The notes under the pieces: model-generated | The model's database searches: none | The model's input: only the letters and a program-made list of their open reading frames with translations | Told to the model about the DNA's origin: nothing | Position numbers and translations under genes: made by a program | Part shown: positions 1 through 64,000 of the stretch, piece by piece | Layout of the letters: each line of letters starts with the position of its first letter | Position numbering within the stretch: position 1 is the stretch's first letter | Origin: Chitinispirillaceae bacterium | Lineage (GTDB): Bacteria; Fibrobacterota; Chitinivibrionia; Chitinivibrionales; Chitinispirillaceae | Assembly (NCBI GenBank): GCA_016929595.1 | Contig: JAFGIN010000113.1 | Span: 1-64,000 of the forward strand | Reading direction: 5' to 3' | DNA length: 64,000 nucleotides

Positions 1-233
1 GAAGGTGCCAAAGGCGGATGGGGGAACGCGAAAACTGCGAAAAATGTAGTGCAACAAAATATTCACTTTTGACCCGTCTGCAGTATACAAACAGAATAGA
101 TGCCACTCTGTAATCAATTTTACCCAATGATGGGGCTGAATGTGCTTCAAAAGTCACGACCATCCCTATGGTCCTTAATAATTATGCTGATTAAAATGAA
201 CATCTCAACAAGCGAAGCAAAGCAGATAAAAAA

Positions 234-302
234 AACTATTCGCATTTAGCTATTGGCTATTGGCAAGAAAAAGAGAACTGCATCTTTTTGCTAATGGCTA
301 AA
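234..302 (+). repeat. Dispersed hairpin repeat, copy A
   Basis: A stretch of about 70 bp beginning AACTATTCGCATTTAGCTAT and ending in TTTTTGCTAATGGCTAA matches, with a few substitutions and small indels, the reverse complement of 53511-53576. Each copy contains inverted halves (GCTATTGGCAA against TTGCTAATGGC), so it can fold on itself. It encodes nothing and sits downstream of a gene end, like a REP- or MITE-type element. The class is inference; the similarity of the two copies is seen directly. Confidence 0.6.
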
Positions 303-408
303 ATCTAAAATATTCTCAACATGGATGTATGCCCAATCTGAAACCTTCAGCCCCATAGTGTTTTTGTATTGCTCTGAAATTATCACATAATTCCATAAGT
401 GAATCTTC

Positions 409-437
409 AAAAAAAAAAGCCCGCTGATCAGCGGGCT
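409..437 (-). terminator. Rho-independent terminator
   Basis: Perfect 20-nt palindrome AGCCCGCTGATCAGCGGGCT at 418-437, followed on the minus strand by a run of about ten T (the A run at 409-418). It lies about 25 bases beyond the stop codon of the minus-strand gene ending at 463 and terminates the two-gene lipoprotein unit. Confidence 0.93.
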
Positions 438-462
438 CATTGAAATTTGCTAAGTAAACACT

Positions 463-2511
463 CTAATCCGCATAATAAGGCCGGCACTGCTTCATGAAAA
501 GTACCGATTTACCTCCGGGATCACCCAGCGGCTGATCAAATTTAAATTCAGTATCCATCGCAAAACGTTTGTTCGAATCACTACCATAAAGCGGTTTGAA
601 AAAGCGGTGAATTTCAGCAAGCGCTGTACATAATGTGTATACCTGATCATTAGTGAGCACGGTACTCATGTCTTTAGGAAGAACATTAGAATGCCCCATA
701 TACACAATCGGACGTCCTTGCATGTCAAAGTGACAAATCAATTCATCACTTGTCACATCAGAATCTGGAAGCACTACAGAACCATCACCGTACTGAACAT
801 TTATGTAGTACCCAGGTTCAACTCCATCTTTATCGTAAATATTTGCAGTAATTGCAACCCCGCTAGCTTCTTCCTCCGGGAACGATCGATGGACCAGAAG
901 AGCCATACCAACTGATTTGTGATCGATCTGACGATACTCCCGCTCTTCAAATGCACGGAAGAACCATACACTTGCCCAGACAATTCGCACTGCATTACGA
1001 ATTGATTTAGGTTTATTCATATTTCCGCCATCCGACGTATAAAGACCTGCACCTGTAAACCCATCCAGATCTTCAGCATTAGTGCTGGAACGAAACCTGA
1101 CTTGAATTCCTGCAGCAAATTTTGTATTTAGCTTAGCTTGCAACAGTGCTTCAAAATCCGAATCAAGAGGTGCATCCTCAATAGAATCACGAAGTATCTT
1201 CAATTTTCTGTCGCGAACAGCGGGATAGTTTTTAAAACTGTCATTTGCGAGCATTTCTGCGACCATCGAATTCAGTCCATTTTTTTCCATGTGTTGCCAG
1301 TAATAATAAACCGGTACTCCAAAAGCTTCACCGGGATATGGTACTTTGGTAGTATCCATATGTGGAAATGCTGCAAAATGGCTAACCTTCCCACCAAAAG
1401 CCGGTATCGCTTTCTTTATGGCCGGACCGAGTCCAAGACCTGCAATGTCAAGTATTGCTTTAACATCAGTAAGTTCCTTTACAGTAGTATCCATATTCGC
1501 GATGCCTACTTTAGAGGGTTTATGCTCATTCCACCAGACGTCAGCTTCTTCAGCCGTCGCTTCTGTAATCGTGTAGCCGGAAAGCTCCACACTGAGTTTT
1601 ACCCATTTATTTTCAAGTGCTCTCAATTCAGTGTTATTCCATGCACCACGAAGTGCCATGTTTGGCGTACCACGATTCTGAGAGAGTACATTGATATGAG
1701 CAAGCGGTGTCTGGAACGCTTCAGTAATAATTCCACTTGTCACAGAAATATCGTTGGGAACCATATCAAGCAACACAATATCCCGGTAGCTGACATAAGC
1801 AGTATCAAGTTCTGCGGCTTTTACAAACACCAACCTCCCGATACTCGTAGCGACATTGAGCGGCTGATAATCAATATTTGCATACAACTCTTCTGTCGAA
1901 ATAACCTTTATACTTGAAGGTAATAATTTTGCTACCTCGCTGACCGCTGTCGAAGTCGGATGAAAATAGAGTGAATCCCCGAAATACGTGGAGTCGGCAA
2001 TTCTTTCAAAAGCCTGCCTGATCATATCTGCAGAAGCATTATCGTAGGGCGCAATCTCATAACACCATTTCTTAGGTCCTTCGTAATAAGTTATCGCACC
2101 CAGTAAGAAACGACGATTTGTCCGGTAATATTCAGTCGTATTGAACTGACCGATCACAGGAACGATTGGCAAATCATCACCGGAAAGATATGCCGATGCA
2201 AAGGCATGATGAATCTGATACTTTTTACTATTCTGAAACCAGAGTCTCTGTAAAGGATCATCTCTGTCCAGCATTGTTTTGGCAGAGGTTGCACCCGGAA
2301 TCTTCTCACTCAATGGCGCAGACGCCATCGCATCGAAGTCAGCTTTACATCCGTAACTTGTTAAAAAATCAGGTGTTTCCCCGGTGATATTACACGACCA
2401 CTCACGTGGCGGTAGAGCCTGGGGATCTTCAGGCTCATTTATACAGAATGTAAAAAACAATGCCGTAGTCGCTAAGCACAGAGAGAATATTATGCTAACA
2501 GATCTTTTCAT
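463..2511 (-). CDS. Exported lipoprotein with PEP-synthase/PPDK-like domains
   Basis: About 682 residues. I take the start as the ATG at 2511, which overlaps the TAA of the upstream gene by one base (TAATG) and has AGAGG just upstream; an in-frame start six codons earlier is less likely. The N-terminus is a lipoprotein signal peptide with Cys in a TFC-I context. The middle has a PEP-utilising 'mobile' domain segment (TPLAHINVLSQNRGTPN) with the expected His. The C-terminal half has PPDK N-terminal/ATP-grasp signatures (VRFRSSTNAEDLDGFTGAGL and an Arg/Glu-rich ADP-binding region ending FMKQCRPYY). Such domains normally work in the cytoplasm with ATP, so a lipoprotein version is odd. Activity and substrate are unknown. 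The domain family is well supported; the surface location is inference from the signal peptide. Confidence 0.85.
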   Translation of the reverse strand: MKRSVSIIFSLCLATTALFFTFCINEPEDPQALPPREWSCNITGETPDFLTSYGCKADFDAMASAPLSEKIPGATSAKTMLDRDDPLQRLWFQNSKKYQIHHAFASAYLSGDDLPIVPVIGQFNTTEYYRTNRRFLLGAITYYEGPKKWCYEIAPYDNASADMIRQAFERIADSTYFGDSLYFHPTSTAVSEVAKLLPSSIKVISTEELYANIDYQPLNVATSIGRLVFVKAAELDTAYVSYRDIVLLDMVPNDISVTSGIITEAFQTPLAHINVLSQNRGTPNMALRGAWNNTELRALENKWVKLSVELSGYTITEATAEEADVWWNEHKPSKVGIANMDTTVKELTDVKAILDIAGLGLGPAIKKAIPAFGGKVSHFAAFPHMDTTKVPYPGEAFGVPVYYYWQHMEKNGLNSMVAEMLANDSFKNYPAVRDRKLKILRDSIEDAPLDSDFEALLQAKLNTKFAAGIQVRFRSSTNAEDLDGFTGAGLYTSDGGNMNKPKSIRNAVRIVWASVWFFRAFEEREYRQIDHKSVGMALLVHRSFPEEEASGVAITANIYDKDGVEPGYYINVQYGDGSVVLPDSDVTSDELICHFDMQGRPIVYMGHSNVLPKDMSTVLTNDQVYTLCTALAEIHRFFKPLYGSDSNKRFAMDTEFKFDQPLGDPGGKSVLFMKQCRPYYAD

Positions 2512-3449
2512 TATTGCACCTCTCTGCAACGTTGATCACCAGCACAGACCTGACCGTCGGGACACTGGCTGTCAACCGAACATGAAATGAGTCCCGGAAT
2601 TTTGATCCAGAGTAGCATAAATGCCTCTATCTTAACCTCCACTCCAGTACCTGGATCGGTGCCAAATGACTGACGATATAATTCCATTTTGGGATGACCT
2701 GACATACCATAGGATTTGAGACTATCAAGCAAAACAGCGGGAATTTCCAGTTCTCCATCATCCCGGCAATCACACTCGATTTTTGCTTTTGTTCCCCCAT
2801 GGTAAGAAATATCGATGACAACCTTCATTTTTGAATTATCCGGATTATCTGCTGCCTTCCATTTAAGAAGTATTGGTTCACCCGGATTCATGACGATAGA
2901 ATCATTGTACACTTCAATTGGACTTATCGTTTTTGCTGAAATGGTAAAACCAGCAACTACTTCGTTCCCGCTTGCTGTTATTGTCATGGTCTCTCCTTCA
3001 CTGAAAGGAGGATTTTTAGGACGATCATCAAGAGTTGGCATATACGTACCATTGGTAGCCTCTATAGTACTGGTTGCAGTAGCACCTTTGTTCTCCCACC
3101 CTGTTACAGTCAATGTGCCTGCAGTGATAGTGTCCGGTTCTTTCTGACAGTTATTATCGTCAACACAAACATAACCTGTACCACAATTTTGACAGGTACT
3201 CTGTTTTGGTGCAAACAATTTACATTCACCAATAACCTTCACGGTATCCCATACAGTATTTGGAATCGGCCCATCATACAGTTTTCCTGTAAATTGAGTT
3301 CTGTTAGAAACCTGATCAATAAACACAGAAAAAACTCCATATACCTTTCCATCAGTTGATACCTGTGTTGGATTGCCAGTTTCTTTACATGATCCAAACA
3401 GCAAAAAAACAGCCGCTGCCATTGTGACAGATACAGTTCTAATTGACAC
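2511..3449 (-). CDS. Cys-rich lipoprotein of unknown function
   Basis: 312 residues from a GTG start preceded by GGGAGGAT. The N-terminus is a signal peptide with a lipobox ending GSC (Cys21), so the protein is probably membrane-anchored outside the cytoplasm. Two short Cys clusters stand out: CQNCGTGYVCVDDNNC around residue 90, and CSVDSQCPDGQVCAGDQRC at the C-terminus. This C-x-x-D-x-x-C-P-x-G-x-x-C type is common in myxobacterial and fibrobacterial surface proteins and probably forms disulfides. No enzyme motif is visible. It is coupled by a one-base overlap to the PPDK-like lipoprotein, so the two are probably made together and may act together. Confidence 0.82.
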   Translation of the reverse strand: MSIRTVSVTMAAAVFLLFGSCKETGNPTQVSTDGKVYGVFSVFIDQVSNRTQFTGKLYDGPIPNTVWDTVKVIGECKLFAPKQSTCQNCGTGYVCVDDNNCQKEPDTITAGTLTVTGWENKGATATSTIEATNGTYMPTLDDRPKNPPFSEGETMTITASGNEVVAGFTISAKTISPIEVYNDSIVMNPGEPILLKWKAADNPDNSKMKVVIDISYHGGTKAKIECDCRDDGELEIPAVLLDSLKSYGMSGHPKMELYRQSFGTDPGTGVEVKIEAFMLLWIKIPGLISCSVDSQCPDGQVCAGDQRCREVQ

Positions 3450-3705
3450 GTTACTATCCTCCCTTTATAAAAAGTACGTAATTACTATATTTATGGAGTA
3501 AGTTGAATTTTGTACTATCCCACTCAACACTACAGTTACTCCTGTAATATAAAATTACCCTGTAATGTGGTTATGAGCAATACCCTTTGAGTTTAACAAT
3601 TTCTTCCACTATCACCAAAATATCTGCTTGAGCGCACAAAATAAAAACAAAGCGCACCCGGTACAAACCGAAAGCACTCTGTTTCATCGCATCTCCTGAA
3701 ATCTG

Positions 3706-5094
3706 TTACGGATTAAGTGCAAAGCAGTAGAACCCGCCGTAACCACCACCTGAGCCTACAAAGTCTTCTGACGGGAGTGGACCACCTTTCTCAACAAGAC
3801 AGATTCCTGCGGCACATCCGGCAAGATCCCAATCGGAAATCCAGGTGCTGTTCATCCCCATAAACCCGCCAGCTCCACCAACCTCACCAGTCAGACCAAA
3901 CCCTCCAAACCCGGCGCGGGGCCAGGACAGGCCGGCACGAGGTTTTCCACCTTTACCTTCTTTTGAAGTCCAATCCTGGCAAGTCGAAGCCGCACTATTA
4001 TTATACAGTTTCCCTTTATCATTAGAACCAGTCATTGTCAGATGATTGTCGACCTGTGGCTTTGCAGGATCTGGACGGTGATTGGGAACACCATCTTCAT
4101 TTGGAAGATCGTCCACTATATCCTCATCACAATTTCTCGGTCGCGTATTGGCAAGATCAGAGGTAGTAAGTGCAACAGTTCTACCTAAACGATCGTACCA
4201 CGGTCCCTTCCCCACACGGTCTATTGCATGTACTACAGTCCCATCCGGTCCTTTTGCTGCACTGAGGAATGCTCTCCACTGTTTCACTTTTGATCCGGGC
4301 ATGCTTCTCTCGGCAATACACTCACAGATACTGTCGGCACCAAGCAGACCAGCACCGGGGCCAGTTTTACCGAAACGCAAATCACCACCAAATCCGTTTT
4401 CACTTCCTGAAAGTTCCTGAATCGCTTTCAGGCTGGTAACAAAAAAACTGAAATTTTTCAAATTAGATGCTTCCAGAGAAACATCCTGCTTAGCCTCATA
4501 TGATGAAATCGGAACTGTCTTCGTTATGAATCCACTAGCTGATACTGTCAATGAATCGATTACAGCCTGTACTTTTGCCAGTTTCTCTACCGATGTAACA
4601 ATTCTGGACTGAGTTACCACTGACTGGAAGTCATTTTTGAATGGAATATACCTGAACGTTGAAAACGCAGCACCTGCAGTTACCCTTACCGCCATTGCCG
4701 AATTAATCGACTGCGCACCAAGGTCAAAACTGAACGATCCGGCTCCGGAAACCTGCTCTGTTATCCTGCGAATCAATTTCCCCTTCATGTCAAACATTTC
4801 TATTTTTACAGCTGAAGGTTTGGCCAGATCAACGATAATACTGCTGTTTTTCAGCGATATCATATCATTTGAAGGTATGACCATTTCGGGAACTATCACA
4901 GAAGTTTTTGATTCAATTGAGTAGGCACCTTTAGAATCGGATGTTGTAGTCAGTTTCTTTTTCACCAGAGTAATTTTAGCACCGCTGATCGCCTTACCTT
5001 TATTGTCGGTAATTGTGCCTTTGAGATCGATAGTCTGTGCGAAACTGGTTATCCATACCGTCGACACTATGAGCATCGTCGCGATTCGTATCAT
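3706..5094 (-). CDS. Secreted protein with carboxypeptidase-regulatory-like and DUF1554 domains
   Basis: 462 residues from the ATG at 5094, chosen because CAGGAGGC lies 8-9 bases upstream and a Sec signal peptide begins there; an in-frame start 19 codons earlier has neither. Layout: signal peptide ending FAQ, a CarboxypepD_reg/CNA-B-like beta domain (KGTITDNKGKAISGAKITL), a type IX-like beta module (KIEMFDMKGKLIRRI), then a C-terminal half resembling DUF1554 (GADSICECIAERSMPGS, WRAFLSAAKGP, GPWYDRLGR), a lectin-like fold known from Leptospira outer proteins. The last 80 residues are Gly-rich with several Cys. Probably a surface or secreted binding protein; the ligand is unknown. Confidence 0.82.
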   Translation of the reverse strand: MIRIATMLIVSTVWITSFAQTIDLKGTITDNKGKAISGAKITLVKKKLTTTSDSKGAYSIESKTSVIVPEMVIPSNDMISLKNSSIIVDLAKPSAVKIEMFDMKGKLIRRITEQVSGAGSFSFDLGAQSINSAMAVRVTAGAAFSTFRYIPFKNDFQSVVTQSRIVTSVEKLAKVQAVIDSLTVSASGFITKTVPISSYEAKQDVSLEASNLKNFSFFVTSLKAIQELSGSENGFGGDLRFGKTGPGAGLLGADSICECIAERSMPGSKVKQWRAFLSAAKGPDGTVVHAIDRVGKGPWYDRLGRTVALTTSDLANTRPRNCDEDIVDDLPNEDGVPNHRPDPAKPQVDNHLTMTGSNDKGKLYNNSAASTCQDWTSKEGKGGKPRAGLSWPRAGFGGFGLTGEVGGAGGFMGMNSTWISDWDLAGCAAGICLVEKGGPLPSEDFVGSGGGYGGFYCFALNP

Positions 5095-5651
5095 TGATTT
5101 TGCCTCCTGAAATAAATGACTATGAATTTTGATACATATACCCGGAATCAATAAATCGTTTAAACTATACGGTTTAATTTTTACCGTTAAAGTTAATTCC
5201 TAAGTACACAGATTTAGTTAGCGTTAAATTATAAAAACGTTCAAAAAATATTATATCTGTGTTCTCTCCTGAGAACAACACTTAACCGCTTAAAAACTTC
5301 AACTGTATTTTTTGGTTATCACTATAATATATCCCGAACCGGCAGGATAGTAGTAAAAAAAAAGAGATAATCGAAAGTGCTCAAGACAGAGTGTGATGGA
5401 TCAGGATGATACTCACGGTAACTTCGAAAACCTTAGTACCCCATTTCATAAATATACTCACGTATAACTTGCTCTTTTCCTCTCTATCTTTGTCACTCGT
5501 CAGTTAAATACTGCCAGGTAGTATTCACCTTCCTCGTTTCGCGATAGAGAGAAAAATAGCTGCGTTCTCCTGTGACCAATATTTATGAAAAGAGGTACAT
5601 TAGTCACCGCGAAAGGAAATTTTCGAAACACATTGTTTTAGTCTCAGCAAA
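5095..5651. other. Noncoding region upstream of the DUF1554 gene
   Basis: No open frame with coding character on either strand. AT-rich. On the minus strand it must carry the promoter of the DUF1554 gene; TATAGT near 5170 is a possible -10 but has no good -35. There is no recognisable terminator for the PpiC gene ending at 5652. Confidence 0.45.
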
Positions 5652-6656
5652 TCACATCGGATCGGAACTTTTTGCCATTGGAACAAGTGACGTATCGTGG
5701 TAGGAGATCTTCGCTTTTACCATAAGTGAGTCAACAAGACCATTGATCGCATCATTTTTTTTCTTCATATTCAACATCATTCCAATCTGATCCTTAACAT
5801 CAGAATAAGCCATTACGGTACTGGTATCCATGTCAGTTTTTTTAAGAATGTGATACCCTTTTTCTGTTGTGATCACATCGCTCACTTCTCCAACTTTAAT
5901 TTTTAACAGAGGAACCGAAAGATCCGCATTAAGATCAGCGGGACCAAACCATCCAAGATCTCCCCCGTCAGAAGCTGCTGCGGTACCACTGCCGTTTTTA
6001 TTAGCAATTTTTGCGAAATCTTTCCCACTTTTAACCTCTGCCAATACTGCCTTTGCTTTTCCAAGCAGTTTCTTTTTCCCATCATCGGTTGAAGAGAGGC
6101 TGTCAAAGGGGAAAAAGATCTGGCTTACCCTGATCTTGCCATCTTTAGCAAATTTTGACTTGTTTTCTTTGTAATAAGTTTCTATAGCACCACTATCTGC
6201 GTCAGTAATACCTGCAAAAATAATTTTCAGTAAGGTATCAATAGTTGCTCCATCCTGCATCTGTTTTCGAATTCCAGCCTCTGTTTCTCCATTTTTTTTG
6301 AGTTCTTCCACAAAAGTTTCCTTATTTCCAAACTGAGACTGAAATCTTGAAAAAACAGTTTCTACAGCGGCAGAATCATAGTTCAGCCCTCTTCGCTTTG
6401 CCTCATCCAACATCAGATCGTTAGCTATCAATTGACGAGCCGCATTCTTTCTGACTTCAGAAGAAACTGTTTCGAGAGCAGACTGAGGTGCCATCTTAAT
6501 CATGCTCTGGCGAATATATTCAACTGTTTTATCAAATTCACTTACCGTAATATCGTGTCCGTTAACAGACAACGCATACTTCTCTTTTTTGGAATTACCG
6601 CATCCGGTAATACAAATGAACGATAAACTGAATAGAATTACTATAAACCTTTTCAT
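5652..6656 (-). CDS. PpiC-type peptidyl-prolyl isomerase lipoprotein
   Basis: 334 residues; ATG preceded by AAGAAGGGTG. Lipoprotein signal peptide with lipobox ITGC. An N-terminal SurA/PrsA-like helical chaperone region (about residues 30-160, with the SVNGHDITVSEFD start typical of SurA_N families) is followed by a parvulin PpiC domain (about 170-280: KIRVSQIFF, GGDLGWFGPADL, VITTEKGYHILK). It should help fold exported or outer-membrane proteins in the periplasm. No operon partner is obvious: 132 bases separate it from the upstream HD-GYP gene. Confidence 0.93.
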   Translation of the reverse strand: MKRFIVILFSLSFICITGCGNSKKEKYALSVNGHDITVSEFDKTVEYIRQSMIKMAPQSALETVSSEVRKNAARQLIANDLMLDEAKRRGLNYDSAAVETVFSRFQSQFGNKETFVEELKKNGETEAGIRKQMQDGATIDTLLKIIFAGITDADSGAIETYYKENKSKFAKDGKIRVSQIFFPFDSLSSTDDGKKKLLGKAKAVLAEVKSGKDFAKIANKNGSGTAAASDGGDLGWFGPADLNADLSVPLLKIKVGEVSDVITTEKGYHILKKTDMDTSTVMAYSDVKDQIGMMLNMKKKNDAINGLVDSLMVKAKISYHDTSLVPMAKSSDPM

Positions 6657-6788
6657 ACACCCTTCTTTCGATTTTTTTACGATTGTTTAAGACTTAAATA
6701 AGCCCTGTTTCTGGAGACAAGAACCTGATAAGTATTCTGGGAAATATATATCCTGCTCGAAACTCTATTCTACTGAAGCATCTGGAAA

Positions 6789-8777
6789 TCAGGGTTTAAT
6801 TTTATACTTCCGATAAGCGAACCTGAGAAACGCATCTATAACGAGCGGATCGAACTGAATTGATTTGGCATCGACAAGACGTTTAAGTGCTTCGACTTCC
6901 CCTAAACTGTTTCTATAGGGACGATTTGAAGTCATCGCTTCAAATGCATCTGCTACATGCAGAATCCTGGCACCCAATGGAATCTGCTCTCCCTTTATCC
7001 CATCCGGATAACCGCTGCCATCATAATGCTCATGGTGATGTAATATGAGTTTGTAAAGTCCCTGAAGAAACGGTACATCTTTTACGATATTTGCTCCCAG
7101 AGCACTATGAGTTTTCATGATTCCATTAAACTCTTCATACGTGAGAGGACCTGGCTTATTAAGGATATAACCGGGAATTCCAATTTTTCCGATATCATGT
7201 AGTAAACCTGCATCTCTGATAATACCAATATTTTTTTCGTCAAGATTCATCTCGCGGGCAATTTCCTCCGCTATGTTCATTACGTTTTCAGAGTGGCCAT
7301 GCGTATAGGTATCTTTTGCATCCACTGCGATCGCAAGCGCTTTTATCGTTCGTATGTAATTTTCTTTAATATCACTGTACAATTTTGAATTAGTGAGCGC
7401 AATACGCGCCTGGTTCACAAGATTTGAAAGTAGCGCAGTATTTTCATCTTTGTTTTCAAGTTTTCTACGGGCTTCAAAATAAAAAGCACCAAATTTGAAA
7501 TCCTCCCATGAAACCGGCAGAACATGTTTGAATTCTGGTGTGGAACAAACAGAATTTTCGTTTATCGGAACATCCGGTAGCTTTACCGATCGGACACGAA
7601 CTCTTCTTATATCAACCGATGCTGAATAGCTTAAATTATAGGCATCAACAACTTCAGCACATATTAAATCGATCCTGGAGATGTCAGCACTGTTTCTTGT
7701 CCAGTAGATAAATTCATGCGCTCGTTTTTGCACCACAAGAAAGCCGATTATATCTATTGGCAGATATTTTACTGTCGCAGAACAGAGGGTTCGGATAATG
7801 TCGTACTTATCAATCTTACCCATGAGCTGTTCGGAAAAATTCGAAATCAGCATCAGTTCTTCAAGTTTTTGATTTATTGATAGATATAACCCCGCATGAT
7901 ATGCTGATGCACCAGCTTGAGCGGCAATAACTTCTATTACTTTTACATCAGAAGCAGAGAATCCCGGTGTTCCTGTCTTTTTGCATAAAGTAACGACACC
8001 AATTGTATCACTGCTTATCCGTATCGGAACATTTATCTCGTGTAATTTTTCAGCTTCAAGTGCAGCGTCAGATGATGTATATACATCCCCGTTTTCATCA
8101 TAACACAGAAGAGCTGATGGTTTTTGGGTTACCGAAAAGTCTGCAATCAGATTTTTTACTTCCTGCGAAAAGCAGCACCGTTTTTCTTCCTGGAAAGCTG
8201 TCCCATATTCTCTCAATGTAACCATTGCATGTCTGTCTTTATTATAAACCTGCAATATTCCGGAATCAGCACCGGAAACAGAGAGCATTGAATCAAACAC
8301 TACTGAAGACAATGTTTCAGGATCATCAGTTGTGGAGATCTTTTTGAGTACGTTATAAAGATCCGGAATTTCATTATGTGTCAAAACTCCCGAAGCCGGC
8401 CCGGATACCTTCAACAATGCAGTAACCTTGTCCAGAAGTTCTTTTGAATCGATCGGTTTTGGTAGAAAATCAGCAGCACCACGCTTAATGATATCAACGG
8501 CAGTTTTAACATCTGCATTATCAGCAATCACTACAACCTGCGTTTTGAGCTGTTCTTCCCGCACTGACTCAAGGAGGAAAAATTCACTTGTTTTGAGAAT
8601 CTCATAATCGACAATTATGATCTGTGGTTCCAGAGTAAAAAGCATCTCTAAGAGCTGTAAGGGATCGACAGCAACGCCCACCTTTACACGTAATGAACTG
8701 AGACAATCTGTTATCGAGTCACAGATTGCCGGATTGCTGTCTGCAGCTAAAATGAAAGCTTCATTCTGAAATATCAT
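6789..8777 (-). CDS. Response regulator with GAF domains and HD-GYP phosphodiesterase
   Basis: 662 residues. Layout: receiver domain (about 1-125; phospho-acceptor Asp in IIIVDYEI, conserved Lys in FLPKPID), a first GAF-like domain (about 140-310), a second GAF-like region (about 310-460), and an HD-GYP domain (about 470-650) with LLHDIGKIGIP, the HHEHYDGSGYPDG signature and HVADAFEAMTSNRPYR. HD-GYP enzymes hydrolyse cyclic di-GMP, so this is likely a cytoplasmic c-di-GMP-degrading regulator controlled by phosphorylation and a small ligand. The start ATG has a weak ribosome site and lies 19 bases after the upstream barrel gene, suggesting co-transcription. Confidence 0.95.
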   Translation of the reverse strand: MIFQNEAFILAADSNPAICDSITDCLSSLRVKVGVAVDPLQLLEMLFTLEPQIIIVDYEILKTSEFFLLESVREEQLKTQVVVIADNADVKTAVDIIKRGAADFLPKPIDSKELLDKVTALLKVSGPASGVLTHNEIPDLYNVLKKISTTDDPETLSSVVFDSMLSVSGADSGILQVYNKDRHAMVTLREYGTAFQEEKRCCFSQEVKNLIADFSVTQKPSALLCYDENGDVYTSSDAALEAEKLHEINVPIRISSDTIGVVTLCKKTGTPGFSASDVKVIEVIAAQAGASAYHAGLYLSINQKLEELMLISNFSEQLMGKIDKYDIIRTLCSATVKYLPIDIIGFLVVQKRAHEFIYWTRNSADISRIDLICAEVVDAYNLSYSASVDIRRVRVRSVKLPDVPINENSVCSTPEFKHVLPVSWEDFKFGAFYFEARRKLENKDENTALLSNLVNQARIALTNSKLYSDIKENYIRTIKALAIAVDAKDTYTHGHSENVMNIAEEIAREMNLDEKNIGIIRDAGLLHDIGKIGIPGYILNKPGPLTYEEFNGIMKTHSALGANIVKDVPFLQGLYKLILHHHEHYDGSGYPDGIKGEQIPLGARILHVADAFEAMTSNRPYRNSLGEVEALKRLVDAKSIQFDPLVIDAFLRFAYRKYKIKP

Positions 8778-8796
8778 TATTGTTTATAGAAAAATG

Positions 8797-9834
8797 TCAC
8801 CATTTATACGAAAGACTGATCTGGTATGTACCGGGGAGAGAGTGTGTCATGTAGGCAAAATCGATCGCAGCTCTTTGCTCAAACAATGATAATCCTGCAC
8901 CGAAACTGAAACGATCCCGTGCAAAACCGCATCTGACTGCAAAGACTTGCATGATATTGAATTCAAGTCCCAATTTCGCTCCCAGAACAAGAATTTCCGG
9001 ATCCTTACTGAGAGTATACTTATCCGGTTTCTCAATTACCAGTTCATCGTCAACTTCATCAATTTCAAAGCCATTAATCCCCTCATTACTGAGAAGATCG
9101 GGAGAAGTGTACCCGACTCTGAATGTGCCATACAAGTATTCAACAGGCTTCTCCCAGCCTACACCAAACTTAATATGCGGTTTCCCCTTTTCACTATATG
9201 ATGAGCTCCAGTAGGTATAGCTTCTTGTAACATTTTCAACCAGTAGTACAGCAGATAATCCTTTCGATGGCATCAGAACACTTGAACCAAGATCAACACC
9301 AAGCCCATAGCCAGTATAATCAACTAAACGATTCCTTGAAGCATTTACGGCAACACCGCCCGAAACAACAAGAAAACTGTTTTTGTCTGAAGAAAAACCG
9401 AATCCAGCCCTGAAATGAATTTGAGAACTACTGGTGATTTTAACAGAATTATCAAAAATCACCTCGCCATTTGCCATTGTGTCAAGACTGCGGTTATCGG
9501 TTATATCCGGGATATGAATGTACCCAGTGGTAACGGAAAACGCACTGCGTGGTGAAATGCGGTATTGATATGAAAGTGCGGAGCTGGAAAAAGCATTGCC
9601 AAAAAAATCGGCGTAAGAAAGTTGAAGGGAATTCAAACTGTCACGAACAAGATTTGATGGAGAATACCCCGCGTATGCACCATCATTGAAACTCAGATCG
9701 GCTCCGTTAAATGAAGCGGCCCTTGGAGAGGCGACAAGACTACGGTTCAACTGATCATATTCGCTCTCCAGAGTTTCCTTTGAATGCACATTAAAACATA
9801 GTACAAAAATTGAAAGTACAGGAAATATCCTCAT
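8797..9834 (-). CDS. Predicted outer-membrane beta-barrel protein
   Basis: 345 residues; ATG with AGAGG upstream. Signal peptide ending NVHS, then alternating aromatic and polar beta strands and a terminal aromatic residue (SLSYKW), as expected of an outer-membrane barrel. The opening (SPRAASFNGADLSF) resembles PorV/PorQ and UPF0164-type barrels, which are FadL-like; this is a family-level guess. The role is unknown. Its stop is 19 bases before the HD-GYP regulator, so the two form a likely pair. Confidence 0.78.
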   Translation of the reverse strand: MRIFPVLSIFVLCFNVHSKETLESEYDQLNRSLVASPRAASFNGADLSFNDGAYAGYSPSNLVRDSLNSLQLSYADFFGNAFSSSALSYQYRISPRSAFSVTTGYIHIPDITDNRSLDTMANGEVIFDNSVKITSSSQIHFRAGFGFSSDKNSFLVVSGGVAVNASRNRLVDYTGYGLGVDLGSSVLMPSKGLSAVLLVENVTRSYTYWSSSYSEKGKPHIKFGVGWEKPVEYLYGTFRVGYTSPDLLSNEGINGFEIDEVDDELVIEKPDKYTLSKDPEILVLGAKLGLEFNIMQVFAVRCGFARDRFSFGAGLSLFEQRAAIDFAYMTHSLPGTYQISLSYKW

Positions 9835-10007
9835 TCAGTTTTTTCCTCTGTAGTAAAAGACCAACAACCCTGCGATAAAATAACTCATAAATTCCATAAA
9901 AGCCAAAATTGGTTTTTAAACGTTTTATTTTTCTTAAACACATTATTAAACACCAGTTAAAAAGACTGGACCTGACGAGTACCCATCCATAAACTATATT
10001 AATTACT

Positions 10008-10034
10008 ATTAATTACTCTAACAGAGTAATTAAT
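10008..10034. repeat. AT-rich palindrome upstream of tRNA-Val
   Basis: Perfect 12-bp inverted repeat ATTAATTACTCT/AGAGTAATTAAT around a 3-nt centre (AAC), ending five bases before the -35 box of the tRNA promoter. It could be an operator, or a factor-independent stop for transcription coming from upstream, but there is no T tract beyond the usual AT richness. Confidence 0.6.
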
Positions 10035-10039
10035 TAGAT

Positions 10040-10068
10040 TTGACACCATGGATGTACAGTTCTATTTT
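10040..10068 (+). promoter_or_regulatory. Promoter of tRNA-Val
   Basis: TTGACA at 10040-10045, a 17-bp spacer, TATTTT at 10063-10068, about 20 bases before the mature tRNA start. The same box pair recurs at 18086-18114, and TATTTT also occurs 18 bp after TTGAAA upstream of ilvD. Confidence 0.65.
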
Positions 10069-10088
10069 ACAGGTATACGAATTTTTTC

Positions 10089-10162
10089 GGGCGCATGGCT
10101 CAGTTGGTTAGAGCGCCGCGTTCACATCGCGGAGATCGCTGGTTCGAGTCCAGCTGCGCCCA
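10089..10162 (+). tRNA. tRNA-Val (anticodon CAC)
   Basis: Full cloverleaf: acceptor GGGCGCA/TGCGCCC, D arm GCTC...GAGC, anticodon stem CCGCG/CGCGG with loop TTCACAT (anticodon CAC at 10123-10125), variable AGATC, T arm GCTGG-TTCGAGT-CCAGC, discriminator A at 10162. The CCA end is not encoded. It reads GUG valine codons. Confidence 0.97.
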
Positions 10163-10225
10163 TGAACCTTCTTCAAAATTGCAATATACGTAAATTTATT
10201 ACGTTATACAGACTTAAAAATTGAT

Positions 10226-11674
10226 ATGTATAAAAAATTTCCTTTCATTCTGATGATGTTGGTTACCATATCCAAAACTGGTGGCCAGGAACAATTCGAC
10301 TCTTGTATGGTTTTTTTGTCTCCCAGCCCGGGTTCGGTAATTACAATTCCAGCATGTACTCTTCAGGTCGAATCCGAATGTAAAAGCCTCAAAAGTGTTG
10401 AATTTCAGGCACGCTATTATTCCAACGAAGCGGACACCCCACATATTGCCACCCTCGGGAAGGTTACCCATAAACCGTTCAAAATTGTATGGGATATTTC
10501 AGCGATACCCAATCAATACTATTCGGGGGTTGAGTTAATAGCGATTGGCACATCTTCAAATGGTAAAACCTCTGTATCTTTTCGTGACGGAATATTCTTT
10601 CTCCACAATCCTCTGGAGAAATACCAGGCGGAATTCCCTTATGAGTATAGTGGAACCAAAGAGATCACCGGCAATTCCATTGAGTTACCATCCAATCGTA
10701 AAACCGTAAAAATTGATGTCGCATCCTACTGGAACGAGAAAGAGATCGTTTTCATTCTTAATGTTACTGATCCTCTGTTTTACGCAAACATTGAGCGCGA
10801 AATATTAGCTTCCATGGGCGTTGAAATTTTGATAGATCTCCAGAATACTAAAAAAACATACCCGGATAAAAATGTACTAATGTATGCAATCCCGCTGTTT
10901 GGCAAACCGATGCAGGTGACTTATAAGCCATCAATTGACCAGAATGGCCGTTTTAATCTGGAAACGTCATCAGAACAATGTGAATTGAATTTTTCAGTCA
11001 CAAAAAATGATTTCAAAGGATTTTCGATTTACTGTTCGCTTCCCGCTGTTACATTTGGTACCGAAATCCCGGAATCTTTATCTTGTAATTTTATAGCAAA
11101 GACACTTGAGGAAAACAATTCTATTCGAAGAACCTCATGGGTTAAGGTTAACCATATATTTGAAGTATACAGTCCAGCGATATGGGGAACGATAAAATAC
11201 AACACCAAACCTCTTTCTAAAAATCGTGCACTGGTCTTCGGAATCTCCTTTATTGCAGGGTTAATAATCTTTCTTTTTTATATTCTTTTATTAAAACTGT
11301 CCCAAAAGCCACACAAACAGATCAAGTTCGAGCGCAATGAAGCAGAACAACAGTTATTTGACCAGATAAAAACTATCATCGAAGATAAAATGGTTCAGAA
11401 AAAACTGTCTACAGACATTATTGCCAGAGAACTGAAAATGACACCGAAAAAGTTGAATATGCTACTTAAAAAATATACTGGCATGTCATCTCAGATGTAT
11501 TTGATGTACTGCCGCTCAGAAGTTGCCAAGGAGAGACTTCGATCATCACACTGGAGCGAAGTCGCGATTGCTGAAGCCAGTGGCTTCGAAAATGCATCAG
11601 AGATGGAGAAGTATTTCATCAGATTCAACAAAATGACCCCCTTCAAATTCCGCCAACAACAACAGATCTCCTGA
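10226..11674 (+). CDS. Membrane-anchored AraC-type regulator with sugar-binding-like ectodomain
   Basis: 482 residues. The N-terminus has a signal or anchor segment. Residues about 25-330 are extracytoplasmic: an Ig-like part, then a beta domain whose layout (DVASYWNEKEIVFILNVTDP, EILIDLQNTKKTYPDKN) recalls CBM9-like carbohydrate-binding domains. One membrane helix follows (about 335-360, GISFIAGLIIFLFYILLL), then a short cytoplasmic linker and a C-terminal AraC/XylS-like helix-turn-helix domain (about 375-480, SEVAIAEASGFENASEMEKYFIRFNKMTP). The likely role is one-protein sensing of a polysaccharide product with direct control of transcription, similar in logic to Bacteroidetes HTCS proteins but without kinase or receiver. 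The DNA-binding domain is clear; the ligand is inference. Confidence 0.85.
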   Translation: MYKKFPFILMMLVTISKTGGQEQFDSCMVFLSPSPGSVITIPACTLQVESECKSLKSVEFQARYYSNEADTPHIATLGKVTHKPFKIVWDISAIPNQYYSGVELIAIGTSSNGKTSVSFRDGIFFLHNPLEKYQAEFPYEYSGTKEITGNSIELPSNRKTVKIDVASYWNEKEIVFILNVTDPLFYANIEREILASMGVEILIDLQNTKKTYPDKNVLMYAIPLFGKPMQVTYKPSIDQNGRFNLETSSEQCELNFSVTKNDFKGFSIYCSLPAVTFGTEIPESLSCNFIAKTLEENNSIRRTSWVKVNHIFEVYSPAIWGTIKYNTKPLSKNRALVFGISFIAGLIIFLFYILLLKLSQKPHKQIKFERNEAEQQLFDQIKTIIEDKMVQKKLSTDIIARELKMTPKKLNMLLKKYTGMSSQMYLMYCRSEVAKERLRSSHWSEVAIAEASGFENASEMEKYFIRFNKMTPFKFRQQQQIS

Positions 11675-11957
11675 CATATCCACACTCTTCCTCATTGATC
11701 TGTATTCACATTCATTGTAAACTTCAGAATGCACCGGAAAAAATCTCTTTAACCAGATATCCGGCCATATTTTCCTGATGGTGTGAGTTGTGCAGCATTT
11801 TTTGTCAGATAAGGGATAACAGATGCTAAGGATACATAATCTGATATTTTGATCGCCGCAAGCCGCCCCGAAGCGTCAGATATGCTGAAACAAATCGCTA
11901 TACGGAATCGACCAATTGAGATCTGAAACCGTTATTTTTTTCTGAAAGACACATCTG

Positions 11958-13856
11958 ATGATAGTAACACCACTCAAGAGAGTCAAAAGCCTTCTCATTC
12001 GAATACTTCTCATACTTGCCTTACTTTCATTATTCGAAATGCTGGTTGTACTTATTCTTCCACCATTAGCTCATTTCCAGGAGTTTATGGTTCGCATTAT
12101 CTTTCTAACAACAGTTTTTGCGGCCGCATTATACTACGAAAATCTGCGGATTAAAAAAGCCACACGAGCTTTTTCTGAGGATAACCCTGAGCTGGCTGAC
12201 AGATTAAAAAAGACACACAAATCCATCGACACTATTGACACATGTTTCGATTATATCAAATTCCAGAAACAACTTCTTGCCCACAATCTGACAAACCTTA
12301 AAAACATCGAAACGTCTTTTAACAAAAGTGAACAAAGATACAGAAATCTTATAGAAACATTGCCAGATGCAACCATCCTCACCGACCACAACGGATCAAT
12401 TATTATGTTCAATCGTCGTTCCTCAGTGGTTTTTGGAATTGACATGAATGAAAAAATATCCGACCTGGACATCTTTTCATTCATTCCCCGACATGAACAC
12501 GACCATTTTCACGACGTTACAGATCAACTTAAAAATAAAAAACAGGTCGAATCATTCGAATGCTTGATGATAAAAAAGAATACTCCTCTGCTTTTCAGTG
12601 CAGAAGTAAGCATCTCCGCTGCTTATGGACAGGACAATGAGATCTATGAGCTCATTTTTGTGATCAGAGATATCTCCGAACGTAAAAGATCAGAACTGGA
12701 AAGAGCCAAAACGGAGGAACAGTTCAGATCCATTTACAAAATGGAGGTGATAAGTCAACTGGCAGGAGGCATCGCTCATGATTTCAATAATATTCTTGGA
12801 GCAATTTCCGGGTATAGTGATCTAATCCTGCTGCGATATCAGGAAGATGAACGCCTTTCAAAATATGCAAAAATGATTTTATCTGCCTCCACACGAGCAT
12901 CTGACCTTACAAAAAAACTCTTGACGTTCTCCCGTAAGAGTAAATTACAGATGGAGAGTATCAACGTTCACCATCTCATAAAGGAAACTGTTGAGCTGCT
13001 CCGTCGCACTATAGATAAAAATATTCACGTTTCATGCACGCTCAATGCCAATTCACCCTTTATTACAGGTGATGCAACTCAGCTTCAAAGCGCCCTTATG
13101 AACCTCGCTATCAATTCACGTGATGCAATGCCTTACGGGGGAAAAATACACGTTACCACAGAGGATACTGTGCTTGATGAAAAACTCACAATTTTTCATG
13201 CATATTCAATTTCTCCGGGAAGCTATCTCGCAATCTCGATTCATGATACCGGTTCAGGAATGGATCATCATGTGCTGTCTCATCTCTTTGAACCATTTTT
13301 TACAACAAAGGATGTTGGAAAAGGCACAGGCCTTGGCCTTGCAAGTGCATATGGTACGATAAAAAGTCATAACGGTTACATCGATGTAAAAAGTAAGCCA
13401 GGAGATGGGGCCATATTTACCATGTACATCCCGAATTCCAGGACAAATTCTCCACCCGAAATTACAAAGTTAACTCATAACGGTAATGGAAAGGGCAATA
13501 TTCTCATTGTTGATGATGAATCAGTCATCCGCGATGCTGTTAAAGAGATGCTCACCTGGATGGGGTATTCTGTTTTTACCAGTAAAAGCGCTCTGGAGGC
13601 AATTGAATTTTACCAGAAACGCTCACCCGTAATTGACCTTGTTATCCTCGATATGATTATGCCCGGTATGAACGGAAAAGAGTGTCTGGCAGCACTAAAA
13701 AAAATCGACAGCAATGTTAAGGTTATTTTATCAACCGGGTATCGAATGGACGAGAGACATGAGGAGCTCTTAAAAGATGGGATCATCGATATTCTTCAAA
13801 AGCCATTTCTTTCTGCACAACTGGCTCAGGCAATTCATAACGCACTCCACGGTTGA
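11958..13856 (+). CDS. Hybrid sensor histidine kinase (PAS, HisKA, HATPase, receiver)
   Basis: 632 residues. Two N-terminal membrane helices (about 10-60), a helical linker, a PAS domain (about 125-245, RYRNLIETLPDATILTD), a HisKA dimerisation domain with phospho-acceptor His in GGIAHDFNN, a HATPase domain (N box NLAINSRDAM, G boxes DTGSGM and GTGLGLASAYG), and a C-terminal receiver (about 510-630, ILIVDDE, acceptor Asp in VILDMIMPG, Lys in LQKPF). This layout is typical of soluble-signal hybrid kinases. No separate regulator lies next to it, so its output partner is unknown; the neighbouring AraC-type and fibro-slime genes point to surface functions. Confidence 0.95.
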   Translation: MIVTPLKRVKSLLIRILLILALLSLFEMLVVLILPPLAHFQEFMVRIIFLTTVFAAALYYENLRIKKATRAFSEDNPELADRLKKTHKSIDTIDTCFDYIKFQKQLLAHNLTNLKNIETSFNKSEQRYRNLIETLPDATILTDHNGSIIMFNRRSSVVFGIDMNEKISDLDIFSFIPRHEHDHFHDVTDQLKNKKQVESFECLMIKKNTPLLFSAEVSISAAYGQDNEIYELIFVIRDISERKRSELERAKTEEQFRSIYKMEVISQLAGGIAHDFNNILGAISGYSDLILLRYQEDERLSKYAKMILSASTRASDLTKKLLTFSRKSKLQMESINVHHLIKETVELLRRTIDKNIHVSCTLNANSPFITGDATQLQSALMNLAINSRDAMPYGGKIHVTTEDTVLDEKLTIFHAYSISPGSYLAISIHDTGSGMDHHVLSHLFEPFFTTKDVGKGTGLGLASAYGTIKSHNGYIDVKSKPGDGAIFTMYIPNSRTNSPPEITKLTHNGNGKGNILIVDDESVIRDAVKEMLTWMGYSVFTSKSALEAIEFYQKRSPVIDLVILDMIMPGMNGKECLAALKKIDSNVKVILSTGYRMDERHEELLKDGIIDILQKPFLSAQLAQAIHNALHG

Positions 13857-14103
13857 AAAAGGGTTTCTGTGAAATGAATTGATACTGATAACACGCAATC
13901 GATTGTAGTTTATGAGTTTTAGAATACTATAGAATACGCATTTTCTATAAAAAAATAATGGAAATACGATCAATTTTACCATTCAGATCATATAATCAGA
14001 TATATTAATATTAAATCTCATATATTAATGGATAATTTAAGAAGTGTATTTTAAGTCTTTGAATACAATTGACACACATTAGTTTTTAGAAAGAGTTTGT
14101 ATT

Positions 14104-17100
14104 ATGAAATTGTTGTTCAGGCAAAAACTTATCATGATTCTGACAGGGGCACTGTGTCTCTTTTTTTCTGAGAGTACAGCAACAATAACTATTCACATTT
14201 TGCATCCATGGGCCGATGATACCGCCAGGGTAAATTACGGGTTGTTTTTTCAGTATGAAGGAAACTGGCATCCCGGAGCCAAAATGACTAAGGAAGTTGA
14301 TGACTGGTTTTACATCACCATCCGTACTCCCGGTCCCACCTCCAGTTATTTCAGTATTGCAAGTTTCAAATCATCAACCTACGTCCCTCAGGATTCACAG
14401 GTTAAATATAACGGTGGTGGTGCCAGCACGGGTATTTTTTATAGAGACATCCTTGCAGATATGCCGCCAGACAGCAATGTATATATATATGTTGACGATT
14501 TGAAGAAGCCGCCCAGAATCGTATACGAGCCACCCAAAAGTAAAGTCATTCGATTTTTTAACCCATGGGAAATTGGAGCTCCTCGCCTCGTTCTTAAAGG
14601 TTCCAAAACTCCAATCCGTATTCGATATATGCCAGAATTGTGCGGCTGGTTCGGTTATTACCATACACGACCGGACAGTCTGATCTTTTACTTCTCAAAC
14701 TCCAGAGAGTCCTCAGAGACTTTCGGCAGCAACGGGTTAAATGATAAAACCTTCATTGACCTTTCAGATCAATTTGCAACGTCCGATACATTGTGGATAC
14801 TTCCATCCCTTACTGAAGGCGAGCCACCATCAATTACTCCAAATTTTCCTGGCAGAGTCGGAAATTGTGCTCCGATCACCCTGGCTGCAATACTGAGGGA
14901 CATTGGCGAACATCCCGACTTTGGCCAGTCAGCCAGTAAATGTATCAATACAAATAATGATAAATTGCCAGTCAAAGGTATGGTAGAAAAGAAACTCAAA
15001 GATGGCAAAATTGTGCCCACCAGCAAAGTATGCGCGCATTCGGCTGATGAATGGTTTACAACACAGACGATTACCGGGGATTATAAAAACGAGCAATGCT
15101 ACAACCTGACTCTTTACAAAAACGAGGAAGGATTATACGAATACGACACAAAGAACTTCTTTCCATTGGATGATTTTAAATTTCTTGATGAAGCCAAAAA
15201 AGTTCCCAATCCTAACTATACCCCTTCAAAGTCTAATGATTCACTGGAACACAACTTTCATTTTACGATGGAGCTCGCCTGTGAATTCGAGTATGTTAAA
15301 GGACAGACATTTTATTTCAGAGGTGATGATGATGTATGGGTATTCATCGACAGTCAACTGGTTGTTGACCTTGGCGGCCTGCATCAGGCAGCAAGCGATT
15401 CGGTTGACCTTGACAAGTTGGGTCTCAAGGAAAAGCAGACATACAGTTTCAAGCTGTTTTTCACCGAACGAAAGCCTATTAATTCCAATTTCAGAGTGGT
15501 TACATCGATAAACCTCCGTACCTCAAGTAAACTTTTTGCAACTATTACTGAACTTGGTGGCTCGAGTAAAAAATACGATATGTTTGAAAAAGTGACACAG
15601 GGACAGTTGGCCTGCGATCAAAATGCAGAAGTAACGGATACGATCAAAGCTGTTGTTGAATTCGAAATTCAAGGTCCCTCATTCCCAAGTCCTGAAAAAC
15701 TTTTTGCGGGATCAAAATATGCCGGTATCACAGTATTTCCAGATTACACAAATATAACTATCGCACCAGATTCAATAGTCCAGTTCGAGACCGGTATCTA
15801 TACAATTACCTACCGCTCTGCCAGCGACCCGAGTCAATCAAATCAGATAACATTTTTCGTTGAAAAGCCAAAAAAACCACTTCAGGATGATAACCCGGTG
15901 ATTGACGCAGTGATTTCTGCCGGCAATAATACAGGCAGTGCGGACATCGTAGAAGTATATTACAGGGATACACTCAGAAAAGCGCCTGATTCAATCATCG
16001 TTGCCTGGCCGTCACTATCCAGTAGAAAAACATTCTCCGGAACTTCCCTTACGTGGGATCCAGCCAATAAGCGTCACGTAACAGTCAATGTTACCGGATC
16101 ATTTGATAATCTATTAACTTCATATGCAGGAATTGACAGTCTTGGGATGAGCTACTCCGTTGATACAGCATTTGCCAATCCGATTCTGACCTCTAAATTC
16201 AGAATCCGCGACAGCATAGGTCCGCTTATCCTTACAGCCTCATATATGGAACGGCAATCAGATGTACCGGATACATTCTGGTTAAGTTTTTCTGAAGAGC
16301 TTGCGGAATCAACACTTATCGGTAACTCGCTATTACTTATTAAAAAAGACACATCAGTTGCATTAACTGTTATCAGTGCTGTTAAAGGAGCTGCCAACCG
16401 CACAATGGTCATTACTAATCAGCTGGGTTCCATTGTACCGGAGTCTGGAGACAGTTTACGATTCATTCCCGGAGGCCCTGTCACCGATATGTTTGGAATT
16501 CATCCGCATGATGCAAACCGGGCCGTAGTCATTGGTATAGAGGGAAAGCCACCGGTCATTACCAGCTCGTGGTACAAAGATGTCAATGCTGACGGCCACA
16601 TAGATGTTGTCGTAATGACATTCAATAAAGAAGTCGTACCAGAAAAAATTAAAGGTACCTTTTCTATTGGTAATATGACTTCACCAATAATAAATGAAGA
16701 CCGCATCAGATACCCCGGGTCCGGATCTGACAAAAAACAGCTGGTATTTGATTTGAGAGGCTATTTTGATAAAGAAATAATGACAACAGGTGCTATGACT
16801 CCACAAATAGAGTTTCTCGATTTTCCCGGAAGACAATACTCTGCTCAGGTAAATGATAGCGCTGCCCCGGTAATTGTTGATGCTTTATTCGCTGAGGGAT
16901 ACCTCGAAACAAATGGAACTGCAACCCCGGAAACTCTTACGATTACCTTCTCAGAACCAGTGCTGCCATGCACTTCCGAACAACCATTTCTGTTTATAGT
17001 CAGACCGAATCCAAACGAACTCGACACCCTTCGACACGAACTCTACACCCTTCGACTCAACGAGCTGTCAAGGGCGAACGACAAAGTCGTATACACAGTA

Positions 17101-17565
17101 CTTGAAGTATCAGGAAAAGGTTATCCGTCAACCTCTGATTCAGTTTATATAAACCCCGAAGCAACTATTGAGGATGCAGCCAGGAATGTACAGAATAATA
17201 CCGCTAATCGCCGCGTTAATCTGAAAGTTCAACCGATAAAACTTCGATTTTCTCTTTCTGCGGGCCCATCACCATTCATACCCGGCGTAGAAAAGGTCTA
17301 TATAACTGTCGATCCAGCTGTCAGAACCCGTAATGAGATCGACATACATGCCCATGCCTATATTTTCGATCCACTCGGAACTTGTATTTACGATACACAG
17401 GACCGGTCTAACCAGACGATTAAATTAGAATGGAACGGTACAAATCGCAAAGGAAGACAGGTTGGTACTGGAACCTATCTTTTAATTGTTGAGATGACCG
17501 ATATGAAAACAGCTCAAAAAAAAGTGGAGCAGAAAAAAATAGGTACCAGAAAAACGAAGCTATAG
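14104..17565 (+). CDS. Large secreted fibro-slime domain protein
   Basis: 1153 residues with an N-terminal signal peptide. Two modules near the start share an HILHPW/RFFNPWE theme (about 25-125 and 140-205). A fibro-slime domain (about 210-480) follows: FPGRVGNCAP, then a PA14-like core FYFRGDDDVWVFIDSQLVVD and LFFTERKPINSNFRV. Repeated beta domains of cadherin/Ig type fill about 490-1050, and a FlgD-like tail (WNGTNRKGRQVGTGTYLLIV) closes the protein. Fibro-slime proteins are characteristic of Fibrobacter and are implicated in surface or cellulose attachment. A tandem 7-residue duplication (ELDTLRH/ELYTLRL) is present near residue 975. TTGACA precedes the gene at 14069-14074, but no good -10 follows. 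Confidence 0.92.
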   Translation: MKLLFRQKLIMILTGALCLFFSESTATITIHILHPWADDTARVNYGLFFQYEGNWHPGAKMTKEVDDWFYITIRTPGPTSSYFSIASFKSSTYVPQDSQVKYNGGGASTGIFYRDILADMPPDSNVYIYVDDLKKPPRIVYEPPKSKVIRFFNPWEIGAPRLVLKGSKTPIRIRYMPELCGWFGYYHTRPDSLIFYFSNSRESSETFGSNGLNDKTFIDLSDQFATSDTLWILPSLTEGEPPSITPNFPGRVGNCAPITLAAILRDIGEHPDFGQSASKCINTNNDKLPVKGMVEKKLKDGKIVPTSKVCAHSADEWFTTQTITGDYKNEQCYNLTLYKNEEGLYEYDTKNFFPLDDFKFLDEAKKVPNPNYTPSKSNDSLEHNFHFTMELACEFEYVKGQTFYFRGDDDVWVFIDSQLVVDLGGLHQAASDSVDLDKLGLKEKQTYSFKLFFTERKPINSNFRVVTSINLRTSSKLFATITELGGSSKKYDMFEKVTQGQLACDQNAEVTDTIKAVVEFEIQGPSFPSPEKLFAGSKYAGITVFPDYTNITIAPDSIVQFETGIYTITYRSASDPSQSNQITFFVEKPKKPLQDDNPVIDAVISAGNNTGSADIVEVYYRDTLRKAPDSIIVAWPSLSSRKTFSGTSLTWDPANKRHVTVNVTGSFDNLLTSYAGIDSLGMSYSVDTAFANPILTSKFRIRDSIGPLILTASYMERQSDVPDTFWLSFSEELAESTLIGNSLLLIKKDTSVALTVISAVKGAANRTMVITNQLGSIVPESGDSLRFIPGGPVTDMFGIHPHDANRAVVIGIEGKPPVITSSWYKDVNADGHIDVVVMTFNKEVVPEKIKGTFSIGNMTSPIINEDRIRYPGSGSDKKQLVFDLRGYFDKEIMTTGAMTPQIEFLDFPGRQYSAQVNDSAAPVIVDALFAEGYLETNGTATPETLTITFSEPVLPCTSEQPFLFIVRPNPNELDTLRHELYTLRLNELSRANDKVVYTVLEVSGKGYPSTSDSVYINPEATIEDAARNVQNNTANRRVNLKVQPIKLRFSLSAGPSPFIPGVEKVYITVDPAVRTRNEIDIHAHAYIFDPLGTCIYDTQDRSNQTIKLEWNGTNRKGRQVGTGTYLLIVEMTDMKTAQKKVEQKKIGTRKTKL

Positions 17566-17570
17566 ACTTT

Positions 17571-18038
17571 TTAATGCCCCGGCGGGCATCGCGAGACTTT
17601 ATAATGTGATCGTTTCCACAGGACTGCAAGTGTGATTAAAAGCAGTCCCATAACGAGTCCTGTGGAATCGATAACGACATCTATCAGTTTTCCAGTCCTT
17701 CCTGGCACAAAAATCTGATGTATCTCATCTGAAATCGAATATATAACACCTGATAAAAATGCAAGGGCCACCCCCTGTCGTAATTTTTCTCCTGTAAACC
17801 AGCTCTTAAAAAAGAGAACGCCTAAAATCAGGTATTCGATGAAATGTGCCGCCTTCCTGACTACAAAATTTGACAACACCCCCGCTTGTGAACCGAAAAC
17901 TGATATCAATGTATTGTTTATTAAATCAACAATAAACAAACTGTTGGCGTCTGAAGCATCTGCGTTTTTCCCTGACTGGAAGAATATTACCAGACACCAC
18001 AAAGCAGTAAGTGCCCACCAGTACACTCTGTTTTTCAT
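17571..18038 (-). CDS. VanZ-like membrane protein
   Basis: 155 residues with four predicted membrane helices. The family pattern is clear: an N-terminal WxLVIFFQS segment, VRKAAHFIEYLILGVLF, and SDEIHQIFVPGRTGKLIDVVIDSTG. VanZ-like proteins are widespread; one is linked to teicoplanin resistance, but most, as probably here, have no assigned role. It converges on the fibro-slime gene with only five bases between the stop codons. A GC-rich inverted repeat, GCCCGCCGGGGC, lies at its 3' end but has no T tract. Confidence 0.9.
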   Translation of the reverse strand: MKNRVYWWALTALWCLVIFFQSGKNADASDANSLFIVDLINNTLISVFGSQAGVLSNFVVRKAAHFIEYLILGVLFFKSWFTGEKLRQGVALAFLSGVIYSISDEIHQIFVPGRTGKLIDVVIDSTGLVMGLLLITLAVLWKRSHYKVSRCPPGH

Positions 18039-18085
18039 TTTTTTATAAATCTTTCATACTTGTTGTTGTGTTTAAAAAATTACAT

Positions 18086-18114
18086 TTGACACGATGTATG
18101 AAATTACATATTTT
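18086..18114 (+). promoter_or_regulatory. Promoter of the aminotransferase leader
   Basis: TTGACA at 18086-18091, 17-bp spacer, TATTTT at 18109-18114, identical in both boxes and spacing to the tRNA-Val promoter. Transcription would begin near 18121, only about 30 bases before an intrinsic terminator. Confidence 0.6.
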
Positions 18115-18149
18115 CCATCGGAATGTCTAAATCTATACTAAAAAGTTTT

Positions 18150-18189
18150 GCCGAAAGAATGTGGTCGTAATTTCTTTCGGCTTTTTTTT
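18150..18189 (+). terminator. Intrinsic terminator or attenuator in the leader of the aminotransferase operon
   Basis: Stem GCCGAAAGAA (18150-18159) pairs with TTCTTTCGGC (18172-18181), followed by eight T (18182-18189). It points along the plus strand, yet no plus-strand gene ends just upstream, and it lies between a good promoter and the aminotransferase start. That arrangement suggests attenuation or a short independent RNA. A 15-residue frame (ATG 18123 to TAA 18168-18170) overlaps the first stem arm but has no good ribosome site. Confidence 0.82.
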
Positions 18190-18234
18190 GGCAATTTTAC
18201 GTCTACTTTTCACTATCAGGAGAACCTAACGATT

Positions 18235-19533
18235 ATGGATCAGCAGGCAAGAGAGCTGAACGACATCATTCAATCATCAAATCCTCATACATTCAACTGT
18301 CTTTCGGAAAGAGGAAAGGCAATTTTCTTTCCGAAAAAAGGGATACTCTCTCAGAGTGCTGAAGCAAAAGGGAAGAAGATAAACGCTACTATCGGAACAG
18401 CGCTTGAAGATGATGGATCACCGATGGCTTTGAAGTCAGTTCTTTCTTTCCTGAATATGGATAACAAAGAACCTTTTGCTTACGCTCCGAGTCCAGGGCA
18501 GCCAGGCATTCGTTCGGCCTGGAAAGAGATGATGCTCCGGAAGAATCCATCATTATCAGGTAAACAGTTCAGCCTGCCAGTTGTAAACTCTGCGCTGACA
18601 CATGGTCTCTCCATGGCCGGTTATTTGTTTGTTGACAGTGGCGACGCTATCATTACACCAGACCTGTACTGGGAAAATTATGACCTGATTTTCGAAAACT
18701 CCTATGGGGGTCGCCTGGAAACATTTCCAATGTTTAACCAGGACAATGGTTTTAATATCGAAGGACTTCGGGAACAGCTCGAAAATTCTACCACAAAAAA
18801 GAAAATCCTTATCCTGAATTTTCCCAATAACCCCACTGGTTATACCGTAACTGTTGATGAAGCACATGCGATTAAAAACCTGCTTGTGGAAATTGCAGAA
18901 AAAGGAAGCAATGTAATCGTTCTGATTGATGATGCTTATTTTGGTCTGGTATTCAAAGAAGGGATCCTCAAGGAATCGATCTTTTCTCTTCTGTGCAATG
19001 CTCATGAACGTATTCTTGCCATCAAGTTTGACGGTCCAACCAAGGAAGATTACGTGTGGGGATTCAGAGTTGGCTTTGTGACCTTTGGTACCGCTAAAAG
19101 CAGTCCCGCTTTGTACAGTGCATTGGAAGCGAAAATCGGTGGCGCAATCAGAGGCTCAATTTCAAACGCATCGAATATAAGCCAATTTTTATTGCAAAGT
19201 GCCTACAAAGCACCTTCGTACGATAATGAAAAGATAGAAAAGTTCTCTATCCTGAAGAGAAGATTTGAAAAAATCACGACAATATTATCAGATCATCCCG
19301 AATATAATCAATTTTTTACAACACTTCCCTGCAACTCCGGGTATTTCATGTGTGTAAGAATCCACTCTGGAAATGCAGAAAAAGTAAGATCTATTCTTCT
19401 CGAAAAATACAGTACAGGTGTCATCGCACAGAAGGATGTCATACGGCTCGCATTTTCATCAGTACCAATAGATAGTATAGACTTGTTGTTTGAAAACCTG
19501 TTCAACGCAGCACGGGATGAAAGGGTTTCATAA
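18235..19533 (+). CDS. Class I/II (fold type I) PLP aminotransferase
   Basis: 432 residues from the ATG at 18235, chosen for the AGGAG at 18219; a longer in-frame start would run through the terminator. Fold-type I features: YAPSPGQPGIRSAW, LNFPNNPTGYT with the PLP-contacting Asn-Pro, DDAYFGL for the pyridine-contacting Asp and Tyr, the probable Schiff-base Lys in KFDGPTKEDYVWGFRVGF, and an Arg near the C-terminus for the substrate carboxylate. Substrate is not evident; it resembles aspartate/aromatic-type enzymes only in general. Two bases separate it from the HAD gene, so the pair is an operon. Confidence 0.9.
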   Translation: MDQQARELNDIIQSSNPHTFNCLSERGKAIFFPKKGILSQSAEAKGKKINATIGTALEDDGSPMALKSVLSFLNMDNKEPFAYAPSPGQPGIRSAWKEMMLRKNPSLSGKQFSLPVVNSALTHGLSMAGYLFVDSGDAIITPDLYWENYDLIFENSYGGRLETFPMFNQDNGFNIEGLREQLENSTTKKKILILNFPNNPTGYTVTVDEAHAIKNLLVEIAEKGSNVIVLIDDAYFGLVFKEGILKESIFSLLCNAHERILAIKFDGPTKEDYVWGFRVGFVTFGTAKSSPALYSALEAKIGGAIRGSISNASNISQFLLQSAYKAPSYDNEKIEKFSILKRRFEKITTILSDHPEYNQFFTTLPCNSGYFMCVRIHSGNAEKVRSILLEKYSTGVIAQKDVIRLAFSSVPIDSIDLLFENLFNAARDERVS

Positions 19534-19535
19534 TC

Positions 19536-20228
19536 TTGGATGGTAGCTCTCAAATAAAAGGTGTTCTGTTTGATCTTGATGGCACACTTTACAGGATGAA
19601 GTGGCTTATGAAGCCGCTTCTGATGTTCCGGGTTTTCCCTAACAGCCTCAGGTTGCCGAGATTTTTAAAGATCCGGGGTAAATATGCGGGTCTTGATCTT
19701 TATAACCGCAACAATCTTTTAAAATCTATCTGTGATGAACTCGCATCCATTGAGAATTGCTCGCCTGAAGAACTCCGCTCCTGGATACTGAATTCGTTTT
19801 ATCCCGGATTTATTTACACAATGAAATTCCAGAAAAATGGTCGTCCCGGTATCAACCAGACGCTTCAGGGATTACGGGATCGTAAAATCCAGCTTGCTGT
19901 GCTCAGCGACTATAACAGTGTTAAAGAACGCCTAAACAACCTGGATATCAATGCCGCTCACTTTTCGATTACTACTTCATGTGAAGCGTCAGGAGCTCTT
20001 AAACCATCTCCACGGCCTTTCCTGCAAATAGCTCAAAAATGGGGTATCTCTCCTGAGGAACTACTTGTCGTTGGAGACCGTGATGATACCGACGGCGCTG
20101 CCGCGAGGAGTGCCGGTATGAATTTTATTCAGATCTGTGAAAAAAAATCCCCTTCAAAAGAAATACTCAACTGGAATGAGCTAAGGAAGCAACTCGAGCA
20201 TCTTCAAGGTCCGCCACCAGTTCTTTAA
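19536..20228 (+). CDS. HAD-superfamily hydrolase
   Basis: 230 residues from a TTG start, two bases after the aminotransferase stop, with AAAGGG upstream. HAD motifs are complete: I FDLDGTLY, II VLSDYNS, III Lys in GALKPSPRPF, IV VGDRDDTDGAAARSAG. The cap is helical, of the phosphoglycolate phosphatase-like subfamily. It probably dephosphorylates a small metabolite, perhaps connected to the partner aminotransferase. Its last 62 bases overlap the convergent cooC gene. Confidence 0.9.
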   Translation: MDGSSQIKGVLFDLDGTLYRMKWLMKPLLMFRVFPNSLRLPRFLKIRGKYAGLDLYNRNNLLKSICDELASIENCSPEELRSWILNSFYPGFIYTMKFQKNGRPGINQTLQGLRDRKIQLAVLSDYNSVKERLNNLDINAAHFSITTSCEASGALKPSPRPFLQIAQKWGISPEELLVVGDRDDTDGAAARSAGMNFIQICEKKSPSKEILNWNELRKQLEHLQGPPPVL

Positions 20229-20973
20229 GGGTCTCTACAATATCCGGACATGTATCGAATACTGGTACAGAAGCATTCTCAGCCTTCAAAACATTTTCAT
20301 TCCAACTGATAAAATTATTAACAGTATAGTCCGGAAATGCATCCCTGATAAAGTCCTTATCATCAACCGATCTGATCTTATTCCCCACAATTCTGCAGCA
20401 AAGTCCCTGTATCTGTTTTGAAAAATCAAGAACTGATCGCGCTGCCAGTATACTTCTGTTTGACGGCTCAACGACGACAATCAAAGCATTGACACCTGAT
20501 GCAGTCCCTCTGCCGATGTGTTCTGTACCTGCAACCATATCCATTATGACAGTCTCACCTACCCGTAAAACAAGGTGACTGACAAGAGCTTTGATAACAG
20601 TATTTTCGGCACAGGCACATCCGGTACCAGGTCCTCTGGTTGCGCCCATGATAAGAAGACGTATCGCCCTGTGTGTCCCGCAATAACGGTCTGGAATATC
20701 ATCAACCCGGGGATTAAGTCTGAAGTAAGTTCCTGCAGCCTCCTCCCTGCTGTCACCAGCCCCTGTTCTCTCCCGAATCAGCTCTTTTAGCGAAATTACT
20801 GGTTGTATAGTACAGAGTACCGATTCAGGAAACCCCAGAGCCTGTCCGAATGTCGGGTTGGGATCAGCATCAATTGCATACACAGCATCACCTTTTTGAG
20901 CGAAAATATAGGAAAGAGTGGAAGCTACCATTGTTTTTCCGGCTCCACCTTTTCCAGCTACGGCTAGTTTCAC
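20167..20973 (-). CDS. cooC: CO dehydrogenase maturation ATPase CooC
   Basis: 268 residues from a GTG start with AAGGAA upstream. MinD/ParA-type P-loop ATPase with deviant Walker A GKGGAGKT near the N-terminus, DADPNP, and a CxC pair (GCACAEN) about residue 135 that in CooC binds nickel or zinc at the dimer interface. CooC supplies nickel to the C-cluster of CooS using ATP. It is the last gene of the cooF-cooS-V4R-cooC series, 22 bases after the V4R gene. Confidence 0.93.
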   Translation of the reverse strand: MKLAVAGKGGAGKTMVASTLSYIFAQKGDAVYAIDADPNPTFGQALGFPESVLCTIQPVISLKELIRERTGAGDSREEAAGTYFRLNPRVDDIPDRYCGTHRAIRLLIMGATRGPGTGCACAENTVIKALVSHLVLRVGETVIMDMVAGTEHIGRGTASGVNALIVVVEPSNRSILAARSVLDFSKQIQGLCCRIVGNKIRSVDDKDFIRDAFPDYTVNNFISWNENVLKAENASVPVFDTCPDIVETLKELVADLEDARVASLAHSS

Positions 20974-20995
20974 AGTATTCCTTCTTTCTCTTTAT

Positions 20996-21505
20996 TTACA
21001 AATTTACTTCAAACATGCATGTTTTATCCCCTTTACCCCAGCACTGAACCTCTTTACACGTTACAACACCTCCGGTAAAATTCTGGACAATTCCTGCAAC
21101 TACGCCCCCTTCGAAATGACAAACGGTTTCTCCGATATTGGGGATTCCGGCGCAAGTCACACATTCATCGACCTGAAGATATACCTGACCATTATTGAAA
21201 CTTCCATCAGCAATTGAAACCAGTCCGATCCCAAGTTGTTCAAAAATGTGAACAACATCTGTCAAGTACTCATTCAGATCTGTTTTGTTTGACATTTTTG
21301 AAGAGATATTCTGACCGATGTTGTAACCAAGATTTCTTCCACCTCGGTAAATAATCGCATTAGCCCCTCTTCCGGCAATCTCTTTCATTCCTTCTAATCG
21401 TAATGCCCTGAACACGTTAACCGGTACCAATTGACCCAGTTTGTCACGACCGATAATCGGTTCCGAGGAGATCCCTATACCCTTGTGATCCTGTAATGTT
21501 TCCAT
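20996..21505 (-). CDS. V4R-domain protein in the CO dehydrogenase operon
   Basis: 169 residues; ATG with AAAGGGA upstream. About residues 30-168 form a V4R (4-vinyl reductase) domain, with the usual end pattern ETVCHFEGGVVAGIV and VQCWGKGDKTCMFEV. It carries five Cys in the last 60 residues (ECVTC, VC, TC, QC, TC), enough to hold a metal or sense redox. V4R domains are small-molecule or metal-binding modules in XylR-type regulators and in bacteriochlorophyll and archaeal proteins. The gene sits tightly between cooS and cooC (33 and 22 bases), so a role in metal delivery, sensing or assembly of CODH is plausible. That role is inference. Confidence 0.88.
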   Translation of the reverse strand: METLQDHKGIGISSEPIIGRDKLGQLVPVNVFRALRLEGMKEIAGRGANAIIYRGGRNLGYNIGQNISSKMSNKTDLNEYLTDVVHIFEQLGIGLVSIADGSFNNGQVYLQVDECVTCAGIPNIGETVCHFEGGVVAGIVQNFTGGVVTCKEVQCWGKGDKTCMFEVNL

Positions 21506-21538
21506 TAAAAATTCCCTTTCTATATTCTCTTTTTATAG

Positions 21539-23485
21539 TTAATCATTCGTAAAGAGCAATTCATCCTCATCTTGTCTTCTGGAAGTAATCGTTTCCATCT
21601 CCAGGATTTTGAGATCACTAAATAATGCTGACCGCTTCTTTTCAATATGTTCTATCATGAGACATGCAGCTTTCAAAGGATCCGGTTCGACAGAAAATTT
21701 TGCGCCAACAAAACCTTCTATTTTATTAAGCAATAATTCTGCAACATTTGCACTGCCAAGTACCGGTGGAACAACACCCAATACTGTAGATACCCCCGAT
21801 CCAACAAGGTATGTTGCAATAGAAACTGCTTTCTGGCTCATCCATTCGGGAGCTCCGCCAGCTACTGGCAGATCTGAAATATCACAATTCAGTTTTTTTG
21901 CTAATGCCCCGATAAAGGTTAATATTCTGCTATTATCAACACAACTTCCCATGTGTAGCACAGGAGGAATCCCAATCTCTCTGCACAGAGATTTTAATCC
22001 ATCACCTGCAATTTCAGCCGCATCCGTTTTTAACAGCCCATCCTTTGCACACGCGATTGCATTACACCCCGTCGAAACAACAAGAATATTATTCCTGATA
22101 AGCTCTCTAACAAGAGTCAAATGTCCATGATCGTGACGGATTTTAGGATTATTACACCCGACAACACCAGCAATCCCTCTAATCTGGCCGCATTCGATCG
22201 CATTGACCAGCGGTGTAAGAGTCCCTCCAAATGCACCAATTATCGATTCTGTCGAAAAACCACCGATTGTTTCCATAGAGTGTTGCGGTATGCACACCTG
22301 TTCCCTTTTACGTCGTTTAAAATTATCTACGGCAATTTCTACTATTTTTGAGGCGGTTTCCCAGGCATTTGACTCCTTAAATTCTAAATGCATTGCGCCT
22401 GTAAAATGTGCTATTGATGACGTTGTGATAAATTGCGTATGATAGCATTTTGATAACGGTACCAGTGATGGAAGAATACACTGTACATCAACCACCATTG
22501 CTTCAACAGCCCCCGTAATAATTGCAAACTCCTGTTGAAGAAAATTACCAACTAAAGGTACTCCGTGACGTGACAAAATCTCAATACCAGAGCAACACAT
22601 CCCACAAACGTTTATTCCTTTTGCGCCGACACCTTCTGCACGTCCCAGTAACCGCCTGTCATTTGCAGCCTGTACAATCATTTCTGAAATCATCAGTTCA
22701 TGACCATGGACGATGATATTCACCATATCTTCTTTCAGAACCCCCAGATTAACTCTTGTTTTTACGGGAGTTGGCGTCCCATATATGACATCCGATAACT
22801 CTGTAGCAATCATTGACCCGGCCCACCCATCAGCCAGAGCTGTACGTATCCCCTGAAATAAAAGACTTGCTGCATCATTATCAACGCCAATATGCGTTCT
22901 GTGCATCGATTCGACAACTTCTCTATCTATACCGCGAGGTAAAAGGTTGAGACGTTTCCAAATCTCCACCCTCTTTTCTGGTGCTCTATTAAAAAAATGA
23001 AGACCTCCGTGAGCATTCTGCCTTCCAAAATCCTCAAGAAGTTTTGTACCGACTGTTACAGCTATCTTTTCTATTGAACGATTTTCAACCGGAATTCCCA
23101 TTTCAATGGCAAGATACAAAACCTTCTTACTATCCGACATATAAAATGAAGGTGCTTTTTTATTAACAATATTTAGGAACAAAATAGCGAGAGCACGACC
23201 ATGATCAGAATGAGCTGCAGTTCCAGTTGCTATCTGAGTCAAGAGATTTCTCGCAACAATCACATCTGCAGTCGCACCGCAAACTCCCGTTTGTGGTCCA
23301 TTACCAAATGGATCGATTCTGCAGGGGCCCATAGTACAATTTCTGCAGCATATTCCAAGCATTCCATAATTACATTGTGGCAATTGTTTCTGATATCGGT
23401 CCCAAACCGTTTCAATCCCTTCTTCATGCGACTTCTCCACCATCTGCAGAGTAGCATCACATACTGAGACTTTCTCATCCCTCAT
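21539..23485 (-). CDS. cooS: Anaerobic Ni-Fe carbon monoxide dehydrogenase, catalytic subunit
   Basis: 648 residues from the ATG at 23485, which has GGGAG five bases upstream; a GTG five codons earlier is possible. The N-terminal cluster Cys are present (CNYGMLGICCRNCTMGPCRI), holding the D and B [4Fe-4S] clusters. The C-cluster ligands all appear in order: His in VHGHELM, Cys in GINVCGMCC, VDVQC, GVVGCNNP, STGCNAIAC and MGSCVDN. It oxidises CO to CO2, or the reverse, in the cytoplasm, passing electrons to CooF. No acetyl-CoA synthase subunit or CO-linked hydrogenase is nearby, so this is a monofunctional CODH. Length matches the family. Confidence 0.97.
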   Translation of the reverse strand: MRDEKVSVCDATLQMVEKSHEEGIETVWDRYQKQLPQCNYGMLGICCRNCTMGPCRIDPFGNGPQTGVCGATADVIVARNLLTQIATGTAAHSDHGRALAILFLNIVNKKAPSFYMSDSKKVLYLAIEMGIPVENRSIEKIAVTVGTKLLEDFGRQNAHGGLHFFNRAPEKRVEIWKRLNLLPRGIDREVVESMHRTHIGVDNDAASLLFQGIRTALADGWAGSMIATELSDVIYGTPTPVKTRVNLGVLKEDMVNIIVHGHELMISEMIVQAANDRRLLGRAEGVGAKGINVCGMCCSGIEILSRHGVPLVGNFLQQEFAIITGAVEAMVVDVQCILPSLVPLSKCYHTQFITTSSIAHFTGAMHLEFKESNAWETASKIVEIAVDNFKRRKREQVCIPQHSMETIGGFSTESIIGAFGGTLTPLVNAIECGQIRGIAGVVGCNNPKIRHDHGHLTLVRELIRNNILVVSTGCNAIACAKDGLLKTDAAEIAGDGLKSLCREIGIPPVLHMGSCVDNSRILTFIGALAKKLNCDISDLPVAGGAPEWMSQKAVSIATYLVGSGVSTVLGVVPPVLGSANVAELLLNKIEGFVGAKFSVEPDPLKAACLMIEHIEKKRSALFSDLKILEMETITSRRQDEDELLFTND

Positions 23486-23564
23486 AATACTCCCTATCAC
23501 TTTTTCAGGTTAGATCATTGTTGCTATCTATTTGTATTTTTTTAATGAGAAAAATAAAGCACAA

Positions 23565-24113
23565 TCATTGTTTGCACTTATTATGAGTCACTCCTTTTAT
23601 TTGATTTACAGCATTTTTCTTTTTTTCTCTGAATTTTTCGTCAGCATCACAGAACAGAAGTGCTCCTGATTTACAAGCACTAACGCATGCAGGCTCAGCC
23701 CCAATTCTGATATCATTGATACATTCATCACATTTTATCGCGATAAGATGTTTACTCCCTGATTTCTGGCTCATTCCATAACCTATAACATTGAAGGGAC
23801 AAGCATTCAGGCAGCGCTTACAGCCAGTACAATATTGTTCATCAATAATGACATAACCAGTACAAAAATCACGGTAGATCGCTCCCGCAAGACACACATT
23901 TATGCACGGGGCTGGGTTGCAGTGACGGCATTTCACCGGAATGGCAGATGTACCTGCGGTATCCGTTCTGATTGTTATTCCCGAAACATGCTTTCCTGTT
24001 TCCTTAATAACAGAATATACGGATTTTGAACTCGAATGAGCTACTATACAGGCAAATTCGCATTGATGACATCCCAAACAGAGTTCTTTAATACACCGTA
24101 CCTGTTTCAACAA
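23565..24113 (-). CDS. cooF: CooF-like ferredoxin partner of CO dehydrogenase
   Basis: 182 residues from a TTG start (TTGTTG, either possible) with GGAGG upstream. Four cluster-binding Cys groups are visible: CLGCHQCEFAC, CRHCNPAPCINVC, CTGCKRCLNAC and the CDEC...CVSAC pair, as in DmsB/HycB-type proteins. CooF carries electrons from CooS to a membrane or soluble acceptor. It is the first gene of the CODH operon; a short palindrome AACATGAAATGTT lies about 55 bases upstream. Confidence 0.92.
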   Translation of the reverse strand: MLKQVRCIKELCLGCHQCEFACIVAHSSSKSVYSVIKETGKHVSGITIRTDTAGTSAIPVKCRHCNPAPCINVCLAGAIYRDFCTGYVIIDEQYCTGCKRCLNACPFNVIGYGMSQKSGSKHLIAIKCDECINDIRIGAEPACVSACKSGALLFCDADEKFREKKKNAVNQIKGVTHNKCKQ

Positions 24114-24234
24114 TATACCTCCGGTCTGCTTATATTTCAGATTTCAAAAAACAACATTTCATGTTAGAAACACAAACCATATTATCACCTGAGAGCACTG
24201 GAAAAAAATTGACACACAACAAAAAGAAAACCGT

Positions 24235-25185
24235 TCAGGAATATATAATTGCATTTGTTACTTTGCTGACAGGCAAAGGAATGACCTTTTTTCCCTGTGT
24301 CAGACCGGAATAAAAGACTTTCTGTCCATTGATAACCATTGGTGCAATTGTCAAAAGAAGATTGTTATTATTAACAAAGGTAATCTTGGAAAGTGTATCA
24401 AATGGTATATTATCACAGATTATCTTCCGGCAATAATGAAACAGTGCTGAAATTGCCGCAAGTTCCTCAGAATACTGACTCGATGATGCTATCACAAAAC
24501 CCATCTCATCACTGATCACTGCACCCCGATGTCCCGGTTTGGTAACATTATTTATAAGGATCCTGTTAAAAACAGTGGTTACTCCGCTGCCATCAATTTT
24601 TGATTCATAAACGAGGGGTTTCGATCCAAAATTTCCCAGAGAAATACCTGCGCTATACAGTTTTTTAACCTCTTCACGCAAATGATTATTCTGCTTTCGT
24701 AACTCTTTTTCCATCTCCAGTGATTCGTTATACTTGATTACATACTCCCTGTACCGTTCAGCCTCGACAATCTTTCTCTGTTGAATATTCACCTGAGCAG
24801 AAAGCATCTGATTTTCCTCATTTAATTTTTTTATTTGTTCGTCAAATTCTGCTTTCGTTGATTCAAATGCTGCTGCCTGAACCACCATCTCTTTATCTTT
24901 GATAGTCTGTTCCTGTAACTCGTAAATTTTTCGCTGTTGATATATTTGCAGCTTACGTAATGTTGAATATGTTTCTACCAGAGCAGTATTATTTTTTGTT
25001 AAAACATCATTTTCACTGCATTTCTTTTCAAGGGCTTTATTCAAGGAATCATTTTTTGCACGCACTTCAGCATATCGCTCAACAAGCTCATTAAACCTCT
25101 GCGATAAAAATGCATACCCTGCTATAATGCCGGATAAAAAGAAACACAATGATGCGACGCCAAAAAGTACCCAGAAAAAAGTCAT
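24235..25185 (-). CDS. Membrane-anchored coiled-coil protein with roadblock-like tail
   Basis: 316 residues. One N-terminal membrane helix (about 3-27), a long Glu/Lys/Gln-rich coiled coil (about 30-180), then a C-terminal domain (about 195-310) with RGAVISDEMGFVIASSS followed by EELAAISALF, the typical start of a roadblock/LC7 (MglB-like) fold. It probably presents a roadblock domain at the membrane. It follows the stand-alone roadblock gene by 115 bases on the same strand and may hetero-dimerise with it. No exact family is recognised; the roadblock assignment rests on my reading of the motif. It ends 122 bases before cooF. Confidence 0.78.
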   Translation of the reverse strand: MTFFWVLFGVASLCFFLSGIIAGYAFLSQRFNELVERYAEVRAKNDSLNKALEKKCSENDVLTKNNTALVETYSTLRKLQIYQQRKIYELQEQTIKDKEMVVQAAAFESTKAEFDEQIKKLNEENQMLSAQVNIQQRKIVEAERYREYVIKYNESLEMEKELRKQNNHLREEVKKLYSAGISLGNFGSKPLVYESKIDGSGVTTVFNRILINNVTKPGHRGAVISDEMGFVIASSSQYSEELAAISALFHYCRKIICDNIPFDTLSKITFVNNNNLLLTIAPMVINGQKVFYSGLTQGKKVIPLPVSKVTNAIIYS

Positions 25186-25300
25186 ATGAGAAATCCTGAA
25201 TCAGAGATAACAAACACCATAACCTAAAATATGCCAGTAATGTAGTTATGCAAATCATAAGTATAGTAGATTATGAATATGGTAAAAGTTACTTTGAAAA

Positions 25301-25669
25301 TCAAATAATCTTTCCAAGTTCAGGAAGAATTCTCTTTATCTCAAGGAATATGAGCCCTAGTTTCGCATCAGAATTTACCAGACTTACGAGAACAGTTTCA
25401 TCACTTATATTATTACATATTATGTACCCACTCTCACTTTTTACGAAAATCTGTGTCATTTTACTGTTCATCATCTCTTTTGCAATCCTCTCTCCAACAC
25501 CCAGAAGTGCCGCAGTAATTCCCCCAACAAGACCTTCGTCTATCTCTGACAAGGTTACGCTTGCAACCATAAATCCATCCATGGTAATAACAGATGCACC
25601 AAAAATGTCTGGTGAAACAGAACGGTAACGATTAAGAACTTCTTTAATTTTGTCTGACTTGTTAGTCAT
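25301..25669 (-). CDS. Roadblock/LC7-domain protein (MglB-like)
   Basis: 122 residues, almost all one roadblock/LC7 domain: an N-terminal helix, SVITMDGFMVASVTLSE, the helix GGITAALLGVGERIAKEM, then strands and a final helix. In bacteria such proteins (MglB) are dimeric regulators of Ras-like MglA GTPases, but no GTPase gene is next to it. Its ATG overlaps the stop of the pseudokinase gene (ATGA), so the two are translationally coupled. Confidence 0.9.
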   Translation of the reverse strand: MTNKSDKIKEVLNRYRSVSPDIFGASVITMDGFMVASVTLSEIDEGLVGGITAALLGVGERIAKEMMNSKMTQIFVKSESGYIICNNISDETVLVSLVNSDAKLGLIFLEIKRILPELGKII

Positions 25670-27243
25670 ACAGATATACTCTCTTTCTTCAATATTTTTG
25701 AAAATGATTCAATTATTTTATCTTTTTTTGGATACCCGTTTTTCTGCTGCAAAACAGAAAAAGAATCCGTTGTTGAAGCTTTAATCCTGTTTTTATCACC
25801 CCTTTCAAAACTTTTATTCTGCGGATGTACATTTTTTCCGGTTTCAGACGGAATTTCAATTACGTGAGTATCAATTATTGATCTGGCTTTAATAATTTTC
25901 GAAAATGCCTGAACACTTTTTTGAGGCAGAACCACTTTTACAGGTTGTAAATCGGTAAAAACATGTTTTTTTTCATTTTTCGTCACAGCATGTTGATTTG
26001 TTGCAACAGCATCGGCCTCAATAAGTCTGCCCGTTTCTGTTACTTGTTGATTATCTGGTGATTGCACCTGTAGCTTTTGAACATTTTGATCCGATATTGT
26101 TTCGATCTTAACCGTTTCGGCATGGATAGGATTTATTAACCTGCTATCTGTTTCCGGTCCATAATAATTCACTTGAGAAAGATCCGTAGAAACATTCATA
26201 TTAAGTATCTGATACTGATCAGAGATGGAATTTGTCATTTCATTTATGTTAAATTTTTCGGTCAGGAATGTTCGCAGAGAATTGTCGTTACTTTTTTGTA
26301 TACACTCCAGTGCATTTTGTACCTGAATCTGGTCTTTTACTGGTGAATGATCTGTTCTTTCCGGAAATAACACGTAGAGCAGTAAGCTTGTTATAGTTTT
26401 TTCAAATTTCACCGATGAAGCAATTGCGTAATCCAGAAGATCATGGTACACATCGGCAATCTGTTCATATTTTGCAAATTTACTCAGTCCTCTGAACCTC
26501 GTTGCACGGTCAATAATTTTCTCAATTGCGGAAGGTATGGATGGGATGAGTTTTTTTACATGTTTCAAATTCCTTGATCCACCACCTTCAAAAAATCGTA
26601 CAAACGATTTTTCCTCAACAAGCATTCGAAATAACAAAATTCCCATGGAATAGATTTCATGATGTCTTTTCACTGACGACCCCATAGCAATATCCGGGTG
26701 ATGATAGATGGTCCTTCCATTTTCGACGATCGATTCACCTGTAAACCGATACTTCAACTGATCCGCTACACCGGAGTCAATAAAACAGACATCTCCATCA
26801 AACGTAATAAAAACGTTATCCGGACAGATCGCTCCATGATACATCATCTCTTTATCTTTTTTGGAACCATAAAAGTCATGAATAAATTCCAGAGTATTAC
26901 ATAGCGATGTTATGACATGCATCACTAAAGAATGGGGGATTTTTCGATCCATGTTATCGAATCTCGACAATACCTGAGTGAGAGTGACACCCGGAACATG
27001 TCTTGTTGAGATATAATGCTTTTGAGGTTTACTGTTTGTGCATACACCGAAATCAATTATTTCCAGCGTTCCGGGATGATTAAGATGTTTTGCGGCATTG
27101 AGCCTTGCCAATGCAGTACCCTTGATATCAAGAAATGCCGTTTTTACCATCACATTGAAGGAATGAATCTCATCTGCGTATTCAGCAAGTATTACTTCTG
27201 CAACATTGTTTCTGGCAAGCGTCTTTTTGATGATGTGGCTCAT
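25666..27243 (-). CDS. Serine/threonine pseudokinase with long disordered tail
   Basis: 525 residues. Residues about 5-280 follow the PknB-type kinase fold, with Lys34 in VMVKTA where the ATP-binding lysine belongs. Catalytic residues are missing: the HRDxKxxN loop reads HGAICPDN (136-143), so the catalytic Asp is Ala138 and the loop Lys is Cys140; the helix-C Glu appears as Ala; DFG reads DSG (156-158). It should not transfer phosphate and may act as a scaffold or ligand sensor. The tail (about 290-525) is polar with no clear domain. It is coupled to the roadblock gene, and a direct-repeat box lies about 200 bases upstream. Confidence 0.85.
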   Translation of the reverse strand: MSHIIKKTLARNNVAEVILAEYADEIHSFNVMVKTAFLDIKGTALARLNAAKHLNHPGTLEIIDFGVCTNSKPQKHYISTRHVPGVTLTQVLSRFDNMDRKIPHSLVMHVITSLCNTLEFIHDFYGSKKDKEMMYHGAICPDNVFITFDGDVCFIDSGVADQLKYRFTGESIVENGRTIYHHPDIAMGSSVKRHHEIYSMGILLFRMLVEEKSFVRFFEGGGSRNLKHVKKLIPSIPSAIEKIIDRATRFRGLSKFAKYEQIADVYHDLLDYAIASSVKFEKTITSLLLYVLFPERTDHSPVKDQIQVQNALECIQKSNDNSLRTFLTEKFNINEMTNSISDQYQILNMNVSTDLSQVNYYGPETDSRLINPIHAETVKIETISDQNVQKLQVQSPDNQQVTETGRLIEADAVATNQHAVTKNEKKHVFTDLQPVKVVLPQKSVQAFSKIIKARSIIDTHVIEIPSETGKNVHPQNKSFERGDKNRIKASTTDSFSVLQQKNGYPKKDKIIESFSKILKKESISV

Positions 27244-27826
27244 TTGTAACCATCCCGATCTAATTTTGAATGATATATCGTGAATAATTCAAATTATAAC
27301 TTTGTAGAGCATTTTTTCAGTTTGTTCAAGAAAATGTACTCAGAAGTATCGACCATTCATATGTAAAAATTCTATGGCCTGTTCAAATGACAAATTACCT
27401 ACAGTAGACTTATTGAGAAGATTTTGAAATTCAAAAAAGTGTAACACAAATGTGACAAAGTATAACAAAAACAAAGAATTACATGATAAATTTAATCTTT
27501 TTTTATCAATTAAACAAGAAAAAAATGGAATTAATGAAATTCTAATGAAAAAACATTGAGCCTGCGTATCACCATGTCAACTTAAATGTGAGTACAACTC
27601 TGAGATTTTACTCACAAGTAAACAAGTATTTATTCAACGTGACACCTCAGCCAACGGTTTATCTCCGTCATATCCACCCCCAGAATCTATTAAAAAATGT
27701 GGTGCATCTCATCGTCAAGAAATATTCCGAATCAGCTTAGACCAAAAAAACAGCCTGAAACTATTCATATGAAATGATATTCCTGTTTGCACCAAAATAT
27801 GAATGTATATATTTTTTGAAACTAAA
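27244..27826. other. Divergent noncoding region between the pseudokinase and acyltransferase genes
   Basis: Very AT-rich, no supported gene. It should hold the promoters of the minus-strand pseudokinase unit and the plus-strand acyltransferase. The only structured sequence noticed is the set of phased heptamers at 27440-27467. Confidence 0.5.
27440..27467 (+). promoter_or_regulatory. Possible OmpR/PhoB-type direct-repeat box
   Basis: Three similar heptamers, TGTAACA (27440), TGTGACA (27451) and TATAACA (27461), are spaced 11 and 10 bases apart, i.e. one helical turn. PhoB/OmpR-family regulators bind tandem heptamers at this spacing. The site lies in the divergent region between the pseudokinase and acyltransferase genes. 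The repeat is seen; the binding protein is inference. Confidence 0.35.
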
Positions 27827-29047
27827 ATGAATACAGAAGTAATCGACAAAAAATCTCGTTATTTTTCATCAATTGATGGACTTCGTTTTTTTGCATCTTT
27901 GAATATTGTGCTATTTCATCTGGAATCCATGGGCGGTTTCAATGCTATGAACGGCTCCCCGGGATGGTTTTTCAGACTTATTAAAGGTCCAACACTCCAT
28001 GCAACGTTTTTTTTCTTTCTTGGCGGATTCATTTTTACAACTAAGTTCTTCCCTGGACTTGAGTGTTTCAATCTGAAACAATTTCTTGTAAAACGATTCA
28101 GGGAACTCTATCCACTTCACCTGTTTACAACTCTTCTCATGACAATATTATTCGTAATAAGAGAATTTTCTGCAGGTACTCTCGATATCCCAAAAATGGG
28201 TTTGTCGGTGTTTCTTCACTTAAGTTTTTTATGGCCATTTTTCCCTTTTAATACCTATGCTTTAAACAGGCCATCATGGGCTCTTGCCACCTTCTTCTTC
28301 TGTTATTTACTGTTTGGTGTAATGTTGCAACTTCTGAAAAAGATAGACACCAAACAAAAAATTCTGCTCTATTGCGGCATTCTGTTTTTACCATCACTGC
28401 TCTGGGACTGGCTTTTTGCCCTATCAGGAGCACAGGATTCATTATACCAATTTTTCCACGCCTTTCCTCTTTTACGGGGTATAGAATTTTTTATCGGAAT
28501 GCTCTTAGCCCGATTTTTCATGCTTACACCACAAAACAAATCCCATAATACATTTATTACCAGCATTACCTCTGATATATGCATGGCAGTTCTATTCTAT
28601 CTGATTTATCAGATGATGGGTGTCCAGAATAACCTTTCAGCCTCAGGCCATTTTTTTACCTATCATACGGTATTGCCAATGTTTTTTTTATGCGTTGTTT
28701 TTCTTTTCGCATCAGAAAATGGCCTTTTTTCAAGATTTTTTGCAATTAAATTAATAAGAGATATTGGTAGGAGTTCGTTCTATCCCTATCTTCTCCATAT
28801 ACCCTATTTCGCGTGGATCACCTTTATTGCAGAAGCATACTTCAACAATAATACACTGCTTCACAAACCACTAATTGTCTGGATGTTAATAATTATCCTC
28901 TATACGGGTTCATACATTTACGTTAACAAATTTAAAAAGAAGCAAAAAATCGCACAAAAAGGCTTCATTGACAGAAGAGTTACGATCCGGAATGAGAACG
29001 TTATACAAGTTGAAAATGCAGAGACGGTGAAACCTGCAGGAAATTAA
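27827..29047 (+). CDS. Acyltransferase family 3 (OafA/YrhL-like) membrane protein
   Basis: About 406 residues from the ATG at 27827, or 414 from 27803; neither has a strong ribosome site. The AT3 opening is clear (SSIDGLRFFASLNIVLFHL) with the catalytic-type His, followed by about ten membrane helices and the second motif RFRELYPLHLF. These proteins O-acylate surface sugars or other extracytoplasmic substrates. It stands alone and converges with mnmA, nine bases apart. Confidence 0.9.
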   Translation: MNTEVIDKKSRYFSSIDGLRFFASLNIVLFHLESMGGFNAMNGSPGWFFRLIKGPTLHATFFFFLGGFIFTTKFFPGLECFNLKQFLVKRFRELYPLHLFTTLLMTILFVIREFSAGTLDIPKMGLSVFLHLSFLWPFFPFNTYALNRPSWALATFFFCYLLFGVMLQLLKKIDTKQKILLYCGILFLPSLLWDWLFALSGAQDSLYQFFHAFPLLRGIEFFIGMLLARFFMLTPQNKSHNTFITSITSDICMAVLFYLIYQMMGVQNNLSASGHFFTYHTVLPMFFLCVVFLFASENGLFSRFFAIKLIRDIGRSSFYPYLLHIPYFAWITFIAEAYFNNNTLLHKPLIVWMLIIILYTGSYIYVNKFKKKQKIAQKGFIDRRVTIRNENVIQVENAETVKPAGN

Positions 29048-29056
29048 TGATTGTTT

Positions 29057-30085
29057 CTAAACATCTGATACAATCCCTCCCGCCACCACAGTTTGACCAT
29101 AATAAAATACTGCAGACTGACCCTTTGATGGTGCACGAACTGGCACATCAAACACAACACAGCACTCATCTCCATTAAAATCGCAAACACTGCATCCCAC
29201 AGGTGTAGATCTGTATCGGACCTGAGCCGTACACTTTGATACATTGTTGAGAGATAATTTTCCACTAATAATATTATTTACTTTAATATGATTAACGAAA
29301 AGGTCTTTATCTTCTGCAGCAACGACCGAATTGTCAGCAGGAATTATATTTTTTACATACATTCTTTTACCTAATGCACCGAGACCTTTTCTCTGTCCGG
29401 TTGTATACTTATAAATACCATCATGTGAACCAATAACGCTCCCATGTATATCGGTTATCGGCCCACTGGAAGGTAGTTCATCAAGCCTGTTGTAGATAAA
29501 TTCGGTATACGATCCACCCGGGATAAAACATATATCCTGGCTCTCACCCCTGTCTGCACAAGCAAGATTGTTAAGACGTGCGACTTCCCTCACCTGCGGT
29601 TTTGTTAACTCTCCCAGTGGAAACAGTATCCTGCTGGTATCAGTAGTATACAGAGGGTAGAGAAAATAGGATTGATCCTTTTGAGGATCCACAGCTCTTT
29701 GAATCATGCCATCATGCATTCGAACATAGTGACCTGTTGCGAAAAATTCACAATCCAAACGTTTTGCCTCCCCTAAAAGATACCCGAACTTCATTGTTTG
29801 ATTACAGCGAACGCACGGGTTGGGAGTTTCACCGGCTTTGTATGATGCAATGAAATAATCAATAACCGAGGTTTCAAATAAAGATGAACAATCTACCACA
29901 TTATGTTTAATACCAATAGTTTGCGCAGCAAGTGCAGCATCCCGGATGATTGATGATTTGTCGATTGAAACAGAACTGTTCAAATGCATGGTAACCCCAT
30001 GCACTTCATACCCCTGTTGTTTTAGTAGAAACGCTGTAACAGAGGAATCTACACCGCCGCTCATGGCTACAAGTACTTTTTTCAT
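29057..30085 (-). CDS. mnmA: tRNA-uridine 2-sulfurtransferase MnmA
   Basis: 342 residues from the ATG at 30085 (MKKVLVAMSGG), with GAGGATG upstream; an in-frame start 31 codons earlier adds a hydrophobic stretch foreign to the family. The PP-loop SGGVDSS binds ATP. Both catalytic Cys are present, in NPCVRCN and GESQDICFIPGG. It 2-thiolates the wobble uridine of tRNA-Lys, -Glu and -Gln. Slightly short but complete. Confidence 0.95.
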   Translation of the reverse strand: MKKVLVAMSGGVDSSVTAFLLKQQGYEVHGVTMHLNSSVSIDKSSIIRDAALAAQTIGIKHNVVDCSSLFETSVIDYFIASYKAGETPNPCVRCNQTMKFGYLLGEAKRLDCEFFATGHYVRMHDGMIQRAVDPQKDQSYFLYPLYTTDTSRILFPLGELTKPQVREVARLNNLACADRGESQDICFIPGGSYTEFIYNRLDELPSSGPITDIHGSVIGSHDGIYKYTTGQRKGLGALGKRMYVKNIIPADNSVVAAEDKDLFVNHIKVNNIISGKLSLNNVSKCTAQVRYRSTPVGCSVCDFNGDECCVVFDVPVRAPSKGQSAVFYYGQTVVAGGIVSDV

Positions 30086-30398
30086 AATGAACATCCTCAC
30101 GATTGAAAAATTATTCCCGCAGAACAATATAAAGTACGCACATAACAGCTTCAATATGAGCGTAATAAAAGAGATCATATACTATATTATGGCTGTTACT
30201 CGTTCAAGGTTTCGAACTGCGGATTATCAGAGTCTGTATAAGTTTGTCGGGAAAGCACCTCACGCATGGTCGCTGAAACCAGAGGCGTTCTGCTCACTGA
30301 TTTAAATAGTGATAAAAAAACAATTCAATCCTTGAAACAGGCATATGCATTACGTTATTTTACTTAATTTGATTTACTAAAAACAGGAGAGTATCACT
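30086..30398. other. Divergent promoter region between mnmA and ilvD
   Basis: No gene supported. On the plus strand it holds the likely ilvD promoter at 30332-30361. No T-box, leader peptide rich in branched-chain codons or terminator-antiterminator pair was seen, although ilv genes are often attenuated. Confidence 0.5.
30332..30361 (+). promoter_or_regulatory. Candidate promoter of ilvD
   Basis: TTGAAA at 30332-30337, 18-bp spacer, TATTTT at 30356-30361, about 37 bases before the ilvD ATG. The -10 box is the same as in the tRNA-Val promoter. Confidence 0.45.
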
Positions 30399-32240
30399 AT
30401 GGCGATAAAGCTTCGAAGTGCAACTACCACTGAAGGGCGCAGAATGGCTGGAGCACGCAGTCTCTGGCGGGCAAATGGAATGAAAGAGGAACAGATTGGG
30501 AAACCAATCATTGCTGTTGTGAATTCATTCACTCAGATGGTTCCCGGCCACGTTCATCTTCATGAAATCGGGCAATATGTTAAATCAATCATTGAAAAGG
30601 CCGGTTTTTTTGCGGCTGAATTCAACACCATAGCCATCGATGATGGTATTGCGATGGGGCACGATGGAATGTTATACAGCCTGCCATCCCGTGAGCTTAT
30701 TGCCGACAGTGTTGAATATATGTGTAATGCTCATAAGGTAGATGCAATGATCTGTATCTCAAATTGTGACAAAATCACTCCGGGAATGCTTATCGCTGCA
30801 ATGCGGTTAAATATTCCAGCGGTTTTTGTTTCCGGTGGTCCCATGGAAGCCGGCGTCAACGGAAATAAGAAAATCGATCTTATCGATGCAATGGTTATGG
30901 CTGCAGATCATTCGATCAGTGATGAAGAGATTGATGTGATTGAAAAATCTGCATGTCCGTCGTGTGGATCGTGTTCAGGGATGTTCACCGCTAATTCCAT
31001 GAACTGTCTCAATGAAGCACTCGGGCTTGCACTTCCGGGCAACGGAACTATTCTTGCGACACATGTCAACAGAAAAGTACTTTTTGAAAAAGCAGCCGAA
31101 ACGTTGATTGACATTACAAAACGCTACTATTACAACGGGGATACATCGGTTCTCCCCCGCTCGATCGCTACACGTGAAGCATTCCTTAACTCCATGGCGC
31201 TTGACATTGCAATGGGCGGTTCTACAAACACTGTTCTCCATCTTCTTGCAATTGCCAAAAGCGCTGAGGTTAACTTTACAATGAAAGATATCGACGAACT
31301 TTCAAGGAAGATTCCGGTTCTCTGTAAAGTCGCACCAAGTTCACACTATCATATTGAAGATGTGCACCGGGCAGGTGGTATCATGTCGATTCTTGGTGAA
31401 CTGGCTCGTGCCGGTCTCATCCATAAAAAAGTTAATCGAGTCGATGCCGCATCGCTTGGCGATATTCTCACCAGATACGATAGTATGTCAAAATCCTGCA
31501 GTGATGATATCCGTAAGTTGTACAAGACTGCACCCTGCGGCGCAGAACGTAATCTGACACTTGGATCTCATGACACATATTACCCGGAACTTGATCTCGA
31601 TCGTCAAAAAGGGTGTATCCGCGACCTGGACCACTGTTATTTCAGGGATGGCGGCCTTGCGGTCCTAAGAGGAAACATCGCGAGAAACGGCTGCATTGTT
31701 AAAACTGCCGGTGTAGACGAGTCTATCTTCAAATTCAGCGGTAAAGTTCGGGTCTATGATTCCCAGGATGCAGCCTGTGATGGAATTCTCAGTGAAGTTC
31801 AGGCTGGTGATGTGATCGTAATCCGATATGAAGGACCAAAAGGTGGTCCCGGTATGCAGGAGATGCTCTACCCGACTTCTTATATTAAATCACGACACCT
31901 TGGAAAACAATGCGCCCTGATCACCGACGGACGATTCTCAGGTGGAACTTCAGGACTGTCAATCGGCCATGTATCTCCGGAAGCTGCATCGGGCGGAGAA
32001 ATCGGACTCATTCGCAATGGTGATATTATCGATATCGATATTCCCAACAGGACAATCAATGTTCGACTAACCGATAAAGAACTTGCAGAACGTAAAGTTC
32101 ATGAGGAAGCGAAAGGCAGTGCTGCATTCAAACCTATCGGCCGAAACCGTGTGCTTTCGCAGGCATTAAAAGCCTACGCTCTTTTTGCAGCATCTGCGGA
32201 TCAGGGCGCAGTTCGTGTATTACCAGGCGAAGAACAATGA
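30399..32240 (+). CDS. ilvD: Dihydroxy-acid dehydratase
   Basis: 613 residues; ATG with CAGGAGAG upstream. IlvD/Edd family: cluster Cys in [10 protein letters not shown] and [18 protein letters not shown], catalytic region [17 protein letters not shown] and PEAASGG. It dehydrates 2,3-dihydroxy-isovalerate and -methylvalerate in valine/isoleucine synthesis, with an oxygen-sensitive Fe-S cluster. Its stop overlaps the next gene by four bases (ATGA), giving an ilvD-SIS-CDF operon with no other ilv gene. Confidence 0.97.
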
Positions 32241-32884
32241 AAGAGTCTGTAAAGAAGATTTTTGATGATCTTTTTGTCAGATACCCAGGTCTTTTACCGA
32301 TTGCAGATTCAGTCAGAGCATCATTTGATGCTCTGAAAAATTGTTATTCATCAGGAGGTAAAGTACTCGCCTGCGGTAATGGCGGATCAGCATCAGATTC
32401 GGAGCATCTGGTTGGTGAACTGATGAACAAATTCAACCGTAAACGTCCGGTTTCCCCGGATTTCAGAAAACGCTTAAGTTCTCTTACCGGTGTTACATCT
32501 GTTGATTACCTGGCAGATCATCTGGAAACACCGCTGCCGGCAATATCCCTTGTCAGTCAGACAGCTCTTATCACCGCTGTTGCCAATGACATCTCAGCTG
32601 AAATGATATTTGCCCAGCAGGTATTCGGATATGCTCAACCGGGAGATATACTGTTTGCATTCAGTACATCCGGTAATTCTCCCAACATTTTAAACGCTGT
32701 CAACGTAGCGCGGGCTTGTAACATGATCATAATAGGCTTCACAGGTGAAAATGGTGGTAAACTCAAAGAAATTTGTACTATTACGATCAGTGTTCCAGCC
32801 CAAAAAACCTATATTATCCAGGAATATCATTTTCCAATCTATCATTGTTTATGTATGATGATAGAGGAAGAGATGTTCGGGTAA
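32237..32884 (+). CDS. SIS-domain protein, GmhA-like phosphoheptose isomerase
   Basis: 215 residues. One SIS domain with the GmhA/DiaA hallmarks [18 protein letters not shown] and [14 protein letters not shown], plus TAVANDIS and [10 protein letters not shown]. GmhA converts sedoheptulose 7-phosphate to D-glycero-manno-heptose 7-phosphate for LPS core synthesis; DiaA-type relatives act in replication. The metal-site Glu/His pattern fits GmhA. Coupled to ilvD by ATGA; no other heptose gene is nearby. Confidence 0.88.
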
Positions 32885-32887
32885 ATA

Positions 32888-33823
32888 ATGATGGACTACC
32901 CTGAACTGAGCACTTCGGAGAGTCCTCAGGAGCGCAAGCTGCGGGAAGCGCGGGTTCAGGGTATTATCAATACTGGTCTATTCTGCAATATCATCCTTGC
33001 AACAACCAAGGTCACCTTCGGTATTGTTGGCCACAGCCGTGCGCTTCTGGCTGATGGTGTCAACTCAACATCAGACATTGTCTATTATATTGTCGTCAAG
33101 ATATTCACGAAGCTCGCAGGAAAACCTGCAGATAGCGAACACCCCTACGGGCACCATCAGATGGAGAGTATCGCAGCAGTTGTTGTTGGTGCATTTGTCA
33201 TTACCACCGGCATCGCACTTTTCTGGGACTCAGTTAACACATCATACGAAATATTCAAAGGACAACATCACATTGGCGCACCGATTGAGATTTACACCCT
33301 TATTGTAGCTTCGGTCACAATTCTGCTTAAAATTTTTCTATTCGTTTACACAAGAAACATAGGGAAGAAAACTGAAAATGCAGCGGTAATCGCTCTTGCG
33401 TACGATCACCGGAATGACATCTTTTCATCAGCAGGTGCAGCCGTCGGAATAACACTTGGATGGCTGGGATTTATCTGGGCAGATCCTGTAGCGGGTGCAG
33501 TAGTCGCATTGATTATTTTGAGAACCGGTATCTTCATTCTCAGAGAATCTTCAAATGAACTTATGGATACAGTTCCCAGTGAAGCACTCAATAAAAAAAT
33601 ACGTTCTGCTGTTTCCGAAATCCCTGATATCAAATCTATCGAAGAGCTGACAGCACATCGGTTCGGTCCCTACTTTGTCATCAATATCACTATTGGTATC
33701 GAGGGATCTTTAAGTGTCAAACAGGGAGATCAGATTGCAACAGATGTAGAGAACAGGATCGATAAATCTATTACCATGGTAAGAAAAGTATATGTCCATT
33801 ATCATCCGGTAAAAAGGATTTAG
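32888..33823 (+). CDS. Cation diffusion facilitator (CDF) transporter
   Basis: 311 residues, starting three bases after the SIS gene stop (ATGATG, either usable). Six membrane helices (about 25-215) and a C-terminal cytoplasmic domain ending HYHP. Metal-site residues: Asp in LLADGVNSTSD on helix 2 and YDHRND on helix 5, the D/D and H/D layout of CDF exporters, plus HPYGHHQMES. It probably exports a divalent metal such as Zn, Mn or Fe by proton exchange. Third gene of the ilvD operon. Confidence 0.93.
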   Translation: MMDYPELSTSESPQERKLREARVQGIINTGLFCNIILATTKVTFGIVGHSRALLADGVNSTSDIVYYIVVKIFTKLAGKPADSEHPYGHHQMESIAAVVVGAFVITTGIALFWDSVNTSYEIFKGQHHIGAPIEIYTLIVASVTILLKIFLFVYTRNIGKKTENAAVIALAYDHRNDIFSSAGAAVGITLGWLGFIWADPVAGAVVALIILRTGIFILRESSNELMDTVPSEALNKKIRSAVSEIPDIKSIEELTAHRFGPYFVINITIGIEGSLSVKQGDQIATDVENRIDKSITMVRKVYVHYHPVKRI

Positions 33824-33829
33824 CAAACA

Positions 33830-33895
33830 GGTACTACTCAGGTATAAAAAAACGGTTATCCATAAACATTGATGTCAATGTACCTTAGTAGTACC
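33830..33895. repeat. Inverted repeat between convergent genes, possible two-way terminator
   Basis: GGTACTACTCAGGTA (33830-33844) pairs with TACCTTAGTAGTACC (33881-33895), 14 of 15 positions, around 36 bases. It starts seven bases after the CDF stop and ends about 40 bases before the stop of the minus-strand CrtI-like gene. There is no T tract, so termination is only suggested by position. Confidence 0.6.
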
Positions 33896-33936
33896 AGCAG
33901 ACACACGCCACAGAGATGAACTATTCCATTGGTTAA

Positions 33937-35421
33937 TTAACGCTCAAATTTTTCGATCAAATTTGAAGAAATTCTTGATGATTCATAAATTGTCGGCAAT
34001 CCAGAACCCGGGTGTGTACCGCCCCCAACCAGATAGCAGTGGTTAACCTCCTCAAACTTATTTCGTGGACGCATGTAAAGCATTTGTGTAAGCGTATGTC
34101 CAAGATTGAACGTCGCACCAAGAAAAAGTGATCTTTCATTCTGCCAGTCTGCGGGAGTAATGATTTTTTCGCATGTTATATGTTTATCCAGATCCTTCAT
34201 GGATGTCCGTTCCATAATTCGTTTAATCACCTTGTCTCTGTAAGTTTTCGTTGCTGCCTCGTCCCAATTAATTTTACTGTGCATATTAGTTGTTGGTACC
34301 AGCACATACAAGGCAGAATGTCCCTGAGGTGCAAGTGTCGGGTCGATAGCACTCGCATTACGCACATACACAGACATATCGTCGGAGAGCTTTTCCCGGG
34401 TAATAACATCTTCCACATTTTCCTTGTAATCGTTTGCGAAAATGATGTTATGATGTGATTCGTCGTATTTTTTGTCAACTCCGAGATAAAGCATGAAGGT
34501 AGAGCAGGAGTATTTTTTATCATACAATTTCTGGGGTGTCCATTTCTTGATGACACTGCTGTCAAAAAGAGTACTCATTGCATGACCAAAATCAGCATTG
34601 ATAACCACACAATCGGCATTGACAATATCTCCAGACGCAAGTTCGACACCGGTAGCATTACCACCAGAGACACACACCTTTTTAACAGGAGTGTTCAGAT
34701 GGATATCGCCGCCATATTCACCAATAATTGTGGCCATCGCATCAGAGATTTTGCTCAGACCTCCAACCACATGGTCTATACCCATGGAGTGCTCGATATA
34801 TGGCATGATAGCGAATGCAGCAGGACATTCCCACGGTGACATACCGATATATTTTGCCTGAAATGTGAAGCAAATACGCAGTTTTTCCTCTGTAAAATAA
34901 TCACTAAGAACCCCCATGAGACTTCTGTTCAGTGATAAATGGGGCAATGCCTTCAAAAGCGTTGGACTGAACATCTCTTTGAAAGTCGAATAATCTTTTT
35001 GCAAACATGGAAACATTTTATCATAACGGATTTTCTCCCGTGCATGAAATCGTTCCAGCCCCGGCTCATTACCGGGGAAATGCTGGACAATCTGCTTTTT
35101 CATTTTTTCAAGATCTGGGGTTGGGAAAAATTCAAAATCAGAAAAAGATAGTTTGTACATGGGATCAAGTGGTACTATCTTGCAATAATCATCAAGATTG
35201 CGCCCTGCTTCCTGAAACATTTCGCGGAGAATGAATGTCATCATTAAGAACGTCGGCCCAATATCAAAAGAATAGCCATTCATCACAATTGATGCGTTTC
35301 GTCCACCAACAATACTTTCTTTTTCAAAAATAGAGACTTTATATCCCCTTTTGGCCAGTATCATACCTGCTGTCAGACCACCCGGGCCACCACCGACAAC
35401 AACAACATGTTTCTGTTTCAT
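33937..35421 (-). CDS. CrtI-type FAD-dependent desaturase/oxidoreductase
   Basis: 494 residues. N-terminal FAD-binding motif VVVVGGGPGGLTAGMILAKRG, then EKESIVGGRNAS and SFDIGPTFLMM as in phytoene desaturases; the C-terminal CrtI signature GGTHPGSGLPTIYESS is present. Such enzymes act on carotenoid or other polyisoprenoid chains at the membrane. No phytoene synthase is in the window, so the substrate is open. It is one of three CrtI-family genes here. Confidence 0.88.
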   Translation of the reverse strand: MKQKHVVVVGGGPGGLTAGMILAKRGYKVSIFEKESIVGGRNASIVMNGYSFDIGPTFLMMTFILREMFQEAGRNLDDYCKIVPLDPMYKLSFSDFEFFPTPDLEKMKKQIVQHFPGNEPGLERFHAREKIRYDKMFPCLQKDYSTFKEMFSPTLLKALPHLSLNRSLMGVLSDYFTEEKLRICFTFQAKYIGMSPWECPAAFAIMPYIEHSMGIDHVVGGLSKISDAMATIIGEYGGDIHLNTPVKKVCVSGGNATGVELASGDIVNADCVVINADFGHAMSTLFDSSVIKKWTPQKLYDKKYSCSTFMLYLGVDKKYDESHHNIIFANDYKENVEDVITREKLSDDMSVYVRNASAIDPTLAPQGHSALYVLVPTTNMHSKINWDEAATKTYRDKVIKRIMERTSMKDLDKHITCEKIITPADWQNERSLFLGATFNLGHTLTQMLYMRPRNKFEEVNHCYLVGGGTHPGSGLPTIYESSRISSNLIEKFER

Positions 35422-35738
35422 TTAAATTCCCTCTGCTCTGTTTGAAAAGATGTCGAACAAAATAGAAATATAGTTAATAACTTACTTATTCACCAGACTC
35501 GGAACGAATTGCATTTATTCTTTTTACGGTTGCATAAGTCTACTTAAAAGTGCTGTGCATCTCAACATCACGTAATCGTTCGAATAAGAAATCATTATAA
35601 TTTTGAAGCCACAACCCGATAAATAACATATTCTTTCTGTGGATTGGTGAAGTAAATCGAATATGGCAAACGATCGCGCCCATAAAAACCCACCCGCAAA
35701 TCTATACGATTATCGCCATTTCAGCCGACTGCAGCAGA
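35422..35738. other. Noncoding gap with a small unassigned open frame
   Basis: Between two minus-strand genes. A 41-codon frame without an ATG start (minus strand, 35595-35720) reads like beta-strand protein (RVGFYGRDRLPYS, EYVIYRVV) and lies in frame with, but beyond, the upstream methyltransferase stop. It may be a gene remnant. No terminator recognised. Confidence 0.4.
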
Positions 35739-36902
35739 TCAGTCTCTTGAAAGCTCAGTAACACACTCGATATGATCTGTATGAGGGAACATATCAACAG
35801 GCTGGATCGCTGAGGGTTTAAATCCAGTAGCGAGTAGTTTCAGATCTTCAGCAAGTGAGATTGGATTACATGAAACGTAAACAATTTTGCGTATAGAGGA
35901 ATTGATCAGCTCCCGGCATAAGCCCCGCCCTATTCCTTTTCTGGGGGGATCAATTATGACAGTATCATAATCTCTTCCTGCGAGCCTTCTATTGATCGCT
36001 TCTGCATTACCGCAAAAAACTCTGACATTGTCCAGTTTATTGAGACCAATTGATACTTTAGCGGCTTCAACAGATCGACGGTTTTCTTCAATACCATCAA
36101 TTCTCTCTACCTTTGATGCAACCCACTGGGTGATACTTGCGATTCCGCAATACAAATCAAGAACTGTACTTCCTTTTTCGATACGTTTTAGTACTTCATT
36201 GTAAAGTTCAGGCGTCTGAAACGGATTTACCTGAAAAAAAGTTGACATTTCAACTTTAAATTTAAGCTCTCCCAGACGTTCCTTGAGGTACGGTCTCCCC
36301 CACCACACGATCTCTTTATTTCCAAGTACAACATTTGTAGCCCGCATATTGACATTCTGAATAATTCCAACCACTTTTGATTCTTCAGTGATTTTTCTTT
36401 GTATTGAATCGATCAACATTGACGCGATACGCCGGCTTCCATCAATGCGCTCCCCATTGGTAACCAACCCAAGCAGAATCTCTCCTGTTGCAGCAGCCTT
36501 CCGAATCACCACATGACGCAGAAACCCGTTACCGGTTGTTTCATTATATACGGGCACACTGTTTTTAATTGCCCATTCACGCACACACCATGCAACGGCA
36601 GAGCAGTCACGATCCTGAATTATGCATTCGTACTGATCAATTACATCATGAGAATCACCTGAAAAACATCCAAGAACACATTTTCTACTGCGACCTTTCC
36701 CCTGAATTCCAAATGGTAACTGAACCTTATGCCTGTAGTAAAAAGCAGGGTTACTGGGAATTATTGGAAAAATATCAATTTTAAATGGTGAAAAAACCGG
36801 TTCGAGAGATCGATTTTTCCTGACACATTGCTCTTTGTACGGTACAGTAAGTGTGCTGCACCCACCACAGCGTGGAAAATGCCTGCAATTAACGGTTGCC
36901 AT
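35739..36902 (-). CDS. RlmD/RumA-type 23S rRNA (uracil-5)-methyltransferase
   Basis: 387 residues. N-terminal Fe-S Cys motif CRHFPRCGGC at residues 7-16 with a further Cys later, but no TRAM domain. C-terminal SAM-binding fold: FQVNPFQTPELY, VLDLYCGIASITQWV, VIIDPPRKGIGRG, and catalytic Cys in IVYVSCNPISLAEDL, followed by the usual HIECV ending. It methylates a uridine of 23S rRNA. The exact site (U1939 or U747) cannot be told from sequence. It starts 28 bases after the activase gene and is probably co-transcribed. Confidence 0.93.
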   Translation of the reverse strand: MATVNCRHFPRCGGCSTLTVPYKEQCVRKNRSLEPVFSPFKIDIFPIIPSNPAFYYRHKVQLPFGIQGKGRSRKCVLGCFSGDSHDVIDQYECIIQDRDCSAVAWCVREWAIKNSVPVYNETTGNGFLRHVVIRKAAATGEILLGLVTNGERIDGSRRIASMLIDSIQRKITEESKVVGIIQNVNMRATNVVLGNKEIVWWGRPYLKERLGELKFKVEMSTFFQVNPFQTPELYNEVLKRIEKGSTVLDLYCGIASITQWVASKVERIDGIEENRRSVEAAKVSIGLNKLDNVRVFCGNAEAINRRLAGRDYDTVIIDPPRKGIGRGLCRELINSSIRKIVYVSCNPISLAEDLKLLATGFKPSAIQPVDMFPHTDHIECVTELSRD

Positions 36903-36930
36903 TATTTCTTTCTTCTGGAACTGCAGTATC

Positions 36931-39900
36931 TCAACTCATAATGTGATTTTTTTCATTAATTACGATGCTGTCGGTAAAACCGATCTGTTTTTTTCTGCAG
37001 CGTTTATTGTAAAAACGTTCAACCTGAAGACAGAACGCCTCAATACGCGCTTCAAGTATCTGTGGAAACGGATTCCCATCAGATTCAATGGTTAGAAAAG
37101 GCAGATTTCCGACATCGTGAAATCCCTGCTCAACTGGAACAGCATTAATAGTACGTGCGGTATCCATGTTGGCTTCTGCAGTCATTACCGCTTCAATTAC
37201 CCGTGTTGGCATACAGGCAAAAGGGCCTATGGATATAGCACCATGAATCGAATGAAAAATATCCTTGAAAAAGCTGCCTGCAACAAGAATAGCTTCACCG
37301 GTAAATCGCAGGTTGAAAAAATTTGAACCATATCTGATTGATTCATCTACATTTACAGGTTCATAACAATACAACCCTGATTTTGCAAGAGTAGATTTAA
37401 TACTTTTTTCGAATTTTACCTGAAGAAACCTTTTAGCCTGAAATTCGAAATATCCCAGGAGATTGAATTTTGCCTCATAGATACCCTCTTTCACATTGAA
37501 ATCGCAATAGGTAAGCCATTCGAGCAAAGGAGCACGCTTTACGATTATCTCCCGGACAGCAAGACGTTCAAGAAGATCCTGGCAGGAGAAGTAATCGCTG
37601 CGAACGAAAATCTCTCCCAGCAGTGACACAGTTCTGGCTTGTTTCAGCGGATATTTCAATTTGATGCGGGATAACTCAACAGAAATTTCATTCAACCATT
37701 TAATGAGATTTTTACCTCTATTGACAGAAAGTATATCAAGCGATCTCTGCCACAGATTTTCGAATGTGTTCATTGCTTTATCATAATCAGCAGCAACCAC
37801 CCTGATATTGTTTTTGATATCTTCCATACAATCGGCCAGAATGATACCTTTAAGAACATTGATCTGATCAATCAATTCCAGACCAGCATAGCCATTTTCG
37901 TTTGTCATGGTAAGGAGAGCTGTATTTTCGAGTTTGTTTTTGCGAATCAGTTTTTCCAGAAATACACTGTACTGAGTAAACCGGCAGTTACCACCACAGG
38001 TGGGCATGAAATAAGCAAGCTTTTCCTTTTTATCCTGACGTTCCTCTATGTGCTTCAACAACCCGCCGGTGGTAAGAATCAGCGGGAGACACTCTTTACA
38101 GGTGGTATTTGCTCTTCCGATCCGCAATGTTTCTCTGTCGTAAACTGGAGTCGCTGAGGCATTCATTCCTCCACCTTTTAAAGCTGCGGCAATTACTTCG
38201 CTATTGAGTTTCCCCATCGACGGAAGTATTACTTTTACTGATGAGCCTTTGAGGTTTTCGGTCGTACCGTCTGCGGATGAAAATTTTAGTTTACCCTTTT
38301 CCTGCCTGATCTCCGCCGGTTTGAATCCTGAATCATCTCTTTTAGAAAATCCGACTTTACGAAAACGCTCAATTATATCCCAGAACGCCTCAATTCTCGT
38401 ATTTATTCCCGCATCGGCAGTGTGACTATCAAGTTCAAGAGTCAGTGACGGCTTGATGTCCATATAATCACGAAAATACGTTAACAGAAATGAATCCGGA
38501 CCACAACTGAAGTTTGTAATATATGCAGCAAAAAGCTGTGGATGCGAAGCCACAAATTTTGATGCTTTCATCAGATTCTGGCCAATTGCCCAGTTAACCT
38601 CGAATTCTACATTTTCATTCTGATATGGCAGGAAATCCCAGGGAATAAGGGTTATCCCTCTCGATGCAAATTTTTCGGGAATACCCATGTTCGCTTCAGA
38701 TGCAAAAGCGTTGTAGTAACGACCGAAAAGCACTATCGCGGTTTTCTTTGGATCTTTCTCCAGTTCTGCAAGCACTTCCCGGCCATTATTTTTAATGTTT
38801 TCCTGAACTTTTTTCAGCGCCTCAACGCCATTTCTGTAAGCCGTACGCCCCTCTTCTTCACTTTTTCCAAGCTGCACAGCAACTGATACAAACTCTTTCT
38901 CCTGTGTCTGGTATCCCTGTGAAAAATCAAGTATTGGCGAGATCAGTTTTATTGTCGGATTCATATCCTTAAAGGCACTTTTAAGATAATAGGGCTCGGC
39001 CTGAAGTATCATACAGGTACACTGATGTTCTCTACGCCGTGTTCGGGCATTTTCTACATAGAGTTCCACCACTGATGGCATAAATATTACATCCGGTGAT
39101 TTACTTAAGAGATTTTTGAATTCTCCATGAGAAATCTCCGCAGGATAACAGAATGCGGAGCGTTTCCGTTTGATACCATCAGGATCAACAGTATCAGAAA
39201 GTATCAGTTTTACACCTAGCGAACTGAAAAAAGCGGCATATAAAGGATACAGCTGGTGGATAAGAAATGATCGGTTCATCCCTACCGTTATCCCTTTACT
39301 CGGTTCTTCCCTTTCTTCGTATTTAAAAACAAGTTTTTCCCTCGCATGAACAAAATCAAATTGACGGGAATCGTACTCAAGGTGGTGAAGAAGATTGTAA
39401 TATTTATTACATGCGCCGCCAAAGGGAAATTTTTTGCCATCAACGATAATCATCGCGATTTCACACCCACGGTCACATTTTGATGTTCCACCATGGCAGA
39501 TGAAAGATTTACCATATTCGACATCTCTTGATGCAAGAAGCGCAGGATCAAACACTTTTTTCTCACACAACCCATTTTCAATCCGACTCTTTACTTCAAG
39601 GGCAACTCCAAACGCTCCCATGAGCCCGGGTTCCGGAGGAACGATTATCTGCTGGTGAATAAGATTAGCCATTGCAAGCGGAACAGCCTTGTTATAACAG
39701 ACACCACCCTGCATGAGAATCTTTTTTCCTACCGGACGACGTCCTTTCACGCGATTGACATAGTTCATGCATATGGAATAAACGAGTCCGGCAACAATAT
39801 CCTCAGTACCAACACCTTCATGTCCGGCTGTCTTGATATCGGAACTGATAAACGCAGCACATTGATCATTGAAATTGGGGGGTTGCATTCCCTTTACAGC

Positions 39901-41268
39901 AATATCCTGAATGGTACGATAATCAATACCCATGGATTCTTTTGCAGACTCTTCAAGAAAAGAACCGGTACCCGCGCTGCACGCCTCATTCATGGCGTAA
40001 TCTGATGGGACACCATTGACAAGAAAGGTATACTTGGCATCCTGGCCACCAATCTCGAAAATGGTTTCGACATCAGGATCGAAGTGTGCGGCAGCAGTCG
40101 CATGAGCAATAATTTCGTTGATGATTGATTCGGTGCCCGCATGCAGTCCCGCAATCTGACGACCCGAGCCGGTCGTTCCCATTCCTACAAATGTTACCTT
40201 TGCACGTATCTGCCCGTTAATGGATGTATAACACTCCCGCGCAGCAGCAACCGGATTACCATTTGTTCTGAGATATGTTTTTGCGACAATTGCATTGTCT
40301 TTGACACGTAAAGCGACTGCTTTTGTAGTTGTTGATCCAACGTCAAGTCCCAGTATCAGTTCATCACCGTTTTGAGCAATCATCTCTGAAATTGATTCAA
40401 AAACGACCAGATCTGATGCATTATTAAGAGGCGGCAGGACCTGAAATGAACTCTTTTTGCTGGTAAACCAGGATTTTTTACTTTTTTCGAAGTGTTTTTT
40501 TGTCAAAAATGCCTGATAGGCAGCTCCAAGAGCTTCGAAACTCTCAGCGTAATCCGGAATAAGCAGCTGATCAACCTTTTCCCGAAGCATATCCATAATC
40601 ACACCGTTTTTTGTAACACCGCCGACAGCGATAATCCTGCTACCCTGAGATTTTTCAAGCAGATCGAGGACTTTGCCGGCTATCATACCGCACAATCCGG
40701 CAGTGACCCTTCCTGCAGGAATTCCTTTGTTAAGAGCGTGTGTACAATCACTTTTACAAAATACCGAACACCTTCCCGACACCTTGTAAGGATCACTGCC
40801 ACGGGCAACCTTTACAGCTTCCTCCACCGAGAGATCCATTCGCCGTATCTGCTGAAGAAAAAACTCACCTGTTCCTGATGCACATTTATTTCCGGTTTCG
40901 ATAGAGTTTATTGTCAAATCATCGTTTAATGTATAGAGGAGAAAACTTTCAGCTCCGAGACTGACAATAGCATCATATGTGCCTGACAATTTACCTGTGA
41001 TTTTTAGTAATTGCAGTCCAGCTTCGAGCGCTTCAGGTTCGGTTATGGAAGGCAAATCAACTATTTCTCTGAATTTTCTTCCTGTAATAAGACAGTAGTC
41101 AAAATTTTTTATATCCGAACTGTTAATGATTGATGTAAAGGCACTACGGGGGTTACTTTCATGCGTTACAACATGACTTTCAACTACCTGTATAGAACGT
41201 TCATTCGTTCCGGATAACACAGCGGTTTTTAGGCTTGATGCTCCCAGACAAATACCGAAAGATTTCAT
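36931..41268 (-). CDS. Giant acyl-CoA dehydratase activase-related protein (two BcrA/BadF ATPase domains, DUF2229, HgdB-like)
   Basis: 1445 residues. Residues about 1-260 and 300-560 are two ASKHA ATPase domains of the BadF/BcrA/HgdC type; the second has GLDVGSTTTKAV and the cluster-ligand Cys region NEACSAGTGSFLEESA. Then comes a DUF2229 segment (GMNRSFLIHQLYPLYAAFF) and a large C-terminal part related to the 2-hydroxyacyl-CoA dehydratase D component, with several Cys (CTCMILQAEPYY, CKECLPLILTTGG). Family members of this size occur in strict anaerobes and are thought to drive ATP-dependent low-potential electron transfer to an Fe-S partner. No classical dehydratase subunits are adjacent, so the target is unknown. 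Confidence 0.93.
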   Translation of the reverse strand: MKSFGICLGASSLKTAVLSGTNERSIQVVESHVVTHESNPRSAFTSIINSSDIKNFDYCLITGRKFREIVDLPSITEPEALEAGLQLLKITGKLSGTYDAIVSLGAESFLLYTLNDDLTINSIETGNKCASGTGEFFLQQIRRMDLSVEEAVKVARGSDPYKVSGRCSVFCKSDCTHALNKGIPAGRVTAGLCGMIAGKVLDLLEKSQGSRIIAVGGVTKNGVIMDMLREKVDQLLIPDYAESFEALGAAYQAFLTKKHFEKSKKSWFTSKKSSFQVLPPLNNASDLVVFESISEMIAQNGDELILGLDVGSTTTKAVALRVKDNAIVAKTYLRTNGNPVAAARECYTSINGQIRAKVTFVGMGTTGSGRQIAGLHAGTESIINEIIAHATAAAHFDPDVETIFEIGGQDAKYTFLVNGVPSDYAMNEACSAGTGSFLEESAKESMGIDYRTIQDIAVKGMQPPNFNDQCAAFISSDIKTAGHEGVGTEDIVAGLVYSICMNYVNRVKGRRPVGKKILMQGGVCYNKAVPLAMANLIHQQIIVPPEPGLMGAFGVALEVKSRIENGLCEKKVFDPALLASRDVEYGKSFICHGGTSKCDRGCEIAMIIVDGKKFPFGGACNKYYNLLHHLEYDSRQFDFVHAREKLVFKYEEREEPSKGITVGMNRSFLIHQLYPLYAAFFSSLGVKLILSDTVDPDGIKRKRSAFCYPAEISHGEFKNLLSKSPDVIFMPSVVELYVENARTRRREHQCTCMILQAEPYYLKSAFKDMNPTIKLISPILDFSQGYQTQEKEFVSVAVQLGKSEEEGRTAYRNGVEALKKVQENIKNNGREVLAELEKDPKKTAIVLFGRYYNAFASEANMGIPEKFASRGITLIPWDFLPYQNENVEFEVNWAIGQNLMKASKFVASHPQLFAAYITNFSCGPDSFLLTYFRDYMDIKPSLTLELDSHTADAGINTRIEAFWDIIERFRKVGFSKRDDSGFKPAEIRQEKGKLKFSSADGTTENLKGSSVKVILPSMGKLNSEVIAAALKGGGMNASATPVYDRETLRIGRANTTCKECLPLILTTGGLLKHIEERQDKKEKLAYFMPTCGGNCRFTQYSVFLEKLIRKNKLENTALLTMTNENGYAGLELIDQINVLKGIILADCMEDIKNNIRVVAADYDKAMNTFENLWQRSLDILSVNRGKNLIKWLNEISVELSRIKLKYPLKQARTVSLLGEIFVRSDYFSCQDLLERLAVREIIVKRAPLLEWLTYCDFNVKEGIYEAKFNLLGYFEFQAKRFLQVKFEKSIKSTLAKSGLYCYEPVNVDESIRYGSNFFNLRFTGEAILVAGSFFKDIFHSIHGAISIGPFACMPTRVIEAVMTAEANMDTARTINAVPVEQGFHDVGNLPFLTIESDGNPFPQILEARIEAFCLQVERFYNKRCRKKQIGFTDSIVINEKNHIMS

Positions 41269-41614
41269 TCAGCTCTCCTGAAAAACTATCGAAAGGTAAA
41301 GACACCCAGAAACTATTCAACCAAGACTGGTATCCAGCATCTGAACAATTAATTTTGTCTAATTTAACCACTAAAAATATTGATTGCTCATGTGTGAATC
41401 AAGCAAATAAATACAGGGGAAAACAGGTACCGTTTATTTTCGCTGATGCACCATTCTCTTACGGTCGTGACCTGAACGTATGGTTACATTCCCCAAATAG
41501 AATAATATCAGGTAAAAACGAATCTAAATTTCATTAATATCATTTTTGAATCAGATATAAAAAAACTATTTTACCTTAAATTAGAAACATCTCAATTCTA
41601 AGGATCGGGAACTT
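41269..41614. other. Divergent noncoding region
   Basis: Separates the minus-strand activase from the plus-strand flavoenzyme pair. A 100-codon plus-strand frame starts here inside the activase gene end but has no coding character. AGGTAAAA and TTTTACCT near 41510 and 41571 form an 8-bp inverted repeat. No clear promoter pair found. Confidence 0.45.
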
Positions 41615-43117
41615 CTGGAACAACAAACATCAATAGCAATAATCGGTGGTGGATTCTCGGGTCTTGCAGCAGGATGCTACCTTCAGATGAACGGATATTC
41701 AACAACGATTTTTGAAAAAAACAGTGAATGCGGTGGTGTCTCTTACGCCTGGAAAAGAGGCGACTACACATTCGATGGCGCATCCAACTGGCTGGCAGGC
41801 TCCAGCCCTGCATCATCCATGCACAATCTTCTGAGCGAACTTCTGGATTTTTCGCAGCTTGAAATAATCGATCCCGATATTTTCATCACTGTGGAGCATC
41901 AGCAATCCACGCTCAATGTTTATTGTGATGCTGAAAAACTCAAAGAAGAGATGCTCCGGATCGCTCCGGAAGATTTCCGGATTATTAAAAAATTCACGGA
42001 TGCAATAAAAACCGCCGGGACAGTCTCTCTTCCCTATTCAAAACCGCCGGAACTGTTTAATCTATGGGACTATTGCACATTTCTATTTTCTCAAAGTTCG
42101 TTTATCCGTTTTTTCCTGAAATGGAAACGTGTAACCATAAAAAAGCTTTCCCTGGAATTTAAAAACAACACACTCAGAGAACTCTTTCTGCGGATATTCC
42201 CCCGCCATGAGCACTTTTCCGTTATGAGTGTCATTCTCACTCTTGGTTGGATGAATATTAAATCCGGCGGCTACCCTGTAGGTGGCTCCAATAAACTTAT
42301 AGAACTTCTTGTTAAAAAGTACCTCGCTTCTGGCGGAAAACTCCATCTGCACACTGAGGCCACTGTAATTAATGTCGAAAATAACAGAGTCATCGGTATC
42401 AGGCTTAAAAATGGAGACAATATATCTGCTGATAAGGTAATTGTTGCAACAGATTTACAATACACAATCAGGCACCTTCTCTCAGATCAGAAAATCACTT
42501 CAAATATCGCACAAAGATGTGATACGATTCCTGTTTTCCCGGCTCTTTTTCAGGTATCACTTGGTGTTAAACGCACCTTTTGTGCTCTTCCGCATAAAAT
42601 CTCCATGACCCTGGATGAAACGATCGATATGGGTGAAGGAGGGATCTTTTCAGAAATGATGGTTCGCGTCTGTCATTTTGACCCTTCATTATCCCGACCG
42701 GGTACGACATCGATTATCGTACAGATCCGAATACCGCAATATCAGTACTGGGTTGATCTCCGAAACAGTAATTACAGCCGGTACACAGAAGAAAAAAAAA
42801 GAATCGCGGAAATGGTTATTTCAACCCTGGAGCGGCGTTTCGGTTCAATTCGCTCTGTTATCGAAAACATTGACATAGCAACACCTGCAACATTTATAAG
42901 GTATACAAATATTTTCAAAGGCAGTTACCAGGGATGGGCACCAGTTCCTTCGATGATTGGTAAGACATTGCCGAAAACATTAAAGCCAGTAAAGAATCTG
43001 TATATTACCGGTCAATGGGTATGGGCAGCGGGAGGAATTCCCGGAGTAATCCGGATTGCACGACATACCGCACAGATCATCTGTCATAATGACAAACGAA
43101 AATTCAGTGTGAGGTAA
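41615..43117 (+). CDS. CrtI-type FAD-dependent oxidoreductase with probable CTG start
   Basis: 500 residues if started at the CTG at 41615. The first ATG in frame (41687) would cut away the FAD-binding motif, which is encoded upstream as IAIIGGGFSGLAAGCYL. The frame opens after a TAG at 41582, and between it and 41687 there is no ATG, GTG or TTG in frame. CTG at 41615 gives a family-like N-terminus (EQQTSIAIIGGG) and has AGGATCGGGA just upstream. The C-terminal CrtI signature (YITGQWVWAAGGIPGVI) is intact. Resembles carotene isomerase/desaturase types. Alternatively, an ATG was lost by mutation. Three bases before the next gene. Confidence 0.87.
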   Translation: MEQQTSIAIIGGGFSGLAAGCYLQMNGYSTTIFEKNSECGGVSYAWKRGDYTFDGASNWLAGSSPASSMHNLLSELLDFSQLEIIDPDIFITVEHQQSTLNVYCDAEKLKEEMLRIAPEDFRIIKKFTDAIKTAGTVSLPYSKPPELFNLWDYCTFLFSQSSFIRFFLKWKRVTIKKLSLEFKNNTLRELFLRIFPRHEHFSVMSVILTLGWMNIKSGGYPVGGSNKLIELLVKKYLASGGKLHLHTEATVINVENNRVIGIRLKNGDNISADKVIVATDLQYTIRHLLSDQKITSNIAQRCDTIPVFPALFQVSLGVKRTFCALPHKISMTLDETIDMGEGGIFSEMMVRVCHFDPSLSRPGTTSIIVQIRIPQYQYWVDLRNSNYSRYTEEKKRIAEMVISTLERRFGSIRSVIENIDIATPATFIRYTNIFKGSYQGWAPVPSMIGKTLPKTLKPVKNLYITGQWVWAAGGIPGVIRIARHTAQIICHNDKRKFSVR

Positions 43118-43119
43118 AT

Positions 43120-44568
43120 TTGACAAAAGATTTTGATGCAGTAGTATTGGGTTCTGGAATCGGAGGATTAAACTGCGGCGCATTTCTTGCGCATGCAGGT
43201 ATGAAAGTTCTGGTACTTGAACAACACACAAAAATTGGCGGATACGCACACAATTTCAAGCGGAAAAAGTTCACTTTTGAATCGGGCGTACATTCAGTCC
43301 CCATGAGCTCAGATGGAACAATAATGCATCTGCTCCGTATTTTAGGTGTTGAATCTCAGGTTTCCACCATGGAACTTCCATCGATGTATCGTTTCAGCAC
43401 CCCCACACTATCTGACAGTGTCCCATCACGCCAGGATGATATAACTGAATTTTTGCTTAAATACAGCAACTCCAGAGAAGAGGTTAAAGCTCTTTTAGAA
43501 TCGGAAAAAACATTCTACGATCATATCTGTGCCCCCATCTTTAATTTTGAAAAAGAATATGTTCCTGAAGATGTCCGGTTCGTATCCAAATTTCACAACC
43601 GCTCATGTCACGACCATATAACATCACTGATTTCAAACAGCCATCTCCAGACTGCATTGTTTGCCCAGTGGCCCTATGCTGGTATTTCTCCTGAAAAATG
43701 CGGGGCTCTGTATTCATTTACAATGTTTCTACTCCACAAAAGAGAAGGATCTCACTTTTGCAAAGGTGGCTTCTCAGCTCTTGCAAATGCTCTTTCCTCA
43801 GTTATCACAAACAAGGGTGGAGTAGTCCTCACAAAAAAAACGGTGTCGTGTCTGTCAGTCGAAAACAGCAGAGTCAGCCATGTGCAGACCAGTGATGGTA
43901 CTCAATACCGTACCTCACTTGTTGTATCTAATATCAATCCATATGATCTTCATACCTCTTTATTGCCTGAAAATGCCAGAGGAAAAATGGTGAGGAGAAG
44001 ATTAGGTAATCTCAACGCATCAATTTCGTGCGTTATTGTTTATATGGGAATGAACAGCCGATTTTCTTCAATGATCTCCGATACGGTAAATTTCTGGTAC
44101 GAATCAGATAATTTTGAAACTATATACCGGAAAATAGAAGCGAATGATCTCAGTACAATAAATCATTTGATAATGTTACGAGGACTCGATGAAGGTGATT
44201 ATCCGACTCTTACCCTTATGTATTTCGTTCGAACCGATATGTCAAATGACTGGCACACCTTTAAAAAAGTGCTTGCTGAAAAAATGGTTACTAAACTTGA
44301 AGAACTTTACCCCGGTACAAAAGAGATGATTGAACTCACCGAGATCGGTAGTCCTGATACCTTTGCGCATTATACCAAAAATTTCAATGGTGCGCTATAC
44401 GGTTTTGCAAACGTTAAAGATATCTACGGTGAAGCAAAATTACCGATAACCACTCACCTTCCTAATCTTTTTCAAACGGGGCACTGGGGAAAACCGGGGG
44501 GCGGTATCTGGAATGTCATGTACAACTCTTATACAGCCTCAAAGATAATTCTCAACAGTTTTTTGTAA
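43120..44568 (+). CDS. CrtI-type FAD-dependent oxidoreductase, second of pair
   Basis: 482 residues from a TTG start with GAGG upstream, two bases after the previous gene's stop. FAD motif AVVLGSGIGGLNCGAFLAHAG, then LEQHTKIGGYAHNFKRK and FESGVHSVP; C-terminal signature FQTGHWGKPGGGIWNVM. Closest in look to CrtISO/retinol-saturase-like members. It and the preceding paralogue differ enough to be separate steps or subunits. Substrate unknown. Confidence 0.88.
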   Translation: MTKDFDAVVLGSGIGGLNCGAFLAHAGMKVLVLEQHTKIGGYAHNFKRKKFTFESGVHSVPMSSDGTIMHLLRILGVESQVSTMELPSMYRFSTPTLSDSVPSRQDDITEFLLKYSNSREEVKALLESEKTFYDHICAPIFNFEKEYVPEDVRFVSKFHNRSCHDHITSLISNSHLQTALFAQWPYAGISPEKCGALYSFTMFLLHKREGSHFCKGGFSALANALSSVITNKGGVVLTKKTVSCLSVENSRVSHVQTSDGTQYRTSLVVSNINPYDLHTSLLPENARGKMVRRRLGNLNASISCVIVYMGMNSRFSSMISDTVNFWYESDNFETIYRKIEANDLSTINHLIMLRGLDEGDYPTLTLMYFVRTDMSNDWHTFKKVLAEKMVTKLEELYPGTKEMIELTEIGSPDTFAHYTKNFNGALYGFANVKDIYGEAKLPITTHLPNLFQTGHWGKPGGGIWNVMYNSYTASKIILNSFL

Positions 44569-44580
44569 GGGCAGTTCAGT

Positions 44581-44901
44581 ATTATTAAAAAACCTGGATT
44601 CAAATGTCTTATCGCCTGTTTCATGTTCTCATCTGTATCTATATCTCAAACCGATTCTACATCAGTTATGAAGAATATTGCTCATTGGACTGGTAACAAT
44701 GTTGTTTTCTCCCCGATTACCGTCTCACCATGGATCTGAGTTCATTTTGGAAATGGACTTGAGATGCATTTCCGCCGTGGGGTTAAAGGATTTACATTTT
44801 ATACAAAATATATAATCGACAGGAACATTCCTCTTGTTGACGGGAAACCCTGGTTCAGTAAAGATAGACTGCTTCAATTCGGTTTCCGTTTTTTTGATTG
44901 A
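44581..44901 (+). pseudogene. Remnant of an exported barrel-like protein with an in-frame TGA
   Basis: One reading frame runs from about 44581 to the TGA at 44899-44901. It starts with a signal-peptide-like stretch (CLIACFMFSSVSISQTDS), has GNNVVFSPITVSPWI, then an in-frame TGA at 44737-44739, and continues in the same frame with VHFGNGLEMHFRRGVKGFTF to a C-terminus (LLQFGFRFFD) like that of a barrel. No good start codon is present and the length is about 105 codons, so an internal deletion is also likely. A decayed outer-membrane protein gene is the simplest reading. Confidence 0.5.
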
Positions 44902-44913
44902 TAATTTGTACAT

Positions 44914-44942
44914 AAAAAAAGGGTGCTTTAACAAGCACCCTT
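44914..44942 (-). terminator. Rho-independent terminator of the chemoreceptor-porin operon
   Basis: On the minus strand AAGGGTGCTTG-TTA-AAGCACCCTT is followed by a T run (the A run at 44914-44920). It lies about 25 bases past the stop of the binding-protein gene. Confidence 0.92.
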
Positions 44943-44967
44943 CACCATTGATGAGATTGAACCTTAC

Positions 44968-45381
44968 TTATTTGACCTCTACTGCTTTAACCCCATCTAA
45001 CGCAGCATCCTTGGGCACATACCCTACCGCGTTAGCGTTATCCTTAACATATGAAATCATATCAGACACCGATTTTTTTACAGCAGGCGCAGTACTTCCA
45101 CCTCTGATCTGTTGTGCCAGCCAGAAAGACTTGTAATCAGTAGTTGCCATACCGACAATTTCACTTAAAAATGAAACCGCAGCAGGATTATCCATGGACA
45201 GATTTGTTCCGGACACACTGGTACCATCAATATTTTCAAGTTTTCCTGTATACAACCGTTTTAAATCGGTCGTTGAAACAGATGCCAGAGGGCAGTCCTT
45301 ACTGACAATCACCACAAAATCTCCACCAAATGATACACCTGCCCAGCATAGAGCAAGCAAAAATAAATATATCTTTTTCAT
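44968..45381 (-). CDS. Small periplasmic PstS-like binding protein
   Basis: 137 residues from the ATG at 45381 (MKKIYLFLL) with AAGGAG upstream; a longer frame is unlikely because it lacks this signal. Signal peptide ending SFGG, then a single-lobe periplasmic binding domain: VIVSKDCPLASVSTTDLKRLYTGK, FLSEIVGMATTDYKSFW, VGYVPKDAA. It resembles the PBP_like/PstS-type small proteins. The ligand is not shown; the Ser/Thr-rich loop could bind an anion. Last gene of an MCP-porin-binding protein set. Confidence 0.85.
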   Translation of the reverse strand: MKKIYLFLLALCWAGVSFGGDFVVIVSKDCPLASVSTTDLKRLYTGKLENIDGTSVSGTNLSMDNPAAVSFLSEIVGMATTDYKSFWLAQQIRGGSTAPAVKKSVSDMISYVKDNANAVGYVPKDAALDGVKAVEVK

Positions 45382-45392
45382 AGGTTTTCTCC

Positions 45393-46700
45393 TTAAAATG
45401 CTACATAGAATTGTGCACCGACTCCAGGAATATCGCACTCATCACGCTTGATAGTTGAGTAATCCTGCATTAACAACCGTGTAAAATTGTATTCAAGCTT
45501 TATACCATAATTTGTGAATGCCCGGATGTTCAATCCAGCCATTACCTTTCTATATCCCTCTCTCAGGGCATACGGATTCGCGTTAGGGTGTTTTTCTTCA
45601 TCATAATACTTAACATATTCAAATAAGCCATACGGAGTTAATGTTAAGTTATCTTTTTTGTATGCATCGTAAGCAAGCATGTAATAGTTTCCAAAGATAC
45701 CTGTTTTTGCACCGTTTAACACATTATTGTCTATGTCCTGATAATTCAATTCACTCTGAAAAGTAAGATTGTATTTTCGCAGACGCATGTCGATTCCATA
45801 CACCTTTTCATGATAGTTTACAACATTGCTGTCTTCATAAACGGTCTTCGAATCAAATGTTACAAAATCGACAGTATTCATGGTGATGACGCCCTCTCTG
45901 AGCTTAATATTCGCTTTCCCTCTGTAGCCACTCAGGCCAAACGTACATTCATCAAGTAATGGTAGATTCATTCTCACCTGTCCTCCAACTGAAAGGTCTG
46001 TTGGTCTGTACAACGACTGATTATCTCTACCGGAAGAAAGGTACACGACATAAGAAAGATCTGCATCACCAAGAAATATTTTTCCCTCTTCCATAATACC
46101 AATCTGGGATTTAGGGAAGATCTCAGCGTAACTGTACTGCGTTGGCTGACTTATAGTCATAATGACTGGTGATCCATGATCAACATTCCAAACACCGGCC
46201 GGTGTAATGAATTTTCCAGCGGAGAAATTCCAGTAACGATTCAGATTCAGTGACATCATCGCTCGTTCAACAGAAAATGAACCCCATTCGAATATCGTTA
46301 TACCCCTCTGAATTCGATTTTTTGCTTTAATTTCCGCTACAGTATACACAGAATCTGAATTTAAGAACGGAGAGTTCATAATAATTCTCGTTCCAGCAAC
46401 ATTGTTATAATTGACAGGACTCTCCTGAAAGCTTAACTCAGCAAGAAATCTTACATGTTTATTTGGTCTGAAACTGGTATATAGATTAACATGATCAAGA
46501 CTGAAATTGGCTTTCTCATCCATTTTGTCAACGCCATACGAAAATGAGTTTTCCTTTGGAAAACACTTTGATATTGTCATATCAGAAAACCCGTATATCT
46601 GGAATTTTTCCTGGGTTTGCGCAAAAATGGAGGTTATCAAAACTGTGGTTATCAGGAACACAGTGTATCCTGAGTGTTTACATAACTTTTTTCTTTTCAT
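45393..46700 (-). CDS. Porin-like outer-membrane protein
   Basis: 435 residues from the ATG at 46700 (MKRKKLC) with AAGGAG upstream. Signal peptide ending IFAQ, then about 16-18 amphipathic strands and a terminal Phe (GVGAQFYVAF), the usual signature of an outer-membrane barrel. Central DHVNLYTSFRP and AGKFITPAGVW recall phosphate-selective porin-like (OprP/O or DcaP-type) barrels. Twelve bases upstream of the small binding-protein gene, so the two are translated from one message. Confidence 0.85.
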   Translation of the reverse strand: MKRKKLCKHSGYTVFLITTVLITSIFAQTQEKFQIYGFSDMTISKCFPKENSFSYGVDKMDEKANFSLDHVNLYTSFRPNKHVRFLAELSFQESPVNYNNVAGTRIIMNSPFLNSDSVYTVAEIKAKNRIQRGITIFEWGSFSVERAMMSLNLNRYWNFSAGKFITPAGVWNVDHGSPVIMTISQPTQYSYAEIFPKSQIGIMEEGKIFLGDADLSYVVYLSSGRDNQSLYRPTDLSVGGQVRMNLPLLDECTFGLSGYRGKANIKLREGVITMNTVDFVTFDSKTVYEDSNVVNYHEKVYGIDMRLRKYNLTFQSELNYQDIDNNVLNGAKTGIFGNYYMLAYDAYKKDNLTLTPYGLFEYVKYYDEEKHPNANPYALREGYRKVMAGLNIRAFTNYGIKLEYNFTRLLMQDYSTIKRDECDIPGVGAQFYVAF

Positions 46701-46752
46701 AGGTTTAAACTCCTTCAACAAGTGTTACTTTAGTGGATATTGTCAATTGTTT

Positions 46753-46780
46753 CATTTAAACAGCTCCCCCTGTTTAAATG
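46753..46780. repeat. Hairpin between the chemoreceptor and porin genes
   Basis: CATTTAAACAG (46753-46763) and CTGTTTAAATG (46770-46780) form a perfect 11-bp stem with a six-base, C-rich loop. There is no T tract on either strand. It may be an RNA processing or stabilising hairpin that lets porin and receptor be made at different levels. Confidence 0.65.
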
Positions 46781-46798
46781 GCAAACATTTATGGCTTT

Positions 46799-48373
46799 CT
46801 ACAATACGAATTGTTCGACAGTTGCAGTTAATTCTTCGGAAAGTTTTTGCAGTTCTTTTACGCTGGTATCAATCTCTTCCGCTCCTCCGGCAGTGGTAGA
46901 TGCAGCGTTTTCAACAGTGGTAAAACTGCTTGAAATGTGCGCCATCTCTTCAGCCCAGAGCGAAACATCTTTTGAGATATTTTCGGCATTTGAGGATGTC
47001 TTGCTGCCGATCTGTGCAATGCCATTGACTGTCACACTCTGCTGTTCGACTGATGCGGCAATCGAATGAGAGATATTTTTAATTTCATCAACAACCCCGG
47101 TTACATCAGACATTGCAACGACAGCATTATCCGCTTTCGATTGGATCCCCTCAATCTGATGGGCGATCTGATGAGTGGCATTATCAATTTTTTGCGCAAG
47201 CTGCTTGACTTCCTGTGCTACCACAGCAAACCCTTTTCCGTAAGTTCCGGCATTAGCCGCTTCGATAGTTGCATTAAGCGAAAGGAGTTTCGTCTGTTGT
47301 GCAATTGTGTTTATAAAATCATTAATAGTACTTATCTCTTTAGCAGCTGCGCCAAGGGCCTGCATTACACTCAGAGTTTCATTGACTTTGATTGATGCGG
47401 ATTCAGCAATCCTGAATTCATTATTACAGTTCTTTGCAACTTCGTTCAGCGAACTGTTCATCTCCTCAATTGATGCAGCTACGGTCTGAATTGATAACGT
47501 AACCTCGTTGGAGGAACTTTTGATATTATCCATCCTGCCAATTGCATCATTGATAGTTCCTGCTACTGATTTTGACTTTTCAGCCATCACCGTTGAATTA
47601 TCGCTCATGGTATTAGCAACTGATGATAAGGTCGTAATTGCTGCGGAAATTCTTTCTGCTCCATTGGATGTGACCGACAGTGACTGTTGAAGAGATTCGA
47701 TTGCAGTATTTACAGCTCTTGCCATTATAGCTGTTTCATCAACAGAATCAACATTACACTTCTGTTTCAGGTTTCTTTTACCAAGGGCTTCCATTGCATG
47801 TTGAACAGCCGCAAGCGGCTTTACTATTCGTGTACTGAATATTAATGAAACAACAATCGACATAATTGACAATAAAACCCCAATACCCAGCATAAGGAAA
47901 AAAGATGCTGAGACATTTGTATCGATGGTTTTCATAGATACACCTACAACGACGGTACCATATGCTTGTTTTCCGAATTTTATGGGCGTAGCTTTTTCAA
48001 TAAATTTACCATTGGTAGTAGGCTTTTCATCGAATTTATCGCGAGTTTCCGGAACAGATACACTGTCGGGGTTATAAGCACTTAAAAACTTATTATTGTT
48101 ATCATATATAAGGATGTAGGCGACATCCCCGACTCCTTTCGCAACATTAAACCCTTCTGCAATAGCATCAAAGCGGTCGGAATCAAGCGCAACCCCAAGC
48201 CCGAATCCAAGCAGATCCGCTGTTGCAGTCACCTGCTCAGAGAGGACCTTAGTCAATTCGCTTCGCTTGTTGGTTGGGAAGTAAATGAGTGTAAAAATGC
48301 TCATCAGTAATACGGCAGAAACTGGTAACAGGGCGATTTTGTTTTTTAATCTGCTTCTGAAAAATGAAAACAT
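46799..48373 (-). CDS. Methyl-accepting chemotaxis protein
   Basis: 524 residues. Membrane helices about 12-30 and 180-200 enclose a short periplasmic sensor of single-Cache type (about 35-175, GVGDVAYILIYDNNNKFLSAY). HAMP (about 200-255), then a signalling coiled coil with the hairpin tip IAQQTKLLSLNATIEAANAG and GKGFAVVAQEVKQLAQ. It should feed a CheA/CheW array controlling motility or another output. The porin and the binding protein follow on the same strand, suggesting one ligand is imported, captured and sensed. No che gene is present here. Confidence 0.95.
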   Translation of the reverse strand: MFSFFRSRLKNKIALLPVSAVLLMSIFTLIYFPTNKRSELTKVLSEQVTATADLLGFGLGVALDSDRFDAIAEGFNVAKGVGDVAYILIYDNNNKFLSAYNPDSVSVPETRDKFDEKPTTNGKFIEKATPIKFGKQAYGTVVVGVSMKTIDTNVSASFFLMLGIGVLLSIMSIVVSLIFSTRIVKPLAAVQHAMEALGKRNLKQKCNVDSVDETAIMARAVNTAIESLQQSLSVTSNGAERISAAITTLSSVANTMSDNSTVMAEKSKSVAGTINDAIGRMDNIKSSSNEVTLSIQTVAASIEEMNSSLNEVAKNCNNEFRIAESASIKVNETLSVMQALGAAAKEISTINDFINTIAQQTKLLSLNATIEAANAGTYGKGFAVVAQEVKQLAQKIDNATHQIAHQIEGIQSKADNAVVAMSDVTGVVDEIKNISHSIAASVEQQSVTVNGIAQIGSKTSSNAENISKDVSLWAEEMAHISSSFTTVENAASTTAGGAEEIDTSVKELQKLSEELTATVEQFVL

Positions 48374-48695
48374 TCTTGTCTTACCAATTCAATTAAAAGG
48401 ATTTCAACCACTTTAAATATTAACCATCTTACAATTTTTTTTGAGTTTAATCAAGAAAAATGTATCGTTATTATTCATAAAGATTTTTAAACTTTCTATC
48501 CGCTGTTTGAGTAAAAACATCTCGTGGTGGTTCCAGCTCTGAATATGCAGCATTATTTTTTTTAGAAGCTAAAACTAACCAGGTGTGATATAATTAGAGG
48601 TAGACCGCTACACAATACCCCCCTATGAAATAGTATCCAGATAAACAGAACTTTTTGTATATTTAAGATAACACATAGAAAAAAGGAGCTCTCAC
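48374..48695. other. Divergent region upstream of the lipoprotein gene
   Basis: No gene. It carries an extended -10 candidate for the plus-strand lipoprotein at 48586-48594, and on the minus strand a weak TTGATT, 17 bp, TAAGAT pair upstream of the chemoreceptor. Confidence 0.45.
48586..48594 (+). promoter_or_regulatory. Extended -10 promoter candidate
   Basis: TGATATAAT, i.e. TG-N-TATAAT, about 100 bases before the lipoprotein start. There is no good -35, as is common for extended -10 promoters. The long leader makes this tentative. Confidence 0.35.
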
Positions 48696-49814
48696 ATGAT
48701 TAAACGACTGACATACCTGCTCTCTTCACTCGTAGTCTCAACATTGTTGACAAGTTGCAGTATCGATCGTCTTGAAGCGATAAATTTTCCTGAATCTGCA
48801 AAAACCGGGGAGACAATCTCTGTAACCATGGTAAATGCTTACACCTATTTAAGTATTTCACAAAAAGTCATGGATGGTTTTGCTGCGCAGCGGGACAATG
48901 TTCATCTTATGATCAGAGTTCCGGATGGATACGAAGTTACAAGTGTAAAAAGTGTAGTTATTCGTGATCTCGATATCAATTCCATATTTGGTAAGTTCAA
49001 TGATCCTGGCACTCTGGCACCACTGGTTCTTCAATATATGTCCCAGTTAACTGCCATGAGCAGAGATGCAAATCTTGACAGCCAGTTTAAAGGACTGACC
49101 TTTGAAGCGCATTCTGCTAAAGACCGGAATAATTCAGTCCAGGTCTCCACAGATCAGGGAAGCTGGACGGGTTACAGCGCACCATTCGGAGTCTCCCTGA
49201 AAGCTGGAGATATGCTGGATACAGTTGTTGTTATAGACTCTTTGTTGAGTCTTGCGGAACAGATGGGTGTTGATGCTTCATCGATTAATCTGGATTCTAT
49301 CATTCAAGAACAGGGAATCCCAATTCAACTGGACAGTATTGCGTTCACGACAGTCCCGGCTTTGATACAGGTAACCCTTAAAACGAAAAATACCATTGGA
49401 AAGGATACGATCTACTTCTATTCAACTACCGCATCAGAATTCCCTACATCAACAGATATTCAAGATGAATCCACAATCGATCTGGGAAGTATGCTCTTTG
49501 CTGAACTTAATGTATCAGATGGTTCGTCGATAAAAAGCCCTTCAGTAAAAACGGAATCCAGTACATTCAGGCTGAGTAAAAATGCAGGAAACTGCAAAAT
49601 TTTCTATAAGCTTAACAATACAGAGTTCAGTCCATCTGTTTCAATTTACTCCCCATTGGGAATTCTGGTCAGAACAATTCAACTCACTTCAGATGGCTAT
49701 GGCAATTGGGATTACACTGACAAAAACGGTGGCAGGGTAAGTGCGGGACGATACTTTGCTGCTGTAAACAAAAGCCATGGTAGCAATGTTTTGCCAATTG
49801 ATGTAATCCGCTGA
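48696..49814 (+). CDS. Lipoprotein with FlgD-like C-terminal tail
   Basis: 372 residues; ATG with AAGGAGCT upstream. Lipobox LTSC. The body has no recognised domain (beta- and helix-mixed). The last 70 residues (KIFYKLNNTEFSPSVSIYSPLGILVRTI, then WDYTDKNGGRVSAGRYFAAV) match the FlgD/type IX sorting-like beta tail seen in several neighbours. A surface role is likely; function unknown. Confidence 0.82.
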   Translation: MIKRLTYLLSSLVVSTLLTSCSIDRLEAINFPESAKTGETISVTMVNAYTYLSISQKVMDGFAAQRDNVHLMIRVPDGYEVTSVKSVVIRDLDINSIFGKFNDPGTLAPLVLQYMSQLTAMSRDANLDSQFKGLTFEAHSAKDRNNSVQVSTDQGSWTGYSAPFGVSLKAGDMLDTVVVIDSLLSLAEQMGVDASSINLDSIIQEQGIPIQLDSIAFTTVPALIQVTLKTKNTIGKDTIYFYSTTASEFPTSTDIQDESTIDLGSMLFAELNVSDGSSIKSPSVKTESSTFRLSKNAGNCKIFYKLNNTEFSPSVSIYSPLGILVRTIQLTSDGYGNWDYTDKNGGRVSAGRYFAAVNKSHGSNVLPIDVIR

Positions 49815-49839
49815 TTATGAAATTTTAAACTGCAAATGA

Positions 49840-49895
49840 CGATCAGCGGACAGTGAACTGTCATCCTGGTGTTCCATTTCACTTTTCGCTGATCG
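49840..49895 (+). repeat. Long hairpin downstream of lipoprotein gene
   Basis: Arms CGATCAGCGGACAGTGAA (49840-49857) and TTCACTTTTCGCTGATCG (49878-49895) pair at 16 of 18 positions. It follows the lipoprotein stop by about 26 bases and is trailed by GTTTAAAA, so it may terminate that message, but the T run is weak. Confidence 0.6.
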
Positions 49896-50178
49896 GTTTA
49901 AAAGCTACATGAAATAGCCCATTCAATTTTCCAATAAGAAATTTAACACAGAGATTCGGAGTATTTTTCAAGTTAACCATTCACTTCTCTCTATCTTTTT
50001 TTCCTCCGCACCTCTCCCCATGTCTTCTGCGAGCTCTGCTTTTAGATTACATTGCGCAGCAACAAGCATCTGTCCCACACTTTTTTTTGTTACATTTATC
50101 TCTATATTTATCAATATTTTACGATAGATGATCAACACAAACATTGTTCTTTTGAATACATAGATTGCTCCGTATTTA

Positions 50179-50207
50179 TTGACAATCCCAAATCAATACT
50201 CTATATT
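50179..50207 (+). promoter_or_regulatory. Promoter of the TIGR02147-lipoprotein pair
   Basis: TTGACA at 50179-50184, 17-bp spacer, TATATT at 50202-50207, about 93 bases before the TTG start of the TIGR02147 gene. Confidence 0.6.
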
Positions 50208-50299
50208 ATGTTCATATAAACGATATACCATCTCACATTCTGACATCATAAAAAACTTTTTTCGTAAGGTTATCGTATTTTTCCGGTAAGGAGGAACTA

Positions 50300-51145
50300 T
50301 TGAAATCAATTTTTGAATATATGGATTACCGGGAATTTCTTCATCACACATTTGATGAAAAAAAACAGAAGCATGATTTTTATTCTTATCGCCTGTTTTC
50401 TCAGAAAGCCGGATTTAAATCTCCTAACTTTTTAAAACTCGTGATAGATGGTGATCGCAATTTAACCAAAGAAAGCGTCTTTAAGGTCGCAAAAGCATTC
50501 AGTTTAAATAAAAAGGAAACAGACTATTTTGAAAATCTCGTTTTTCTGAACCAGAGTAAAACCCTTGAAGAGAAAAACAGGTATCTCACAAAACTGATAA
50601 GACACCGTGAGAAAAATAACCCGCGAACACTCGAGAAATCTGAATATTCTTACTACTCAAACTGGTACAATCCCATAATTCATGAATTGATAACAGCCAA
50701 AAACTTTGATGATGATTTCAAAAAGCTTGGTGCAATGGTTGTACCACCGATCAGCGCACTTGAAGCTGAGAAATCAGCATCTCTTCTTAAAGATCTTAAT
50801 CTTATCCGAAAAAACGGCAATGGCTCCTACGTTAAAACATCTGCGACACTCACTACCGGACCACAGGTTCGTTCAGTTGCAGTTGCCAACTATCACAAAT
50901 CGATGATCCAGCTTGCATCTGAATCGATTGAACGTTTTTCATCTGAAAAGCGGGACATTACCAGTGTAACACTGAGCGTATCTGAAGCCACAACACATTT
51001 AATTGTCGAAAAGTTACGAGTTTTACGTCAGGAACTACTTGAAATCGCTGAATCAGAAAAAAAACCAGAAAAGATTCTTCAGGTAAATTTTCAATTATTC
51101 CCTCTTACGGAAAATTTTGACACACCGGAGGACAGTACATGTTAA
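50300..51145 (+). CDS. TIGR02147-family protein
   Basis: 281 residues from a TTG start with AAGGAGG upstream. The family pattern is plain: FEYMDYREFLHHTFDEKK, YRLFSQKAGFKSPNFLKLVIDGDRNLT, an N-terminal helix-turn-helix-like part, and the late LSVSEATTHLIVEKLRVLRQELLEIAE. TIGR02147 proteins form large paralogous sets in Fibrobacter and some predators; the fold suggests a DNA-binding regulator, but no function is established. The last seven bases overlap the next gene, a lipoprotein, so the two are coupled. Confidence 0.92.
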   Translation: MKSIFEYMDYREFLHHTFDEKKQKHDFYSYRLFSQKAGFKSPNFLKLVIDGDRNLTKESVFKVAKAFSLNKKETDYFENLVFLNQSKTLEEKNRYLTKLIRHREKNNPRTLEKSEYSYYSNWYNPIIHELITAKNFDDDFKKLGAMVVPPISALEAEKSASLLKDLNLIRKNGNGSYVKTSATLTTGPQVRSVAVANYHKSMIQLASESIERFSSEKRDITSVTLSVSEATTHLIVEKLRVLRQELLEIAESEKKPEKILQVNFQLFPLTENFDTPEDSTC

Positions 51146-52542
51146 ATAAACTAATCAACACCTGGTTTCATATTACCATTATGTTACTGCCTGTTCTCTG
51201 TGTCAAATGCAGCAGTCCTGTTTCCGGTGTCGAAACGGGAAATCCGGTAATGACCGCGTGCGCAAAAACAGCACTGAACCTGCTCAGCAATAATACTGTA
51301 TGGCAACCGGAAAGTTACCTCATCAGTGGAAAAGACCAGCTTGACCCTAATTCGATTGTTTCAAAACAGCCCCAATCACTATCCAAACGAACAGCCTCGA
51401 CAGATTCTACCAGTTATGATGTTACAAAACCAGCAATAGTAAAACGCGTCGATACTATTATTAATGTATCTAAAGTATATGTAAACGATACCATTACAAG
51501 GACCTCTCTGAAATCAGATACATCGCTTCTTACGAGATCTGACCTATCTAACGACAGCGCCACAGTCATCACCGATAAAACTGTCTCTGAACTGATTTTT
51601 GTCGTCGATACAGTATTCGTTTATGATACAGTTACCGTTACGCATTATGATACTATCGCAAAATGGGGAGAAATAGCATCACCCAACAATACCACATCCG
51701 GAAATAAAGTCACAATTTACCAACCAACGCCAACAGTTACAGCCGAATCAGATGCCATGAATGTATACCTGAAGGTAATATCTCAATCTGGAATGTATAG
51801 CATCCCGGCCTCATTTACAAGCAATACAAACGAAACCTACTCACGCATCAGCCGTTCAGGTACCATCGCTTCCATAACTATTTTTGAAGAGTACAGTGAT
51901 GCGGATGGTGATGGTAATCTTCTATCTTCAACGGAAAACAATATTCCCTTGATAAATCTTATGGCTTCCTATTCTCTTTCTAATAGTAAGCAATCGCTAT
52001 CTGTTCGTTTTGACCCCGGTAAAGATCGGACATTTTCAAATACAGCTGATAACCATATCCATTCACTCCATAAAGAGATGAAATCCGGAGATGTGACCAG
52101 TGAAAAGATTAGCTACACACAGATACATACGAATGGTGGAGAAGAAAACTTCTCGCTCACACTTCTCAGGATGCCGCAGAACGATTCGGTTTTACTGGAA
52201 ACAACCGATTTTTCTTTATTCGTTTCTGATCCGGCCTCCGGCACAACTAACAATTCTAATGAACTGGTTAAAGCGCATTATGCTGCACAATATCAAAATC
52301 GCAGTTTAAAATCCTTGGACCTGAGTGTCATTCCCAATTCGAAAATTAATGCAACATCAACCGCATCAAAAGCGGCACTGAAGATATTTGTTGATTATGG
52401 TAAAGGATCGACGGGAATCTTTGAAGGCAGTGTAGACTATATCAGCAAGACGGTGTCCGGTGTCTATTCCGAAAATGGTAACGAATTCGAATTCAATTAT
52501 GATGGAACTTCGGAGGTAAGTGACTTTGAAATTAAGAAGTGA
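51139..52542 (+). CDS. Lipoprotein partner of the TIGR02147 gene
   Basis: 467 residues. Signal peptide with lipobox VKC-S, followed by GVETGNP, a motif I would expect to recur in paralogues. The body is Thr/Ser/Asp-rich with repeated DTI/DTV phrases (residues about 110-180), then beta-rich sequence with an acidic EEYSDADGDGNL that looks like a calcium-binding loop. No family recognised. Because translation is coupled to the regulator, the pair may be a cell-surface protein and its own controller. Confidence 0.85.
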   Translation: MLNKLINTWFHITIMLLPVLCVKCSSPVSGVETGNPVMTACAKTALNLLSNNTVWQPESYLISGKDQLDPNSIVSKQPQSLSKRTASTDSTSYDVTKPAIVKRVDTIINVSKVYVNDTITRTSLKSDTSLLTRSDLSNDSATVITDKTVSELIFVVDTVFVYDTVTVTHYDTIAKWGEIASPNNTTSGNKVTIYQPTPTVTAESDAMNVYLKVISQSGMYSIPASFTSNTNETYSRISRSGTIASITIFEEYSDADGDGNLLSSTENNIPLINLMASYSLSNSKQSLSVRFDPGKDRTFSNTADNHIHSLHKEMKSGDVTSEKISYTQIHTNGGEENFSLTLLRMPQNDSVLLETTDFSLFVSDPASGTTNNSNELVKAHYAAQYQNRSLKSLDLSVIPNSKINATSTASKAALKIFVDYGKGSTGIFEGSVDYISKTVSGVYSENGNEFEFNYDGTSEVSDFEIKK

Positions 52543-52921
52543 AAGATATTTGGAGTTAATATATCAATAAAGGGCAATACAATATTAATGAGACACAGTA
52601 TCCAAGAAATGTGGATTTTTATTATCGTATCAGACTCACTGCCATTGAGGGCAAAAAAAGGAATCCGCAAAAGTTCCTGAGATCAAGTGATACATAAGAG
52701 TATTGCATGGGTGCTCTGATCAAGACCACCTTTCTTTCAATGATTCAACCCATTCCTCACCACTTCCCGAAATTTCCATCAAAACTTACTGTTCATTGTA
52801 ATTTAGCGAGTGAAAATGAGTGCCAGTTGTTATGCGCACCCATATATAGCAACAAATAATTTAAAGATACAACACACCTCCCCTTTTGAAAAATACCGAT
52901 TTATACAAGGAGGCTTGATAA
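52543..52921. other. Convergent noncoding region
   Basis: Between the lipoprotein and the small minus-strand gene. No gene, strong hairpin or T tract was found. Confidence 0.45.
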
Positions 52922-53188
52922 TCAAAGGACTTTCTTTACAACAACTGCACCATCGGCAGGAGGTACGCCCAGTACTTTTTGGACAATCTCTTTCACGATA
53001 TCAGCATTTGGAGCATCCCAGTCGCAAATACCCTTACCGTTTTCGTCAACGAAAGTTCCATTAAATTTCACATCAGGATAGTCTTTCACTACCGTATTAA
53101 TCTTTGAAGTAATCCCTTGCGCTTCTTCATTGCTCAATGAAGGAAGTCTGCCGTTTTCTGTAAAATGAAATACTAATACTTTAGCCAC
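52922..53188 (-). CDS. Small DUF4242-like protein
   Basis: 88 residues from a GTG start with AAAGGAGG upstream, an excellent ribosome site. A ferredoxin-like alpha/beta fold is suggested by KVLVFHFT...VKFNGTFVDENGKGICDWDAPNADIV; the CDWDAP segment is as seen in DUF4242 proteins. No signal peptide, so cytoplasmic. Function unknown. Stands alone. Confidence 0.82.
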   Translation of the reverse strand: MAKVLVFHFTENGRLPSLSNEEAQGITSKINTVVKDYPDVKFNGTFVDENGKGICDWDAPNADIVKEIVQKVLGVPPADGAVVVKKVL

Positions 53189-53688
53189 AAAACCTCCTTT
53201 AGAAAATTTGATTACTTTTGCATGTTAACAAAATGCAACGTGATTATTATTTTGCTCTTGCAAACCACAGGAGACAACATTTTACAATCAGATGCAATTG
53301 AGCTGATAGTACTTTTGATCTTTTTTACTTATAAGTTCAATATAGTGCTTGCACTGTCTACTTTCAACTATTTCTGATGAAATTTTCGGGGAAATTAGCA
53401 ACCTTTTTTTTAAAATGCAGTATCAAATTGTCAAAAAGCGGGACACAATTATCTGGTTATTACAGAGGCTTTCAAAGCGAATTTTGAAAAACACACTTTA
53501 AATGCATGCTGTTAGCTATTAGCAAAAAAGATGCTGTTGTCTTTGCTAATAGCCAAATAGCTAAATGCAAATAGTTACCTTGTTTATGATTTTTCAGGAC
53601 AAAAACAACTACTAACTGCTATTTTCGTTTCTTTCCATTTGCTGCGATATTTCAGCACCATTCTTGGATTTTCGTGTAGAAGCAATAA
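53189..53688. other. Noncoding region with dispersed repeat
   Basis: No gene supported. Copy B of the dispersed hairpin repeat lies at 53511-53576. The stretch is AT-rich and includes the promoter side of the DUF4242-like gene. Confidence 0.5.
53511..53576 (-). repeat. Dispersed hairpin repeat, copy B
   Basis: Reverse complement matches 234-302 with a few changes (AACTATTTGCATTTAGCTAT...TTTTTTGCTAATAGCTAAC). The arms GCTATTAGCAAA and TTTGCTAATAGC within it form a hairpin. It lies about 110 bases beyond the xylanase stop. Confidence 0.6.
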
Positions 53689-54954
53689 TCACTGCAATGT
53701 ATTGATTGTTTCAGCATGATAACCTCTGATGTCTATTAAGTAACATCCATGAGCAGATTTCAAGGGTGAGAGGTTAATTACTTTACCAATTTCGAATCGT
53801 GAAGAAATCACTCTTCCCTGCAGATCATATACTTTCAAAGGTATTTCAGATGAAACTGAATTTCCGCTGGAAACGATGGTAAATGGGATCTTATTGATTG
53901 CTGTTTTCGAAAACATTTTTGTATTCATACTCATAAAATCATTTGGTGGATTTGGATTTTTCTTTACATAATTAATCAACCATGTCAGAGCCGGTCGTTC
54001 CGAGCCGGATGAATTCAACAGACCGGTACCATTTCGCCAGGTGCTTCCGACAATATATCCCCAGTAAGTAACACCAACAATTTTTGGATGATTCCAAAAC
54101 ATGGTAAACTGCTCCTCCATAATACGTTTTTGTGCAGCATCATTACTTTCACCAATATCATATTCAGTTACAAAAATTGGGTATCCAACCGCAGCGATTT
54201 TGTCGATATTGGATTTTACCGTTGCGGTTTTAACTTTCCATGCATCGTGCGCCTGAACTCCGATTGCATCCATTGGTGCATTGGCAGCTTTCATTGCTTT
54301 TGCCATATTCACCTGCCAGTTTACTTCGTTATTCCATTCAATGGTATTGTAGTCGTTGTATATCAGAACAGCATTAGGCCACCGTTCACGGGCCATCTTA
54401 AAAGCCTTGATCATCCAGTCGTAACCTGTTTTCCCAGTTCCACCAAGTGCATTTTTAAGTGATGTCGGAGGTGGTGCGTGTCTACCCCCATTCGATTCGT
54501 AGGCTTCGTTGATTACATCAATCATCTGCACATCCGGATACCTCTTGGCTGCTTCATCAAACCATTCGGTAACTTCCTCCAGCTGCTCTTCCTGAGAGAG
54601 CCTGTTCATCCATGACGATGGATACTGGCTGCCCCATACCAGGGTATGAAATTTCCAGGGAATATTGTTCTCTTTTGCAAAAGCTGCAATTTTATCGGTT
54701 CCACCCCAGTTCATCCGGTCGCGAGTTCCCTCTACGGATGCCCACTTGCTCTCATTTTCACCAGTTATCTGGTTCCAGTATTTTAGAAAATCTGAACGGA
54801 CAGCATTTCTGGTAGTGATATTTCCAAGAAATTTATTAGCACCCTTTGCCGGTTGAGCAAACACTTGATTCGTAATATGCAAAATAAAAATTATACAGAT
54901 TAAAAATATCCGTACAGGATTTTGCATCTGAATTCGAATGCTACGCAATACCAT
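53689..54954 (-). CDS. Secreted GH10 endo-1,4-beta-xylanase
   Basis: 421 residues from the ATG at 54954, chosen for GGGGG upstream and a signal peptide; earlier in-frame starts lack both. Signal peptide ending VFAQ. GH10 barrel (about 40-345) with acid/base Glu near residue 150 (DVINEAYE) and nucleophile Glu near 264 (FVTEYDIG), plus WKFHTLVWGSQYPSW-type substrate loops. A C-terminal type IX/FlgD-like tail (IPLKVYDLQGRVISS) follows. It cleaves xylan outside the cell. Confidence 0.95.
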   Translation of the reverse strand: MVLRSIRIQMQNPVRIFLICIIFILHITNQVFAQPAKGANKFLGNITTRNAVRSDFLKYWNQITGENESKWASVEGTRDRMNWGGTDKIAAFAKENNIPWKFHTLVWGSQYPSSWMNRLSQEEQLEEVTEWFDEAAKRYPDVQMIDVINEAYESNGGRHAPPPTSLKNALGGTGKTGYDWMIKAFKMARERWPNAVLIYNDYNTIEWNNEVNWQVNMAKAMKAANAPMDAIGVQAHDAWKVKTATVKSNIDKIAAVGYPIFVTEYDIGESNDAAQKRIMEEQFTMFWNHPKIVGVTYWGYIVGSTWRNGTGLLNSSGSERPALTWLINYVKKNPNPPNDFMSMNTKMFSKTAINKIPFTIVSSGNSVSSEIPLKVYDLQGRVISSRFEIGKVINLSPLKSAHGCYLIDIRGYHAETINTLQ

Positions 54955-55198
54955 TATAAACCCCCTGAGAAAAAAACTTAAAACGGCGAAAATGTAATAC
55001 CTTCCAAGCGCTGCTGCAGAAAGCCCTTTCCAAAAATGTAGCGAAAAAGGTATTGAAATGGAGGACATTTGTTCACTATTATGTAATGTTTCATGGACTT
55101 GAATGTCCACAATCAGCCTTGCGTTTTTTAGGTGACAGTATACAGGTAATGCGATTTAGGTCTAATTTATAAGCAGATGTTCTACTATGCAGCCATGA

Positions 55199-58100
55199 TT
55201 ACTCAATAAACTCTATTTTAATAAAATCATTATTGATATCAGAAGATTTATATAAACCAGTTAAACATTCGCTTAACAATTTTTCAGATAATAATTGATT
55301 TTTAACAGTAAAATGAGCTGCGCAGTTTCTTCCCCTTTCTTTCGCCCGATATAAAGCATAGTCACTCAGATTTATTGCTTGTTCGAGTGTCAAAAGTTCA
55401 GGAGCTTCTGAATCAAGTGGCATCTCCACATACCCTAACGAACATGTTTTGAAAATGGTTTGTTTTTCAGATATTTGAATTGGTGTATTCTGCATAGTTT
55501 GTAAAATTTTTTTTGCAAACATTTTCAGATAATCAGGTTTTGTATTATTTAAAATTATTAGAAACTCTTCACCACCCCATCGAACAATAAAATCATCCAT
55601 TCGTATCAATTTACTTAGTGTGTTTGAAAATGTTACAAGGACATTATCACCTGAATGATGACCAAAAGAATCATTTACCTCTTTGAAATGATCAATATCA
55701 ATTAAAAAAATACCAAGTATGTTGTTTTTTAATGACAAATCACGCTTGTTATCTATGTTTCTTGCATACGATTTGTTTTTTATAAATTTTGATGCAAACT
55801 CGTTTATTATTTCATAGGCATATCGCCTGTTATGTAAATTAGTCAAAGGATCATGAAGTGATAGTTCCATAAGTTTGTTGTTTGCATTTTTAAGCTGATT
55901 TGTTCTTTCTTTTACTTTCTCTTCCATTGTCTCATAAAGCTTGGCATTCTCAATTGAAATCGCAGCCTGAGCTGATATTGTTTTTAGGATTTCGATTCTA
56001 TCTGTTGTAAATACATACCCTGATAGATTATTTTCAAGGTACACCACGCCCCTGAGAATGTTATGCAAAATCACTGGCATACATAATATTGATTTAGTCT
56101 TATGTTCCTCAATATAAGAGTTGTTCTGAAAATCACCTTCAGTGGAGGCATTGTTAATTACAATGTTTTCTTTTGTTCGCAATACATATTGAACTATTTC
56201 TTTACACAAACATTTACTTGATGTATAGTTCAGTGATTGGAGCACATCGATTTTATCTGTAAATTCGTATTGTTGTGCCTCGATATAAAACTCATTATCT
56301 TTTTCATTTTTCAACAATAAACAGCCATGTTGTGCACCGGCATTTTCAATGATTGTACGAATTAATATTGTAAGGAGCCTCTCAATTTTTATTTCACTGG
56401 AGATAGCCTGGGTTGATTTCAATAAAGAGGCAACATCAATAGCGTTATCAGTTTTTGTATGTAAAATTTTGGTTTTACTCTGAATTTCATCGATAGTTAT
56501 AAAAAAATGAGGGTACAGTTTTTCCAATTGTGCTACTTTTCTGTGAGCACCCCATTTTCTATACAGATAATGTGCATTTTTGACAAATGCATTCCCCACA
56601 GTTTCACAACCTCTTTCTATCCAGAACCTTCCCTGCAATTCATTTGATAATGCTTTCAGTTGAATAAAATCATCATTGGAAATAGTATCAATTGATTTAT
56701 TAAAATATTCAACAATCACATCAAGAGGCTCCTTTTGCACAATTGCGAGCACCGCAGAAACAAGGTAATATTTATGAGCAAAATTAGATGGACAATTATC
56801 CATCCATTTTTTCATTTTTTTTTGTATAATTAGTAGTTTTTCGAGACTTTTGCATTGTTCATCAGCAGACACATGCACCCATTTGTTTACAATAATTAAT
56901 GCCTGAAAAAGGTAATGATCTGGTAATGGAAAATCTGAAAGTCCTTGGTATATAACATCTTCAGCCATACTATTCCATTTTTCAGCAGCTTCCAAATTGT
57001 TCATTATAATATTTACATATGTGTTATATTGAAAGAATCTACCCAGGAATACAAGATTATGAATTCTTTCGATTGTGGCAATCAATTCTGTATTCTGAAC
57101 ATCGGGTTCATACTCTTTTCCTGATTCAGGTATCACCTGAAACTTGTTTATCGTATTTAAAACCATCCTGGCAAGCAGCAATGGCACCGCAGTTTTTGAT
57201 TGATTTAAAAATGTTATTGCAGTATCAGCTTCAGATTTACATTCATTTAGATTTTTTCCGATATGTATCAATAAATGAACTTTATGTGCACGCGCATAAG
57301 CGGCGTGTTGAATATCACCAGTTTCCATACCCGACCTGTATGATAGATCATAGTATTCAATGCTCTCTTTTACATGTTCTCGCCAGTGTGAAAAATAGGT
57401 AAAGACGAAATAAACTGGTGCTTTTTGTGAGTCAGCTTTGTATTTATTGATCAGGGCAAAAGCAGCTTTACCAAGTTTGTATGAAGTTACATAATCCCCG
57501 ATCGTAGCAGGCACGACACCACAATCAGCAATGCATTTACATGAAAGTGCAGTCGTTCCATAAGTCATCGTCAATTCAAACATCATTAGTGATGACAGTA
57601 TGTAAAGTGAAGGATTTGTTTGAAGTGCTGGTGGAATTACTTGAGAAAGCAGTTGCATCGCCATTAATTTTTCAGTGTCCCTCATCTCCGGCATATTTAC
57701 AATTTCCTCGATAGGTGTAATTGCGAGGAATTTCTGCATCTTCATAGTCCCTTCCTGTATTTTTTGTTGAATATCCTGTGGGCTTTCAGGAAGAGATATT
57801 CCAAAAAAACAGAGGCACTTTCGTATTTCCTCAATCGCATCAATCTGTTTTGCCTGAAACTCCAGTATTAATACCCTTATATTTGATATGGCTCCTTTAT
57901 CAATATTCGATAGTGCAATTTCAGACAATCGATCACATGTTTCATCAGCCTTTAATAGATTGCCTGTCAGCAATAACGTGGACGCTTGTTCGATCAATAT
58001 ATCAAACAATTTCCGTGGCATGGTTTTCCACTCTTCATTTGTTATTACAATCTCTGAAGTTTCAAAGTATTTACATGCTGCTGCAAACGCTGTTGATTTC

Positions 58101-60376
58101 TTAGCGTTTTTACCAGCTTTGAAATTTAATTCCGAAAGGTGCATGCGTTCATTTAACTCATGAATCAAACTCCTTCCAAGATTTAAATGGCTGACAATAT
58201 CAAAAATGCAATTACTACATGAGCCTTCATTTTTGAGCAATTCCCAACCCGTTTTTAAATGATTTTTTGCTTTTTCTTCTTCTGAATTCAACGAGTATGC
58301 AGCCTGACGTATTCGATCATGACAAAAACTAAACCGCATCTCCATTGATTTCGTAGAAATGTTCTGTTTTACAAAGCGATAATTATTATCTAAAGGAATA
58401 ATGTACTCTTTTTCAATAGCAATCCATAGACTTGCACCAGGATTATCAATCTTGTTTTCACAAATTGTAATAACCATATTTAAGGTGAACTGATTGCCTA
58501 TACAAGCTGCCAGCTTGATTAGACTGATAGTATCTGGTGGAAGTAATTCGAGATGTCTGACTAAAAAATCAACCACATTATCAGAGATTTCTATTGAGGA
58601 TACTTTTTCTAAATGCCAGTCCCAAATCTTATTTTCCCAGTTATAAACAAAAGCACCTTGATTATACAGAGAATACAGTACCTGATTTGTAAACAATGGA
58701 TTTCCTTTTGTTTTTTTAAAAATTATTTTTGATAATTCTTCTGTTTTTACAGGATCAGATTTAAGTGTATCTGCTACAAGGTTATTAACATCATCTGATT
58801 CAAGTGGTTTTAAAAAGATTTTGTGTAAAGAATTGGTCATTTTTGAACTAACAGTATTACTTTGGTCAAGAACGTCAAAAAGTGGATGTCCATCAGTTAC
58901 TTCATTATCCCGATAAGCCTCAATAAGAAGGAGATAGGGAATATTTTCTCTCATCAGAGTATATTTTAGTAGATTAAGTGATGAGAGATCACACCACTGA
59001 ACATCATCGAGAAAGATGACCAGCGGATGTTCTTTTTTAGCAAACACCTTGATAAATTCGCAGAATATCAATTGAAACCTGTTTTGAGCCTCAACAGGAT
59101 TGAGCTCTGCCACCAGAGGCTGTGATCCGATAATCTCTCCAAGCTCAGGTATGATATTAATTATAATCTGTCCATTTTTTCCAAGTGCATCACAAATCTT
59201 CGATTTCCAGGTATCGAGCTTGTACTCTGATTCAGTTAATAACTGTCTGATTAAACCACGAAAAGCTTGTGTAATTGCATAATATGGGATATTGCGCTTC
59301 AATTGATCAAATTTACCTGAAATGAAAAATCCTTTTTTACAGGTAATAGGTTTACGAATTTCATTTAATAAAATAGATTTACCAATACCAGAATACCCGC
59401 CAATCAGCAGAACCTCTGAACTGCCTTTCGCAATCTTTTCAACACAGCTTACCAGATAATCAATCTCTTCATTTCTCCCATACAATTTGTGGGGAATTTG
59501 AAATCTATCAATTACATCATTTTGCCCAGGTATAAATGGCTCAGATTCTTTATGTGATTTAATTTTCTCCAGACAACATTCCAGATCTTTTTTCAACCCT
59601 GATGCAGACTGATAACGTTCTTCTAATGTTTTTGACAGCAACTTCATCACAATGATCGACAACATTGATGGAATTTCAGGATTATTTTCAATCGGTGAAA
59701 CAGGTGTTTTTGCAATATGATGGTACACGATATCCGCCTCATCCGAACAATCAAAAGGTAATTTATTTGTAAAAAGCTCATATAATATCACACCAAGAGA
59801 ATAGAGGTCTGAGCGATGATCAACAGGACAATTAATTCTGCCTGTTTGTTCAGGCGAAATATAAGCAATCGTTCCCTCTAAACCATTCTGGGTTACACTA
59901 TTCGCTTCACGAACTAATTCTGTTGATATTCCAAAATCGATTATCTTCACCTTCCGGTTTTCAGGATTCCAGATGAAGTTGGATGGATTGACATCCTTAT
60001 GAATAATTTTTTGCTGATGCACCTGAATCAAACATTCTGCCATTTGAATTGAAAGTGATAACTTATCCACAATTGTCAGATCAATCGTTTTCAATTTCGA
60101 TGTAATAGATTCACCACCAATATCCTCCATAACTATTGCCAGTCCATTATTAACCTTTTCAAGACTATACAATTCAATAATGCCATCTCCATGCAATTGT
60201 CTGGCGATTTCAAACTCTCTTATAAAGCCTGATAATTCCTGGGGAGTGGGATATTCAATATGCATTAATTTGATGATAACTGGTTTCCTGTCATTCTTTT
60301 TAATACCCCTGTAAATTGATGATGTCGTACTTTTAAAAATCATCGATACGATTTGATATCCTTGAAAGTTAATCAT
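55199..60376 (-). CDS. Giant serine/threonine kinase-ATPase-GAF-diguanylate cyclase
   Basis: 1725 residues. Kinase domain (about 1-270; HKDVNPSN loop and DFG, so the catalytic Asp is kept); AAA-type predicted ATPase (about 290-560, P-loop GYSGIGKS); a long helical, TPR-like middle (about 700-1290); GAF domain (about 1300-1450); a coiled linker; GGDEF cyclase (about 1530-1700) with DIDHFKEVNDSFGHHSGDN and the active-site GGEEF. It can plausibly turn phosphorylation and ligand signals into cyclic di-GMP. The kinase-ATPase-GAF frame is a known layout that more often ends in a histidine kinase. Soluble: no membrane helix seen. Confidence 0.93.
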   Translation of the reverse strand: MINFQGYQIVSMIFKSTTSSIYRGIKKNDRKPVIIKLMHIEYPTPQELSGFIREFEIARQLHGDGIIELYSLEKVNNGLAIVMEDIGGESITSKLKTIDLTIVDKLSLSIQMAECLIQVHQQKIIHKDVNPSNFIWNPENRKVKIIDFGISTELVREANSVTQNGLEGTIAYISPEQTGRINCPVDHRSDLYSLGVILYELFTNKLPFDCSDEADIVYHHIAKTPVSPIENNPEIPSMLSIIVMKLLSKTLEERYQSASGLKKDLECCLEKIKSHKESEPFIPGQNDVIDRFQIPHKLYGRNEEIDYLVSCVEKIAKGSSEVLLIGGYSGIGKSILLNEIRKPITCKKGFFISGKFDQLKRNIPYYAITQAFRGLIRQLLTESEYKLDTWKSKICDALGKNGQIIINIIPELGEIIGSQPLVAELNPVEAQNRFQLIFCEFIKVFAKKEHPLVIFLDDVQWCDLSSLNLLKYTLMRENIPYLLLIEAYRDNEVTDGHPLFDVLDQSNTVSSKMTNSLHKIFLKPLESDDVNNLVADTLKSDPVKTEELSKIIFKKTKGNPLFTNQVLYSLYNQGAFVYNWENKIWDWHLEKVSSIEISDNVVDFLVRHLELLPPDTISLIKLAACIGNQFTLNMVITICENKIDNPGASLWIAIEKEYIIPLDNNYRFVKQNISTKSMEMRFSFCHDRIRQAAYSLNSEEEKAKNHLKTGWELLKNEGSCSNCIFDIVSHLNLGRSLIHELNERMHLSELNFKAGKNAKKSTAFAAACKYFETSEIVITNEEWKTMPRKLFDILIEQASTLLLTGNLLKADETCDRLSEIALSNIDKGAISNIRVLILEFQAKQIDAIEEIRKCLCFFGISLPESPQDIQQKIQEGTMKMQKFLAITPIEEIVNMPEMRDTEKLMAMQLLSQVIPPALQTNPSLYILSSLMMFELTMTYGTTALSCKCIADCGVVPATIGDYVTSYKLGKAAFALINKYKADSQKAPVYFVFTYFSHWREHVKESIEYYDLSYRSGMETGDIQHAAYARAHKVHLLIHIGKNLNECKSEADTAITFLNQSKTAVPLLLARMVLNTINKFQVIPESGKEYEPDVQNTELIATIERIHNLVFLGRFFQYNTYVNIIMNNLEAAEKWNSMAEDVIYQGLSDFPLPDHYLFQALIIVNKWVHVSADEQCKSLEKLLIIQKKMKKWMDNCPSNFAHKYYLVSAVLAIVQKEPLDVIVEYFNKSIDTISNDDFIQLKALSNELQGRFWIERGCETVGNAFVKNAHYLYRKWGAHRKVAQLEKLYPHFFITIDEIQSKTKILHTKTDNAIDVASLLKSTQAISSEIKIERLLTILIRTIIENAGAQHGCLLLKNEKDNEFYIEAQQYEFTDKIDVLQSLNYTSSKCLCKEIVQYVLRTKENIVINNASTEGDFQNNSYIEEHKTKSILCMPVILHNILRGVVYLENNLSGYVFTTDRIEILKTISAQAAISIENAKLYETMEEKVKERTNQLKNANNKLMELSLHDPLTNLHNRRYAYEIINEFASKFIKNKSYARNIDNKRDLSLKNNILGIFLIDIDHFKEVNDSFGHHSGDNVLVTFSNTLSKLIRMDDFIVRWGGEEFLIILNNTKPDYLKMFAKKILQTMQNTPIQISEKQTIFKTCSLGYVEMPLDSEAPELLTLEQAINLSDYALYRAKERGRNCAAHFTVKNQLLSEKLLSECLTGLYKSSDINNDFIKIEFIE

Positions 60377-60634
60377 TGTAGAATACCTGACATTTTATTT
60401 GGTTATTATTTCGAGCAATGCTTATCAATACTTCCATTCCATCATTCATTATGTAAAACAACGTTTCTTACTGATGTAACAGCAGAGAAAGATTATCCCT
60501 CAAAAATGAGTCGGTACGTAATCATTTTATTATACAATTCCGGAAATGGCTATTACATTGTATCCTTTAGATATCAGGTAGATAGGATACTCCTGGTTTT
60601 TATCAGCTCCATGGCAGAGCATCCCCCCATACGT

Positions 60635-60763
60635 TTCAGTGTCACCGGATGACGGGTTCCATTTTCGTGGTACCAGGTGACAATTTCACTCCTACCGGGT
60701 TGTATTTTCGGGGTACCGGATGCCAGTTTCACCCCAACCGGTGTGAATTTTCGATGTACCGGA
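60635..60763 (+). repeat. Three 43-bp tandem repeats resembling IS21-type ends
   Basis: Units at about 60635-60677, 60678-60720 and 60721-60763 follow one another without spacers; the last two match at most positions (TGNCARTTTCACYCC, then ACCGG, ATTTTCG, GTACCGGA). The first is more diverged. Multiple direct copies of a TGTCAATTTCAC-like word mark the ends of IS21-family elements. No istA or istB gene is near, so an orphan end is proposed. The link to IS21 is inference. Confidence 0.55.
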
Positions 60764-60936
60764 TGATAGTAACATTTCTTCTGCTGCATTTTTCTGATCA
60801 CTATCCACTAAGTAGAAGAAGAATACAGCGAAACACTAACTGTTTTTTTACCCAGGAAACATACGAAATACATAAAAAATTGTAGATGAAGAAAGAAGAG
60901 AATGTAAAAGGTTAAAGCCTACCCCTCGCTCCAACC

Positions 60937-60982
60937 CGGACTAGTGTAGAAACTTGCGACCGTGTATCTCTACACTTGTCCG
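60937..60982. repeat. 14-bp inverted repeat
   Basis: CGGACTAGTGTAGA (60937-60950) pairs with TCTACACTTGTCCG (60969-60982) at 13 of 14 positions around 18 bases. It is downstream of the large minus-strand surface-protein gene but lacks a T tract, so it may be either a terminator stem or an element end. Confidence 0.55.
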
Positions 60983-61058
60983 AGCTTCCGCTCCACCATC
61001 GATGTTGAATATGCTTCAGGTGAAAATCCGAAGCGACCACTCGTTTAGTATCACTTTT

Positions 61059-64000
61059 CTATTGTAACAACGTCGCACTTTGCTGAAATCTTTTTTTCAC
61101 TTCACCCGCTTCGTTTTTAACTTCCAATAAAACTACATACAGTCCCGATCCGACGGGGATATTATCATTGTCAGTTCCATTCCATGTAACCTGGTTGGAT
61201 CCATGACGTAGAAATGTTTTCATCTGTTTCTGCCAGACAATTTTCCCAAGTACGTTACAAATAGTTATTTTTACATGCTCCCTCGTACCAAATGGAACAG
61301 TAAATCGTATATTAACAAATGATCTTGAGGGATTGGGAAAAAGCGGACACAGTGCAAACTGTTGAGTCTGTGTCCTTGAAATAAAATTTTTATGAAACTC
61401 TGTGTCCCCTGCGATAATCCATCGCGATACAAGTGAATGTGGAGCAACAGAAATGGTTCCACAGGTATCGAAATCCCCGGAATTGACATTATGACAATAC
61501 GATAGATATTTCGAAGGATATGCTCCTGCTTTTTCAAAATGATATTGCAGAGAATGTGTGGAATCACCAGTGTTGCTCACAAGCAGCTCTTTTACAAATC
61601 CATTCCTGGCATTCTCATTGATGGAATGACCGTACTGTTGCATTGTTGCCCGATCCAGGACTGTAATAGTAACATCAGAGAATGAAGGCATCGGGGGATA
61701 AGTGTGGTTTCCCTGAGTATAACCTAAGTAAACAGTAGAATGATTTTTCAGTTTATCATTTTGCACGACAAACTTAAGGCTCCATGAACTATTCTTTGAA
61801 TTTGTTTTTTTCTTCAATGCCTGCTGATTTGAAGCTGGTATGGGTGGTACACGCAGTAACACATTCTTTGAATGGCTGTTATAGATACTGTATCCATCAT
61901 TTTCACTATAGTCGATGATTGTCGAATTATCCTCTTTGTCGGGCATACCCGGAACATAAAGAGGTTCAAGGTTATAAACCTCAGTAAACTTATTTCTTTG
62001 CCATCGATAAACCGATATAAAGTCAATATCACTTCCCGATGCTGTAATGATCTCCTCCATTCGTACACCGAACGGGTAAGGCATCGATATGTCGGTCCAC
62101 TGTTTTGCCTGTAGACCAAGCGTCAATGTGTCTCTGAGTGATATCGTATACCCGGAACCCATGTGCATCGGAACATTCTCCCGCGTTTTCAGCCAGTACA
62201 TTCTTCCCGGTTCGAACGTGAATAGAGGATGTATGCTCTTGTTGTAAGAATCGTATTCCACCCATTTATCGCTTGCGGTACTGTTATCTGCCGTACTCAA
62301 CCATTGGAACAACCTGAAATACTTGTTGTTATACGTTTTGACATTGAAGTACTTCATTAATGGATCAAGAATGGAATCTGGATCTTTACTATATAAAACT
62401 GCAGTTGAATATACAGGGTTCCACCTGTTTGCAGTGATAGTCATTGTATCTGATTTAACTCTGTAAACACTACGGGATAAGTTGATTGTATCGTAATGGT
62501 TTCCATCATCGATAAGAAGTAGTATTCGTAATCCCGACCATGAACAGATCGCTGCAGCTGTATCTGGAATAGTAATGGAGAGAATTGTTCCGTTAGAATC
62601 AGTTACCCCCTGCCTGTATAATACCGGAAGTGTATTCCCGCTTCCGCAAAAATATTTCCATCGAACATTGGTTATGTTATCAGTGATGCCTATCACATCG
62701 TTAACTTCAGCCCCAGGCATAACAGGTATTGCAGGATTGCTGTAAACAGTTATTTTCGGAGCTACAGTATCGATCATAGGAATAAACACCCTCTCATGCC
62801 CGTCAACTCTGGCGTATACCATTCGCTTGATTGAATCGAACTGACTTGTGTAGTTGACATAAAATTTGCTTCCATTATAACTGTAGATCTTTACGTTACT
62901 TATTGATGTTCCTTTTGGTAGCGAGTCAATATGAATGCCGACATAAAAAGGGACCACAATAGCGTTTGTCATGATAGAAAGTGGTAAGCCGACAGGGACC
63001 ATACCCACAGGTAATGAGGTAAATGAAATAGTTACAAGAGTATCAGTGTTGTTCCCTGTACCTGAATAACTGCTGTCTTTTTTCCAAAGCGACACCCTGC
63101 CGCTGAAAGCGCTAATGGTATCATCAACTTTATTCGAATTAAAAAAGGTGATAATCTCCTGATTTATCTCATTACTATAAACATGCACGGAATCTGTTTT
63201 GATAAGCGTGTTGGACCCTTGAGAACTGGTGACTACCAGGCTTACAATATAAATGCCGGGCTTCGTATAAGTATGCTTTGGATTGATATCCGTGCTTGAA
63301 CTGCTGTCACCAAACATCCAGAGTCGCGAAGTAATATCTCCGGTTGAATTATCGGTAAACACAACGTTTAATGGAGCCAGTCCATTCTTCGGAGCGAAAG
63401 AAAATGCTGCAGCGAATGTATTCGGTTGTACTGTCAGATGGACAACGAAGCTTTTACAGCTGCCTGCTGGATTACTTACAATACAATAATAATCGCCACT
63501 ATCGCTGAATGTTGTTGCTTTAATGGTAAGTAATCTGAGCCTTCCAATCTCAGAATCACTTCCTACCTTGCGCCAGCTGTAAATTGTCTGTATTGTATCT
63601 TTTAGCGATATCGAGAAAACCGCATCGATTCCAGCGGCAACACTTGTGTTCTGTGGTTGCAGTACTATACGCGGTGTATCTATGACCGTAAGCACTGCCC
63701 ACCTGGATGAATCTATTACCGCACGGTCCCGGACAACACAACGGAAACAACTTCCGTTATGTGCTATCGTAACCGGTCCGGTAGTATAAGATGGCATATT
63801 GCCAACTGAATCAGACGGAGTCCTGATCCACTTGTAAATCAGTTGATTTCCCCCTGATGTCTCAACCGAAAAAAAAGCAGCCGTCCCGACTGGTACGGTG
63901 GTATCGTTCGGTTCCGTTTTTATGAGTCCATCAGAAAAAACAGCATCGACATATCCATCACCATAAATCAGTTTACAATCTAATCCCGGGGGTATTGAAC
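61059..64000 (-). CDS. Large Ig/PKD-repeat secreted protein, 5' end outside the window
   Basis: The frame stays open past the ATG at 63797 all the way to the window edge, and the added residues (SVETSGGNQLIYKWIRTPSD) continue an Ig-like domain, so the start is missing. About 980 residues are seen. At least two Ig-like domains lead (SWRKVGSDSEIGRL, GDYYCIVSNPAGS), then a PKD domain (LWMFGDSSSSTDINPKHTYTKPGIYIVSLVVTS), a long beta-rich middle, and a C-terminal type IX/FlgD-like sorting tail (LFPNPSRSFVNIRF, WNGTDNDNIPVGSGLYVV). Likely a cell-surface or secreted adhesin or enzyme; the catalytic part, if any, lies outside the window. Confidence 0.9.
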   Translation of the reverse strand, partial: SIPPGLDCKLIYGDGYVDAVFSDGLIKTEPNDTTVPVGTAAFFSVETSGGNQLIYKWIRTPSDSVGNMPSYTTGPVTIAHNGSCFRCVVRDRAVIDSSRWAVLTVIDTPRIVLQPQNTSVAAGIDAVFSISLKDTIQTIYSWRKVGSDSEIGRLRLLTIKATTFSDSGDYYCIVSNPAGSCKSFVVHLTVQPNTFAAAFSFAPKNGLAPLNVVFTDNSTGDITSRLWMFGDSSSSTDINPKHTYTKPGIYIVSLVVTSSQGSNTLIKTDSVHVYSNEINQEIITFFNSNKVDDTISAFSGRVSLWKKDSSYSGTGNNTDTLVTISFTSLPVGMVPVGLPLSIMTNAIVVPFYVGIHIDSLPKGTSISNVKIYSYNGSKFYVNYTSQFDSIKRMVYARVDGHERVFIPMIDTVAPKITVYSNPAIPVMPGAEVNDVIGITDNITNVRWKYFCGSGNTLPVLYRQGVTDSNGTILSITIPDTAAAICSWSGLRILLLIDDGNHYDTINLSRSVYRVKSDTMTITANRWNPVYSTAVLYSKDPDSILDPLMKYFNVKTYNNKYFRLFQWLSTADNSTASDKWVEYDSYNKSIHPLFTFEPGRMYWLKTRENVPMHMGSGYTISLRDTLTLGLQAKQWTDISMPYPFGVRMEEIITASGSDIDFISVYRWQRNKFTEVYNLEPLYVPGMPDKEDNSTIIDYSENDGYSIYNSHSKNVLLRVPPIPASNQQALKKKTNSKNSSWSLKFVVQNDKLKNHSTVYLGYTQGNHTYPPMPSFSDVTITVLDRATMQQYGHSINENARNGFVKELLVSNTGDSTHSLQYHFEKAGAYPSKYLSYCHNVNSGDFDTCGTISVAPHSLVSRWIIAGDTEFHKNFISRTQTQQFALCPLFPNPSRSFVNIRFTVPFGTREHVKITICNVLGKIVWQKQMKTFLRHGSNQVTWNGTDNDNIPVGSGLYVVLLEVKNEAGEVKKRFQQSATLLQ

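Follow-up and report, generated by a model that had tools for sequence, protein, structure and literature searches.

A conserved gene module that brings together a soluble roadblock protein (Rb), a membrane coiled-coil protein with a predicted roadblock domain (CC-Rb), a V4R-domain protein, and a Hanks-type kinase or pseudokinase almost certainly exists, and it is apparently both undescribed and common to several phyla. In the window, the whole 64,000-nucleotide stretch of DNA analyzed here, the module lies with genes for a nickel-dependent CO dehydrogenase (CODH). The original prediction described three neighboring minus-strand genes; these open reading frames are present and co-directional, but they make up only part of the unit, as a four-gene continuation encoding CODH proteins and the V4R protein follows it (Table 1). 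Intergenic gaps do not exceed 121 bp through all seven genes, from that of the pseudokinase (pK) to that of a CooC-like ATPase, and the pK and Rb frames share 4 bp (25666-25669), as had been noted. Rfam yielded no matches, and a scan for promoters and terminators gave counts no higher than in shuffled sequences. A chance grouping or assembly artifact was ruled out, since the set recurs in six Fibrobacterota genomes, this one included, and in other phyla.

Table 1. Genes and protein features of the module and the adjoining CODH genes in the window.
Feature	Residues	Position	Strand	Description
pK, pseudokinase		25666..27243	-	525 aa; kinase-like domain ends near residue 280 and a low-complexity tail follows
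pK C-terminal motif FSKILKKE	514-521	25681..25704	-	
pK second motif copy FSKIIKAR	447-454	25882-25905	-	
Rb, soluble roadblock protein		25301..25669	-	122 aa; PF03259 39.4 bits (cut-off 23)
CC-Rb		24235..25185	-	316 aa; hydrophobic N-terminal segment (residues 3-21), long coiled coil, predicted roadblock fold
CC-Rb predicted roadblock fold	200-306	24268-24588	-	
CooF-like 4Fe-4S electron-transfer protein		23565..24113	-	Fer4 families
CooS, Ni-CO dehydrogenase catalytic subunit		21539..23500	-	TIGR01702 686 bits (cut-off 478)
V4R-domain protein, likely sensor		20996..21505	-	PF02830 63.5 bits (cut-off 31)
CooC-like P-loop ATPase, presumably inserts Ni into CODH		20167..20973	-	PF01656 36.3 bits

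By profile, pK is a Hanks-type kinase (PF00069, 3.2e-9, 37 bits versus a cut-off of 31.7), and its closest PDB chains are those of PknB. Alignment with active kinases agreed with the claim that this PknB-fold protein lacks the catalytic Asp, loop Lys, and helix-C Glu: the HRD Asp is replaced by Ala138, the loop Lys by Cys140, and the Glu by Arg. The Gly-rich loop is also gone, leaving pK with none of the four features of a catalytically active Hanks-type kinase. Lys34, Asn143, and the DFG-type Asp156 (in a DSG motif), which the original prediction did not list, are retained. A sequencing error at the catalytic Asp was ruled out, as this residue is missing in all seven readable Fibrobacterota copies of the pK group.

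Rb belongs to PF03259 (Robl_LC7, 5.2e-10), confirming a lone roadblock protein next to pK, and its best PDB match is a Thorarchaeota roadblock protein (7f8m, 1.3e-17). It is the most conserved member of the module, with 56 to 82% identity across genera within Fibrobacterota; identity to the nearest relative is about 30% for pK and 27 to 29% for CC-Rb. The suggestion that the third gene encodes a coiled-coil protein with a roadblock-like C terminus was borne out by the hydrophobic N-terminal segment and by an AF2 model (mean pLDDT, 84.6) in which a helix runs to residue 178 and is followed by elements in the order H-E-E-H-H-E-E-E-H. The best Foldseek matches of this model are roadblock proteins (E value, 7e-6), and its matches include MglB, Asgard roadblocks, Ragulator subunits, MP1-p14, and dynein roadblocks. 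CC-Rb alone scores a sub-threshold 13.7 bits on PF03259, which places it in Robl_LC7 by fold and not by sequence. Because a profile comparison with Rb is also weak (probability, 34%), the predicted roadblock fold of its C terminus rests on the AF2 model and Foldseek.

The enzyme encoded in the window is, by sequence, a Ni-CODH (CooS); it aligns with PDB 6t7j (3e-226), and its Cys and His cluster motifs are kept. The P-loop ATPase is presumed from context to have the role of CooC, and a syntenic copy occurs in a second CODH-bearing genome (G006). Three cysteines of the V4R protein (Cys115, Cys129, and Cys163) are invariant across 14 sequences; related V4R/TRAPPC3 folds are known to bind Zn through Cys (PMC10933270). 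A V4R model (pLDDT, 69) resembles the sensor domains of PoxR, MopR, and DmpR, as well as TRAPP Bet3. On this evidence V4R is likely a sensor and the likeliest ligand sensor of the module, a role that the original prediction had suggested for the dead kinase. At one locus (L101:11010-11597), a protoglobin gene (PF11563, 6.2e-14) lies directly 3' of CC-Rb, in the slot usually held by V4R in enzyme-free loci, and may represent a sensor exchanged for V4R.

Within Fibrobacterota, where the named relatives are metagenome-assembled genomes labeled Chitinivibrionales or Fibrobacter, Rb was found in 6 of 168 genomes at an E value of ≤1e-12, each time with module partners close by, and the trio shows synteny between genomes of the phylum. 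The module is linked to CODH in three of these genomes (that of the window, G006, and G033) and to a [NiFe] hydrogenase in two (G024 and G032); this hydrogenase is group 3-like, with VhuG and VhuA as its best NCBIfam matches. The sixth genome (G003) has a module linked to a CODH-like enzyme, plus an additional predicted active kinase. There, a short 519-aa protein of the CODH/prismane family adjoins the module (L061:4357-5916); identification as a hybrid-cluster protein was ruled out, and the protein is CODH-like, with a TIGR01702 score of 311 bits that is below the cut-off of 478. Gene order in G006 is pK-Rb-CCRb-cooF-cooS-FAD oxidoreductase-V4R-cooC. Because CC-Rb and cooF overlap by 4 bp in this genome, the trio and the CODH genes there probably form one transcription unit. 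In G032 and G033 an OmpA-like protein is encoded between Rb and CC-Rb; the window has neither OmpA nor the TPR-like segment found at the end of other module kinases.

In an Rb tree, the sequences linked to CODH fall into one clade with support of 100/100. Around it is a Fibrobacterota group of moderate support (89/82), among whose members are hydrogenase-linked sequences. This nesting suggests, but does not prove, that CODH replaced hydrogenase in the module. G006 carries a second pK copy 3' of an active-type kinase and a PAS-bearing [FeFe] hydrogenase of putative sensory type, the three genes being consecutive (L033:3597-8721), and a similar kinase-hydrogenase pair is present in G033 (L068). 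A more distant second roadblock group occurs in three further loci (L063, L064, and L066, in G001, G017, and G027), consisting of a DUF4388-like protein, a weakly roadblock-like 360-aa protein, and Rb; L064 and L066 also have V4R-like and [NiFe] hydrogenase genes, and L063 and L064 have an active-type kinase.

Scanning the Rb alignment against 84,980 species genomes revealed relatives in Myxococcota, Magnetococcales, and Gammaproteobacteria (including Methylobacter luteus), with more distant ones in Chloroflexi. Two main layouts were annotated with hidden Markov models (HMMs) outside the phylum: pK-V4R-HydS-HydL-FeS-Rb-OmpA-CCRb and the enzyme-free pK-Rb-OmpA-CCRb-V4R. Four large Myxococcota genomes, one a 13.2-Mb contig, encode V4R-Rb-OmpA-CCRb with the kinase missing. 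Gammaproteobacteria, including M. luteus, have a minimal Rb-V4R pair (L105 to L107) without the kinase or other module genes. Chloroflexi relatives mostly adjoin a CTP-synthase-like gene and none of the module partners.

Within 8 kb of Rb at 25 loci, V4R was present at 21, CC-Rb at 20, and OmpA and the kinase at 15 each, with a hydrogenase at 9 and CODH at 4; no module partner or enzyme was found near Rb at any of 60 Chloroflexi control loci. Because loci were picked by Rb similarity and the control was a single phylum, these counts and those that follow show linkage and are not a formal probability. A noncircular repeat used HMMs built from Fibrobacterota proteins only. At 19 outside loci it recovered CC-Rb at 14, V4R of either type at 16, OmpA at 11, and the kinase at 10, all of which are lower bounds because several outside contigs are short; the same HMMs found partners at 0 of 60 Chloroflexi controls.

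The kinase differs between phyla. In Myxococcota modules, 9 of 10 copies retain the catalytic Asp, in HRD, HGD, or HCD motifs, versus none of the seven readable copies in Fibrobacterota. A dead kinase is therefore not what defines the module, and the pseudokinase state was probably derived in the Fibrobacterota branch. Other matched kinases of Fibrobacterota lie in different gene contexts. At one Polyangiaceae locus (L099:1642-5235), two divergent kinase genes differ in the catalytic Asp, which only one of them retains; they are possibly a kinase-pseudokinase pair. As read by eye, a TPR-like segment ends most Myxococcota kinases and three Fibrobacterota copies. The window pK and its nearest relatives instead carry F-[STA]-x-[IL]-[IL], a short motif in the tail that occurs twice each in the window and G006 proteins; a similar motif lies near the C terminus of the G006, G033, and G032 homologs. 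It could be a docking motif.

Roadblock proteins usually serve a GTPase. None is encoded in the module or at the window locus, and MglA was found within 8 kb of Rb at none of the 25 module loci, so the original prediction of a roadblock set without a GTPase holds for the locus. The suggested survey for an MglA-like GTPase elsewhere in the genome located one on contig C194 (626 aa), followed by its own MglB, which is the only other roadblock match in the genome; this MglA was identified by contig inspection, as its PF00025 scores are weak. At this locus (L043:5133-7768), the genome's only evident MglA-type GTPase has a long Gln/Pro-rich C-terminal extension and is preceded by a DUF4388-like protein, and the MglB-like protein that follows is 251 aa long. 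The other five module-bearing Fibrobacterota genomes also have MglA homologs, and distant Myxococcota Rb paralogs lie near MglA-like GTPase genes at five loci (L225, L228, L230, L231, and L234).

In the arrangement that we propose, CC-Rb would be anchored in the inner membrane, expose the coiled coil and C-terminal roadblock domain to the cytoplasm, and pair with soluble Rb, presumably as a heterodimer, to form a roadblock platform. An OmpA-like partner, presumed to bind the cell wall, would join this platform in many genomes. V4R, or protoglobin in one genome, would provide the input by sensing a small molecule, a metal, or redox state, and the kinase would be the output. The Fibrobacterota kinase, lacking catalysis, could act as a docking or allosteric subunit, perhaps still binding nucleotide, and the short motif in its tail may contact the platform. 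The module of this lineage appears to be built into the CODH operon, and because of that position it would likely serve to couple a membrane-anchored signaling complex to CO, to redox state, or to the activity of CODH-CooF. Versions without an enzyme still have V4R, Rb, OmpA, and CC-Rb, which means that the module is more than an accessory of the enzymes.

We put at about even the chance that the module is such a membrane-tethered, Ragulator-like platform, which would be recruited to CO and H2 enzymes and connect a sensor (V4R or globin) with a kinase or pseudokinase; assembly and signaling are the inferred parts of this reading. The new membrane-linked scaffold switch of the original prediction survives in part, as the conserved set is free of a GTPase and most plausibly acts as a scaffold. 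Several findings count against the platform: the module has no evident output target or transcription factor, the kinase is missing in the four Myxococcota genomes and in Gammaproteobacteria, the genome has an unlinked MglA, and CC-Rb is sub-threshold on Pfam and weak in profile comparison with Rb. A more specific version is tentative and rather unlikely to hold in full. It envisions a GTPase-independent, wall- or membrane-anchored TRAPP/Ragulator-like complex of V4R (or protoglobin) and a roadblock heterodimer, which would report CO, H2, or redox to a Hanks-type kinase that is a pseudokinase in Fibrobacterota.

Among other explanations, the strongest, though rather unlikely, is an enzyme tether: Rb and CC-Rb, together with OmpA, would keep a soluble enzyme (CODH-CooF or the hydrogenase) at the membrane so that electrons can be transferred, with signaling absent and pK a structural adaptor. 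The hydrogenase near Rb at nine loci and CODH at four, the resemblance of the hydrogenases to soluble group 3 enzymes, and the CC-Rb/cooF overlap in G006 speak for a tether, but V4R-bearing modules also occur without any enzyme, Myxococcota kinases appear from their sequences to be catalytically active, and a protoglobin occupies the place of V4R at one locus. Sensing is favored over pure tethering because of the sensor-like fold and cysteines of V4R, this protoglobin, and the PAS-bearing [FeFe] hydrogenase next to pK in G006. It is less probable still that Rb, or Rb with CC-Rb, regulates the genome's unlinked MglA and in this way links CO or redox state to cell polarity. The MglA-MglB pair on C194, the MglA homologs of the other five genomes, and the Myxococcota paralogs near MglA-like genes speak for such a connection; the MglA, however, has its own adjoining MglB, and none lies close to Rb at the module loci.

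Decay of the module in this lineage, with a drifting pseudokinase, is improbable. Fast divergence of pK and CC-Rb and loss of the TPR-like segment and OmpA from the window would fit a relic, but Rb is still 56 to 82% identical across genera, every frame is open, gene order is retained, and pK still has Lys34 and Asp156. Least credible is an anti-phage kinase of the PD-T4-6 or MAD6 kind. PADLOC models for PD-T4-6 do match pK (2e-18), yet the match is confined to the kinase domain, and a defense kinase was rejected; the protein does not classify as PD-T4-6, its catalysis is lost, its neighborhood is one of CO metabolism, and the PADLOC library has no match for Rb or V4R and only a weak one for CC-Rb.

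In a 2014 survey, 328 of 749 MglB homologs were orphan roadblocks, none of them characterized at that time (PMC4316618). The module gives one such group conserved partners (V4R or protoglobin, OmpA, CC-Rb, and a kinase or pseudokinase) and an enzymatic context in CODH and [NiFe] hydrogenase. It raises the testable questions of whether a platform of roadblock dimers can work when no GTPase takes part and how anaerobes link CO and H2 enzymes to Ser/Thr-kinase signaling. If a GTPase-independent platform is true, a group of orphan bacterial roadblock proteins would have a defined role. In the literature searched, mostly outside subscription journals, no paper was found that ties a roadblock protein to V4R and a hydrogenase or CODH.

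Compared with known systems, Rb and the CC-Rb domain share the roadblock fold of MglB from the polarity switch of Myxococcus and Thermus. In that switch an MglB-type protein and a Ras-like GTPase are encoded together, whereas the module has no linked GTPase, the genome's own MglA-MglB pair is separate, and Rb is closest in sequence, among solved structures, to Asgard roadblocks. Sensory hydrogenases (group C [FeFe] HydS and regulatory [NiFe] enzymes) provide examples of a metalloenzyme encoded with signaling proteins (PMC8163306). The second G006 pK copy, whose neighbors encode an active-type kinase and a PAS-bearing [FeFe] hydrogenase, is reminiscent of these, but the window has a CODH with its cluster motifs kept, and the module lacks a PAS domain and a histidine kinase. 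Relatives of TRAPP-type complex parts, the V4R and roadblock folds, stand side by side in these bacterial operons: V4R resembles Bet3 and is encoded with two proteins of known or predicted roadblock fold; the TRAPP core combines Bet3-type and longin subunits. The module has roadblock instead of longin domains and no Rab, and the likeness is one of folds and gene linkage.

Actinobacterial conservons (CvnA-D; AGPS) encode a kinase, a roadblock protein, and an accessory sensor in one operon (PMC13343842), a grouping that the module shares. Their components are a histidine kinase, CvnC, and a Ras-like GTPase, unlike the Hanks-type kinase or pseudokinase, V4R, and membrane coiled-coil roadblock protein found here without a GTPase; Rb is the only conservon component present, and the module is for this reason not a conservon. 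A roadblock platform held at a membrane has its precedent in Ragulator (PMC5696360), and both Ragulator/LAMTOR and the MP1-p14 scaffold are among the Foldseek matches of the CC-Rb model. In the module, the anchor and predicted roadblock domain lie in one polypeptide, a Rag-type GTPase is absent, and a Ragulator-like assembly is predicted from folds and gene linkage. On present evidence a member of neither, the module would have its closest functional analogues in Ragulator and the conservons.
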